64,000 bases of DNA, from assembly GCA_010015655.1 (NCBI GenBank), contig ML976683.1:9051-73050 (forward strand), in the 5' to 3' direction. How positions within the stretch are numbered: position 1 is the stretch's first letter; each line of letters opens with the position of its first letter. A program made the position numbers and the translations under genes. Below the pieces are notes generated by a model. The model had not been told where the DNA came from. It was given only the letters and a program-made list of their open reading frames with translations, and did not search any database. The stretch is from Bimuria novae-zelandiae CBS 107.79 (taxonomy: Eukaryota; Ascomycota; Dothideomycetes; Pleosporales; Didymosphaeriaceae). Below, piece by piece: positions 1-64,000 of the stretch.

Positions 1-830
1 CCTCCATGCGCGTCTATCCTTTTAAGCCTTCTCTTTAGTGTATCGATTAAACACCTGTTCTAGCCATGCAAGGCCTATATCATTGTTGCTCTATCTATTT
101 AGAGATAAGCTAATAAAGGCCTCATGTTTTCCTGCTCGTACGCCTTCTACCCAAGAGGATTAGATGGATAAGTTGGCTGAGGCAAAAAGAAGCCCGGGCG
201 GGAGAGAGGATCTATCACTACATATACATGCCAACAAGGTTATCCACTTTCGATTCCTATCTTAAAGAGCTTCTCTTACTTCCTTTCTATCCCACATTGC
301 TTTACTAAAGATCCTTTTGCTTCTTCTAATAATCCCAGTAAGGAAGCCTTTCTCATCCATATTATACAAGTGCTAAGGCTGTATCTTGTATTCCTCTATC
401 TTGTCATGCAGAAGTTAAAAGAATTGCTAATATTTATCCCCTAAATTAGCTCTGTGTCGGTCACGGTCCATTCTAGCAGTCCAGTGTAATTCAATATTGT
501 TCTTGTGCCGGGCGATAAATCGGGTAACCTAGTTCTAGCCTACGTCTTGTTTTGCTATCGCAGAGGCGAAATTTCGTACTATCTCCCTTATAGGTTGTAG
601 CCGACGAGCTGTAAGGCCTTTTATGTACTTTACAAGCTCTGCCTCTTGTTGTAGGTTAAGCTTTTAGGTGTTAGAGATACGTGTTGTTCTTAAGGCTGTA
701 ATCCCTTTGTGCCGGCGCATCAGCGTTATACGAATAACACTATACTTTTTCGCAATTATCGCGTAAGAGAAAGTTTCGCATGGCTCTAAGGATTTAATTT
801 CTTTAATTACTTTGTCAATCGGATCTATAT
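1..830 (-). pseudogene. pogo/Fot1-like transposase, 5' part (element F), runs off the window
   Basis: Decayed transposase of the Tc1-mariner superfamily, pogo/Fot1 branch, which cuts and pastes its own DNA at TA targets. The minus-strand frame begins with the family N-terminus (x-DPIDKVIKEIKSLEP). The expected start codon now reads ATA at 828-830, consistent with a G-to-A change. A Psq-type helix-turn-helix (KKYSVIRITLMRRHKG) follows, then the catalytic block YNMDEKGF at about 342-363 and WLEQVFNRYTKEKA near the left edge. The frame stays in register but carries TAA/TAG stops. The second and third catalytic aspartates lie outside the window. The right terminus may be at 928, next to a TA at 929-930. 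Family call is firm, borders less so. Confidence 0.8.
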
Positions 831-1046
831 CGGTTAAGTTATGAGGCAGCGAAAATATGGTGTTAATTGAGGGGTAAAGTACTAGCGCGTGCATTGGCCC
901 GTAGCGTGCATTGGGTGGTGCGAAACACTAGCTTAGGATTGCCTGGCCGGTCCTCGCCTAGGCCAGCTCCAAGAAGCTTATCTCTACACTACTCTACATG
1001 GAGTAGGATCCCGTGATCACCATTCCGCATCCACTTGCACGGTCTA
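831..1046. other. Low-mutation spacer between pogo elements F and G
   Basis: This stretch keeps ordinary CpA/TpG content, unlike its surroundings. Its left part (about 870-928) holds a doubled CCAATGCACG-like motif and is probably the terminal repeat of F. The remainder to a TA at 1045-1046 may be host DNA. No gene is seen. Confidence 0.35.
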
Positions 1047-1191
1047 CTGTGGTGTCCGGCGAAAGTAATGTCGGTGGTCCGCGCACAACAGGGGAGCGGA
1101 TCCTATGTAACGTGTTCTACTAGTCACCGGCCGCCACCAGTCATCGGCCACCCTACCCAAAATCAGCGCACCACAGCATCTTCAGTCAACC

Positions 1192-2003
1192 ATGTCACCA
1201 ACAACAAGACCTACAGAACCTTATAAGGAAGGTAGGCTTGCACTAGCTATTAATACGATCTAAAAAGATAACAATCTACCTATTTAAAGAGCCTTATTCC
1301 TCTATAATACTCCTCGTACTACGCTCCGTCGTCGCCTTGCAGGTGGCCTACCACAAGCTATTGCCAACGCCAGCAAACGAAAGCTACTCCCTACAGAGGA
1401 GCAGGCCCTTGTTCAGTGGATCCTAGACCTTGATCGACGAGGTTTTCCACCGTATATCATCAACGTACAACGGATGGCAGACGTTCTGCTTGCCGCCCGT
1501 GACTCTAATCCACCCCTACACTAGTTAGCAAGAACTGGCCATCGCGCTGGATCCAGAGCCAGCCAGAACTCCAGACAAATTGGAATAAGAAGTTCTACTT
1601 ACAACGCGCTAAATGTGAGGATCCTGTTAAGATTAGCGCGTGATTTAAGCTAGTAGAGGAATCGCGCCAGAGATATAGGATACTTAATAAAGATATATAT
1701 AACTTTAATAAGACTAGCTTTAAGATAGGTATAGCGAGCATATTAAAGTTTATTACTAGCTCTAATGCTATTAGTTACGCTATTAATATTTAGTCTAGTA
1801 ATCGCGAGTAAACTGCTATAATTAAGTTTATTAACGCGTTAAGATAGAGTCTACTACTATTCTTAATTTTATTTAGTAAGTTTTACTAAGCTAGCTAGTA
1901 TTACGATTTTCTACCTAACTAGGTAATAGTAGTCTCTAATAATAGCTAGATAATAGATAAGCTAGGTCTTAAGTAGCTAAAGCACTTTAATAGATAACTT
2001 ACA
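1192..2003 (+). pseudogene. pogo/Tan1-like transposase fragment (element G)
   Basis: Truncated, RIP-damaged pogo-family transposase. A possible start ATG lies at 1192. A CENP-B-type DNA-binding region follows (TEEQALVQWILDLDRRGF, then VQRMADVLLAARDSN), and a region matching the usual W-x-S-R/W-I-Q-S-QPEL segment read through a small frame break near 1525. Further on come VEESRQRYRIL and DIYNFNKTSF, where the first catalytic Asp-Glu pair of the usual DIYNFDETGF has become Asn-Lys. The homology ends at LKHFNR, just before transposon A. The DNA from about 1047 to 1200 is little mutated and probably holds the left terminal repeat. No right half was found beyond A, so G was truncated before or at the insertion. 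Confidence 0.72.
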
Positions 2004-2005
2004 TG

Positions 2006-3838
2006 TATAGCGAGCTAATTACTCTGCCAAGACCCTATTAAAATCTAGACTATACACGATTGTATAGAATAACTATAAATAGTTATTAAAAATTATAATA
2101 GGTTAATCTATTTAGAATTTATTTTTATAAGTTACTTATAGGTACGTAAGTTATACCTAGCCTTATAATAATATTAATAGTACTATTAGGTTAATTTACT
2201 TTTATTAGCGCGTACCTTCTTTTTTACCGTTTTCTTATTATTACTCACTATAAAGTCCTTTAGAATAGCTAGTTACTAACTATTAATAGCTATAAGGACT
2301 CCTTCTTACTATAGTTACTTTTTTTATATAATTTCTATTACGTAGTAGTCTTATTAGTAGCTTAAAACTTAGCGTTATACCTAGTTATTAATATAAAAAA
2401 ATATACTATTAGCTTAGCGCCTTTTATAAGCCTTTTAACTACTTTAACTATTAAAGTTAAAAAACTATTTATATAAGATTGAATCCTTTACTTTATTAGC
2501 GTTAATTATAACCCTAATTCTGAGATATTACTTAGTATTTATAACTACCACGTACTATCGCGTATAGTACAAGGTAAAGGCGTACGTAGGTAAATATTAA
2601 GCTTTAATATTATAGCTTATAGATCTAATAAAACTAAACTAGCGCCGTAAAAGCCTTCTTAAATATTACTTTAAGTAATTATAGCCTTAAAAGTAGTAAT
2701 ATACGTAATCTAATCACGTATTAGATCCTTAGCTTAGCGCCTATACGCCTTCTTTAAAGGCAAAAAATAGCCTATATTAAGTGGCTATAAGAGGTACGAC
2801 GAATATAGAGGTATATAAAGAGTAGTAATTTTATTATCCTTATAGTATTACTAAAATTTACGCAAGTTATAGCTCTTATAACTATTAATAATAAGTAAAC
2901 GTGCTATACTAATAACACGCCTTTTTATATACACGTTAAAGTGCTTTAACTACTATAAACTAAGTTTATTTATTATCTAGCTATTCTTAAAGACTATAAT
3001 AACCTAATTATAAGATAGATCCTTCTCTTAGTACTAGATAGAGAGGTAGTGCTTGCCTTTGAAAATAAGAAAGGGTGGAATCGCTTAGGCTATTATATTA
3101 ATATTCTAAATAGCAATTATTTACTCTTAGTTAGGTTACTATACGCTCTTTAGCTTACATTAACCCTTAAAGCCTATAATAACTACTTTTATTAATATTA
3201 TGCCTATTATGAAGCTAGACTTATTAAAATTATAAGTGTTTTTATCTAAGATACTATACTTAGCTTTAGTATTCTCCATAAGCTAGAACTAGTCTTGTAT
3301 AACCTTAAGATCCTTATAGAGGGCTCTCTTATAGTTATACTTTTAATTAAACTTAACTTAGAGCTCTAGCTAGCGCTTAATAATGTAATAAAACTACTTT
3401 TAATTAGCTAGCTTAAAGTAGCGTGTAGCTAGTAAAGAATTAGCTATATTTTTTATAGTAGTAAGCTAGGACAGAAATTCTTATATATTTAGGTTAAATA
3501 TATATAATATAATTGCCTATTACTTTTTTATAGTGAGTCTTATTAAGTTAGATATATAAATTATATTAAAAAGTAGTTCTAGCGCATCGTGTGCTTAGTA
3601 TACTTTAAAATACGTTATAGATAGTTATAGTATATTATTATTGTAGTATTATACTTTATTTAACAGGGCAAAGCGCAAGCTATAATAAAGTTTTTTTTAA
3701 TTCTAGTAGTTTATTATGTTATGATAATATCGCGTTGTACTATTATTAATAGTATATTTTAATAGGGTCTTAGTAGAGTAATTAGCTCGCTTAACTAATT
3801 TAGCTCACTTAACTAATTAGCTCGCTATGCATATACGT
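2006..3838. mobile_element. Tan1-like DNA transposon A with terminal inverted repeats
   Basis: Second copy of the family of element B (51,653-53,523), bounded by TA dinucleotides at 2004-2005 and 3839-3840. The ends are inverted repeats: the left end reads ACTTACATGTATAGCGAGC and continues to CTCTGCCAAGACCCTATTA, and the right end is its reverse complement with a few C/T changes. The right end carries three copies of a TAGCTCGCTTAACTAATT-type unit where the left has one. About 1.83 kb, close to B's 1.87 kb. It sits at the junction of pogo fragment G and copia H. Confidence 0.72.
2400..3700 (-). pseudogene. Transposase of element A (heavily mutated)
   Basis: The minus strand is colinear with the better-preserved transposase of element B. 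The region near 2,760-2,960 corresponds to B's LKHFNAHTK, to the block holding the second catalytic Asp and to the YIPPYSSHLLQPLDV motif, but with more TAA/TAG stops. No open frame of useful length survives. The borders are taken from the alignment to B and are approximate. It is non-functional and could only move if another copy supplied transposase. Confidence 0.6.
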
Positions 3839-3840
3839 TA

Positions 3841-5885
3841 TCTAACTTAAAATAGTAGACTATAGTACTATATTGGTTGCGGGCGTATTAGATAAAGTCT
3901 ATAACTGCCTGTGCGGCGTCGACCTACTTTTTAAAGAAGCAGACCTAGGCATAGCGGGTATAGTTATCTACGAAAGAAATGTAGTAGCGCGCACTACTAA
4001 GGCTCTTTTAAAAGAACTTGTCTAAGAGATTAGTGTAGATAACTTTTAAGGGCTTCGTAGGTTGTGCGCGAGCCGCTGCATCGTGGACTAGTTAGTAGTG
4101 CTTTAATTTTAAGATAATACACACCTTATACTAAAAGCCTTTTAGTACAGTAAGTATAATGCCGCTATCGCGGTACAGGCGGGCTAGGTTACGTATTAGA
4201 CAGTGTCTAACAGCGTGGTAGAACTTATTATAGGATATAAAGTAAGTTACTAGTTTAGTAGTAGATAGCGTGTTAACGTTTATCTTATTAAGGTCCTTAA
4301 TAAAGATAGTCTGCTAAAATACGCTTTTTAATAGAACTACTAAAGCCATTCAAGCGTAATTAGTTTTATTACAGATATAATAAGTAGCGGGTAAGTTTAA
4401 ATTTATATTATACTATTAATATAACAGGACTAAAAGACCCGCTTACCTTTATAAGTTAAGTATAAGTTATGCTTAATAGCGCTTATTTTATAGCGGTTGT
4501 AAACGTACGCCCACGAAAATAGGCAAGCTTAGTAAAATTTACTAAAGTAAAGCGCGTTAGTTAGTTCTATAACCTTTATATAGCTATTAAGTAGTTAACA
4601 ATATAAATAAATTAATCTAACGCTATAAATAAGTAGCTCAAGTTTATTAGTTATTATAATTATCCTACGGTCTAGTAAGAGCGTTCAAAAATTATTAATA
4701 TAATTAAATATATATATTAAAGTGCTAGTATTTAATAGCTAAGAAATAAGAATATTAAAAAGTAAATAAATAAAAATAATGTAAGTTTTTACGTTATTAT
4801 TACCGTAACCGTGCTTACTATTAGTATTTATTAATATTTTTAATAGCTTTAGTAAGGGGGGAGGTGTAATTAAGTTAATAACTAAGTATATAGTAAAAGC
4901 GTGTATTTTATCACTACTATTTTTTAAGTTACTAGTAGATTTAATAGCCTTAGCTAAATTACCTTTCTGTCGTTTGCCATTGCGGCCACCACTAGTAGGG
5001 CCGCCAGATATCTTGCCTTTTGGCGGGGTGATCTTCTTCTGCTGTTACTCCTTGTGCTTGCAGAGCCTCTCGCAGTTGGTATACACATGGCCGACGAACG
5101 TGAGCTCGTGCTTCCGGCACCAGTTGCACTCGTTGGTCGCAGCGGCGGCCGGTTTACTAGCCTTGTTACCACTACAGGCGCTTGAGGCGGCGGTCTGACG
5201 CGCAGCGTACACCGTTAATAAGTTAATAGTATTTAAACTATATTTTTTTACTAATATTTAGTATCATAGGTTTAATATTCTAGAACGTAGTAAGTTAATA
5301 AGTAAATAAGTTATTTATAATATTATTAATTATATCTAGCAGTGTGGCTACAAAGAAGAAGCTTTTAATATTATTATTATTAAATATAGCTTCTATAGAA
5401 ATAGCTATAAGCTATATAAATAAGGCGTAACGCTTCTAGATCTATATGTAGTAATTGTAAAACTTATTAAGGTAGAGGCGAAGGTTGTTATTATCTTTAT
5501 ACTATAAGTTAGTTAACGTACGAAATAGTAAGATAGATAATTAGCTAGTATTATAATTAAACTAGTTATTGAGATAGTCCTAGACCGCGGGTAATACCTT
5601 ATAATTAGTAACCTATTATATAAGGTTATTATAGACTAAGAAAAATATTATTATTAAAGCCTTTATATGTTTAGCGTCCTAGGCGTTAGTAGTAACAGTA
5701 TTTACGCTATTAGCTAATATAGCTAGTTATATCTTTTTTTTTAATGATAACTAGCTATAGCCTTATATATTAGAAGGCAATAGTTTAAGCTACCTAGTAT
5801 TTTAAAAGGTTTTTACTATAAGATTTAAGTTTAGGTAAGGATTCTAAGTCTAGTTTAAATTAAAGGATTAATAAAGTTAATAGTT
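3841..5885 (-). pseudogene. Ty1-copia 5' half: gag, zinc knuckle, GAG-pre-integrase, integrase start (element H)
   Basis: Minus-strand copia polyprotein broken by TAG/TAA. From right to left it has a UBN2-type gag (about 5,250-5,850, with FRTLTNLQYKDNNNLRLYLN). A zinc knuckle follows in a little-mutated patch at 4,975-5,200 (CNWCRKHELTFVGHVYTNC). Then come the GAG-pre-integrase segment (FYHAVRHCLIRNLARLYRDS) and the integrase start (SSARYYISFVDNYTRYA) near 3,920-4,070. Reverse transcriptase and RNase H are missing, because the element stops at transposon A. It belongs to a different copia family from M, N and T, judging by the zinc knuckle. Confidence 0.75.
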
Positions 5886-5933
5886 AGCAAGCGTAAGGAT
5901 CTGAGATCTAGGGAAGGCTATGTCGGTTTCGTA

Positions 5934-6390
5934 TCTAATCCCTTATGTTATTCGCTAGGAATAACTAGTTATTGGCAACTACGTCGTAGGGCGCTAAGTC
6001 ATGTAACTACTCTCTAGAGAGCGCTTTGCAAAGAGCGCTTACTAACAAGTAAGAACAGGACTTGTATATAAAAACGTTAAAGATAGACTCTCTATCTTCG
6101 TGTTTAACCTGTTTATTAATCTATTATTTAATTTAACTTAGGCTTTTGTTAATTTGATTATAATATAAGTTACCTTTAATATTAATACCGTATTACTACG
6201 CGTAAACTATTAATACCTTTTACTCATATTATTAATACGCTTGCTTAAGAACTAAGTTTAGATCTCTTTTAGACTAGCTACCTATAGGGACTTAATATTT
6301 TAAACACCCTTAATATAAGCATCAACGATACCTTTTTTTACTAATATAATAAATATTTAAATAGATACTTTTCAAGGAGTAAGCATTACT
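5934..6390 (+). promoter_or_regulatory. Probable LTR and leader of Gypsy fragment I
   Basis: No coding frame. It starts near TGTTATTCGCTAGG, has a partly palindromic run (AGAGCGCTTTGCAAAGAGCGC, split by one base), and a TATA-like GTATATAAAAACG at about 6,064-6,076 on the plus strand. An AT-rich leader then runs into the plus-strand gag. The TATA direction favours element I over the neighbouring minus-strand copia H. No partner LTR was found, so this stays a guess. Confidence 0.35.
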
Positions 6391-6394
6391 ATAG

Positions 6395-8560
6395 CTAGGA
6401 AAAAAAATAAGGAGCATTTATAGAAAGCCTAACTTCTTTTATAGTAAATATAATTTTATAGAACTTTAGATCTTGCAACTTAACATATACTTTTATAAAA
6501 GAAAGAAATAATAAAAACATACTAATAAAACTATATTTGCTTTTACCTATATAAAGGGAGATGTCCTTAAGTGGATTTGTCCTTATATTAATTAATACGT
6601 GGCCGCAGCTAATATAGAGGGCGACGCTACGGACAAGATTATAAAAAATTATAATACTTTTTACGCTAAAGTTAAATAATAATTTAAAATTACTAACTAA
6701 GAAGCTATTGCTAAACAAGCTATCTAATAACTTAAGTAAACTTATTTAGTAGCTAAATATAAATCTAAATTCCGCAAGAATACTAACGAAGTTAAATAAA
6801 ATAATATTAGTTTTATAACAATATTTTAGAAAGAATTAAAGCAATATGTACGTAAGAAACTACTACGTAGTAAAGTAAAAATTAATACTTTACAAGAACT
6901 TATAGTAGAAGCAACTCGAATTAATAATACATAGTATAAACTAAAACAAGACCTATGCTAGAATTAAGATAAGAAGAAAAGCTATAGAGTGCCTACTATA
7001 AAATTTAATTATTATAACTTTAAGTAATAGCTACAGCGTAGAAACTAAGTTAACTATAGTTATTAACTAATAGAAGGAATCTAGTACTAATAAATTAACT
7101 TAATAGAGAAAAGAATAGGAAAGGTTAAAGGCTTTTACAAGTCTAACTAAGGATGTACCCTAGATAGAACCTATAGACAAGGGACCAGGGCACGCCTTTG
7201 CTACGCATGTGGCAAACTAGGCTATATAGCTAAGAACTATAGATCTAAGAATAAGGTTATTAGATAGTTAAATGTACTAACTATTAGAAACGCTAACACA
7301 ACAAAAATAATAATAAGTAGTTAACGATATTTAGTAACTTAATATCTAAGATAGAAACTTAGAACAATTAGGATCTCTTAACTTATAACTCTACGAGGAT
7401 GTATATAAATGTTGAAATAAAAAAGAGAAAGAGATAGTGCCTTAATCTTTCATATTTTATTTAGTTATAGCAGACTAGTTGCTAGCAGGATAATAAACGT
7501 TTTTTAATTTCTTACAAAAACACTAACTAAGGGAACGAGACTTTAGTTTTATAGTAGTAAAATAGTAAGATAAGGACAATAAAGTAGCACTTTACTATGC
7601 TTACTAACTTAACTTAGTTAATAAGATAGCACGCAAGTAGGCAGACCTCTATTATAAAAATAAAGACTCTTAGAAGAAGTACCTAAACGAAAACCTAAAC
7701 TACGAACTATAGTACAACTTAGACTATTATAACCCTACGTATAGAACTATACAATAGACCCTATGCAGAGAAGATTAATATACTATATATTATTAAGCTA
7801 ACGAATATAGCTATTTTCCTTAAACATACTTATAATATAAATAAGAGTGATTTGATTGCCCTATTTCCAGTTATAATATTTACTTTTAAGATAAATAGGA
7901 AAAGCGATACTTTCTATATTTTAAGAAAATAATAAACTAAGCACTATTACTATTAATTAATAAAAAATGTGTATTAGATACTTAGTAAATATGTTTATAC
8001 CTTAGTTACACAAAACACATGCACAAAAAAATAAAATATAAATTTATTTAAGTTCCTAAGGGAATCACGACCCTAAGAATAGAATTATTAATAAGGAATA
8101 AAAATAGTAAAGCCTCTTAAAAAAAGGCTTAGTAATAGTCTTAGGAAGGAAAAGATAAAAATACTTTTAGCCTATGAAGCTAACTATAAAGAAAATATCG
8201 TTTTTAGACCTAGACTTAGGCGAGAAGACGCCTTTAGAGAACTAAATACTATAAATAGTTAGATATTAATTAAGCTACTAGTATAGCTTATAGGAATATA
8301 AATAAAAGCTATGCTAGACTTAAGGGCATATAAAAGTTATGTATTAAAAAAGTATTGAATAATGTAGGACTTTATAAACGCAAGAATGCTATACCTTATG
8401 CTATTTATATTATAAATAGATAACTAATGCCTAGTAAAGAAAGAATCGAATATAAAGTTAAAATAATCATTAAGATCTATAGACACTAGGAATTAATTAC
8501 CCTTAACGTTATTAAGGAAGCTAATTACGATATAATCTTAAAACTACCCAAGTTAAGTAT
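6395..8560 (+). pseudogene. Gypsy gag and aspartic protease fragment (element I)
   Basis: RIP-damaged plus-strand Gypsy gag-pol start. Visible parts are a capsid-like segment (YIKGDVLKWI), a nucleocapsid zinc knuckle CYACGKLGYIAKNY (third Cys lost) at about 7,198-7,240, a linker region to about 8,270, and a retropepsin domain (KAMLDLRAYKSYV, originally an LDSGA type) at about 8,290-8,560. Reverse transcriptase, RNase H and integrase are absent because the frame is cut by the left LTR of element J at 8,561. Confidence 0.72.
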
Positions 8561-8721
8561 TGTAAGGAGCTGGGTGCTCAAGGAGCCAAAGGTGCTAGAA
8601 AAATACTTATAAGTTTAATAGAGAGTCCGAAGTTAAGCTTTAGGCATTAAACTTATATATCTAGGGTTTGCATAACTAAGGGTTAAGGATTTAAAGTAAT
8701 ATCTAGGCATAGTCTATTATA
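8561..8721 (-). repeat. 3' LTR of element J
   Basis: On the plus strand it starts TGTAAGGAGCTGGGTGCTC and ends TCTATTATA (originally ACA). It is the same length as the right LTR (161 bp) and shares GGTGCTAGAARAATACTTAT and TATATCTAGGGTTYGCATAA. The purine-rich run next to it (about 8,722-8,755, read on the minus strand) is the likely polypurine tract. Confidence 0.75.
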
Positions 8722-9719
8722 TACTTCCCTGCTCTTTATCGGGGGGAAAGAAAAATCTCTACGTTTTATTTTACTTACATAGCTTTATAATTATTTTATT
8801 AACTACTTATAATTCTCTTACTATTATAAATCTCTTACTAGTTTTATTCTCGCGTGTCTAATTTTATGTCCTTACTATAAGTAGTTATTATAGTAGTATG
8901 TTCGCGCTAGTGCGTTTACTTATTATTATATACATAAAATTACTTCTTACCTAGCTTTTATACCTTACTTTTTTATACTTTTTCTTTTCTTAGCTTAACT
9001 TCGTGTGTTGCAACGTCTTGCTTTTAGTCTAGTTTTCTTTAACTTTATAATTAAATTCGTCTCCTTATTCTAATAAAATAGCTAGCCCTTTATATAATAG
9101 TTACGTAATAAGGACTCTTAAGCGTTAAAGACGTGTTACTAATTCTAATAATAAGATAAAAGAAGGTCTGTCCTTATTATAGTTACTTAGCTACTAACTT
9201 AAGAAGACTAAGGTTTTTAAAAATAAGGCTATTATTATTAACGCTAGCATAATTCTGCTTAGCTAGCTTATTAAAAAGTTTAGTCCTTTTAAAGCTTGTA
9301 AAGTAAGTTCTAGACCTTTTTTTTACACTTTCTTTACTTCTTCTTACCTTTGAAATTGTCTTTTTACTCTTTTAACTTTATTTTTATTTTTTATTAGCCT
9401 GGGTATGCGCACTCTCTAACTTAATAAACTTAGCTTTTAAGGTCTAATTTTACTACACGTAATAATTAAGCGCTAGTATATTAACTACGTTACTTATAGA
9501 CGCGTCTATTAGTAGGTGCTAGCGAGCAAGATAGTGTCCTGCGAAGAATACTATACCTATAAGCTTACTAGCTACACTAAATAAGTATACTTTAGTCTAA
9601 CTTATTTTAGATAACTTTAGGGTGTGCTCTACTAACTTCTTCCCTTATCTAGATTTAGCCTATCCTCGACGAATTTAGCCGCGAAGAGTTTACTAATATT
9701 ATAGTTATTAGTATAGGCT

Positions 9720-10600
9720 ACCTTATAAATAAGGTTTTAAAAAGTAACTAAGAATAAAAAACCTTTTCTTATTAATCTTAACTTGCTTTATTCTACTTAT
9801 AAGGTTATTATTATTAATTACTATATCTCTTTTAAGACTAAGACTACTACTACTTTAGGTCTTATTACTTTTTTCTTTAAAGCTATTTAGCTCTTAGAGC
9901 GCATTGCTATCGTAGTTAAAAAGACTTTTAATCTTCTTTAAATTTATACTATTAACTTTAAAGTATTCTATTAAGACTGTAAGAACCTTTTTCTAAGTTC
10001 CTTTTAAATAATAATACTATCTTCTAAGGCTAATATTATGTAGCTCTCTAATAAGTTTGCAGTAGTAGATAAAGGCATCGTAATAGATAGTTTTTAAATA
10101 ATAGATAATGTCCTCGCGGGAGCGAATATGCCTACTTAAGCCTAATAGGACTTACGCTAGTGGCTTTAGGCTATTATAATTAATAAGTGTCTAAGTAAAA
10201 AGGATAATAGCTTCCTTAACCCTAGTAGTATATTAAAGGGTAGAAAAGTGGACCTAAACGTTATTAAAGAAGTTTTTTTTAACCTAGTTTCTTTCTTCTT
10301 CTTACTTTAGTTTATTTCTAAAACTTACTTCTTTCGTAAGGGTTTTCCCTTATTATTATAGAAATTATTTAGTTTCCTTATTATCCTTAGTAGTTTTAAA
10401 GATTTTTTAAGTTACTTTTTTAAAATTCCTTCTTAACTTTTTTCCCTTATACTTAACTTTATCCCTTAATAATGTTGTTCCTACCCTTGTCTTAGAGACT
10501 TTTATCTAGCTAGATTTCTTAATTTAGTAAAATAGGTATTATAGAGCCTCCTTTAGACCCTAATAAAAACTAATTTAAGGGATATTGCAACAGAATCTTA
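9720..10600 (+). pseudogene. Antisense open frame between pol and 3' LTR of element J
   Basis: On the strand opposite to J's gag-pol, one plus-strand frame runs for roughly 290 codons with only scattered TAA/TAG codons. Its segments look protein-like, for example LGLITFFFKAIQLLERIAIV at about 9,855 and GRKVDLNVIKEVFFNLVSFF near 10,245. No known domain is recognised. It lies between the 3' LTR and the chromodomain (minus strand, about 10,620-10,790). Some plant Ty3/Gypsy lineages (Tat) are known to carry antisense ORFs in this position; whether this is related is inference. Chance openness in AT-rich DNA cannot be excluded by eye. Confidence 0.4.
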
Positions 10601-10609
10601 TTAAGAGTT

Positions 10610-13600
10610 TTTTTTATTATAATTTTAATATAGCTTAGTAAACTTCTTTTAATAGTCTAATATAGTAGCTTAGTTAAGGTTTTTATAAGGTTCTTAAGTT
10701 CTTTAAGAGTAGTTTTTTTACTATACTAGGTATTTTACTCTTTTACCTTTACAGGACTAGCGTTTTATATATATATTAACTATACTATACTTTTTCTCCC
10801 TTTTTTTTATTATAATTGCTTCGGGCTGGGCGTTATTAGTAGTTTAACTAGGGAGAGGGTTTAATAAGGCTAACTTTAGCCTATTTACGTAGAACCTTAG
10901 GTACATGTTTAGCGGGATATCTAGTTTTACTATATAAGAGTTTATTACTTTTCTTATAATAAACTTTTTTTACTTCTAGTTATGCTTCTTACTTAAACGT
11001 TAGTTTTAGAGGTAATCCTTATACTTTAGCTATACCTTATCTTCTTTTTTTAAGATTAAAGCGTCTTTATTTTAATAGTTCGCTAGGCACTCTTATTCTT
11101 ATTAGGCTATTAATATTTTTACCTAGGTAAAGTTAAAAACCTTTTTAAACTTTTTTATTATTACTTTCGTAGCCTTCTTTACGTTAGTTTTAAGCTTTAA
11201 GGCTAATCTCGATGCCCTAAAGTTCTTAACTAGTTTAATATTCTAGCTATAAGATAGGAAAAATAGGCTAACACTTATTAATATAGCTTTTTGCCCTTTA
11301 ATAGCTATTTAAGCTATAAGAAGCTACTTTACTAAATTATTTTATTACTAGTTATAGTATGCCTAGAGGTAGGCTTTAAAGATAGAGTTTATTTATTTTA
11401 TCTACTTATCTGTCTTTAGGTACTTTACTGTAGATAGTCTTTAGCCGATACCTACCTATTTATAAAGCGTAGTCTAAAATTCGTCCACGAATTGTCCCCC
11501 GTGGTCTAATATAATAGAGGAGGGGAAGAAGTAGCCTACTACTTAGTATTAAAAGAATACTATTATAACTATAAGTATGTTAAGATTTAAAAGACTAATA
11601 AACTTAGGATCCTTACTAAGTCTATTTATAATTACTATAATATTCGGGCAGCTATTACTCTTAGGTAGAGTAGTAATGAAGTTTATTATAATATCCTTCT
11701 ATTTTTATTTAAGTAATAGTAAGGGCTTTAGCAGGCCCTATTTTACTTCTTTCTATACTTTAGTTCTTTTATAAATATTATAGATCTTAATATACTGCCT
11801 TACTTAGTTAAATATTCTTAGGAAAAAATAATTTTAAGTAAGGATTTTATAGGTATTTTCTTATCTTAAGTATTTTAAAGCTAAGGAACTATACGCAATC
11901 GCTATTAGCTTTATTTATAAAAATTCTAATTCTAATACTTATTATCTTAACTTGTAGTATAGGTACCCTTAGTTATCTATACTATATTCTAAGATACTAA
12001 TAGATAACTTCTACCTAGATTTAAACTTCCTAAGTCCGTTCTTAATATAGACCTTTATCTTGCTATACGCGCTGTCTTTATTGCATTCTACCTCTTATTA
12101 TATAGTGTTAAAGTCTAGTTTGAGTCACTTAGTAGGGTTATCGCCTCCTTAGAGGGTTAATATAGGTAGTTTAGAGCGTGTTAGATAAGTAAGCACTAGG
12201 TCCCTGTCTATTTTAATATAGTTAGATTTCTCTATGGTAATAGATAAGGGATAAAAGACTTTAAGCTATTTTTTTTTAATAATTTTTTAAAAAAGTATAA
12301 AGTGCCTTAACTTTAATCTATTATCTTTATTATTCTTTAGTAGGTCTTAGTTCCATTAAGAGACGGCATTTGCCCTAAAGTTTACTAACCCTAGTTTATA
12401 TATAAACGTTATATTAATATAGCAAGGTATATTTATCTACTAAACTTGTTATTCGTTTAACCTTCGTTTAGTAGCAAAATACGTAAAGGTTTAATAATAA
12501 GTGTAAACCGTAAGGTGCGTTACCACTTAATATATATAGTCTTATTTATTTACATATTTAATAACTACGAGTATTTCTTTATTATAGATAGTATAGTTAT
12601 ATTTTACTAGGCTATTCTTCGCTAAGAAGTAAGCTACTAGGCGTAGAATCTTATTATTATTATACTAAAAAAGTATCCCCTAATTAACTAGCTCAAGGCG
12701 TCTACTTCTAGTACTAATTCTTATTTAAGGTTAAAGTAGGCCAGCGCGGAGTCTATATAGAAAGCTATTTTTAGAAAGTTAAATACGTACTATTACTCTT
12801 ATCCCTAGATAAATTCTACTCCTTTACTAATAAGCTTTATAAGGGGGCTTACTATACTAAAGAAGTCTTATATATATCTCTAATAAAAGTTTATAAAGCC
12901 TATAAAGCTCTAAACCCCTTTTACTAAAGTTAGTAGCTTCTATTTTTAAATTGCCTAGACTTTATCTAGGTCTATACTTACGCCCTTATTAACATCTATA
13001 ATAAATTTAAGGTACTTAGTCTTTTTAACGTAAAACTTAAATTTTTAATATTTAAGTATAGTCCTACGGCCCCTAACTTTTAAATTATAATACGTACTTT
13101 CTTTTTATAGTCTTTTTAGCTACTACTGGAGAAGATAAAAACGTTATCTATATACGCTAAATAGTAGTTATTAAGGTACTTTTTTAGTACCTAATTAATA
13201 TACTACTAGATCGTACTTAGCGCGTTAGCTAGGCTAAAAGGAACTACTAGCTACTTATAAAAACTAAATTAGGTTCTAAACGCTATCTTCTATTTCTTGC
13301 CTTTTACTATCTAAAGCTTATAAAAGACTTAAATTATATTAAGTTTACTAAACTATTTAGCCTTCGCGAGGAGCTAAAGGGTTTTATTAATTAATAGTAA
13401 AGAGTACTAGTCCTTTTTTAAGATAGTATTTAGGGTTTAATAATTAACGTAAAAGCGCAGTCCTCCGCTAGGTTTTTTAATAAATAATACTAGGGTAGTA
13501 GCGCTAGACTTACTTACCTAAATAAAGTTTTTACCTAAGTATTTAGTAAGCTCTTTTTAAAGTATAAGTAACTCTTCGCGAGACATATTAAATAGAGGGC

Positions 13601-14300
13601 TATAAAGGATATTTAGGGTCTTGCTATCTTTTACTATAAGAGGGATAAAAAGATCTACTCTAGGTCTATGGTATAAGGGGAGCTTGTTAGCTTGTTTCCT
13701 ATAAAAGATACGCTACAAGCCTTTAAAAGCTTTAGGTAATAACTTTTATAAGTTTATCTTTAGCTTACGGGTTAACGCCTTCTATATATCCTTTAATAAT
13801 ATAAAAAACAACTTAGCCTCGTTTCTTAGGCGTTAATTATGCTAATCTAAGGTTATAAATGCTATAGCTAATACCCCTTAAGGCTTTATTAATAATTTCT
13901 TACCTTTTTAGTTATAAATACGGGTGCCTAAACTTCTAATCTAGATTAATTTCTTTACTAGGGCTAGTTTAATCCTATTCTTTTTTATTTAGATTAGGCT
14001 GAGGATTAGATCGTATAACCCGTCGTTAGGTAAGACGTATAGCCACATTAGTTTTATATAGCTATTAATATCTATTTCTAATTAGACTATTTTGCGTACG
14101 AAGAGTCGCATACCCCTAATATTAATAACCTCTTATATATAGGTTAGGTTCTTGTGCTGTAGGTAGGCTTTCGTTATAAGTTTTTTTAATATAAATATAA
14201 AGGTTAAATAACCTAAATTAATTATTATTAATGTAAATATAATATTATTAATAAGTAAGTGTACTATTACTAGTGTTAAGTCTAGCTATAGTTTTTAAAA
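10610..14300 (-). pseudogene. Pol polyprotein of Gypsy J: protease, RT, RNase H, integrase, chromodomain
   Basis: Minus-strand pol with many TAG/TAA stops. The RT is clear near 13,100-13,330: FRTWFSFYEQLVVPFGLANA, and YIDN in place of the catalytic YIDD at about 13,145-13,165. RNase H and integrase follow leftwards to about 10,850. The tail near 10,620-10,790 reads as a chromodomain once stops are ignored (EQ/SKK segment then the W-T/E-P-L-K-N-L pattern). This marks J as a chromovirus; chromodomains steer integration to modified chromatin. Loss of the second catalytic Asp of YIDD alone would inactivate it. Confidence 0.75.
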
Positions 14301-15840
14301 GTTATTAAAAGTTATTATCTACCCTTTTTCTACTTTTGCCTTTTAGCAGCGACTATTACTAAAAGAACTTAGTTTTCTAAATTAATAAAAGCTATATTAA
14401 ACTCTTTATTAAATAATTCTTTAGTAGCGGGTGTAGCGGCGTAAACTTATGCTAGCTTTATTATAGGTAAAAGTCTATACTACTTTACGTAGTGTCCCGT
14501 ATCTCTATAATAAAAATAGGAACTATTCTTCTTATAGGTTTCTATTACCTCGCGCGACACCTACGTGGCTTATTTTTAAGTGTTACTAGATCTATATCCT
14601 GTAGTTCTGTTTATTGCTTAGTGTCTTTTATCTTAGCTTTGTCGGCCAGACATTTTTCTAGGGTTAGCTTAAGTAGGTTCTTAATCTATCTTGTCTAGCA
14701 CCCTGTTCTTAGCAGAAAACTTTAGTAACTATAATATATTTTAGAAAAGGTTTTCTTTAACTTTATTAACTTTATTAACTTTCTTTTAGACCCCTTATAA
14801 GTCCTAATTATTATCTATATTTACTATAACTATTTAGTCCTATAAGTCCTCGCGGAGGCTTTAAAGGTATAAGTTTTTTAAAATCTCTTAATTATACTCC
14901 TTAGCTTTTATAGCATAGTTATTAAAGTTAAAATTAAAATTATAAAGCTTCTAGTTCCCTTATTATATTATAAGTAAGTAGTTACGCGCAATTTCCTTTA
15001 ATAGGTAGTTATAAAAGTTATAGTTTAATAGCTCCTAGAGGTTAGCTTTAGTATATCTTAAGCAGTAGTTTAAGTATATAATTTCCACTATCGCTGCACG
15101 TCCTATTAATTAAATAATAATATATTTAGGTATATTTCTAAGGCAGTCCCTATCCTTTAGAAGCTTATATTATTTTACTATCCTAAAGTAGCGGTAATCC
15201 TATTATTTACTATTAAAGTAGGCTAAGTTAAAGATTTTAGGGCGGTGGCTTCTTCCTTAGTTTAAGATAAGCTCTACTATTAATCTTTCTAGTAGCTCTA
15301 TTTATTAGTCTACTTTTAATAGCTAATTTGTACCTCCTTTCTCTTAAGAATATTATTATATTATTAGGAGTTTTTAGCGCTTTTTTATTATTTCTTTAGT
15401 TAGTCTTCTTACTCCTTATAGTAGAGTCTAAAAAATATCCTAGAAGTTAATAAGTACTTTAATCTTGCTTAAAAATTATTATATTTTATTCTCGTTAACT
15501 CCTAATACCTAAAGTTTAGTTATAAAAAGGGAGGCTATCCTTTTATTTCTCTAACTATTACTTTTTTATAAGCTAATAGCTCGCTGCGCATAATTATTTA
15601 TGCTAAAACGTAGACCTTTAGTAAAAAGTCTTATTTTTGTTTCTATAACTTCTTTATTTAGTAAAGATAGTTATACTAGCATTAAGTGTCTATTAGAACT
15701 CCTTCTTAATTACTTGCTAGGGAGGGTTCTATCTTCTTATAGGTCTAGGCGTCGCCTTTACAGTATTTATTTATATAAGTCCTTTAACTTTGTGTGCTAC
15801 TTTATAGTTTTAGTCTATAATTATGTTTAAAATCTACTTA
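14300..15840 (-). pseudogene. Gag of Gypsy J
   Basis: Minus-strand gag identified by a damaged CCHC knuckle near 14,485-14,525 (FYYRDTG-H-Y pattern) and by its position between the protease and the 5' LTR. The N-terminal part (15,560-15,840) is colinear with the gag start of element S (63,200-63,460, plus strand), which shows the two belong to one family. Several plus-strand open frames here are only its reverse complement. The exact start codon is lost. Confidence 0.62.
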
Positions 15841-15871
15841 TCCCGCGACAAGTAAAAGTAATTAAATTTAA

Positions 15872-16032
15872 TATAAGGGGCTAAGTACTTAAGGAGCTAA
15901 CGGTGCTAGAAGAATACTTATAAATTTAATAAAAAGTTTAAAGTTAAGCTTCGGGCGTCGAACTTATATATCTAGGGTTCGCATAACCGAGGGTCAAGGA
16001 TCCGAGAAAACAACTGGGCGTAGCCCATTACA
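15872..16032 (-). repeat. 5' LTR of element J
   Basis: 161-bp partner of the LTR at 8,561-8,721. On the plus strand it runs from TATAAGGGGCTAAGTACTT (TG mutated to TA) to GGGCGTAGCCCATTACA. It is less mutated than its partner in the second half (AACTGGGCGTAGCCCATTAC), and most differences between the two are C/T or G/A. Confidence 0.75.
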
Positions 16033-18735
16033 TTATCTATATATGTAGAGTAGAATTTATCTAGGTGCTCCCTTAGTACCTAGTTTATATATTACTAAAA
16101 TGTGCTAGGTGCATTCGCTAATCTAAATAGGACTACTAGCTATTTATAGAAACCAAATTAGGTCTAAAAGGCGGTCTTTACTCTTCTCTTTTTATAATAC
16201 GGAGTTTATAAAACGCCTAAATTACGTCTAGCTTAGAAAACTATTTCGCCTTTACTAGTAACTAGAGTATCTTACTAATTAATAGTAATAAGTACTAGTC
16301 CTTCTTTAAGAGCGCGTTTAGCGCTTAATAGTTTATATAAAATCTTAGTTTACTATTAGGTTTTTTAGTAAATAACACCGGCGTAGCTACGCTAGATTTA
16401 CTAACTTAAATAAAACTATAATTTAAATACTCTATTAGATTTTTCTAAGTACTAGGAGTTCCTCTCTTAATATATTATAAGGGGGACTATAAGGAATCTC
16501 TAAAATAGTACTATCTTTTTTCATTAATAAAATAGAATAGTTAACTCCTACACTCTAATAAGGGGGTAAGTAGTCTACCTTTTTTAAAAAAGGAAATACC
16601 TTTTAAAGGTTTTTAAACTCCTCTAAAAGCGTCACCCTGGGGATTACTTTAAGTTTTAGGGTTAATACCTTTTAAATATCCTTTAGTAATGCTATAAAGA
16701 CCCTTAACCTATTTTATAACTTTTAGTGTTTTTAGTATAATGCTAATAGGATACCTATAGTTACTTTTTATTAACTTTAGGGTACTAATTCCTCTTCTTT
16801 ATCTCTAATACGTACCCTAGTCTTCCTTATTTAGATAGACTTCTTAGTTAGGACTACGCTAATATAATTCTAAGTTAGCTATAATTTACTTAAAATTATA
16901 TTATACTCTTCTTCTCCTTTAGAGATTTATAACTAATACTATTCTATATAGCCCTCTATGTCGATCTCTACCTCTACAGTCTAACTTATATATAAAACCT
17001 AGCTCTTTACTCTAAAAACTTTAATTTTGTTTTTTTAGATTATTGCGCTTTAGGCCTATCTTTTAAATAAATTTTTTTTTAGAAATAAACCTGTACGTTG
17101 AGCATCTAGAATTAATTATTATAAACATAAACGTAGTATTATTTACTAGTATATATATAGTAATTAGTGTTAAATTTAGCTACTTTTTTTTTAAAAGTTA
17201 TTATAACTTATTCTAAAATCCTTATTTAGCTTTTTCTTCTCCTATCCGCGCCTTTAGGCGGGAAAACTTAGTTTTTTAACTTTTTACTAATAGCGTTTTT
17301 TATAGAGTTATTCTCTTTCTTAGCCTTTAGCTAGTTAGCCTAAGTTTTACTTAGCCTTTAAGCTAGTAAAAGGGAGTACTAACTTATATAGTGCCTCTTT
17401 TTACTATAATAAAAATAGGTGCCTTCTTTACCTCGCATCTAGAATACGCTCTTAGATACCTATATAGTCCGTTCGCGCTTACTCTCTCTTTTAGGCTTCT
17501 ACTAACTGGCCCTTCCCGTTTTAACCGAGAAAGTAGGCTCCTAATTTATTGTATTATTCGTATACACTTTTCCTTAGAGTTATAATTATTATAAGTAGTT
17601 CTAAAATAGGGTTTCCTTTATAGAGACCACCTAGTCTTATAGTCTTTATAAGACCTAATCCTAGCCTATCTCTATACTAATTATCTAAACTTAGATGTCC
17701 TTTTATATAGCTTATTAATAAATAACTTTTATTATTTTCTTTTCTGTAGCCTTTATAGCTAATTAGTTAAATAGTATATGAAAGTTACTTTACGTTGTAG
17801 CTCTTTATTAGAGCTTATAAAGTTTATTCTAGGCAATTTCTTCCTCTATTAGGTTTTAAAATAAATTCTTTAAGAACGCCTCAAATTCTCTTATAGTATG
17901 ACTAAAATTCCTTTTAATATATATTAAGCTAATAGAGGCCACGCGTCCTTTTAGGCAACTTATAATATACCCTAAAAAGTTTTTAAGGATTTCCCTATTT
18001 TCCTAGATTTTATAGTTTATTTATACTTATTATATGCGCTATTAGTTCTATTTGCTCTTAAATAAAGGTAGGTCTACTACTTTAGGCCGCTAAAAAGCTA
18101 CGCGTTTACTATTTTAAGTAGCTAGTACTTAACTTAAACTTGCTTAGAGTATAAGTAATAATTAGCTTATTATTTAACTAATTCATATAATTATCTCTAT
18201 ACTTAAAAATAAAGGTAGGGTAAAGGTGCTTATTACGGGCGTTAGTCTTTTTACTATTCCCTTATCTTGCTCCCCTTCTTTAGGTAGAGAATAGTTTTTT
18301 ATAGTACTCTTATCTTGATTATTTCCTATAACTATGCTAGAGTCCTTTTGTTCTATAAGGTGCTAGATGTGACGTATCTACTCCCCTTAAGTAGGTAGGT
18401 CGTACCCTTCTTACAATAGTTCTACATAAAGTCTCTCCTCTAGATAGGCTCCTACTAGGCTGTCTACAATAAGGCCGCACGTTTGTATAACCTATGCTCC
18501 TAATTACAGGCGTGTGCCCTCTATAAAAGACTTGGCCTACCTTTTTATATTCTATTTTATCTAATTAAGCGCCTGTTAGGGCCCTTATCTTTTTAATTAC
18601 TTACTAAAAAGAAGCTTAGTCCTACTCTTAAGTTATAGCTTTTACTTAGAACTACTACTTTATTTAGTAATTAATAAGGTAAAAGAGACCGTTATCCTAT
18701 AATAATTACTTTTAAGAAAAAAAAATTAAATTTAA
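16033..18735 (-). pseudogene. Gypsy K, 5' part: RT start, protease, gag
   Basis: Minus-strand Gypsy related to J but with a different LTR. The RT is cut at its left end exactly at the catalytic motif: EHLDKFYSTYIDN is followed directly by the right LTR of J. Going right, there is more RT (16,100-16,330), a protease region, and a gag with a damaged zinc knuckle (YFYYSKKRHYI) near 17,390-17,425. Gag continues to the LTR at 18,736. RNase H and integrase are missing from the window. Confidence 0.68.
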
Positions 18736-18975
18736 TATAAGGGGCTTTAGGCCTAGGAGACCTAAGGTGTTAAAAAAATATAAATAAATTTAATAAGAAG
18801 TTTAAGTAACTTTTTCCTCCGCTATATATATAGCTTCTAAGTAAAAAGACCTAACTTTAAAGGGGCTAAGTCTATTTCCTAATACTCTAGAGATACCCTA
18901 GTGGCTCTTAGAGTTGCTTAAGGCCTAGGCCACGAGGTTTCTTAGCCGAGTACTTCAGAGGCCTAGCCTCTAACA
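18736..18975 (-). repeat. 5' LTR of Gypsy K
   Basis: About 240 bp on the right of gag K. On the plus strand it starts TATAAGGGGCTTTAGGCCT, resembling J's LTR start, and ends GCCTAGCCTCTAACA. It contains a TATATATAT run at about 18,823. No second copy is seen, so the borders rest on the TA...CA ends and on the copia coding sequence that begins at 18,976. Confidence 0.5.
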
Positions 18976-19432
18976 ATAAATACGTAGGTAAGTAATTAAT
19001 AGCTTCTTGCTATAGGCAATTTCGAATCGTATTTTCTAGCTTAGTAATCGCGTATGTGTGTGATTATGCCGGTATACTATTATAGAGTAAATTTTAGAGC
19101 TAAGTATTAAAGGTAGGTTTAAGGTAATCTTTATTAAATCACTTCTTTTAATAAGACTTCTACTAGAGCGCTTTCCTAATCTATTTTATTCCTTAGTATA
19201 TAGAGCTCTAATTAGTAGCTTAATACCTTCTCTCTAATAGTAGTCTTAAGTAAAGTTATCTATTAGGCCATATCCTCACTCGTCGTTAGTAATAAGAAAG
19301 GTAATAGTTATATTAAATTCTTGTTTAATAGTTTAATCTAATTACCTAATAATAGACAAAAGCATAAGCTTGTCCCGTCTAGGTATTATATAGATAAAAT
19401 AGAATTTTAAGAATAGATTAAATCTAGAGAAG
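18976..19432 (-). pseudogene. Copia T, C-terminal half of integrase (left of Gypsy L)
   Basis: Minus-strand continuation of the copia polyprotein at 27,906-29,798, separated from it by insertion of Gypsy L. It reads as copia integrase: a stretch ending in GIKLLIRALYTKEQNRLGKR, matching the usual block with the catalytic Glu region, then RIRFEIAYSKK-LRIYC-type end motifs. Only TAA/TAG interrupt it. It stops at the LTR of K, so the RT and RNase H of T are not in the window. Confidence 0.7.
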
Positions 19433-19633
19433 TGTCAGGGACATTCTTGACCCCCACAAAAGGCGACCCTCGGAGATCCTCCGGATCTCTCTCGGGCCTC
19501 CACCGGAGCTGCCCCGGCTCAGTCACGTGGTGTAGTCTATATATTCCTCTATAGACCCTTTGACATCTGGCAAGGATTTGTCTAATATACACGTTCACCC
19601 TAATCCGAATTGCCTACTATAAAGTGCCTTACA
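19433..19633 (+). repeat. 5' LTR of element L
   Basis: 201 bp, TGTCAGGGACA...CCTTACA. It keeps normal CpA/TpG content, with an AG-rich U3 part and a TATATATT at about 19,536. The pair partner is at 27,700-27,900. A primer-binding site beginning with the usual TGG is not evident directly downstream. Confidence 0.92.
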
Positions 19634-19746
19634 ATTCAAATCCTTCCCCCCTCCTTTTTTTAAAAGGGAGGCAGTTGATTCAGGATTACCCTCTAAACCA
19701 CTCTCTCTACAATAACACCCCGTTACCTATTCGACGAGTTACCGCG

Positions 19747-21360
19747 ATGCCTCTAAAGATAGTAAAGGAGACAACGGCGAGCCTATAAATAAGAAAGGGT
19801 AAGCAACGCGGGGAGTCCCTAGAGACTAGTAGCCGTGTTACTAAGTTTGACACGAAGGATAAGGCAGGAGACAACTTTAAGTAATTAAATTATTAACTCT
19901 CCTATAAAGGCGTAGGAGCGGAATTTCCCTAGAGGGCGCAACACCTAGGGGACGGCCTTGCCCCTAAAGGCGCGAGTTAGCGTCCTTATAGCCCGAGCGG
20001 TGGCCAAGTCGCAGAGCGACTAAAAAGCGGAACCTACAAAACCTCCGCCACTAAGAAAGGGAACACTAGCCCTAAGCGACCAACTCCTAGACCAGCATCG
20101 GGCAGCGCCCGGCCTCAGAGTAGGCTAAGGCCCTAAGGCGAAGGCCAAAGTGAGGTAAACACTCCTACTTTAGGCCTAAGCTAGCATCCTACTCCGACTA
20201 TAGGCCCTGCCACACCCGTAGCGTTGGGTGCAACACCGTCTATAACCAATATTATTAATTAACGATTAATAAAGTTACTAGACGCTTAGAACCAAGATGC
20301 TCCCCTTAAGAAAATCTTATAGCTCTAACAACAGTTAGAACTAGTTAGGAGTATAATGACCCTAATAACTATAGCGGCTCTAACCTATAACCAGGTACGT
20401 TCCGCTTAGGAGGAAGCCTCTCGAACGTTAGGCGCTCTCCAAAAGGTCTCCCCGCAGCCTAAGCTGGGCACGGAGAACCGCCCCCTACATACTACTAGGG
20501 TAGAATAGTGGCGTCGTAATATAGACTCTACCTTTAAGATGGTGTAGATCTTTAATAATTCGGTCACCAGGACCCGTTGGATTCTGAGCACGATCTAATA
20601 CATAATACACCGCGACCTAGTCAAGAGAAAGATTAAAGACAGAACGGTTATAACGTGGGCGGATCTCTATCGGGAAGTCGCCGCATTAGTTTAAGACCCT
20701 ATTTTAATAAAGTTTAATAACTTCCTTAAGTTCTTTAACCTTAGTTAGAGAGATATAGATAGTGTGGACTTATTCCTCCTATATTTAAGTAATAAGGAGT
20801 TGCTTCTTAAAAGAAGCTTCTTTATCTACCTAGACGGCTCTTTTAATAAACCTCTAAAGATCGCCTTCGTGTGGGCTAAGGCCCCCAAATCTATTCGCCA
20901 TGAGGTGCAAAGGCTAATAGTGTTAAAAGATAACTAAGACTAGTCTACTTTTAAACGTAACCTAAAGTCTACTAAAAAGGCGCTAGAGGCTAGCAAGCTA
21001 GCGAAGACTAAGGTAGTAAACTAGAAGAGAACCACTTTGCAAGCCTAGATAAAACCCTCTTCCTAATAGAAGAGGTTAGACTAGAAGCAATCTCAAAGCT
21101 CTCGATCTAGGACCCCTATAACAGCCAACGGCAGTCTAACCCCGGGCTATAGGGAGTCTAAAGGAGACAAGCCTCGCTCTAATTCTAGAGAATTAGCTAA
21201 TAGCGAACACAGAGGCGGCCGTCACCCCTAGAGCTAGCAGGCCCATTGGAAACAAAGGGGTGGAGGACTAGCGACTGGCAGCAATGTTACTTAAGGCCTA
21301 AGCTAAGATAACTAGGGGAAAGGTAGTCCCTAATTATAAATCTCTCCTAATTATAATTAG
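19747..21360 (+). pseudogene. Gag of Gypsy L
   Basis: Plus-strand frame from ATG 19,747 (MPLKIVKETTASL), the first ATG after the LTR in a good frame. It is interrupted by TAG/TAA at former Gln/Trp codons. A basic, Arg/Ser-rich part lies at about 20,880-21,240 (SQSSRSRTPITANG, RGGRHPWSWQAHWKQRGGG); no clean CCHC knuckle is visible. Gag would form the particle core. Reading-frame shifts between the N-terminal part and the later part cannot be resolved by eye. Confidence 0.6.
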
Positions 21361-21369
21361 GGAAACACT

Positions 21370-24300
21370 TTAACGGGAAGTTCTTACGCATCGCGGTTAA
21401 GGTTTTTATACATAGTAATAACCCTAACCTGACGTGGTTCTAAGCCCTATACGATAGCGGCGCGGAGCTGAACCTAATTAGCTATTCTATAATAACTAAA
21501 GCTAGGCTGAAGTAGAGCCTAAGCCAGGATAGACCTATAGCAACGTTTATTAATAATAATAAACTAACGTTAGGCAACGCATATAACCTAATAGTAAGTT
21601 ATTATAACTCCCGCGGAGTTAGTAAAGTTATTAGACTAAAACGCTTTTAGTCTGCTAATTTTAAGGGCTACGACCTTATACTAGGCTATCCGTGGCTGTA
21701 GGCTGTAGACCCTAGAATCTGGTTTACCACCAGGACGTTCGAATAGTGGGAGGACGACGAGAAGGCAAAACGCATTTAGCTAGTAGACGCCTCTACCCTT
21801 CTTTTAGATATTGCCCTAGGCGAGCAGGCATATGTGCTATAGCCAAGTCAAATGAGGTTCTATCCTCTAGGACTAGAAGCACGAACTGAACTCGTAATAG
21901 ACCTTCTTTAGAAGGAACCCGGACCGCCACTAGTCCCCTCCTAAGCAAGAGGCGATGTGGCCTAAAACGCAGAATATTTTTAGAATAAGGGAGTACTATA
22001 GTTAAAGCAATGGGCGATAGGATTAATTAATTACTTAAGAAAGTATGTTAAGGATTACCCTGCCCTTGCTTAGTTGCCGGAAGCCACGGCATATTAGATA
22101 GTAGCTTCTATATATAAAGCGACGCCGCGCCGCGCTACTAGTCCTCTAGTAACTACTTATAGGTAACCCGAGGATGGCACCAAATACGTACCAAGTCTGG
22201 ATAATGAATTCGACCCGGACAAGATAAAGTACGTACCTAAAAAGCTGCACTATTGTTAGGTTAACTTTAGTAAAAAGCAGACCTAGGTCCTGCGACCTAA
22301 TAGCAGCACCGATCACGCGATTAATATTAAGCTAGGGGGAAAGATCCTGAATACTCTAATCTATAACCTCTCTAGAAAGGAGCTAGAACTCCTTCGGGAG
22401 TACCTCAACACGGTACAGGATAAGGAGTAGATTTGTCTAAGTAAATCTCCTGTTAGAGCTCTAATACTATTTATGCCGAAGTCCGATGGCAGTATAAAGT
22501 TATGTGTTGACTACTAGGGCCTAAATAAGGTCATAATTAAAAACTAGTACCCCATTCCACTTGTAAGTAAGATGGTGGACAGATTGTCTAAAGCAAAAAT
22601 CTTTATAAAGCTTAACCTTTAAAACGCCTACCACAGACTGCGGATTAAGGAGGGTGATAAGTGGAAGACGGCATTTAAGACACGCTATAGTTACTTCGAG
22701 TACCTTATTATACTATTTAGACTAGCTAATACACTAATAATATTCTAGTCCTATATTTAACGCGTACTAGGCGGTCTGCTCGACTGCATTTACGTTATCT
22801 ATCTAGACAACATCCTTATATACTCTAAGAATAAGGAAGAACACGACGCTCACGTTAAGTAGGTCCTAGAACGCTTACTTAACTAGGGTCTTTTCTATAA
22901 GGCTAGTAAGTGCGTCTTCTTAACTAAGGCAGTTAAGTTCTTGGGATTTATTATTACGCCTAAGGGAGTGGTGATAGACCTATTATGGGTTAAGACTATA
23001 GACGAATGGCCTAAACCTAAGAGCTATAGGGATATTTAAGTCTTCCTAGGCTTCGCGAACTTCTATCGGCGGTTTATTTTTAACTATAGCTCCGTTGTGA
23101 AGCTGTTAACGGACCTACTAAAGTCCGCTCAGGACCCGAAGTCGACCCTAGAGGGCTCGCAGAAGGAAGGGGGGAAGAAGTCCAAAAAAGGACCCACCAA
23201 GTGGTACCTCCCCTAGAGTTGGCCAGACGAAGCAAGGAAGGCCTTCTTTAACCTAAAATAAAAGTTTATAGGAGCACTAGTGCTTTAACACTTTCACACT
23301 AAAAAGCTAGTTATAATTATTACAGACGCATCAGACTTCGCGATAGCTACTATATTACTCTAACCGCAGGACACTAAAACGGCATTAAAAAAGCACTAGA
23401 AACCCGTGTCCTTCTGAAGCAGAAAGTTCACTAGCCCTAAGATTAATTAGCTAACACACGACAAAGAAATGTGCGCTATTATATCTACTTTTAAACAGTA
23501 GAGGCATTACGCCGCCCACGCCCCAGATACGATCCGAATACTCTCCGATCACAATAACCTCCGGTACTTCATAATAACGAAGTCACTATCCTCAAAGCAA
23601 GCCCGGTGGGCTAAGGAACTGGCAAAGTACGATTTTGAAATCGAATACAAGCTAGGGGTAGATAATCTAGCTAATACCCTATCACGATGACCTAACTATA
23701 AGAAAGGGTTCGTTCTAGGCGTTAGGCAACGCGTACGCGAGGCCATAATACTAACGCTCTAGTAAAAGCTTTGAATATAGTTAATCTAGATAACTAGAGC
23801 TTAGAGCGTAAGGTAGCGGCAAGCTGAGCTGAGTGCGCAAGGAGAGGACCTCCCTGGAGCGGGGCCTGCGGGGCCCCGACGACTCTCTGAAATGACACCC
23901 TTAGCACAGGATATCCGCGGCATGAGCCCGTTTGGTGATGCGTCACCCCAGGACAGTGTTGCGAGCTCCACAAGTTATAGCGACTCTCCTAACACTGATC
24001 TATTCGAAGCTGTATAAGAGCAACCTGAGCACGGCGGCAATGAACTGTCCCTAGAGCAGTGCGCGGAAGCACTGATGGTTGAGGTTCCTAATATGGGAGC
24101 CGCCTCTTCGTACACCCAGGCGCGTGGAGCAGCGTCTGCAGATACCGCCTTCGCGTTGGAAGTACCGAACCTCCTCCTTGATCACATCAGAGAGTCTCAA
24201 GCCCGTGATATGGCCTACTCCGGGTACGAGGCACTGACGCGTCGGGACGAGGACAGGGCGAAGAAGGGCATGCCTACCTAGTTAGTTAATACCAGTGGTG

Positions 24301-25754
24301 TCCTCCGCAGGGCTAGGAAAGTGTGGATCCTAGACGACGTATCCCTGCGGGAAGCCATCCTTACGCGGAATCACGATAATCTAATGGGGGGCCACTATGG
24401 CATAGCGAGGACAGTGGAAGTCCTCCAGCGGAAATACTTCTAGAAACGCCTACGGGCTGATGTCCAGAAATACGTCCGCCATTGTGCTTCTTGTCAGTTG
24501 AACAAGATTTGCAGGTATAAGCCACTGGGGTTGCTGGAACCACTCCTACTGGCTACTAAGCCCTGGAAGCACTTCTCTCTGGACTTTGTAACCGAGCTTC
24601 TAGAGTCCATAGATGAGCGAGGGAACTAGTACAACGCTGTACTTGTCCTTATTAACTAGTTTACAAAGTATTCCTGGTACCTTCCCGTTAACAAGACGAT
24701 TACGTCCTAGTAACTAGCCAAGCTACTACTGCGATAGGCTTTTTTAAAGACTAAAGCTCCCGCTTTGCTGGTCACTAACTAAGGGTCCGTCTTTATAAGC
24801 TAATTCTAGGCTAACATATGCTACTATCTAAAGATCTAGAAGCACTTGTCTATAGCGTTCCACCCTTAAATAGATAGTTAGATAGAACGTTAGAACCAAG
24901 AGATAGAGTCGTACCTGCGGATCTATATAAACCACGACTAAGATAACTAGGTAGAGTTACTACTATACGCTAAGTACGCGTATAACTTAAAAAAGCACGC
25001 TATAACTAGCTTTACACTTACTAAATTAGTATTTAGGACTACTCCTACCGCGTTTAATAGGGTACCCGACAAGTACTAGCTTCGTAAACTAGACCCCTTA
25101 CTTTAGGATGGCCTAACTTACTCTAGATAGTTAAAGGACCTGTGTCGGCAGGTCGTCGCACGGATAGAGAAATGGTATAATAGTTAGGAAACGATAGTAG
25201 CGAGTTTGCGCCACGCTTAGGAATAGTACTAATAGTGGTATAATAAGAAGCAAATCCCCGCACACTTCTCCCTAGGCAACGAAGTCCTACTTAATTGCAA
25301 GAACATCGCCTCGACGAAGCTATTAAAGAAGTTTAACTATTATTACCTTAGGCTATTTAAGGTGGTTAAAAAGGTTGAAAGGCTAGCCTACCTGCTTAAA
25401 TTGCCCCTAGCGATGTTAAGGATACACTTTATATTCTATATATTGCTACTAGAGCTATAGCAAGCACTCCTTCTGTTAAAGAACTTTTGCCTTAGACCTG
25501 TTAACGTCCTAGACTACAACGGAGTAGACTACTATAAAGTAGAAGAAATCCTTTGTTATAAAATAGTAGTAGGAGGTCTCTAATACCTTGTAAAATAGCT
25601 AGGATAGTCTAATAAAGACGCGACGTAAGAAATTGCATTCTACCTTAATAGCTATAAGGAAATCCTTAAAGAATACTAGCGTTCCCCTAAGGATGTTACC
25701 CGAAAAGGAAACGGCACAGGGCTAGGATAGCCCCGGCGCAGGAAAGGGGGATAG
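21370..25754 (+). pseudogene. Pol of Gypsy L: protease, RT, RNase H, integrase, chromodomain
   Basis: One plus-strand frame of about 1,460 codons, broken only by TAG/TAA. Protease: ALYDSGAELNLIS, with the DSG at 21,453-21,461. RT: SDGSIKLCVDY, then YLDN (for YLDD) at about 22,799-22,811. RNase H: TDASDFAIA near 23,320 and SDHNNLRYF near 23,550. Integrase zinc domain: GGHYGIARTVEVLQRKYF to HCASCQLNK (24,388-24,500), then the first catalytic Asp in SLDFVTELLES (24,582-24,584). Chromodomain at 25,515-25,680 (VEEIL, LVKW, ATWE-like, NSYKEILKEY). The stretch 23,820-24,650 is almost free of RIP-type changes. It includes an insert rich in Ser/Ala between RNase H and integrase (about 23,880-24,280). 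Stop codon TAG at 25,752. Confidence 0.85.
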
Positions 25755-26039
25755 TAGAAAATAAGAATCTTTATAACTAAGTTATGCAGGAAAGCCCTTT
25801 ATATATTACTAAAAGTAATAGGCGAGGCGCGCACATATTATAAGTATATAAAAAGTAGTTATATAAGTAGATTAAATTCCTTAAGACTATAAATTCTACA
25901 TGCATAAAACAAGGGCTCTAGCTTATAGATAGAGTAGCCTAGAAGCTAAGAAAACTAACTAATCTAGCCCGTTTTAAGATCTAAGGCAAGCCGCGACACC
26001 CCTAAGGGGAGTTAGTAGACTTACACACCTTAGTCCCGC

Positions 26040-26720
26040 TTAGGGCTAGGCTAAAAAGAATCCTCTCGGACAACGCTTCCTAGTTAAGACTTTATAGGGC
26101 TCTCTAGCCCTTGCCTATTAGGCACATAAGCGCCAAAATAGTACTAACGCTTGTCGCGGTTGCTTGCCTCGCCAGTGCAGAAAAAGTGCTCCTAGGTTAG
26201 GTTAATAATAATATTGTTAGGAGCGCCTAAGCCAGCCGAGCTAATCCCTAACTATAGAAATAGTTAAGAAAGTCCTCGGACAGACAGCGGGAAGTAGCAA
26301 GGTTACTATAATAACATACCTTAAACCGCTTTAGGTTCTGCCCAGCAGAGAACTGGCGAGCCTTTCGAAAAGCAACCTTAGAGCCCTTATACGCAGGTTA
26401 TTTTACTAACCGCTTATACTCCTTTGCGTTAACGTTAAAAGCGTCCCGCAGGCTACGCATATAAATAAATACGTTATTTTAAGCCTTCTAGGCCGCGTGC
26501 TTATAGTTAGCTAGTAATAGCTTTAAAGGGTTATCCGTAATGCCCTTGGCCTTGCGCGCTTTAAGATAGGCGGTGGTCTTGCCACTTACACGCCTTATAA
26601 AGAAGCAAAAGATATTCGTTACGCGACGAAACTGCGGCTTAGGCTAGGAAGGGGTTAGAGACAACCTCGGGAAGCCTTCGGCACGAGGATAGTCACTAAC
26701 TAACAAATATCTAGAGATCT
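26040..26720 (-). pseudogene. Antisense open frame downstream of pol in Gypsy L
   Basis: Opposite to gag-pol, a minus-strand frame of about 220 codons with few TAG/TAA. Reading down from about 26,650 it gives FRRVTNIFCFFIRRVSGKTT, YLKARKAKGITDNPLKLLL, MRSLRDAFNVNAKEYKRLV and FRKARQFSAGQNLKRF: basic, protein-like, no domain recognised. A second minus-strand frame (MPRVAYNVK, VGRYVQVARLNKLYIQVLHF) lies just upstream at about 26,690-26,880 and could be an earlier exon or the same gene across a frameshift. It has the same placement as the antisense frame in element J, but no obvious similarity in sequence. Confidence 0.45.
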
Positions 26721-27699
26721 TCGCGAAAGTGCAGCACTTGTATATAGAGCTTATTAAGGCGCGCCACTTGCACATAACGCCCTACTAAAGAAATAGCACA
26801 CGCATAAAGCTGCCTAGCGTTCTATTAAGAGTACTCTTACTTAACGTTGTAAGCAACACGAGGCATAGTTTACACCTAAAAAAATTAGCTAATAAAATAG
26901 CGAAGTAGCAGAAACCGCTTGCTATAACACTAGTATTAAAGCTTATTATAGCTAAACTAGAGTTGGCTACGCCTCTAGATTGGGCGGCATAGTAAGTAAG
27001 AAGGCTAATAAAGAAGCGCTAGACACGCTTTTAAGCTTAATAAGGTTAATTTAAGGCATAATAAAGAAGTAGTAACTAAGGTAGAACAGGCAGAGTTAGA
27101 GCACAATAATAAGAGAAGTAAAAAAGGGATATTAAAGGAAGCCTAAACACAAAAAAGGGCTTACCTTTATACCTACCTTTGTATCTTAAACTTAAATGCA
27201 CATCTACTTACCTAGCTAATACTAACGCCTTACTAGCCGCGCTTTAACGCCTGCCCGTTTAACCCACTTTAATTCTAAAATATTACGGTGTTACAAACAC
27301 ACTAGTTAGGCAATAGTTACTAAAGAAATTTACTTAGTAATTAAAGTAAGGTAATTACCTGCTAATTACATAGTAACTACCTACTATAATTATATCTTCC
27401 GAGCGAGATATACAACGGACGCAAGGCGGACAGTAATCGCCCTCTCTCTAGAACCTAGCAGGCCTAGCGTTACTAAGCTAGTAATAGGCTTACGTAAACT
27501 ACTTAGGGCGTAAGGCGCTTCTCTTAATACGGGTTTCTCTAATAGCGAGTTTTCCTAGAGTTTAGCAATTCACATGAGCACGCAATTACCGCGGCGATAA
27601 CCTAACGCAACGCTATAGCTAATCTACTACTACTCTATAAAGGGACACAGGCTAGCATAGCGGACTCGGGACGAGTCCTTCTTTAGGAGGGGGGGCAGT

Positions 27700-27900
27700 T
27701 ATCAGGGACATTCTTGACCCCCACAAAAGGCGACCCTCGGAGATCCTCCGGATCTCTCTCGGGCCTCCACCGGAGCTGCCCCGGCTCAGTCACGTGGTGT
27801 AGTCTATATATTCCTCTATAGACCCTTTGACATCCGGCAAGGATTTGTCTAATATACACGTTCACCCTGATCCGAATTGCCTGCCACAAAGTGCCTCACA
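27700..27900 (+). repeat. 3' LTR of element L
   Basis: 201 bp, identical in length to the 5' LTR. The first TG is now TA (TATCAGGG). It keeps GATCCGAATTGCCTGCCACA where the left LTR has the T/A forms, so each LTR has lost some bases by transition. It is followed by the target duplication AGAAG. Confidence 0.92.
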
Positions 27901-27905
27901 AGAAG

Positions 27906-29798
27906 ACGTATTAGTCGCTATTATAGACTCCTATATTAAGCTTAATAAAATTAATAGTAATAGTTTTAAAGGCTATTATAGCTCTAATCTTATAGCTAGC
28001 TTGCTGTAAGTTAATTTAATATACTTTACTTTATAGGCATTCTTCGTAGTTAATTATTTAAGGAGCCAATCGAGTAGATAACTATATGCCTATTACGTAA
28101 TTCTATAGTTAATTAATAGCGTTACTGCTTAGAGATCTTATTAGTATATAGAGCTAAGTCTTCCTAAGTAATCTTAGTCTAGACAGTAGAGCAGAGTATT
28201 ATAGCTAATATTAATAAGTAGTAAAAGCCTAAGCAGATTAAGTAAATAAAGCTTTAGTCTAATAGACTACTAGCTAGTGTTTACTTAGTCTAGTAAGGAT
28301 AGTAATATCTTCTACTTGGAAGCCTAATAAATTAGATTAATATAGTGTATTTTCACTAGAGTTAAAGTAGACGTTTAATAATAATAGCCGGGCTAGAGAG
28401 ACTACGCTTATAAAAAAAAGCTTATAATTAAGGCTATACGCTTAAGCTTTATCTTCTTTTATCCTTAAAGTATTAATAGAGGTATCTTAACCTCTCTTTA
28501 TACATGTATAGTTATCTTAGTCCCTCTTATAAGTATAATATTATTAGGTAATGCAGGAGCCTTCTATTAGAATTTAATAGAATTATTATAGATGTAGATA
28601 TTAGTAGCAGGATCTAGCGTCTATAAGTAGATAAGTAAGAAGTTTTAGCACGCTAGCTAATTATTAAACACTAATAAATAAAGAGTATAAGTCTTATATA
28701 GGCGATCGCCTATAGGTACATCGCTTACGTTAAATTTTATTAAATTTAAATTCTACTTTATAGCTTTTATAATTCGTTTACTTTTAATAGCGCCGATTCT
28801 TCTCTTAAATCTTATTTAGTATGCAATTTTTGTCTTTAGCATTAAACTCTATTATCTTTTTTACTTTTTTAAGCTCTTTAACGAATCCTCCTTTGTGTTA
28901 TAAGGTGTTGATGTACAGGCACTGTCCCTAGTAGTGTAGGTCTCCACAGAGACACGGTTTTAATGGCTTTAATATCTTGTCCTGGCGTGGTCTTTTTCAG
29001 TTATTTTTATATAGAGACTCCTTTTAATTTAATGTAGCTATAAATGCTCCACTTTAGGCGGTTAATTTTATTATAATTATATAATATTAGCGTAGGTAAC
29101 TAACCAGTGGATTAGGTAATATTAGCTATATAAAGTTGTTATAAAAGCTTACTTTTACGTTAAATATAGTAATAGCAATAGTAGTAGCGTATTTAAAATT
29201 AATCTATTTAATAGCTTATATAAAATTCTTATAAGGTCTATAGCCATGCGTCTCTAGTAACTAGAGTTATTTAGCCCTATTATAAGTAGCAAGGAAAGTG
29301 CTGCACTATTTTTTAAGGTTCTTTTTTATAAGCGTGTAAAAATTTAGTAGCGTTATAAGTTTTTTAGACCTAATATTCTTAATTAGCTATTATAGGGCTA
29401 TAGAGCTTTTATAGAGTCTTAAGCTAATTATAGAGAGACTCTTAGTTCTTAATTTAATAGACTAGGTCCTGCGTAATTATATTAGCTATATACGCTTTAA
29501 TTTAGCAGATTTTATTTTTAGTTCGCCTGTATTTTTTAAGCTCTCTATAGTAAAGACTTATATCTTAATTATATTACGCTTAAGCTTTAGGGATAGGTTC
29601 TATTGCTGGTGATCCGTCGTCGTTGGCAGCATGGATCTGTGTAGGTTGTAGAGGCTTGTTCAGCATCGGCGGATGTGGCAGGTCTGGATTGATATATCCC
29701 CATACGTCTCCAGCCTCTGTGAGCCTTTTGACAGTATAGATCCACAGTTCCCAGTTGTGTGGCCCTTGAAGGATGATCGACGAGATAGCCTTTAACAT
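27906..29798 (-). pseudogene. Copia T: gag, zinc knuckle, protease, GAG-pre-integrase
   Basis: Minus-strand copia polyprotein starting at ATG 29,796-29,798 (MLKAISSIILQGPHNWELWI). The first 72 codons are intact: VKRLTEAGDVWGYINPDLP is a copia gag N-terminus. Further left come a UBN2-type segment (AYIANIITQDLVY, about 29,470), a zinc knuckle CLCGDLHYWGQCLYINT with its final His lost (about 28,905-28,960), a protease region with APALPNNIILIRGTK-like sequence in one frame (about 28,520-28,560), and GAG-pre-integrase (NYVIGIQLSTRLAP, KVKYIKLTYSKL) near 27,990-28,130. It is interrupted at 27,905 by L and resumes at 19,432. Confidence 0.78.
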
Positions 29799-30050
29799 AG
29801 CGAGATCGCTCTATTGAGTAGGCTCGATACACGGGTAGGTGGGTTGGGAGTCAATGTATGTGTATAAGGGCGGATTAGGCCGGGTTTATAACTGTAAGCA
29901 GGTGGGTAGTATGTGTAAAGTAGTATATTATGTGTGTAATAGTCTAAGTTGCTCTGTGTGTTCTTCCGTGTGTACATGGAGTGATCAGAGGCTCGTATAT
30001 AGAGATAGAGCTAACTCATAAGACTAGTGTCGTTATGTAACATATCTCTA
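29799..30050 (-). promoter_or_regulatory. Probable 5' leader/LTR of copia T
   Basis: Low-mutation sequence directly upstream of the intact start of copia T's gag. It is rich in TGTG/ACACAC on alternate strands and has no recognised coding frame. By position it should contain the leader and part of the 5' LTR, but no partner LTR is in the window, so its ends cannot be fixed. Confidence 0.35.
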
Positions 30051-30785
30051 GACTGCTTACATATTTAAATTTGGCTAAAGTAATAATTAGATTAGCTTAA
30101 TATAGCTATAGTAGGTGTTCAGTTAGGTTATAAAGCTAAAGATAAGGTAATTATATTAATTAATAATCTTTAATAGCTATAGATCTTATATTACTATAGA
30201 TTTTATTTATTACCATAATTATAATAAAATATTACTAGCTACATTTTCCTTTTATTTAACCAATGCGTTATAGTCTCTAGATATTTATAAATTTAAGTCT
30301 TTATTAATAGTATATTTAAATAAGCTATTAGCCCTTTTTTAATAGCTACGAACTAGTCTTAAATACTAAAAAAGACTTCTTTTAATTATTTTAAAAATAT
30401 AAATTAATATAATAGACATGTAATTAATTCTCTACGCTTTTAAAGCTAAAGGTATTTTCCCCTTCAATTTAATAATTATCTTTAATAGATTTAATTAGCC
30501 TAAAATATCTAATCTACGATTACGTAAAAGCTTAACCTTAGTACCTAGTATATTAGATTAAAGAAAGATCAATTAGCTACTTAAGACCATTATTAATATA
30601 AGGGGGAGTAATAAAGCTAAGACGCTAAGCTGTATAGTATACTATATTATTACTTAAAAATAGCTCTTAGTGTATAAAAATAAATGTCTATAAGCGGCTT
30701 TAATAATATAAAACACGTAAAGTAAGGCAGGCCTTTACCTTTTAATTAATTAAATAAATATAATAGTAAAGTAGTATTTTACTTA
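30051..30785. other. AT-rich RIP-type DNA with no recognisable gene
   Basis: CpA/TpG-poor, TAG/TAA-dense in all frames. A purine run ATAAGGGGGAGTA at about 30,599-30,611 resembles a polypurine tract, so the 3' end of a plus-strand LTR element may end here. No domain could be read. Confidence 0.3.
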
Positions 30786-31135
30786 ATTTATAGTGTCTAG
30801 CGGACCCGCGATTATTAATACGAAAAAAATATAAAGAAGTTGTCGGTTCACAGGTAGCAAGGAATGAACAAGTAACTCTCTGTCTTTGGTATCTAGTGTC
30901 TGTATTGTCTGTGTGTTCTGTAATAGTTCTATATACCTTCCTTCCAGTTCTCGTGGATGTGAGCGAGTACCAGGTGGTGTGGAGGCGAAGGGGTTTCGGT
31001 ACAGTATCAGGTTAACTGGAAGTGAGGGGGTACAAGGGTTACACAGTTCCCTTAGCGCGGAAGGCGAGGCAGTGCAGACAGAAGTAATAAATATAATTTT
31101 AAAAAAGTACGAGAGTAAACGCGCGTTAGGCTAGC
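30786..31135. other. Low-mutation patch, possible LTR/leader remnant
   Basis: About 340 bp that keep CpA/TpG and GC, inside RIP-type DNA. It has an 82-codon plus-strand open frame (30,886-31,134) with a low-complexity, Cys/Val-rich start that I do not believe is a gene. Its place just after a polypurine-like tract makes a retrotransposon LTR or leader the likeliest content. Confidence 0.3.
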
Positions 31136-31575
31136 TAATAACTTAAAAAAAGCTACTTTACAAAAAGCGTATTACTTAATTAGTTACTAAAAATACGCGT
31201 ATAAAGTAGAGGGCTAATAAATCTATAAAATAGTACTTAAAGTAATAAGCCTGTAAGATATAAAAATAATTCTAATAAAATATTAAGGTGTTTTAATTAG
31301 CTATTAAGAAGGTCTCTAGGCCTTATAATAAGACTATTAAGCCTATATAGCCCTAAGGTAAGGCTATAAATATTGATAAGGCCATAGTATTAAAATACTA
31401 AATAAATATAAATAATCTAATTAAATAGTATTTATCTATAAGCCTTAAAGACCTTAATACTAAAAATCTTATAATAATACTAATTGTACGCGTCTCTATA
31501 GCCTTATATTGTTAGCTAAGCAATCGCGTCGGGGTGTTGCATGAGTTGACGTGTTGCACGAGCTGCCAAGCTAGG
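31136..31575. other. AT-rich stretch without recognisable gene
   Basis: TAG/TAA-dense; a weak plus-strand frame (TLQKAYYLISY) is not assignable. The last about 75 bp before the TA at 31,576 are little mutated and may be the flank into which transposon C inserted. Confidence 0.3.
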
Positions 31576-31577
31576 TA

Positions 31578-33710
31578 CCGTGTTTTATCAGATGACGCAC
31601 GGGCATCACTTGGCGCACGATTTCCGGATGCCCACACCCACTGCTTTTGAGGCTGTAGAGCTCTATATAAGAGCTATTATCGCGAGATTTTCTAGTAGAG
31701 AGGTCTATAGAGCTTGAACAATTAATTACTAGTAATAATTTACATACGGAACTTTTATAGGAGGCGTATATTTCTTATACGCGTGCTAGGGCTAGATATA
31801 GGCTCCTTATTAATAATAGAAGAGAAATTAACCTTAGTAGCTTTAGGCGCTTTATATAGATAAGGTAGAGTAGTAGAAGTAATTATCTAATGTCTTATAC
31901 CCCTTTAGGATAATTATATATCTTTTTAAAGTTATTTTTTGGCCTTGCGTGTAATACGTGGTTCTTTACGCGCAATAGCCTTGCTACGCTGCTCCTGGAG
32001 GCAGATTTCTTTTGTGGCAAGCCTTATACGCTTCCTCTCCTTAAGCATAGTTTATTTCTGTACTTTCTGCTGCTTTCGTAGAGCAAGTTTCTCCTCCTTC
32101 TGCTGTTGTTTTAACTACTCGTCGGCATCCTTCTGCGCCTGCCTATCTCGGGCGTCTTGGACTTTCGCGGGCGACCAGAGAACAGCGCCTCCATTATACT
32201 CTGGCGGTGCTTTAAGTAGTAAAGGCTTGCCACGCTGTCGCCGCTTTCTTTTATTAATAAGAGCTTCTTTAAGGCAGTTATTTTCGTGCTAGAGAAGCTA
32301 CTTCTAGATGGCCATATAATGGATCGTCTGAGAGAGCTGCTGCGAGTGTTTAAAATAAGTATTTTCGACAACCTCGCGCAGCAAGCGCTCTATCCTTCTC
32401 TAATCTAAAGCGCTAAGTACTAACAAGCCGCTCTTAGAGGACGATGGCTACTCTGCTTCTGCCTTTCTAAACTTTTATAACACTACATCTGCGTTTAATG
32501 GTGAGAGGCCAGTGACCTCAAAGAACTTAACAATCGTCTTATATTTAAACGCTGTATGCCAGGCGCAATAGAACATACGGAAGAAGTCGCGCTTTGTAAT
32601 AAAGGTAAGGTCTTAACAGCTATATATAAAGTCCAAGATCTTAGTAGAGTATGCGCTAAAGAGAAACTTAAAGAGGTAAACGTTAAGTAGCTAGAGAGTA
32701 TAGGTCGCGGAACGAGGAAAGATAGCTAAGAGAATTTAATTTTTATTGTAATATTTAATAAATTCTATTATTATATAGGAGTTATAGTTATTAAGGATAA
32801 AAAGACGCTAAGAGTAACACGCCTTTATATTTATCTTGTAATTAAATACTTATTTTAGCTATTATATGCTAAGCTTGTCGTTTGTCTATTTATTAGCTAA
32901 GGAAGTAAACAAACACTTATACTTTTATAAATTAAAATCTTAAAGCTATAAGTCCTATATTACTAAAAATTGCCTAGTGAATTAAAATTAGTATAAGAGT
33001 ACTACCGTTCCCGTAAATATATATAATTATTATTATTTACTATTTATTACTATTTTATATAACTTACTTTACTTTACTATTTCTATATTTTTAGCGGGAG
33101 AAAATGCGCTTTATCTTTAATAGTATCTTAATTAAAAAGCCTTTTTTGTCTATATTATATATATATTATAGTGTTATATTTTACTATTTAATCTTCTGCG
33201 CTAAAAGCTTAAAGTATAGGCTATATTTAAATACTAAATTAGCTTAGTGCTATAATACGTCTATACTAAAGCTCTAGTATAATGTACGGTTAATACAATA
33301 TTAAGTAATAAAGTAATTAATTTAGTATTTTTAACAGTTTTTCTAGCTATTTTTAAAGTAAAATTCTATATTATTTATCTTATAGGCAATACACCTTATT
33401 AGTAAAATTTATTAATATAATTTATAAAAGCTTGTTTTTACGTGGTGTTAAGGAGGCGTATATTATTAATTTACTAAATATAAGTACCTTAAACCCCGTA
33501 GTAGCGCTTTAATAGCGTTGTTTAATTATAACTATATTTTTTTATAACTATAGTGTAGTTACGTATTTCTTCAGGATTCAGTGATTTTAGAGACTCTAAC
33601 GCAGCCTCAATTGGGTCCATATTAGTGTAGTTATGAGAGGGTGAAGAAGTCGAACATTTGGCGGTAAGCGTGCGCCAAGTGATGGCCGTGCGTCATCTAA
33701 TAAAATACGG
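31578..33710. mobile_element. pogo-like DNA transposon C, complete
   Basis: 2,133 bp between TA dinucleotides (31,576-31,577 and 33,711-33,712). The inverted termini are about 42 bp: left CCGTGTTTTATCAGATGACG, right (reverse complement) CCGTATTTTATTAGATGACG, and both continue with CACGG-ATCACTTGGCGCACG. The single transposase gene is on the minus strand. The termini keep normal CpA/TpG while the interior is stripped. The right TA is shared with transposon D. Confidence 0.88.
31932..33620 (-). pseudogene. Transposase of pogo-like element C, full length but stopped
   Basis: Full-length minus-strand frame of 563 codons (ATG 33,618-33,620 to TAA 31,932-31,934) with no net frame shift, only TAG/TAA stops, so it was killed by point mutation alone. 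N-terminus MDPIEAALESLKSLNPEEIR, typical of the Fot1/pogo group. The C-terminus keeps the family tail: EALINKRKRRQRGKPL, then YNGGAVLWSPAKVQDAR and a Lys/Gln-rich coil (LKQQQKEEKLALRKQQK). The catalytic core between about 32,500 and 33,200 is heavily mutated. The length fits the family (about 550 residues). Confidence 0.85.
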
Positions 33711-33712
33711 TA

Positions 33713-35758
33713 CCGTGTCTGTGCGCGTGCCGAGCCACTTCGCGTGACAAGCCACTTAACACTATAATAGCTCGTGCAAGAATAAGGCTATAGCGCTAAT
33801 TATAATTAATTTATATTATTTATATCTATTAGGAAGCTTAACGTTGCAGCCCTAGCGTATTAATCTAGTTAGGATAGTAGATGCGCCTTCTAAGACCTCC
33901 CTAATATCTAGAGTATTAAAACCACGTTTCTAACGCTTTCTACTCTGTAGAAATAGTTAAGAAGCTTTTCTCTTACTTCTTTAGGATGGCTGTAGAGCTT
34001 TTTCTGTGTCACGGACAGACTTCTAGGCAGCACGCTAAGCTGCCTTTTTAGCTCTCTTCTTCTCCTTCGCCTTCTTAGCTACCTCTCACGCAGCACGCTT
34101 TTCTTACTATATTTTTTCTTTATATAGCTTAGCTACCTTCTTTAGCTTTACTATCTTTACTTTTTAAAGCTACTACTACTTGTCCTCCTAGTTTTTAATA
34201 AAATAATAAATATTTACCTCCCTTACCTTTCTTAGTAACTAAAGGACTAATCTACTATAGTATTTTTAACGCTATTAAAGATCTAGGGTTTTACCTTTTT
34301 TTTTTAATAGCGCCTGCCTTAGCCCATTACTCTTATAGCAGAGTAGCTTATTTTAGGTAAATAAATAGTAAACTAATTAATAAAGCTTCTTTATATCTTA
34401 ACTACCCTAATCCTTTAATATTAATTATATAAGACCATCTATCTTCTTCTAGTTATAATTACTAAGCCCTAATAAAGAGCTATTATCTAATTCTTAATTA
34501 TAAGTAAACCTATTAAGGATAAAATTAAGATTAAGTAGTAGTATTCCCGTTACTCTAAAAGAGCTTAAGATAGTTAATTCTTTAAAAAAGACCTTCTACG
34601 CATTCTAAAATAAGGAAAAAAGTTACTTTTAGTAATAAAAGCTAGGCCCTAGCTTTTATTAAGGTATTATAATAGCTCTACTAAGTCGGCTATTAATAGA
34701 GACTTAAATATTATAACGTTAAGTAGCTAAAGCGTATAAGTTAAATAAGAAAGTAAAATAGTAAGTAAGATCTTATTCTAATTATAATTATTAATAAAGT
34801 CTATAATAATATAAGATCCGTAGCTATCTATAATTTAAAGTTAATATAATTATTAACTTTTCTTTTTTATACACCAATTAAACACCTGTTTAAGCTAGGC
34901 AAGCCTAACATCATTATTTATATAGCTAGAAGGTAATAAAGTAATAAAGACTTTATAATATCCTGCCTTAATATCTTCTACCTAGCTTAATTGGATGCCC
35001 TTGTTGGCGGCCTTATAGATAAGGCTTAGTGGTAGAGCTAATCTATTACCATAGATATATGCCAGGAGCGTGATCTACGCGCGATTACTATTCTAGAGTA
35101 ATATTTTAACTTCCTTTTTCTCTTATATTTGTCTACTAAATATCTTCTTTAATTTACTAATAGTACTAATTAGGCAGCCTTTCTTATTAATATTATAGAT
35201 ATAATAAGGATCTATACGATATTAATCTATCTTATTATATAAAAGGTTAAAAAAGTAACGATATTTATCTACTAAATTAGCGTTATAGCAATTACTATCT
35301 ATCCTAACTGTCTATTATAAGATAAGATAAATACTATATTAGTTAATAAAGCCCGTAATCTAGCTCTCGCTAACTAGCTCTTTTGCTGTTATAGAGACAA
35401 AGTTCCATATTATTTCTCTAGTAGAAGGTATATATCTCTTTATAAGTTTTTTAATATATTGTATAAGCTCCTCTTTTTATTAAGGGTTAAGCTTTTACTA
35501 GTTAATATTCTTAGCTTTATTTAGGGCCTAAACGCGCTTATATCTTCAGGATAACGTGGTCCTATTAATACTATAGGTAGTAACTATTTTTCTATACGAG
35601 AATTTTTCTCCTAAATCTAAAGATTAAATAGCTTTAATCGCATCTTTAATTGCCGCTATATTAATAGAGTTACAACGCGTTAAAGTTAGGGAGTCATTCA
35701 GTCTTTTGGTGTTAGGTGGCTCGGCACGCGAAGTGGCTCGGCACGCGCACAGACACGG
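33713..35758. mobile_element. pogo-like DNA transposon D, complete
   Basis: 2,046 bp between TA 33,711-33,712 and TA 35,759-35,760. The first 34 bp of each end are perfect inverted repeats (CCGTGTCTGTGCGCGTGCCG then AGCCACTTCGCGTG); the similarity continues imperfectly to about 55 bp. The element abuts C with no base between them other than the common TA. Its right end is the left border of the gene island. Confidence 0.88.
33880..35664 (-). pseudogene. Transposase of pogo-like element D
   Basis: Minus strand, RIP-damaged. N-terminus IAAIKDAIKAI then LDLGEKFSYRKIVTTYSINR (helix-turn-helix start; the initiator is probably the ATA near 35,664), then EELIQYIKKLIKRYIPSTRE and the CENP-B-type segment. 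A catalytic core and a Lys/Arg-rich coiled tail (ERWLRRRRRRELKRQLS at about 34,030-34,100) follow. It is closely related in layout and termini to element E (57,191 on), which is much better preserved. Start and end are approximate. Confidence 0.75.
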
Positions 35759-35760
35759 TA

Positions 35761-36258
35761 ATGGGTTTGAGCCACCGGCGCCTGCACGTGTCCCCCGAAC
35801 AGATCGAATCATCCCAGCGCTGATACTAGGCCTCCATTGGGTCGCACCTCCACCAGCGCATTGACCGAGAGTTAAGCTCACCTTGCTGCATACCCTGCTG
35901 TCAACGATGTACCTTCAGCCTGTTCACCTAACATGTAGGATTGCGGCGCAGACGGATTTCTGCGCGTAGGCCTCGTGGCGACTGGAGGCTCTGAGCGGCA
36001 ATGCCAGTTTGCAGAGATCTGCAAGCATAGGTCGAGTAACTTGGTTACGTTATGCCTCATGCCTTTGACTGACGATCGACAACTGTCTGATTCCTATAAT
36101 CCTTAAGCCTTACCTTTCCAGCTTTTGCCCAGCATTTCGTTTCCTTTCGCCTGCCGCTTGCGCCTTCGTTAAACGTTCATTCGCAAAGTGGTAGTGCCAC
36201 CGGTCTAGTACTCTACTTAATTCTATTCGTTACATTTCATTCTTCTTGTCTTTAGACA
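35761..36258. promoter_or_regulatory. Host DNA upstream of the DUF3176 gene
   Basis: First non-transposon DNA of the window: GC content and CpA/TpG are normal. No gene is recognised; short open frames on the minus strand have no family features. The last 120 bp before the ATG at 36,259 are pyrimidine-rich (TTCATTCTTCTTGTCTTTAG), as is common just upstream of starts in filamentous fungi. Confidence 0.45.
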
Positions 36259-38865
36259 ATGTCTAAGCTTCCCATATCCCCATTCTGGTCTTGCAATCCG
36301 CAAATTCCAATATACCTGGACACCGGCAACGAACGCGAGCAAATCTGTCCCAACTGCGATCTCAACTCGAGAGATCATCCGATCCACTGCATCACTACGG
36401 CCTCGCCGGCACCTCCTTCCTACCGTTCAGCTGCCTCGCCTGCCATTTCCTTGGGGAACCTAGCTCCTCCCACATACGACGCGAGTGCCTCGCCCGCGGC
36501 TTCCTCAAGGAACCTTGCTATGCCGACTCTTCGCCTGGAAACTCCACGCCGTTGGTACCGACCCCAAGCCCCTCGCCCTGCTCTCTGATTCGATGTCTAG
36601 TCCTATGCGCATAGCAGACCGCGCGTGCGAGCTCGTCGAGTAACATTCTCTCCTCTTTCGCCAGCAACAACGATACACGACGATGAACCCGGAAGGAGGA
36701 GTTATACCAGCGGGTCCTCGATCCCGAACACCCCAGTGGACGATACAGGATCTACAACAAAGGGCAATCTAGGACTTGGCATTCCAGAAGCCCCATTCAA
36801 TCCCGATCCGAGTCCAATACGATCCCCCGGCAGCGAACGACTCGCCACAGCAGAGAAAGGTGGACCTGTCAGGAAGAGCTCGACACCTAACCTCGCAGAA
36901 GGCCTCGAGCAAAAGCTATGGAAATATAGTGCCTCCAGCAACGTTGTGAAGCGCTGGCTTCTCGAAATCATTAGCTGGCTACTGAGTGCGTTGTGCATCA
37001 GTGCAATAATCATCCTATTGTTCTTCTTGCAGGGCAAGCTATTCCCCAAGCAGTGGCCGATGAACATCACATTGAATGCCTACATTGCTATCCTCTCGAG
37101 AATTGCCTCAGCCTCCCTTATGCTCCCAGTTTCGGAAGCACTTGGCCAACTAAAATGGAGCTGGTTTCAAGGCCATTCAAAGAAGATGTGGGATTTCGAA
37201 CTATTCGATAACGCGTCGCGAGGTCCCTGAGGATCTCTCATGCTTCTTGTTCGCACGCGGGGAACAACACTTGCTGCACTTGGCGCCGCCATCACGATTT
37301 TTGTGATGGCGATGGACCCGTTCTTCCAACAAGTTGTTCGCTATCCCTAGGTCATGGTGCTTCAAACACAGAACAGTTCGATTCCCAAGATCATACGCTA
37401 CGAACCGCATTTCACCAAACAAACGAAGGATGGGGCAGAGGAGATGAACCCCGACCTGAACATCAATGCGATAGTAGACAAGTTTTTTTTTTGACCATGA
37501 GGTACCGTTGGTCAACTTCGGGAACGGGACGCGTCCAGAGATACCAGTATTCGTATGTAAAGCCTTGGTACACGTCAGGTATGACTGAACTAACATTTGA
37601 CCTACGCATCTAGTGCCCAACCAGCGACTGTGACTGGGAGCCTTATGAAACGTTTGGCGTATGCAGCGACTGTGCAGATGTGGCCGATATGCTGGATTTT
37701 GGCTGCCTTGATGCCAATTTAGATTGGGTCCAGAATGCCACTCAATTCATCCCATACGAGAGTGGGACGATGTGCGGATGGTTCTTCAACGCGACTAGTG
37801 AGAGGCCGATGCTCATGTTAGGTTACCAGGTGGATTCCCCATCCAACCGGTCCACTGGGGAGGTTTTGACCACGCGAACCTTACCACTCGTCACTAACGC
37901 TAGTCGAAGAACTTAATGGGGCGGATCCAAACATATTCGGAACCCAATCAACAATTTCGTGGGTCGTTACAACCGCAGAAGGAGTAGACCAAGAGAGCGT
38001 CTTGAAGAGCGTTTTCCAACACCAGAGACCATGAGCGCTCGAGTGCGTCCTGTCGTGGTGCGTCAAAACGATCGAATCGTCCTATCACGAGGCGACGTAC
38101 AGTGAAGTCGTCAAAGACCGCTTCATCAACACAACTGCGGGCCCATTTCCCTGGACCTTCATCGCTTCCGACGCCAACAATCCCAACGACACTGCTGGGA
38201 AGATGCAATACTTACAGAGTATTACCGTCGATCCTCGAGCACGTAACGGCCAGGGCAATGTCTCTAGTTACGGTGCATCAAACGAAACAGCTATGAGCAT
38301 CCTCGCCATTTTCGATGATTATCTACCATCGTTTGCCACGCTTTCAAACAACAAGTCGAAGCCATTATTGAAGTACAAGTTCTGGGACGAGGAACCCTAT
38401 GAACGCGAATTTCCAATCAATCCATGGTCTACACCCAACAACGTGGCCCATCACGTAGGAAGACTCGCAACGGTAATGACGAATTTTATGCGGCAGTCGA
38501 GTGACGACGCGGTCTTGGGAAAAGCTTTTAGCCAAGAGACCTATGTAGAGGTTCGCTGGGTGTGGCTCACTCTCCCTTTGGTACTACTAGGACTGACCTT
38601 GATCTTCCTTCTGGGAACTGTGATACGCACTTCGATGGAGTGTGATCGGGTTGGTGTCTGGAAAAATTCTGCTATTGCGACACTCCTCTACGGATTACCC
38701 GACGAGATGCAACAGAAGATATCGACTTCACATGGCCAAGGCACACCACGCGCTAAGGCCAAAGAGATGAACGTCAGGATGCTTTCAACGAAGAAATGGA
38801 GGGTCTCAGGGCATATACTATCACCAACCGTGCGTAAGCCGAAGCCGCCACCAGGCTGGATATAA
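36259..38865 (+). pseudogene. DUF3176-family membrane protein gene, decayed
   Basis: About 848 codons once the intron is removed. N-terminal Pro/Ser-rich tail, then the DUF3176 start: a membrane helix (LLEIISWLLSALCISAIIIL, about 36,960), LPVSEALGQLKWSWFQ, FELFDNASRGP, a second helix (TLAALGAAITIFVMAMDPFF), the Cys motif CPTSDCDWEPYETFGVCSDC after the intron, ALECVLSWCVKT, and a last helix (WVWLTLPLVLLGLTLIFLLG, about 38,560-38,620). The family is fungal and of unknown function. Breaks: TGA 36,586, TAG 36,598, TGA 37,228 (a conserved Trp), TAG 37,348, a one-base excess in a T10 run (37,483-37,492), TAA 37,914, a shift near 37,960, TGA 38,032 (conserved Trp). The first two stops might lie in an unrecognised intron; the rest cannot. 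Confidence 0.85.
37553..37613 (+). other. Spliceosomal intron in the DUF3176 gene
   Basis: 61-bp intron: donor GTATGT at 37,553, branch-like CTAACA at 37,590-37,595, acceptor CTAG ending at 37,613. Removing it joins ...EIPVF to CPTSDCDW in one frame and removes an in-frame stop. That the intron is still intact shows this was a working gene before decay. Confidence 0.8.
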
Positions 38866-39286
38866 GCCGCCGGGGACAAGTGACACTTGGAAGATCGTTT
38901 GCAGCGGTATAACTCAATAATAGACAATTGATCACATGGACTTCGGAAATATTCTGATCTGCTGAACCGTCTTACTTGAACTCGTGAGCGTAAGCAGAAC
39001 CTAGTAATTCTTTGGGCTATCGCAAAGGCAAAGATCATCATCTGTTCCGACTCTCCATTACTTATGTCGTGGCTATTCGTTTGCTAAGCTCGAATGAAAA
39101 ATCGGACAGACAATATTGAGACCAAACGTTCCATGTTCTGAATACATCAAATGCTATGGCGCGCTAAGTAGGTCCTGTCCACATCTCAAACACTGCCTCT
39201 TCCTAACCCCACGGTCTAGACAAAAGAAAAGTAATTCAAGTAAACAAAGCAACAATAGCATCCCTCACATATTCTCCATGACTCCT
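38866..39286. other. Intergenic region between two convergent genes
   Basis: 421 bp between the 3' ends of the DUF3176 gene (plus) and the repeat-precursor gene (minus). It is expected to hold both 3' UTRs. No gene, repeat or clear polyadenylation signal was singled out. Confidence 0.5.
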
Positions 39287-39949
39287 CTACTCGTCATCTA
39301 CATCGGTTTCAACGAAGTCACGTCGGTAATTTGCGGATGGACCGCTGTATTGACGGGCTTCGGCCTCGCGCTTGTAGTTCGCTGATGGCCCGCTGTATTG
39401 ACGGGCTTCCGGCTCGCGCTTGTAGTTCGCCGATGGACCGCTGTATTGACGGGCCTCGCGCTTGTAGTTTGCTGATGGGCCGCTGTATTCACGAGCATCG
39501 CGTCTGTAGTTCACGCCTCCGTTGCCGTAGCTGTGGGCCCGTTTGTAAGTTGGCTTCGAAGTCCTCAGGCTGCGGTCCCTTTTGTTAACTCCACTATGAT
39601 CATAGACACGAGCGTCGCGCTTCTGCCATGAACCACCAACGTTCTGGTCTCTTGCGTCGCGCTTGTAGTTCGGCTCCGCCCCAGTTGCCCCAGAAGCGAG
39701 TCGGCGCTTGCCGTTCGATAATTCGAAGTTCTGGTTTCGTCCGTGATCGGGGATGGAACGCAGGACAATAGTGTCTAACCGTTCGAGAATCTCGCGCTTC
39801 AAGTTCTCAACGGCAGGAATGATGTTGTCTTCGTCCACATCTCGAACCTTCAAAGGCTCCGGGCTTTCGGCTGGTGATTGAATTGGCATAGGCGCAGCGA
39901 CGGCAGAAGCCGCGACGGACGCAACGAGAAGGATTAGACTGGCGTGCAT
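39287..39949 (-). CDS. Secreted Kex2-type repeat precursor (KEP / RiPP-like)
   Basis: Intact, intronless, 220 residues; ATG 39,947-39,949, TAG 39,287-39,289. Residues 1-19 are a signal peptide (MHASLILLVASVAASAVAA). An acidic pro-region follows to about 50, then dibasic sites at 51-52, 81-82, 96-97, 110-111, 123-124, 136-137, 149-150, 163-164, 177-178, 193-194 and 209-210, and an acidic tail (DFVETDVDDE). Four near-identical peptides lie at 151-208: DAREYSGPSANY, EARQYSGPSANY, EPEARQYSGPSANY, EAEARQYSGPSANY. Before them are diverged units such as DARVYDHSGVN and AHSYGNGGVNY. Known in fungi: Kex2 cuts after KR/RR and Ste13-type peptidase trims X-Ala/X-Pro, as in alpha-factor; dikaritin RiPP precursors share the layout. 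Inferred products: R-Q/E-YSGPSANY peptides, linear pheromone-like or cyclised through the two Tyr. No UstYa (DUF3328) gene is in the window. A structural repellent-type wall protein is an alternative. Confidence 0.85.
   Translation of the reverse strand: MHASLILLVASVAASAVAAPMPIQSPAESPEPLKVRDVDEDNIIPAVENLKREILERLDTIVLRSIPDHGRNQNFELSNGKRRLASGATGAEPNYKRDARDQNVGGSWQKRDARVYDHSGVNKRDRSLRTSKPTYKRAHSYGNGGVNYRRDAREYSGPSANYKREARQYSGPSANYKREPEARQYSGPSANYKREAEARQYSGPSANYRRDFVETDVDDE
39320..39499 (-). repeat. Tandem repeat encoding the YSGPSANY peptides
   Basis: Four in-frame units of 42, 42, 48 and 48 bp (14 or 16 codons including KR/RR), each with CTGTATTGACGGGC or a close variant on the plus strand. 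The unit lengths differ by 6 bp, exactly one X-Ala/X-Pro dipeptide, so variation keeps frame and processing sites. It is coding, not a CRISPR array. Confidence 0.85.
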
Positions 39950-40675
39950 GTTGTCGAAGTTTGGTGATTATTAAGTTGTTAATGTGTTTTTGAGTTGGTT
40001 ATCTTATCGGTCGTTGTAAAGATGCATAGCACTGGTAAGTTAAAGACAGGCACAGCCTGGAAGAAAGAATAGACGTTGGGGAAAGAATGTGTTTGGAGTG
40101 GATCCAGATCCGCTTGACGTTTCCAACCCGGGGAACGAATACTCTTTATGCAACAGCGCAACGCACACCATCCCAAGCACCCGTCAGCGCGGGGCCGCAC
40201 ACAATGCGCGCGTAAGCACCCGCTACCTTGCGTTGATGGTTGCCATGTCTTGCAGCGAACCAGCACACAAAACCGGCCCCGTTGCCTATCGCGGCAATAT
40301 CGATATCGCCATCCCACTTTTCCCAGCATCACGAGTACATTCTTTTAATCGTTGAGCTCACCTCTCATCCTGCAATTTCCCTGCTCTACACTGCATCCAA
40401 ACATCGTGGTCGGACACCCTACTAATCACCATCGAGCACGCTCCCAGCCGGCGGCTACGCAGCACTGTTTCCCCTCCTACTAACCGGCTAGCCGGCAGAA
40501 CGTCATCCAACTTACTGCTGTCAGCGCTTAAGAGATGGTTTCACACCTAGGTAGGAACTGCATTGCTCGCCGTTCCGCTTGCCGCCGCATTGATGTGGTC
40601 GGACCCAATGTCTTGGGGCGGCGCTTGGTACGTACCTATTTTCGTCTAGGGAGAGCAACACCACAACATACTCTA
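39950..40675. promoter_or_regulatory. 5' flank of the repeat-precursor gene
   Basis: About 725 bp of normal-composition host DNA between the precursor's start codon and transposon Q. The start context on the minus strand is CTTCGACAACATGC, a fair fungal context with A at -3. An inverted pair CCGGCTAGCCGG lies near 40,483-40,494. Overlapping open frames of 60-117 codons on both strands look random in composition and are not called. Confidence 0.5.
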
Positions 40676-40846
40676 CTGTGATTCCCCACCCAGCGCACGT
40701 CCCCACCCAACGCACGTTTTCGAGATGTTAACCACCCACAAAATGAGGCTGTAGAGCCAGCCACGATAGCTATAATTACAGGATTTTTTATAGAAGTAAA
40801 TATAAGATATATTTAAATTAATAGGTAGTAATAAACTACTTATAAT

Positions 40847-41101
40847 TGTTGAATGGGCTATACTAAGCCAAGCATATCGCGATATGATAGGGCTAGATAG
40901 TTATACGATGGTACGGGTGAGAAAAGGGTCTAGTATTCAAGTCTTGTCTATCTTATCTACGTACGGGGGAAAGAGGGTTATAAGGATTAATATTCACGTA
41001 TAGTGCCTATAGCCTGTGCCTTTACCTATATAGTATTATATAACTATTATTACTTATCTTAAAATATTATATTAGGTAGCTGCCCGTACTGCGTATAGAC
41101 A
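40847..41101 (-). repeat. 3' LTR of copia N
   Basis: 255 bp, TGTTGAATGGGCTATACTAAG to GTACTGCGTATAGACA (plus-strand reading). The shared core CCAAGCATATCGCGATAT contains a TATCGCGATA palindrome also present in the right LTR. Confidence 0.88.
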
Positions 41102-43819
41102 CTAGTAACTTTTCTTTTTATAATATTACTTAGATCTTCCCCTTAACTTATATGGGGTCTAATATATCTTAGACGGCGTCTATTCTATTCTATATAGGGT
41201 TAATTCTATCTACGAATACTTTAACCTAAATCTAGAGCTAGTTTATAAAGATAAGCTTCTCTAAAGTAGTATTTAGAGTCTTCTTTATGCACGTATCTGC
41301 TAAGTTATCTTTTTTATTAATCTAGTAAACTTTGTTAATCTCCCTTTTTTTATATAATTTATAATTTAATATAATATTAATTATAAGTCTCTTCTTATTT
41401 ATTATGTATCCATACGTAGCAGCGTTACGGTTAGAATACTAGTTATCGCGCGAGAAGGATGCGCGTGCACGTGCGCGAACAGCCGTGCGCGAACATGTAC
41501 ATATTCTCCTTTTCGTCCGTACGACAAAGAAGACAAGCAAGAACCAGATATTATTGCCCACCCCTACCATCCGTACGCTGTGCACACCGTACACTACTCT
41601 TACTCTTGCTACTTAAGTGCTTGTCCCATAAGTAGCTAGCTAAAAGAGTCCATTCAACATTATGCCTAATTTAATAAGGTAATTATATAGCGACTTTAAG
41701 TTAGTGTAGATAACTATAGGAATAAGTAGTAAGTCTAGGTTTTATATAACCTATCTTAGCGTTATACTTAACGCTATTACGCTATTAAAGCCACTAACTA
41801 TTTTATATAGCTTACTAGTAAGTATACTTTGTATAACCTGTTTGCATTTAACTAGGTTCTAATATATAATATTACCTTTAATTCTAAAGCTATTCCCTTA
41901 TTCCGTATAGTATTTATTTGCTAACGTAATTATAAATCTAAGCTATAAGCTTAGATCTTTATTATTCGCGAATAAGCTATCTATAAAGATAAATAGTTTT
42001 ACACAGGTAAGGTCTAATAAAATAAACGTAAGTCCTTATACAAAGTTTTAGATTTGCTATTTATATTATATATTAAAATAAAAAATATTTATATTCTTTA
42101 GTTTAGTAACTTGCGCAGCGGCGGATAGATTAAATACTACCTCTAATTAGTAAACTAAGGTAATATATACTCCTTTTACTCTTTATATAATATATTAATA
42201 TTATACGTTAATAGCTTTTAGGTTAATTATATAGAGTTAGCTAAATTATTCTTTTTATATAAGTACGATAGTGTCTCCTTCTAGTAGAATTTATTTACTA
42301 TTAAACTTAAGGCTTTACTCGTGCGAAAGGATTATTTTTAGTTTTATATAAAAATTTACTTTCTATAGTTCCTCCTCTTCCCTTTATAAGAAACTAGGGG
42401 TAACGATACTAAGTGTATTATTTATTTATATTTTAGTAAGACTAAAAGTTAGTAGTCCTTTATTCGTGCTAAGTAGGCATAGGTTATACGAAGAAGAAGT
42501 TATTTTAAGTATATTTTTATAGTAGTTATAGTAGGTTTTAAACTAATATAGTCCTAATTGTGCTATTTTATATAGTAGCTTAATAATGCGTAGTATAGTG
42601 TTAGGCAAGAAGACATTTTCTAACGCTTTTAGTAGCCTTGCCTATATCGTATAGAGTAGCTTATTTATAGACTATATGTACGCTTGCGTAATGTCGCGAA
42701 TTTCGTAATATATACTATATAAGGTAATAAGAGTTAGACCTAACGCTAGAATAAGTCTTTACCTTATTTTTTAAATTATTAATAATTATATTAAGATCTC
42801 TTCCTTCTCCTTATTAGAGTGTCTAGCTGGTATAAGTCGTAACTTTTTATATAACTAGGTTAATATACCTTTTATTTCTTATATAAGGCGAAGATTAAAG
42901 ATTTAGCTAGTATAGAGTTCTAGGTTAAACTTATAAATTTTAAATATTTTATTTTTAATTAGGGCGTCTATCTCTATATAGTCTAATTTTTTAAAGGGCG
43001 CATTTAGAGTTATAATTACTCCTTCCTACTATAGCCTTAAAAAGAGTTTATACGCGTCTCTTTTCTTTTATATAAGGTATTAGATAGTCTCGTGCGGAGC
43101 TTCCCTTTATAAGGTATTATATTATATAGGATTCTTCCTTAGTCTATCTCTTTTGCGTATTTATAGCTATTTAATTAGCTATTTTATAGCATAGTTGTTA
43201 TCTTTACTAGGTAGAGGTTCTTTTATATAGTAATATAGCTTAATGTGCGTATATTAAATAGTTAAGGGTTTATTACCTAGATCTACTATTACGTCACTCT
43301 TAGTAATACTTTAAATTCTATATAGGCCTATCTAGCTTTTCTTCTCCCTCTAGATTATTACTTTATTTTATAGTAAAAGGTTAAGAACTTCGTGCAAAGT
43401 AGGTCCCTTATAAGTATTTATTACGTAGTTAATATTTACCTTTACCCTCTCCCTATAAAGTATTCGCATGGCCTTTTAAATCGCGTAGGCTTGTGCAATA
43501 ACCTTAGATAATAGAAAAAAGTTTTAATTAATCCTTAGGTATACTCTAAAAACTAGAAGCGTTAGAATAAAGCTATTTAGGCCTAGTATATTATTAAGCG
43601 CCTTAATAGCTATTTATAGTACAGATTTATTATTTACACTATCCTGAACTTTACTTTAAATAATATTATACGTATAACGTAGAGGTGTATAGGCTCGTTC
43701 TACTTTACCTATTATCTTGTGTGCTTCTACTAGTATTTAGTAATATATAGCTCTAACTATCTTCGCATAATTCCTAAAGTCTTTAGATATAAAGTTAGTT
43801 CCTAAGTTATATATAATAG
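41102..43819 (-). pseudogene. Copia N pol, 3' part: RT and RNase H
   Basis: Minus-strand, TAG/TAA-riddled. The RNase H end is clear at about 41,200-41,400 (REINKVYQINKKDNLADTCIKKTLNTTLEK, quoted here as EINKVYQINKKDNLADTC only). RT lies at about 42,200-42,990, colinear with the better-kept RT of M. The frame stops in the integrase at 43,819, where M is inserted. Confidence 0.72.
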
Positions 43820-44079
43820 TGTTGATAGGGCTCTCACAGCTAGATATACATGGGGTGAGCATGGTGTGGCAAGGTATGAGGTTTTGTACGATGTGCACAG
43901 CGTACAGAGTAATAGGGAGGGCAACTAGTTCGTGTAATTACTTTATCTCTCTATTATACAAACGAAGGTGGTGATATTTTAAGAGGCAAGCTACGCACGG
44001 ACATTATATAAGACAACCACGTAATCACGTGTTAGGTCTTATAGAATACCCTTCGCCGTATCGTCCCTGCGTACAGACA
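43820..44079 (-). repeat. 3' LTR of copia M
   Basis: 260 bp, TGTTGATAGGGCTCTCACAG to GCGTACAGACA. It keeps more CpA/TpG than its partner at 49,461. Shared blocks include CACGTAATCACGT and CCTTCGCCGTATCG. Confidence 0.88.
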
Positions 44080-44089
44080 CTAGCAACTT

Positions 44090-47000
44090 TTTTTATTCTG
44101 GTTAGTCTTAGGTATTAGGTATCTCTACGTATAGGTTCTAGCCTGTTAACAAATGCTTCTACCTTAATTAAAAGGGTGTTAGTTAAAATAAGTAATTAAA
44201 GTACCTTATTTAGTGTCTTTTTTATATACGCATCTGCGGGGTTATCTTTATTATTAATCTACTTAATTTTAGTAATCTCCTTATTTCCGTACGACTCGCG
44301 GAGGGATATAATATTAATTATAAGCTATTTCTTGCTTATTATTCCTAGTTTAATAAAGTAGTCGTACAGAGACTTCAAATCTATATAGATTACTACTAAG
44401 ATTAGTAGCAATTTAAGTATTGATATAATTTATTATAGGGTTATACTTAGGGCAATTACGTTGTTAAAACCTTTAACTATTCTATATAGTTTACTAGCGA
44501 GGACGCTTCTAGTTACTCTTTTACTCTTTATAAAATTCTAGTGTATAATATTCCTTAGGATTATAAAGTCCTCGCTATGTTCCGTACGGTTCTTATTTCC
44601 TAATATAATTAGAAATCTAAGCTGATAGCTAAGGTCCTTATTATTAGTAAATAATCTATTTATAAAGATAAATAGCTTTATGCGGTTAAGTTATAGTAGC
44701 ATAAAAGTAAGTCCTCTACTACTATTATTTATCTACTACCAGATTTATGCGTTAAGGGCTTTAATATCTTCGTGCGAAAGTTCTATAGTTTAGGTAGTAA
44801 TTAAGAGATTAAATGCTACCTTTAGTTAATATAGTAAGGTAATATAGGCGCCTTAAGCTCTTTATATAACGTACTATTATGCTATATCTTTTACTATAAT
44901 ATTAACTATATAGAAATTCTTAGCCTGTCCCTTCTATATAAGGATAAACTTATCTTGTATAAGCTAGATCTTCCCTCTATTAAACTTAATAGGTTAATTT
45001 TTAAACAGGATAGTCTTATCTTTTATATAAAGATTTACTTTTTATAGCTTATTCTCTTCTCTCTTTGCGAAGGCCTTTGTAATAATACTAAAAGTATTAT
45101 TTATTTAAAGGCTAGTAATACTAAAAGTGTCTTCTCCCTTATTAGTAATTAGGAGATATAAGTCGTACGAAGAGATATGCATATAAAGCCTCTCCTTATA
45201 GTAGTTATAGTATGTTTTAAACTAGTATAAACTAGATTGAGTAGCTCCATATAAGGGTCGTACGACCTAAAAGATTATATTTAGTAGAAAGCTTCAGCGT
45301 ATCTCCTTTAGTAGCCTTGTATAGAGCGTACGCATTAGCTTGTTAGTAGACTAAATATGTGCTTACGTAATATCGCGTAGCTTAAAGTGTATTTTATATG
45401 CAGCTCTTAGGCTTGCTTTAATTATAAAAAGTAGTCTTTAACTTATCCTTTAAATAATAAGTAATTAGGTAAGAATCTTATTCTTCCCCTTATTTAAATA
45501 GCTAGTAAATACCAGGCGGGATTTCTTATACAGCTAGGTTATTTTACCCTTAATTTCTTATATAAGGCGTAGGTTAAAGATCTAGCCTATATACTTAATT
45601 AGGTTATACGCTATAACTTTAAAGGTACTATTTATAATTAGGGCGTCTATCTTTATATAATTTAATTTTTTAAATAGTTCTTTAAGTATAGTAATTACAC
45701 TATTCGTGTAAAGCTTTAGGAATAAGACCTAATTATTTTTTTTAAGTTAGGAACACCTAATCTATTATTCTTTATACAGGTCTCCTTATTCTTTTACTCT
45801 TTTTAGCGTCTATTTCTTCTCTTTGCGTGGGTGCGGCGTTACTATCTTAAGAGACTTAGTCTAGGATAGTTCCTAGTTCTGGTAGTGCGGCGTTCTTATA
45901 GGGTCGTTCCCTCCTCCTCTTCTATGGGGGATCCCTACATACGGGGGCTAGTTTATTTAGGTCTTTTATTATAGGTAGGTTGCCTTCTTGCTCTTTATAG
46001 TATAGTTTAACTTACGTATATTAAAGCTTTAGTAAATTATTTTTTAACTTAATAATAATATCTCTCTCCTCTATGCCCTTAATTTTATATAGGCCTATTT
46101 AACCTTCCTTCTCTCTCTATACTATAATTTCTAAACTAAAGGGGAAGGTAAGAGCTTTGTACGATATAAGACTATTAAGTATATTAATTATATAATTAAT
46201 ATTAGCTATTACGCAGTCCTTATAAAGTATCTTTATTATTTTCTATATAGCTATTGTCCGTGCGATAATATTAGGCGATAATAGGGAGTCTAAGTTAACT
46301 CTTAGGTATGCCCTAAAGATAAGTAGTATAGGCACTAGACCGTGTGGGCTAGTAGTATCGTTTAGGGTTTTAACTACTATTTATAAAATATCCCTATTAT
46401 CTATATAGTTGCCTAGCTTAGTCTTTAAGATATTAAATACGCGTCTAAAGGGTACGTGTGCTTATTTAATCTTCTTAACTACCTAATAGGCCTTTATAAG
46501 TATTTATTTATAAGTAGCTCCCACAATCTTCGCGCGAGCTCTAAAATCCTTAAAGGTAAAATTTATGCCTAGGTTATATATAATATAGTCTAGTAGTCCT
46601 TAATAAGTATTAATCTAGCACTTGTATAGTGCATCCTAGGTATCTTATATAAATATTAACTTTAAAAATATAGCAGCCTAAAATAATGTACCTATATTAA
46701 TAATATATAGTATGTCTTAATTACTAATTCGTAGAACATTAATAATAACCTTATAGTTAAAATAAGTATTATCTTTAATAGTGACCTTAAATCTTCGTAG
46801 TGCTTAGTTGTACGGCTAGTAGAGGTAGTAGAATTTCTTAATTTCTTTTAATATAGCTAAATTAACGTCGTGGCCTGCGCTGGCTAGCATCTTTTAGAGT
46901 CTCTTTCTACGGGGGTGTCTAAATTAGCGATAGAGGCGACAGAGTTCTAATTTAGTAAAAAAAGACATAGATTCTTCCTTACTTATATTAAAGAAAGGAT

Positions 47001-47400
47001 GTCCCTATTTTTATATAATAGGGATAGTAGTCTTATCCTTACGTATAATAATGTTTAAAATATTATTAAAGTATGCCTTAAGCTAGTTAGCGTCTACTAG
47101 TAATAGCAGAAATGGTATTAGGGTGTCTAAGATATAATAGGTAACTAGACTAATTAGATTCTTAATTTATATAGTACTAAGTAACTTTTTTAGTATTTAA
47201 CTTTTAAAGCTAATATCTGCGTGGCTAGGTATCTAGTTAATTTCTATATATAGGTTTTCCCGTACGTACGCCTTAAGCTAAGACTTACTAATAGTAAAGA
47301 TTTTTACTACACTTATATCTTAGAGTTTACCTTAGTATACTATATAGTATTAGTTATTAAGGATAAACTGCTTAGCGTACTCCTTAAATTTAATATTATA
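44090..47400 (-). pseudogene. Copia M pol: integrase, RT, RNase H
   Basis: Minus-strand pol with only TAG/TAA breaks. The RT start reads KIDALIINSTFKVIAY, then FNLRLI (from F-N-S-R-F), KKSRLV, KGKNKILT and LRDIT-AHI-STNKL, the copia RT signature, at 45,300-45,680. RNase H ends with SLYDYFIKLGIIS, LRESYGNKEITKIK and NKDNPADAYIKKTLNKVL at about 44,190-44,370. The integrase lies at about 46,200-47,300; I could not read all of its catalytic residues through the damage. Confidence 0.75.
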
Positions 47401-49300
47401 GATATTCTCTCTAGTCGCATAGTGTAGGTAAGTAGTAAAGGTAAGGTAATTAATAGCTTACTCTACATCTTTAACTTTTTACTTTATTTTTTTAAAATTA
47501 TATAAATTATCTTCTTTCTTAGAGTATTCTTTAAATTTTTAAATATACAAGGTAATGGCTTCGGGTAATAAAGTCTTATTATAGAATTCTTTATATAAGG
47601 ATATGTACTAGTTCTTCGCGCGCGTATGGTTATTGCGAGGATAATTTAATAACTAGTATCCTTCCTTATAGCAGACGAAGCATTTCTTTATCTACGTACA
47701 ATTATCCCTAGAGCGTGACCTAAATCCTAGTAGAGACCTTTCACGTCCTCTTCTGCGGGATGAGAAGCTCCTTTCTCTCCGTATAAAGTAGTATTAGTAA
47801 TTAGTATAGTATACGTTAAATAGTTCCTAGAAGTATTAGTTAGCTTTATAGTTTATAGTAACTTAAAGTACTACTTATAGGTTACTAAATAAAGCTTCGC
47901 ACGAAGGTTTAATAGTAAATATAATATACTTTAGTTCTAGCTATCCTTAACAGGCTTGTATAATAGTAGTGTAAAGTATAGTATCCCCTTTAAAGCCCAG
48001 TCTTATTACTCTTTAAGCAAGCGTAAGCTTGTTAATTATTATTTTTAGGACTTTATATAAACTTTTATTAAGATTCTTTTATTAGCATCGTGCGAAGGTT
48101 ATTATTATTTAGTTAGTTTAGTATTAACTATAATTTACGTTTATATTAAAATAGGTACTTATAGCTTCGTATAGATACTTCCAGGTATATTCTAGTCTTA
48201 TATTATGCAGGTAATACATGTTCGCATGGCCTTTTAAGATATCTAGAAAGATGTCTGCGTACTAGGTTTCCTAAATATCTAATCGTCGGCAGAGATCTAT
48301 AAAGATTCTAGTCTTATTATAAAGATATTATATAATTAACTAGTATAGTTATTATCCTTCTTTTATACCTTTTAAAATTATATAATCTTGTCTGCTAAAA
48401 GTCTCTTATTAACTAATTCCCTAGTAGGTGGCTGTTCGTACGGGCTATAACATTATAGGTATTAGACTAGGGTTACTTATAGTAGCGCGTACACTGCAAT
48501 AGGTGGTGGTGCGTACGATTAGGGATATAGGGCAGGCGCTAGATAGAATAATATAAGTTATTTATATAGTAACTATTATAGCGCTAGTTAAGGTGCTAGA
48601 GTAGGTAATTCTAGTACCTTTAGGATAGTTAGTAGTATTACGTTTAGTCTGCTTTCGTGCAGAGCCTTATATTGCAATAGAGGTTACGTACAGATCTTTT
48701 AAGTGTAATAGCTTTCCCTTACAGCGTATTATATAGCTTTATAGCTATTACTACGCTGCTATTAGATAAAGGCGTAATATTTTTATCTATTAGTACTTAT
48801 AGTAATTCCCGCTTAAACGCATGGTTAAGCTTATTAAAGTATATTTATATTTATTTATTAAAGTCTTTTTAATATGCCTAAAGGAGTTACGCTCTAGTTA
48901 TAGTTATTATATAAAAACTAGTAATAGTATATTTCAGGTATAATAGCTATTACCTACGCGTAGATAATACTATATTAATCCTATCCTCCTAGAATTCTAG
49001 GTTAGTATCCCTTATTAGTATTACTATTAATATCCTTATATCCTTTGCATATTATTCGTATGCATAGATATTATCCTAGCTTTTTATATTATATTAGATA
49101 ACTACTACTTAGGGCGAGGAGTCTAGCAACTAATAGCATAATATTATAGGTTTATATTGTTTAATTAATTAGTTAGTTTTATACGGAGGGTTATAGCTAG
49201 TTACTTATTTATATAGCCTTGTTATTAGGTGGTACTTATCGCATAGTCTTTCTCTCTTCTCGTATAGTGTCCTTACTGTAGCACTATTTACTCCCCTATG
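47400..49300 (-). pseudogene. Copia M gag and zinc knuckle
   Basis: Minus-strand gag. The zinc knuckle is visible at about 47,655-47,700: KKCFVCYKEGY followed by LLNYPR, a damaged form of the fungal copia CFVCGKEGCWSTNHP type. An Arg/Ser-rich segment (SRRRGRERSLLGFRSRSRD) precedes it at about 47,710-47,765. The start codon was not fixed; gag must begin left of the LTR at 49,461. Confidence 0.65.
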
Positions 49301-49460
49301 CTAGTTCTGCAAGTAGTACTAAGTCTTCTCTATATAATTAAGAAATTAACCTCTATTAGTTAAGATAGGTAATAAAATAGAAGAACCTATTTACTTAAAT
49401 TAACTTTTATCTTCCTTCTTACTAATTTACGGTTAACCTTACTATTTAACTACTAATTAG

Positions 49461-49720
49461 TGTTAATAGGGCTCTTATAGCTAGCTATACATAGGGTAAG
49501 TATAGTGTAGTAAAATATAAGGTTTTATCCGGTGTGCATAGTGTATAAAGTAATAAGGAGGGTAACTAGTTTGTGTAATTGCTTTATCTCTCTATTGTAC
49601 GAACGAAGGTGGCGATATTTCAGGAGGCAAGTTACGCACGGACATTACATAAGACAACCACGTAATCACGTATTAGGCCTTATAGAATACCCTTCGCCGT
49701 ATCGCCCCTGCGTACGGACA
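49461..49720 (-). repeat. 5' LTR of copia M
   Basis: 260 bp, TGTTAATAGGGCTCTTATAG to GCGTACGGACA, same length as the LTR at 43,820. Differences are almost all C/T or G/A. A short plus-strand open frame inside (49,532-49,732) is not a gene. Confidence 0.88.
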
Positions 49721-50800
49721 AATATAGTCTAGAAGTCCTTAATAGACGTTAATCTAGCATTTATATAGCGCGTCCTAGGTATCTTATATAAATAGGGATT
49801 TTAAAAAGATTATTGCCTAAAAGCCTATTTCTATATTAATAACGTGTAGTATATTCTTATTACTAATTTATATAATATTTATTACTATTTTATAGTTAAA
49901 GTGCGTATTATCCTTAATAGAAAATTTAAATTATTATAGAGAAGGGTTGTATAATTAGCATTAGTAGTAGAACTTCTTAATTTCTTCTAGTATAGATTAG
50001 TCGACTTCGTGTCTAGTAGTAGAAAGCATCTTGTGGAGTCTCTCCGTACGGGAGTGTCTAAAGCGTTGATATAGACGTTAGAGTTCTATCTCTATAAAGT
50101 ACGAGATTACTTTGTCTTGGCCTGTATTAAAGAATAGGTGTCCCTATTTCTGTATAATGGGTATAGTTAAACTATCTTTCTATATAATAATATTAAGAAT
50201 GTTATTATAGTAGGCTTCTAGCCTATCGGCGTCTGCTAGGGATAGTAGGAATAGTATAGGGGTATTAAGAATATAGTAAATAACTCTACTAATTAGGTTC
50301 TCTATTTATATGGTCTCTAGTAAACTCTATAGGTTCTAGCCTCTAAAGAAAATATTTATTATCTTTAGAGTCTAGTTTACCTTTATACGAGGGTTCTCCC
50401 TTAGGTATACTTCTAATTAAAACTTATTAATAGTAGATATCTTTGCTGCACCTATATCTTGAAGTTCTTTTTAGTTCTCTATATAGTATTAATCCTTAAT
50501 AATAAACTAGTCCGCACGTTAGTTAGTCTCTTTACTATAGATATTTTTACTAGTAGTGTAGTGTAGGTAAATAGCTATTATAAGGAAATATATAGCTTCT
50601 TTGCTATAATTATTAATGTTAGAGTTATTATTCCTATTTATAAAGTTATTAGCCTTACTATTAGAATATCCTTTATATTCTATAATATAGGCTAAGACTT
50701 TTATATAAGTTAGCGTGTAGTTATATCTCTTCTCGTACAAGGAAATATATTATTGTTTAGCTTTTAATTTATCTATATAAAAATAGTTTAAGGACTAATA

Positions 50801-50834
<34 letters not shown>

Positions 50835-51650
50835 TACATATAAAGCACTTCTTCCCTTTTATACTATTACCCCTTCTACGTTGTGCGTTTCGTGATCGTA
50901 CGTACGATGGGCCTAAGTTCTGGTATGGCATTCTAGGCCTACTATTGTGCGTAGGTCAAGAGGGTATACAGGTAGTAGTTATATATTATTTATTAGTATA
51001 GTACGTTCTGTGCATGTCTTGTACGTACTAGTTAGCTTATCTATCTATTATAATTTATAATACTATTTAAAGGTCTCTAAATAGTGCTTCGCACGTAGGT
51101 TTAATAAAAAATATTACTTATTTAAGTTTTAGTTACTCTTTATATACTTATATAACTATTATATATAGTTATACTTTGCCTTTAAATAATAGTCCTATAG
51201 CCCTTTATGCGAGGGTTAGTCTATTAATTATTATATTAAGGACTTTATATAAAGACTTATTAGGGTTCTTATGTTTATATCATGCGAAGGTTATAGTCGT
51301 CTAGTTTATTTAATACTAGTTATAGTTAATTATAGTATTAAAGTGCCTATTAATTTAAATATATAGAGTTTTCTAGGTTTATTTAGGTTTAATATTATAA
51401 ATATAGTAGGCGCTCGCGTGGCCTTCTAGTATATCTAGAAAAGGGGCTAAATACAAGCTTTTTAAAATATCTAGTCGTACGTAAAGCTTAATAAAGATCT
51501 AGGTTTTATTATATAAAATATTATATAGCTTATTAGAGTAGTTATTCTTCTTCTTTTAAGTCTTCTAGAATTACACGATCTTATCTAGTAGTATTCTTTT
51601 ATTTAGTACTTTATATGCGGGCGATAAATTATATATTTATTAAAATAGTA
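49721..51650 (-). pseudogene. Copia N, middle part: integrase start, protease, zinc knuckle
   Basis: Continuation of N to the right of M, colinear with M's region from about 46,575 rightwards. The zinc knuckle starts at about 50,840-50,880 (KGKK-CF/L pattern) but is interrupted by a 29-bp poly-T (poly-A on the coding strand). A 73-codon open piece (50,519-50,740, YEKRYNYTLTYIKVLAYIIE) lies just after it. Confidence 0.65.
50803..50831. repeat. Poly-T homopolymer (29 bp)
   Basis: Uninterrupted T run at the position where the zinc knuckle of copia N's gag should continue. It is poly-A on the coding strand and is absent at the same place in M. Confidence 0.9.
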
Positions 51651-51652
51651 TA

Positions 51653-53523
51653 ACGTACCTTACGGGCGAGTCGGACACACGGGCGAGTTGGACACTCTGC
51701 CAAGACCCTACTAAAATTTATACTCTATATAATAGTATAGAACGCGCATAAATAGTTATAAGAAATTATAATAGGCTAATTTACTTAAAATTTACTTTTA
51801 TAGCTTATTTATAAGTACGTAAGTTATACCTAGCCTCGCCGTAGCGTCTATAGCGCTATTAAGTTAATTCGCCTTTATTAGCGCGCACCCTCTTTTTTAC
51901 CTTTTTTTTATTACTACGCGCTATAAAGTCCTTTAGGGGAGCTAGTTACTAGCTATTAGTAGCTATAAGGACTTCTTTTTACTATAATTACTTTCTTTTA
52001 TGCAATTTCCGTCGCGTAGTAGCCTTATTAGTAGCTTAAAGTTTAGCGATCTATTTTTACGCTAACACTAGCTTATACGCTACTATTACTACGCCTTTTA
52101 CTATCTTTTTAAAGGCCTTAACTAGGCTTATTAGGGAACTATCTAGGTGCCTCTAAATCTTCTCCTTTACTAGCGTTAATTGTGACCCGAATTCTAGGGT
52201 GTTGCTAGGCGTTTGCGACTGCTACGTACTATTATGTATAGTATAAGACGAAGGCGTACGTAGATAGACGTTAAGCTTTAATATTACTACTTTTAGGTTA
52301 AGGGGAACGAGGCTAGCGCCTTAAAAGCCTCTTTAAATATTACTTTAAGCTATTATAGCTTTAAACGTAGTAATAAAATAAGGTAAAAACTTAATTTTAG
52401 TAATATACGTAATATAGTTACGTATTAGATTCTTAGCTTAGCGCCTATACGCCTTCTTTAACGGCGAGAAACACCTCACATCTAGTGGCTGCAGGAGGTG
52501 CGACGAATATAGAGGTATATAGAGAGTAATAATCTTGTGATCCTTATAGTATTACTAAAATTTAAGCAAGTTATAGCTCTCGTAGCTATTAATAATAAGT
52601 AACTAATAGCTACTAGTAGTACGCCTTTTTATATGCGCATTAAAGTGCTTTAGCTATTATAGACTAAGCTTATTTATTATCTAGCTATTCTTAGAGACTG
52701 CAATAATCTAATTATAAGGTAAATCCTTCTCTTTATACTAGATAGAGAGGTGGTGCTTGCCCTAGAAGATAAGGAAGGGTGGAATTACCTAGCCTATTAT
52801 ATTAATGCCCTAGATAACTAAAGTTTATTACTAATTATTTTACTGCACGCTTTTAGGCCTGCCTTAACGCTTAGAGCTTATAATAACTACTCCTATTAAT
52901 ATTATGCCTATTATAAAGCTAGTCTTATTAAAATTATAGGTATACTTATTTAAGATACTATACTTGGCTTTAGTATTCTCTATAAGCCAGAACTAGTCTT
53001 GTATAACTTTAGGATCCTTACAGAGGGCTCTCTTATAGTCGTACTTTTAATTAAACTTAACTTAGAGCTCTAGCTAGCGCTTTACAAAAGTTATAGCCTA
53101 GTTCTAGCTAATAAGGTCGCGGTAACGCTTAGCTAGTAAAGAATTAGCTATATCTTTTATAATAGTAAGCCAGGGCGGAAATCCTCGCGTATTTAGGTTA
53201 AGTATTTACTAAATAATTACCTACTCTTCTATCTTTAGTAGTTTTATTAAGTTAGGCGTATAATTACGTTAAAAGGTCTTTTTAGCGCGTTAGTTACTTA
53301 GTGTAGTTTAAAAAATATTATAGATAGCTATAGCGCGTTACTAATTTAGAGTTACGTTTTATTTAATAGCCTAAAGCGTAAGCTATATACAAGTCTCTTT
53401 TAATTATAGTAGCTAATAAGGTGGTTGATACATCGCGTTATAGTATTATTAATAGTACGTTTTGGTGGGGTCTTAGCAGAGTGTCCGACTCGCCCGTGTG
53501 TCCGACTCGCCCGTGAGGTACGT
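51653..53523. mobile_element. Tan1/pogo-like DNA transposon B, complete, nested in N
   Basis: 1,871 bp between TA 51,651-51,652 and TA 53,524-53,525. The terminal inverted repeats are about 60 bp: ACGTACCTYACGGGCGAGTC, then GGACAC-ACGGGCGAGT-GGACACTCTGC-AAGACCC. Each terminus contains the unit CGGGCGAGTYGGACAC twice in direct order. The mismatches between the two termini are all C/T. Same family as element A at 2,006-3,838. Confidence 0.9.
52060..53400 (-). pseudogene. Transposase of element B
   Basis: Minus-strand pogo/Tan1-type transposase with TAG/TAA breaks. In order it has a CENP-B-like DNA-binding region (RYRDLI, YNFCKALARAL), YNFNKTSFIIG in place of the usual first catalytic YNFDETGF (about 52,905-52,935), KHFNAHTKRRTTSSYWLLII (about 52,620-52,680), and YIPPYSSHLLQPLDVRCFSP (about 52,470-52,530), then LKKAYRR. 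One of two catalytic acids of the first motif is lost. Borders approximate. Confidence 0.78.
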
Positions 53524-53525
53524 TA

Positions 53526-54710
53526 ATTTATTTTTATATTAGTACTTTATATAGTTATAAAGCTACTCGTGCGAACTAATACTATAGTTATAGTTAAGGC
53601 CTTAAACTTTTATACGTATCTTGTTTATGCAGGGGAGTATAGAGTGTTTCCTATCCATATAGTTAGGTGTATTTCGTAGTGTGTTCCCTCTGGCGCCCAT
53701 CTTACTAGTCTTGTAAAGACAGGTTATACGGAGCTCTCTGCGTAGAGGTTGCGTGCGCCCTTAGGGTAGAAGTTATAGTGGTTTATAGCGTTAGCTCGTA
53801 CGTGCATTGTTCTTATTTAATAGTTTATATATATAGTTATTCTCGTTTAATAGTTTGTACGTGTGGCGTTCCTAATAAAGTAGTACCTTTTAGTCCCTGT
53901 ATTGTATAGAGTCCTTGTGCGATAGTGTAGAGCTTCTATACCTAGTTATTATAATCTAAGCTAGGCGTAATTATAGTAATTTTTTTATTTATAAGGAGTA
54001 CGTAGAGTTCCCCCTTAACTACGCATAAGAGGTTGCTAAATTATTTATATAATTAATATAAAAAAGTCTTTTTCTCTTTAGCGTATTATACATAGCTTTA
54101 TAAAAGCTAGGATAGCGTATAATATAAGCTTCTTTTTACTTAACATTTTATTTATAGTAAACGTTAGTATAAAGTATTTTAAACTTATATCTCTTCTTAG
54201 TGTTTATACAGGGATACTAGTCTTATTACTTAATTTTTAGTATAGCTTATTTTTTTTTGTTATAGTAGTATGCGAGCTCTGTGTAGAATTCTACGTAATA
54301 GTATATATTTTTTAAGTTCTATCCTATATATTAGGCTAGTTAGTATATTAGGCTTAAGTTTAGATGCTTAGTGCTATTATATTATATTATATTATATTAT
54401 ATTATATTACATTATATAACGTAATTATTATTAAGGTAATATATTACGTCTATATTATGTAGTATATCTTTTATTATTATATAATACGTACTATTTTCTT
54501 TCGTTGCATATAGTATATTTTTAGTAAGTAAGGTAGGTGTTATATTATATAAGGCGTAAGTTAATCTCTAAAGCTTTTAAATCCCTCTAATACTTTAGTA
54601 ATAAAATAGAGCCTATACTTCTTATATAAGTAGTCTCTGTCTTTACTTTTACTAATTTATAGTAAACTCTCTAGGCGGGTAAGGCGTAGAGATAATTAAT
54701 TACTAATTAG
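53526..54710 (-). pseudogene. Copia N gag, N-terminal part
   Basis: Minus-strand gag region of N between transposon B and the 5' LTR. It is heavily mutated; gag is assigned by position and by colinearity with M rather than by readable motifs. Patches such as 53,690-53,900 keep some CpA/TpG. It includes a pentanucleotide microsatellite near 54,375. Confidence 0.45.
54375..54412. repeat. Pentanucleotide microsatellite (TATAT/ATTAT type)
   Basis: Seven to eight tandem copies of ATTAT, with the last copy altered to ATTAC. Confidence 0.85.
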
Positions 54711-54965
54711 TATTAAATAGGCTATACTAAGCTAAGCATATCGCGATATAATAGGGCTAAATAGTTATATAATAGTATAAGTAAGAAAAGGGTCTGGTAT
54801 TTAAGTCTTGTCTGTCTTATCTACGTATAGGAAAAAGAGGGTTACAAGGATTAATGTTCGCGTACGGTGCCTGTAGCCTGTGCCTTTACCTGTGCGGTAT
54901 TATATAACCATTGTCACCTGTCTTAAGACATTATATTAGATAGCTGCCCGTACTGCGTACGGATA
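54711..54965 (-). repeat. 5' LTR of copia N
   Basis: 255 bp, TATTAAATAGG to TGCGTACGGATA, partner of 40,847-41,101. It is followed by the target duplication ATAAT. The first half is more mutated than the second, which keeps GTGCCTGTAGCCTGTGCC. Confidence 0.88.
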
Positions 54966-54974
54966 ATAATAGTA

Positions 54975-56790
54975 TTATAGGAGCTAGACTTTATAAGTAT
55001 ACGTAGACCTAGTTATTAAGAGTAACTTATTAACTTTAGGAATATTATTAATAGTAATAACTTGAGGTATCTTAAGAAGCCTTTTAAGAGGTAAATAAAT
55101 CTTATTAGTTTGCCTAGTAGCCTTTTAGGAGGCTTAAAGGTCCTAGTAAAGTTACGTTTTAGCTTATTTTATAATTTAATTCTTCTCGCACTTACGTGAC
55201 TTTACCTCTTATTATTAAAAGCGTAATGTTTTAGCTACTAACCTTATATGCGCTTTCTCCTTTTTTATAACTCTTTAAAGTATTAATTCTCTTTTTTTTA
55301 TTACATAATCTTATTATTAAAGTCCTTTTATACTTATTTCTTGCAGGCGTCTTAAATCTTTATAAGTAATTAAAATATAGCTTTACTATTATAATTATTA
55401 GGTGCTTAAAATAAGAGAGGTTTACTACGTTAATAGCGCTTCTTCTCGTTATAAAGGGCTTTACGTAATTACTTATTCTTATATTATAAGAGTTACCTTT
55501 ATATAGCTATTACGTAAAGGCTTTATAAAAGTTATTAAGCGCTAGAATTATACCTACTTATTATCTTCTTTATTACTTACCTTAGTAAACGTTCAATCCT
55601 ACGCAAATCTAAAGCTAAGAGAATTAATATACTACTTTTACTTAAAGAAGGCCTCTTATAATCCTTCTTAGTAAATTTTTAAAGATAACGTTAGGGTTAA
55701 ATAGCGCAAGCCTAGTTACCTTAAACGCCTTTAGGATTGTCTCTTCCTTAAAGGCGGTATGCCACGCGGCGTAAAAGAGGCGATAGAAATCTCTCTTGGT
55801 GATAGAGGAGATGCCTTGACAGTTGTACATGAAGCTCGTGAGCTCCGCGCTATAAGCCAACAAGAGAGGCTTAAAGAGAGAGACGTTAAGCGGCTAAAGC
55901 GTGTGGGTAGCGTGCGGAGGATATATAGTAAGGAGTATATAGTTTTTGTTACATTGTTTAATAAAGTCTATCGTAATATAAGAGCTATAGCTATTAAGAA
56001 TTAATAAGTAATAAGTATGCCTTACTTTTACTTTTATCTCGCGATTAAATACCTGCTTTAACTATTATAAGCTAAGCTCGTTGTTAGTCTACCTGCTTAG
56101 TAATAAGGTAAAGAAGGTCTTATAGATATTAAAATTAAAATTTTAAAGCTAGGTATCTTAAAGATTACCTAAAGCTACCTAATAAATAAGGGTAGGCGTA
56201 AGAGCTAAACTATAAGTATAAATATATATAATTATTATAATTTACTCTTTATTATTATTTTATATTATTTACTTAATCTCTCTGCGCTTATATTATTAGC
56301 AGGAAAAGATTCTCTTTATTTTACTAAGTATCCTAATTAAGAATTCCTTTTTATTTATATTATATATATAGCGTAGCTTAACGTCGTACTAGTTAATCTT
56401 CTTACGTAGGAGATTAAAATATAGCTTATATTTAAAAATAAAGTTAGCTCTATAGCGTAAAGCGTTTATACTACTAGTCTATTAATTAATAAGCTTAATA
56501 TTATAATAGTTTATAAATTAATCTACCTAGTTTTTTTTGCTCTTTTTAGGTAATTTAGGCTATAAAATTTTATATTATTTACCTTAGAGGTAGTAAGCCG
56601 CGTACGCAAAACTTATTCATATAAGTAATAAAATATATTTTTTATTATTAGATAAGAAGATAGTATTTATTATTTACCTTTTATTTAGTACCCTAAACAC
56701 CCCGCGCTTTTTTAGATAAAGTTATATAATTAACCCCGTACTTTTTTATAACCTAAGTATAATTAGGTTTATTACTAAGTTTTATGGATT
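54975..56790 (-). pseudogene. Transposase of pogo-like element Q
   Basis: Minus-strand pogo-type transposase, heavily mutated. The best-kept part at 55,640-55,870 reads SFMYNCQGISSITKRDFYRL, YAAWHTAFKEETILKAFKVT and LALFNPNVIF, the family block after the catalytic core. The C-terminal coil (55,050-55,340, e.g. RVIKKEKAHKVSSQN) runs to the point where copia N is inserted. The catalytic core and N-terminus (56,000-56,790) are too damaged to read residue by residue. Confidence 0.65.
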
Positions 56791-56925
56791 TAATTACTAC
56801 AATTGTGGCCTCTATATTATAGTTTTTTGTAGAGATATTGATGTTTTAAGATGCGTAGGTTTTGGTTATGGGAGACGAAAAACGTGCGTTAGGTGGGGAC
56901 GTGCGCTGGGTGGGGAATCACAGTA

Positions 56926-57190
56926 AATGACATGTTAGAATTTTTATTCCGTCCACAGGCCTTTTCCCACTGTCAGTCCTATCTGCCATAGCGCGGACCA
57001 GGACAGAGCGGTATAGCACCGTGTAACACTTTGGATACCCACGGATTCAAGGGAGGCATTCACCTAACAGGTCGAACGTGTAATGGGCCAGGCCCATACA
57101 CGCGCTGCGTGATACTCGCAGCTGTCAGTCATGTGATTACACCGCTGAGTCCTCGGCCTGATTAGCACTGGTTACGGGCGCGGCGAGGTA
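56926..57190. other. Resumed host DNA right of transposon Q
   Basis: About 265 bp with normal CpA/TpG and GC, between Q's TA duplication and the TA before element E. It is the continuation of the island that ends at 40,675. No gene recognised. Confidence 0.5.
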
Positions 57191-58905
57191 CAGTGCCCGT
57201 GCGCGGGTCGAGCCACCCGAACACCAAAACAATATTATCGCCCTAACTTCAACACGTCATAACTCCACTAACATATATCTGATTCAAGAAGCGATTAAAG
57301 ATATTAAATTACGTAAACTAAAAGAAAAATTTTTATACTATAAAGTTACAAAAAAAATTTAGTGTTAATCAAACGACGTTGTCGCGGAGGCACTAAGGGA
57401 AACAGGTTAACTTTAAAGCCTAGGCAGAACGCTAGCTATTACTTAACCCGTAACAAGAGCAGGAGCTTATGTTATACATAGAAAGATGCGTACGGCGAGG
57501 CTTACCACCAACAAGAGAGATGCTGCGAAATTTCGCAGGTACGATAGCGAATCATGAGGTTTCTGATAGCTGGGTTACTCGGTTTCTTCAGCGCCACAAC
57601 GCTCACCTCATCACCAAATGGAGCGCCGGGATCGATCGCAACCGCCACCGAGCTGACTCTAGAGAAAGATACTAGCTTTACTTCAACTTGTTGCATTCGA
57701 AGATCTAATAGTACAGCGTTGACGCGCGTAACACGTACAATATGGATGAGAAGGGCTTTTTTGTCGGCGTTATAGCTCGCTCAAAAAGAATCTTCACTAA
57801 GCGAACTTGGGTGGACGAGAAGCGTACAGCGGCGATCCAAGATGGCAGCAGGAAGTGGATAACGCTTCTGGCTTGTGTGTGCGCTTCTGGGGAGGCGCTG
57901 CTGCCGGCGCTTATATACCAGGGCTCATCCGGGATTCAATCGAGCTGGCTTGACAACGTAGAGGTTGGCAAACATGAGGTTTTCTTCTCTAACTTACCTA
58001 CAGGATGGACTAACAACGACCTTGGGATGGCCTAGCTTGAACAGGTGTTTGACCGCTTCACGTAAAGCAAAGCGCGACGGTAGTATCGTCTCCTCATCCT
58101 TGACGGCCACGGCAGCCACCTCACGAGCGATTTCATAGATTTCTGCGACAGCAACAAGATCCTCCTCGCGATATTTCCACCTCACGCTACCCACAGCCTT
58201 CAGCCGCTAGATGTAGTGCTGTTCGCGCCTCTTGCCGCTGAATACTCACGAGAACTCGATCGCCGCCTCCAGCGATCGCAAGGACTGGCAACCTCGAAGA
58301 AAGACAGCTTCTTTGAGGTCGTCTGGGAGGCGTGGAGCTCTACGATGAAGCCGGAGCTGATTTTGAAGAGTTTTCAAGCTACAGACGTGTGGCCGATGGA
58401 CGCAGAGGTTGTACTAAAGCGCTTTAGCAACCGCACTTCACGGCAAGCTAAGGCTTTAAAACTTAGGCTTTAAAACTTGGGCAGTAAGGCGACGGTAATA
58501 CCTAGATTTAGCTCTAAAAGTTATACCACGCTATAGTGCTAAATAAGTTAAAAGTTAAAGCCTAGCAGCTTAAGGCTTTTTTTACTCTCTATAGATGTAG
58601 AATAAGCTCTTTTATTTTAAAAATAATAACCTTAAGCGCGAGATTGCTAGCAAATTAAAGTATAAGAAAAAGCGCTATAAGATAGACCTTTAGTATAATA
58701 AGGAGTATAAAGGCGCTAGAGTTTTTTAGTCTTCTAAGAAAGTCGCTAAAGCGCGCGCGCGAGAAACCTTAAAGTGTAATATAAAAAAGGAACTATAACT
58801 CTAGAAAGCTTATAATAAAGACCTTAAGGCGGCGGCAAGATTATATAAGAAGTAAATAGCTAAAGCCCTAGGGGTGCGAGTTGCGATAGTCTACACATAC
58901 TAATA
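57191..58905 (+). mobile_element. pogo/Fot1-like DNA transposon E, right end missing
   Basis: Left terminus CAGTGCCCGTGCGCGGGTCG next to TA 57,189-57,190, similar to the terminus of D (shared GAGCCACC and AACACCAAAA). The matching right terminus was not found: the transposase tail runs into a different remnant at about 58,860. It is less mutated than any other DNA transposon here. Confidence 0.72.
57272..58905 (+). pseudogene. Transposase of element E, lightly damaged
   Basis: Starts within YLIQEAIKDIKLRKLKEKF (initiator not evident), with one extra A in an A8 run (57,350-57,357). Then SVNQTTLSRRH (helix-turn-helix), RGLPPTREMLRNFAGTIANH and SDSWVTRFLQRH (CENP-B-type domain). All three catalytic aspartates are present: YNMDEKGF (57,745), LDGHGSHL (58,102) and FCDSNKILL (58,147), then HATHSLQPLDV. 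Stops include TAG 57,673 and TAG 58,033 and a TAA at 58,066. The C-terminal Lys-rich coil (58,590-58,900) is strongly mutated and in another frame. The first 400 codons are barely touched by RIP-type change, unlike the tail. Confidence 0.82.
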
Positions 58906-59280
58906 GCGGCCGTACCCTTCGGATCTTCTTTCTGTTTCTCCAGGAGCTCTATCGCATCGGCAATGCGGAGGTCGTGCCGAGCATAGTCATGCTCCCTCTC
59001 TTCAGCCTTGGCCAACTCACGCTCGAGACGCGCGGTCTCTAGAGCAGCAAGGGCCTAACGCTCTTTCGCCTTAAGAAGCTTTAGACGCTTCTCACGCTTC
59101 TCTCTCTAAACACGTTCCCAGTCTTTCTCAGAAACCCACAGACTATAAGGAAGGTGTACCAAGATATAACTAGCACACTCCCTAGAGGAGGTATCTATAA
59201 AACAACGCAACTTCTCTTTCCTATAACGCTTATAACTAAATACTATCTCTAGACCTTAGGATTATACTTTATCTATACGG
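58860..59280 (-). pseudogene. Cys-containing, coiled-coil ORF remnant
   Basis: Minus-strand frame of about 140 codons ending at TAG 58,860-58,862, with few stops. N-terminal part: KRYRKEKLRCFIDTSSRECA then LVHLPYSLWVSEKDWERV, resembling a Cys-containing module that precedes a coil in many fungal repeat-borne ORFs. The second half is a highly charged coiled coil (ALETARLERELAKAEEREHD, RIADAIELLEKQKEDPKG). The coil half (58,880-59,150) is not RIP-mutated. No function is assigned; it may belong to an unrecognised mobile element. Confidence 0.45.
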
Positions 59281-59584
59281 GCACGGCAAGTCGCGACGGA
59301 GAAATAAAGGGCTCTTAGTATAGTTAGTAAGGTAAGGAGAATTAAGAGGAGGCTATAACCTATTTTAAGAGGTAAGGATACGCACCTTTATAAAAATTAA
59401 AATTTATACACTAATAGTATAGTAATATAATAAAATAAAGTATTAGGATAATAAAATTAAAAGGGGGGAAAGTATTATAATTACAAATCCTATAAAAATA
59501 AAAGGACTAGATAATTACGCTAAGAGAGTTATTATTTGTAAAATAACTATATTAAAAAAACGCATTAAGGCGCGGGATAGCTTA
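59281..59584. other. AT-rich stretch, nothing recognised
   Basis: TAG/TAA-dense in all frames. A purine run AAAAGGGGGGAAAG at about 59,458-59,471 looks like a polypurine tract, but no matching LTR follows directly. Confidence 0.3.
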
Positions 59585-59776
59585 TGTTAGTAATTACGTA
59601 ATATAGTCCCGCATAAGCAAAAGTCCTTAAGGACTATAGAGTCTTGGAAGGACTATAACAGTAATTCTAATAATAGTAAAGACTAGGATAGATAGTATAT
59701 AGTCTAATAATTTCTCTATACCTTTCCTACTCCTAATAGTTAACTTATGAATACTACGAGTACATTTCCTATAACA
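59585..59776 (-). repeat. Candidate 3' LTR of Gypsy R
   Basis: 192-bp segment with LTR-like ends TGTTAGTAATTACG...TTCCTATAACA, lying left of a minus-strand Gypsy pol. No second copy is in the window because R is truncated at 62,992, so this rests on the ends and position only. Confidence 0.4.
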
Positions 59777-59899
59777 GATTAATAAATCTCCTAATTAGTT
59801 ATTTTATAGTTATAGAATTAGATTATTTACTACTAACCTTATAGCTACCTCTAGCTCTTAACTACTAAATATCCGCAAGGCGCTCTACCCTTAACCTAT

Positions 59900-62800
59900 C
59901 CTTCCTTAAACCCGGAACAGGCTTAGGTACGTAAAGCCCTTGTAACATAGATATTCGCCTGCTGTATAGGCTACTCTTAGATTATTAGATAATTTACTAC
60001 TTTGCCTGTTCTAAGTTTTAGGTAAGTTACTTATAGTAGCATTTAATTATCTATTAATAGTTTCTTAGGTAATTCGCCAGTTCCTATGTATTTTGGCTAT
60101 AAGGGTAACCTTTCTACTTAATAAGGTATATTTATAGCTAATCTTTATATTGTGGTATATATTTAATCTCGAATTTATTCTCCTTCTCTAGCTAGTAATA
60201 GAAAGTAGTTTTAACTAGTGTCTTAAGGTCTGCTAGTTCTAGTTAGTCTATGTAGAATACTAGGTGTATTTTAGCATCTAGTAGTAGTTCTAATTAGTAG
60301 GTAACTAGTAATACTTGTTTTAAAAAAAATAGTTTAACCTTAATATAATCTAGTTTTTTGTATTTCTTTTTTTAGGTTTAAAGATTTTTTGTAAGTAGAT
60401 ATGCTTTATCCCCCTTTTTTAGCTAAAGTGCTATTTTTTTGTTTATATAAGAAATACCTTACTATTAAGCTTTCTTAAGATTCTCTTCGAGTTATTTATG
60501 TATTTTCTTTTATAATTTTTACTATATTAATTACTTTTTTTTATCCTAATTGCTGTAAGAAATACTTTATTAAATAAATATTGGTGTCTTTCGTAGTTTG
60601 CATAGAATAGTGTATATGTAGTTATTACTCATACTTTGTTATTATATGCTAGTTATGCTATAGGTAATACGAAAATTTAATTATTTTTGTAGTTATTATA
60701 GTAGATGCGTAGGTACGTTTTAATTGTCTAATTTGTACGTTCTATTTGTCTGTCCGCCTATAGATAATATACTATTAATAACTTTCTTTTCGTTCTAATA
60801 TGTGCTATAAGCATTGATTAGTAGTTTAAGATAAAGAGCTTGTCTTTATCGCTAATAAATATCTTTAAAATACTGTGGTGTTGTATAAATTAATTTAAGA
60901 TAAGAAATACTAGTTATTTAGCTATAGTTATTTTCTAATAAGGTAGTAATTTCATGTATTTAGTAAATCGGTATATAATTACTAATATTAAGTCGTAGCC
61001 TACTCCTATTGCTAGGTTTTTTAACTTAGGTAGTCTAGTTATAAAGTATATAGCGATGTCTTCCTATAGTGTTATAGGTATCTAGATCGCTTATATTTCT
61101 TTACACTTAAGGTGTGTGGCGTATTTATTTTATTAATAGTTTATATATTTCTAGATATACTTCGTGGTTACTAGTTTTATTCCTTTAAATAAGTATTTTC
61201 TTTAAATAAGTTCTATTGTTTTCTTGATGCCTGGGTGTCTATATATTAAGTTATTATATATTATTATATAACTTTATTTTACCATTTTTTTGATACTTTT
61301 CGTGTTATAATAGGGAGCTAATTAAGTTCTACTATAGGTTTACAAGATCTATCTATATTCTTTCGTAGTATTATAGAGTAGGTTTTTACTTTTTTTTTAA
61401 AGTTATTTTATTAACTAAGCGCGTCTGCTCGCCTGTTCTTTTTTCTTGCTATATAAATAACTTTAAATTTATATTATCTAGTAGTTTATAACTATTGCTA
61501 TTATCGCGGTATATGTTCTTTTATTATCGTAAATTGTAGTAAATTCTTATAATCTATATAGATTTTTAGCATTAAGTAGCTAAGGGCGTATATCCTCTAG
61601 TGTTTTAATACTCTTACGATAGCATAGAGTTCTTTATCGTGTATATTATATCGTGTTTCTACGTCGTTAAACTTTCGTGAGTAGTACGCAATTAGTTACT
61701 ATTTACTATTCTTTTTTTATTTTGCATATGCGCCTATCGCGAGATCGCTTACGTCTATCTTAAATAATAGTAGTTCTTTATTCTAAAAGTAGATAAGTGC
61801 TAGTGGCATAATACATGTTATCTTTAAGAGTTAAAATAATATTTTACACTCTACTATTTATATAAATAGTATATCCTTCTTTATAAGATTTACTAAAGGT
61901 ATTATGATTTTTACATAGTGCCTAATAAATTATTAGTTAAATTTATAAAATTTTAAGAACTATTATATATTCTTCGTAGTCCTTAGTATTAGCTAGTTCT
62001 TAATATATTTAATTTTGTTAGGTGCTATTTTAATGCTATCTATGCTAATAATATATGCTAGAAATTCTAGTTTCTTTATATAGAATTTACACTTCTTTAG
62101 CTTAATTTGTTGGTGTGCTCTATTCAGTTCCTTTAGTACTATCTATACGTATGGTACGTGATCTAATTCGTTTTCGGAAAAGACAAGTATATTGTCTATA
62201 TATGTAATAACTAATATATCTAGATAATTGCGTAAAATATTATTAATAAGTGCCTAAAAGGTTGCTAGTACATTAGTAAGTCTAAAGGGTATTAATAAAT
62301 ATTTAAATAGTTTATAGCGTGTTCTAAACGCTGTTTTTTTTTCTTAATTTATATAGGATAGTATCTATCTTATAGATTTATTATCGTAAATATTTTTGCT
62401 CTTAAGAGTCGGCCTCGGAGTTCTAAGATATTTAGTAGTAGGTATTAATTTTTAATTATTGTATAATTAAGTTTTTTATAGTTTATATAAGGCCTTAGTT
62501 GTCTATCTTTCTTTAGTATAAATATAAAGGGTCTATCACTAGTAACTTTAAAGGTCTAATATATCGTTTTATACGGTTTGTCTTAATAAATTCCCTTTCT
62601 TGCTAGAGTTCTTTTTTTAGTTTTACTATATAGTAGTCTAAAGGGTGGCGTCTTTCCTTCTTCTAAGTTAATCGCATAATCCTAGGGTTAATATTCTAAA
62701 AGGTTTGCTTTTCCTACTCTTTTAGTAAACATATAATTCTATGCTTAGTAGCATTCTAAAATCTTATAGTTTGTGCTATTATCTATCTTCTTGCGATCTA

Positions 62801-62985
62801 TGACCTAGTGGTTCCTGCTAACATTTGCTAAGAATATTTCTTATTTTTTCATTATCTGTCACGAGACTATGTTATTAATAGCTCTTTTATTTACTATTAT
62901 ACTTTATTAATATGTAATCTTTGCTTATAATGTATATTTACAGCGCTTAAAAGCTAGCTTTTTCTTTTCAAAATTAATTATAAGA
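59900..62985 (-). pseudogene. Gypsy R pol: RT, RNase H, integrase
   Basis: Minus-strand pol with many TAG/TAA. RT at 62,100-62,460: FRTRYKLFKYLLIPFRLTNV, then YIDN (for YLDD) at about 62,190-62,200 and LVFSENELDHV. RNase H near 61,600-61,780: KIDVSDLAIGAYA and YYSRKFNDVETRYNIHDKEL. Integrase zinc and core regions lie leftwards (YNNIQQLNIQT-like, DIAIYFITRLPKL at about 61,000). The sequence type differs from J, K and L. The 5' part (protease, gag) is missing, cut by the LTR of S at 62,993. Confidence 0.75.
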
Positions 62986-62992
62986 TAATACT

Positions 62993-63154
62993 TGTAATAG
63001 GCTACGCCCAGTTATTGCCTCGGATCCTTAACCCTTAGTTATACGAACCACTAGATATATAAGTTTAATACCTAAAGCTTAACTTTAGACTTTTTATTAA
63101 ATTTATAAGTATTCTTTTAGCACCTTTAGCTCGTTAAGCACCTAGCCCCTTATA
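62993..63154 (+). repeat. 5' LTR of J-family Gypsy S
   Basis: 162 bp, TGTAATAGGCTACGCCCAGT to CACCTAGCCCCTTATA. It is the reverse complement of the J LTR with scattered transitions, and shares GCTCGTTAAGCACC / GGTGCTAAAAGAATAC. It reads toward the plus-strand gag that follows. Confidence 0.75.
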
Positions 63155-64000
63155 TTAAATTTAATTACTTTTACCCGTTACGGGAGAAGTAATTTTTAAA
63201 TATAACTAGAGACTAAAGCTACGAAGTAGCACATAAAGTTAGAGGACTTATATAAATAAATACTATAAAGGCAACGCCTAGACCTATAAAGAAATAGAAT
63301 TCTCTCTAGCAAGTAATTAAGAATAAGTCTTAATAAATACGTAACTCTAGCAAGACTATATTTACTAAATAAAAAAGTTATAAAAATAAGAATAAGACTA
63401 TTTACTAAAGATCCGCATCTTAGCGCGAATAACTATACGTAATAAGCTAGTAGCTTATAAAGAAGTAATAATTAGGGAAATAAAACAATAGCCTCTTTAT
63501 TTATAACTAAACTCTAGACATTAGGAGTTAACGAAAATAAAATATAATAATTTCTAAGTCAGGTTAAAGCACTTGTTAACCTCTAGAATACCTTTTAGAG
63601 TTTACTATAAAAAGTAAGAGGACTAACTAAAGAAATAGTAAAAGAGCGCTAAAACCTCTAATAATATAGTAATACTTCTAAGAAATAGAGAGTACTAATT
63701 AGCTATTAAAAGTAGAGTAATAGATAGAGCTACTAATAAGATTAATAGTAGAGCTTATTTTAAACTAAGGAAGGAGCTACTATCCTAAGATCTTTAACTT
63801 AGCCTACTTTAATAGCAAATAATAGAATTACTACTACTTTAAGATAGTAATATAATATAAGCTCCTAGAGGATAGGGACTACTTAAAAATATACCTAAAT
63901 ATATTATTAGTTAATTAGCAAGACATGCAGCGACGATATAAATTACGTACTTAGACTACTACCTAGAATATACTAAAGCTAACCTTTAAGAGTTACTAGA
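63155..64000 (+). pseudogene. Gag of Gypsy S, cut by the window end
   Basis: Plus-strand gag, colinear with the reverse complement of J's gag start (15,560-15,860). The readable later part (YFKLRKELLS, DSNIIQAP-like, YLDYYLEYTKANL) is broken by TAG/TAA. The rest of the element lies beyond 64,000. Confidence 0.6.

Follow-up and report, generated by a model that had tools for sequence, protein, structure and literature searches.

The window analysed here, a 64-kb stretch of DNA (C28:9051-73050) from the 77.4-Mb genome of Bimuria novae-zelandiae CBS 107.79 (Didymosphaeriaceae, Pleosporales), carries on its minus strand an intact KEP precursor gene at 39287..39949, a frame of 220 aa that starts with ATG and does not require an intron. 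A sequence-only reading had described an intact precursor of the secreted type at this place, with eleven KR/RR sites, four near-identical peptides and an acidic tail, and had recognised in it the architecture of a Kex2-processed repeat protein. The open frame and the strongly hydrophobic N-terminus (Kyte-Doolittle) agreed with the first part of this description. The recount returned all of the listed features: 11 dibasic sites with KRR taken once, or 12 as overlapping matches with KRR taken twice, YSGPSANY four times, each time within a [QE]YSGPSANY unit, and the acidic tail, which reads DFVETDVDDE. The architecture was borne out by the repeat units between dibasic sites and by the existence of paralogues and relatives.

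The putative signal peptide MHASLILLVASVAASAVAA (39893..39949, minus strand) was proposed from hydropathy and from conservation in an alignment of nine proteins (A2), with a putative cleavage point. The propeptide (39794..39892, minus strand) leads up to the first Kex2 site, K51-R52, both residues of which are invariant in A2, where they belong to 21 invariant columns, and in a second alignment of 11 proteins (A3). Further along the chain, on the same strand, lie a unit RVYDHSGVN (39584..39610), absent from the sequence-only description and identical as a peptide to the six repeats of the C4 paralogue, and the four YSGPSANY cores, embedded in DA-REYSGPSANY (core 1, 39464..39487), EA-RQYSGPSANY (core 2, 39422..39445), EPEA-RQYSGPSANY (core 3, 39374..39397) and EAEA-RQYSGPSANY (core 4, 39326..39349). 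These four units measure 12-14 aa without the dibasic pairs. Section 13 of PMC7329392 asks for three or more repeats, each 8 aa or longer, between Kex2 sites; judged from its sequence, the window gene counts as a KEP on that basis. LASGATGAEPNY, DARDQNVGGSWQ, DRSLRTSKPTY and AHSYGNGGVNY stand as single units before the repeats. Counterparts of single units were seen as RDQNVGSSG in Paraconiothyrium, KADPNY in P. minitans and TSKPTY in P0011, and because of this resemblance to units of relatives the window chain may release additional peptides. The precursor had no match above the curated cut-off in Pfam, NCBIfam or PDB; a PDB match to PucA-LH2-gamma on the window repeats (E 0.017) was taken as chance.

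The gene sits in an island of about 5 kb spared by RIP (36001..41000, no strand assigned). In 1-kb bins between 36 and 41 kb the GC content was 0.49-0.53 and the TpA/ApT ratio 0.59-1.06, as against 0.26-0.38 and 1.38-1.84, respectively, in the flanking bins (30-36 kb and 41-50 kb). The location between transposon blocks proposed earlier was thus recovered in the form of RIP-hit, AT-rich flanks. That this would be the only undamaged gene held for frames of at least 150 aa outside N runs, where C28:1-103050 contains the KEP gene and otherwise three pieces located at the neighbouring DUF3176 gene, one of them antisense; it does not extend to genes with shorter exons, which would escape a stop-to-stop scan. 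The DUF3176 gene is the convergent neighbour (36256..38865, plus strand) and is damaged, with one stop inside its domain match (37009-37338) and further frame breaks, some of them possibly introns. The same pair of genes occurs at C27, where the domain lies in one open frame, and at C49, where it is split over two frames. The pair thus belongs to one duplicated segment in which the partner gene is decaying. At C160 a fragment is left, and at C4 blastn found no DUF3176 match. An obligate partnership was rejected in view of this distribution and of the damage to the window copy, which leads us to read DUF3176 as a passenger.

Five KEP paralogues, all of them open frames, were found in the Bimuria genome: the window gene on C28 and those on C27, C4, C160 and C49. 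Five is a lower bound, as candidate lists were possibly incomplete; the same set was recovered with P0009 as query, and P0012 as query gave no match in this genome. The window gene thus does not stand alone, having four paralogues in its own genome. Protein searches added Paraphaeosphaeria minitans, P. sporulosa, Lentithecium fluviatile, Didymosphaeria variabile, Paraconiothyrium brasiliense and three further proteins, again as a lower bound on the range, part of these searches having scored the best of about 8000 candidates. Relatives were thus found in four other named genera, with K51-R52 kept throughout both alignments. The leader was complete in the Paraphaeosphaeria and Lentithecium relatives. 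In the Didymosphaeria relative, where the start of the protein is absent, it was partial and accompanied by a single unit, and the Paraconiothyrium relative, as annotated, showed related repeat units without the leader; P0011 is a fragment. As five open-frame paralogues and relatives elsewhere share leader or layout, a chance pattern could be excluded for the window precursor. The C49 precursor (C49:386497-387258) is absent among the database proteins listed in the protein searches and may therefore be without a gene model. A further observation concerned Lentithecium and Bimuria, which we take to belong to different families within Massarineae: P0004 (Lentithecium) and P0005 (Bimuria C4) share 88% identity over 144 aa, which could reflect either transfer from lineage to lineage or strong conservation.

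The five Bimuria KEPs combine one type of leader with differing repeated peptides. When 12 proteins were split at their dibasic sites and the units grouped by pattern, a grouping of our own, several classes emerged. YxGPSANY-like units occurred in the window gene, C27, P. minitans and the fragment P0011, and RVYDHSGVN-like units in C4 and Lentithecium, with single ones in the window gene, P. minitans, Didymosphaeria and P0011. GYAGxVYD-like units were found in P0007, as single units in P0009, P. minitans, C160, C49 and P. sporulosa, and by eye in Paraconiothyrium too. [YF]xPSAND-like units characterised C160, with two more in P. minitans, and RPVFAPKGND-like units C49 and P. sporulosa. The P. 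minitans chain combines four of these classes, and units outside all of them exist, such as the SPTSNY units of P0009. The dibasic sites between units were retained while the units themselves varied among paralogues. None of the five core strings was found in the article texts searched, which include few of the subscription journals, in line with the earlier statement that the core is not known among published ones; the supplementary tables of two KEP surveys lie outside this search and may list the family. The main text of PMC7329392 does not contain the name Bimuria.

The variation between repeats of a single gene is mostly silent. Among the repeats of one gene pS amounted to 0.50 (window), 0.39 (C27), 0.31 (C4), 0.70 (C160) and 0.61 (C49), against pN values of 0.023, 0.019, 0, 0.044 and 0.056, the C160 comparison omitting one of five copies that differs in length. 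Synonymous and nonsynonymous changes, counted as minimal changes per codon column and without the Q/E position preceding YSGPSANY, stood at 6:0 (window), 3:0 (C27), 5:0 (C4), 7:3 (C160) and 17:2 (C49), 38:5 in sum; the units counted are consecutive except in C49, where they are interrupted by one differing stretch. Against neutral synonymous shares of 0.28-0.30, the silent bias reached P = 0.0006 for the window gene and 0.024 for C27. Moreover, RVYDHSGVN in the window gene differs from the six C4 copies in 5-6 of 9 codons, and every one of these changes is synonymous. The repeated peptides therefore look constrained, on the understanding that repeats were gathered by peptide pattern and that copies drifted past this pattern would not weigh against constraint.

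Pairs of the X-A or X-P type alone (DA, EA, EPEA, EAEA) precede 17 of the 18 pattern-fitting units in the window gene, C27, P. minitans and P0011, the sole exception being an EAET spacer; the search pattern omitted other units, for example EPEA-HQYSSPSGNY of P0011. In the window protein this Ste13 signature follows the Kex2 sites in all five pattern-fitting units. The spacers are compatible with an alpha-factor-like trimming by Ste13 to R[QE]YSGPSANY. C4, C160 and C49 and the relatives of these three have no such spacers before their repeated units, so that this trimming step would not be family-wide.

Upstream of the gene, a block (39950..40675, minus strand) was identified that is present at all five KEP loci. 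Its proximal 560 bp before the ATG showed 88.2-94.5% identity in all ten locus pairs (gap columns ignored), the last 50 bp being less alike in most pairs (63-100%). The likeness extends to about -700 at C27, C49 and C160 and to about -534 at C4; from 40251 to 40675 the window is 91-95% identical to the first three and 70.8% identical to C4, whose copy ends inside this stretch. A genome search with the block as query returned nine matches: five lie at the KEP genes, and the other four are partial and confined to the distal part of the block. A short repeat at the end of the block (40633..40677, no strand assigned) also occurs away from KEP loci; we ourselves read it as a transposon end. Adjoining the block, the stretch from -650 to -950 is 83-100% alike per 50-bp bin among C27, C160 and C49, and the frames beside it look transposase-like by eye, with no Pfam family for the two scanned (C27 and C49). 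A hidden gene in the block was considered and seems unlikely. Open stretches do exist in all five copies (98-124 aa sense, 93-164 aa antisense); these overlapping stretches shift frame and end at different places, pN/pS by frame lies at 0.62-1.26, and every frame contains codons that are a stop in one member of a pair only, so that a clear sign of coding was lacking.

The leaders gave a different picture. Leader pS between the window gene and C4, C160 and C49 was 0.46 for the signal part and 0.38-0.46 for the remainder; between the window gene and C27 it was 0.10 and 0.19. The DNA between the gene and its convergent neighbour was 83.8% identical to C27 and 38-44% identical to the other loci, which is near the level of a forced alignment. 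The C160-C49 pair runs counter to the simple picture of an upstream region more alike than the leader, since its leader pS is 0 and 0.12 and its upstream identity 90.8%, the upstream region being the less alike part there. Trees of five sequences each grouped C27 with C160 and C4 with C49 from the upstream region (bootstrap 99 each), and C160 with C49 (100) and the window gene with C27 (99) from the leader, where selection could distort the result. Upstream data rejected the pairs C160+C49 (p-AU 7.4e-5) and window+C27 (0.009), and leader data rejected C4+C49 (p-AU 0.0017) and C27+C160 (1.4e-6). A 250-bp upstream stretch taken alone showed a milder conflict, with C4+C49 (100) and C160 beside them (92), hence the window gene with C27 as in the leader tree. 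This conflict points to partly different histories of the upstream and coding parts, for which exchange or conversion between loci would be the best reading, with constraint on the upstream region as a possible addition. The data suggest promoter exchange or conversion together with a common expression programme; with one block common to five genes, co-expression is predicted.

We consider it reasonably probable that the window gene is a KEP which would release linear secreted peptides as an extracellular ligand, its paralogues being co-expressed. The precursor chain would enter the secretory pathway, Kex2 would cleave after the dibasic sites, a Kex1-type carboxypeptidase would then trim KR/RR, and X-A and X-P pairs would be removed by a dipeptidyl aminopeptidase of the Ste13 type. 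The last four units would thus end as linear decapeptides, three times RQYSGPSANY and once REYSGPSANY, and one further unit as RVYDHSGVN. Such peptides would amount to several doses of one ligand, which would most likely serve as a signal or act on other organisms. Paralogues with much the same upstream region would release different peptides and may be expected to be expressed together. Characterised KEP products comprise mating factors, virulence factors and mutualism modulators (discussion of PMC9769878). According to the abstract of the same paper, KEPs of Coprinopsis have been expressed in Pichia pastoris and studied by peptidomics.

The predicted trimming brings the gene close to mating pheromones. 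In Ascomycota the X-A/X-P signature is "generally only dedicated to alpha pheromones" (Le Marquer et al., PMC6339444, section 8); according to section 9, KEPs of Basidiomycota and others carry this Ste13 signature as well. Like ascomycete alpha-pheromone precursors, the window gene, C27 and P. minitans have these pairs after Kex2 sites, and the window gene resembles the alpha-factor precursor in its layout and, for the YSGPSANY class, in its predicted trimming. It might then be this lineage's alpha-type pheromone precursor, its divergent core being recognised by the single Ste2 receptor. The genome contains one STE2 match, and another precursor was identified by none of three patterns: strict PYG[LM]P[IV]G had 0 matches, a looser PYG pattern 38, none in tandem and fewer than in a reversed control (57), and C..PGQ.C 27, of which the one examined was no precursor. 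These were narrow searches, covering one of the 27 Cys-pattern matches in detail, which lessens their weight in favour of a pheromone. The core, moreover, has neither the PYG[LM]P[IV]G motif nor the paired Cys of Dothideomycete alpha pheromones (PMC6339444, section 8), the window chain holds a second peptide class and, unlike alpha-pheromone precursors, C4, C160 and C49 lack the spacers and the five genes carry different peptides. We therefore regard a pheromone precursor as unlikely. The sequence-only reading had set the gene apart from alpha pheromones, which stood as far as the core is concerned; in its predicted processing the gene comes closer to them, through its Ste13 spacers, than was assumed there.

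Repeated Tyr-containing cores between Kex2 sites are also found in dikaritin precursors (ustiloxin, phomopsin, asperipin), and Tyr cross-linking had been put forward as a possibility. Our searches did not support it. UstYa (DUF3328, PF11807) has 58 matches in the genome (search by exon, candidate lists possibly incomplete), none of them near any of the five KEP loci: C28, C4 and C160 have none, and on C27 and C49 the distance is about 360 kb and 279 kb. For tyrosinase (PF00264) there are 32 matches, and the five KEP contigs contain none of them. N runs near the C27, C4 and C49 genes (near 570-573.7 kb, 1044-1046 kb and 376 kb, respectively) limit this neighbourhood search at those loci; the N run on C28 (1 to ~9050) is about 39 kb from the window gene. 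A dikaritin cluster was rejected on these grounds, and the result is consistent with linear peptides. DUF3328 genes lie near 22% of KEPs, at 3.09 genes on average (Umemura, PMC7329392, abstract and section 7), so a missing UstYa neighbour is the common state. Distant UstYa-family enzymes among the 58 could still act in trans and cross-link the cores oxidatively, and Tyr does stand at each end of YSGPSANY and occurs in 65.6% of KEP repeats with a DUF3328 neighbour versus 38.2% without (section 7 of the same paper). Tyr is, however, absent from the C49 core, and the window core differs from the EDYXI motif of ustiloxins and phomopsins (PMC6339444, section 10). Such a dikaritin-type RiPP appears improbable to us. 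We assign an equally low probability to a secreted peptide, such as an effector or an antimicrobial, that acts on hosts or competitors and is encoded in a rapidly changing compartment of the genome. The island between RIP-hit blocks and the different peptides behind one type of upstream region would suit it, as would six KEP knockouts in C. cinerea without apparent axenic phenotype, in which their authors saw an indication of a biotic role (PMC9769878, discussion). The C27 paralogue, however, lies in surroundings of ordinary GC, and within a given gene the peptides are conserved, not diversified. An unprocessed structural repeat protein of the wall is very improbable: repeats with charged spacers alone are no proof of cleavage, but dibasic sites are kept between units that change among paralogues, and no Pfam family was found above cut-off.

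The sequence alone singles out constant peptides and gives exact masses to seek. With the KEPs of Le Marquer 2019 and Umemura 2020 the Bimuria family shares a putative secretory-type N-terminus and a minimum of three repeats, each 8 aa or longer, separated by dibasic sites. It differs in two features not seen in the available parts of these surveys, namely that one type of leader goes with several classes of peptide, which a single chain sometimes mixes, and that the upstream block shows more likeness than silent sites do in most pairs of leaders. Peptides that vary by gene behind near-constant upstream regions offer a testable case of diversification in a secreted-peptide family. As a tentative extension, which we hold possible but doubtful, one upstream block, homogenised by exchange between dispersed loci and perhaps aided by the adjoining repeat, might drive interchangeable precursors as a system of peptide cassettes, with units drawn from a common pool through shuffling, loss and renewed amplification. 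The secreted peptide mix could then change under one constant expression programme.

A last observation concerned one of the matches outside the KEP loci: the 10-kb slice C148:10001-20000, in which the KEP detector found none, holds a distal fragment of the upstream block on the same contig as the best DUF3176 match of the genome.
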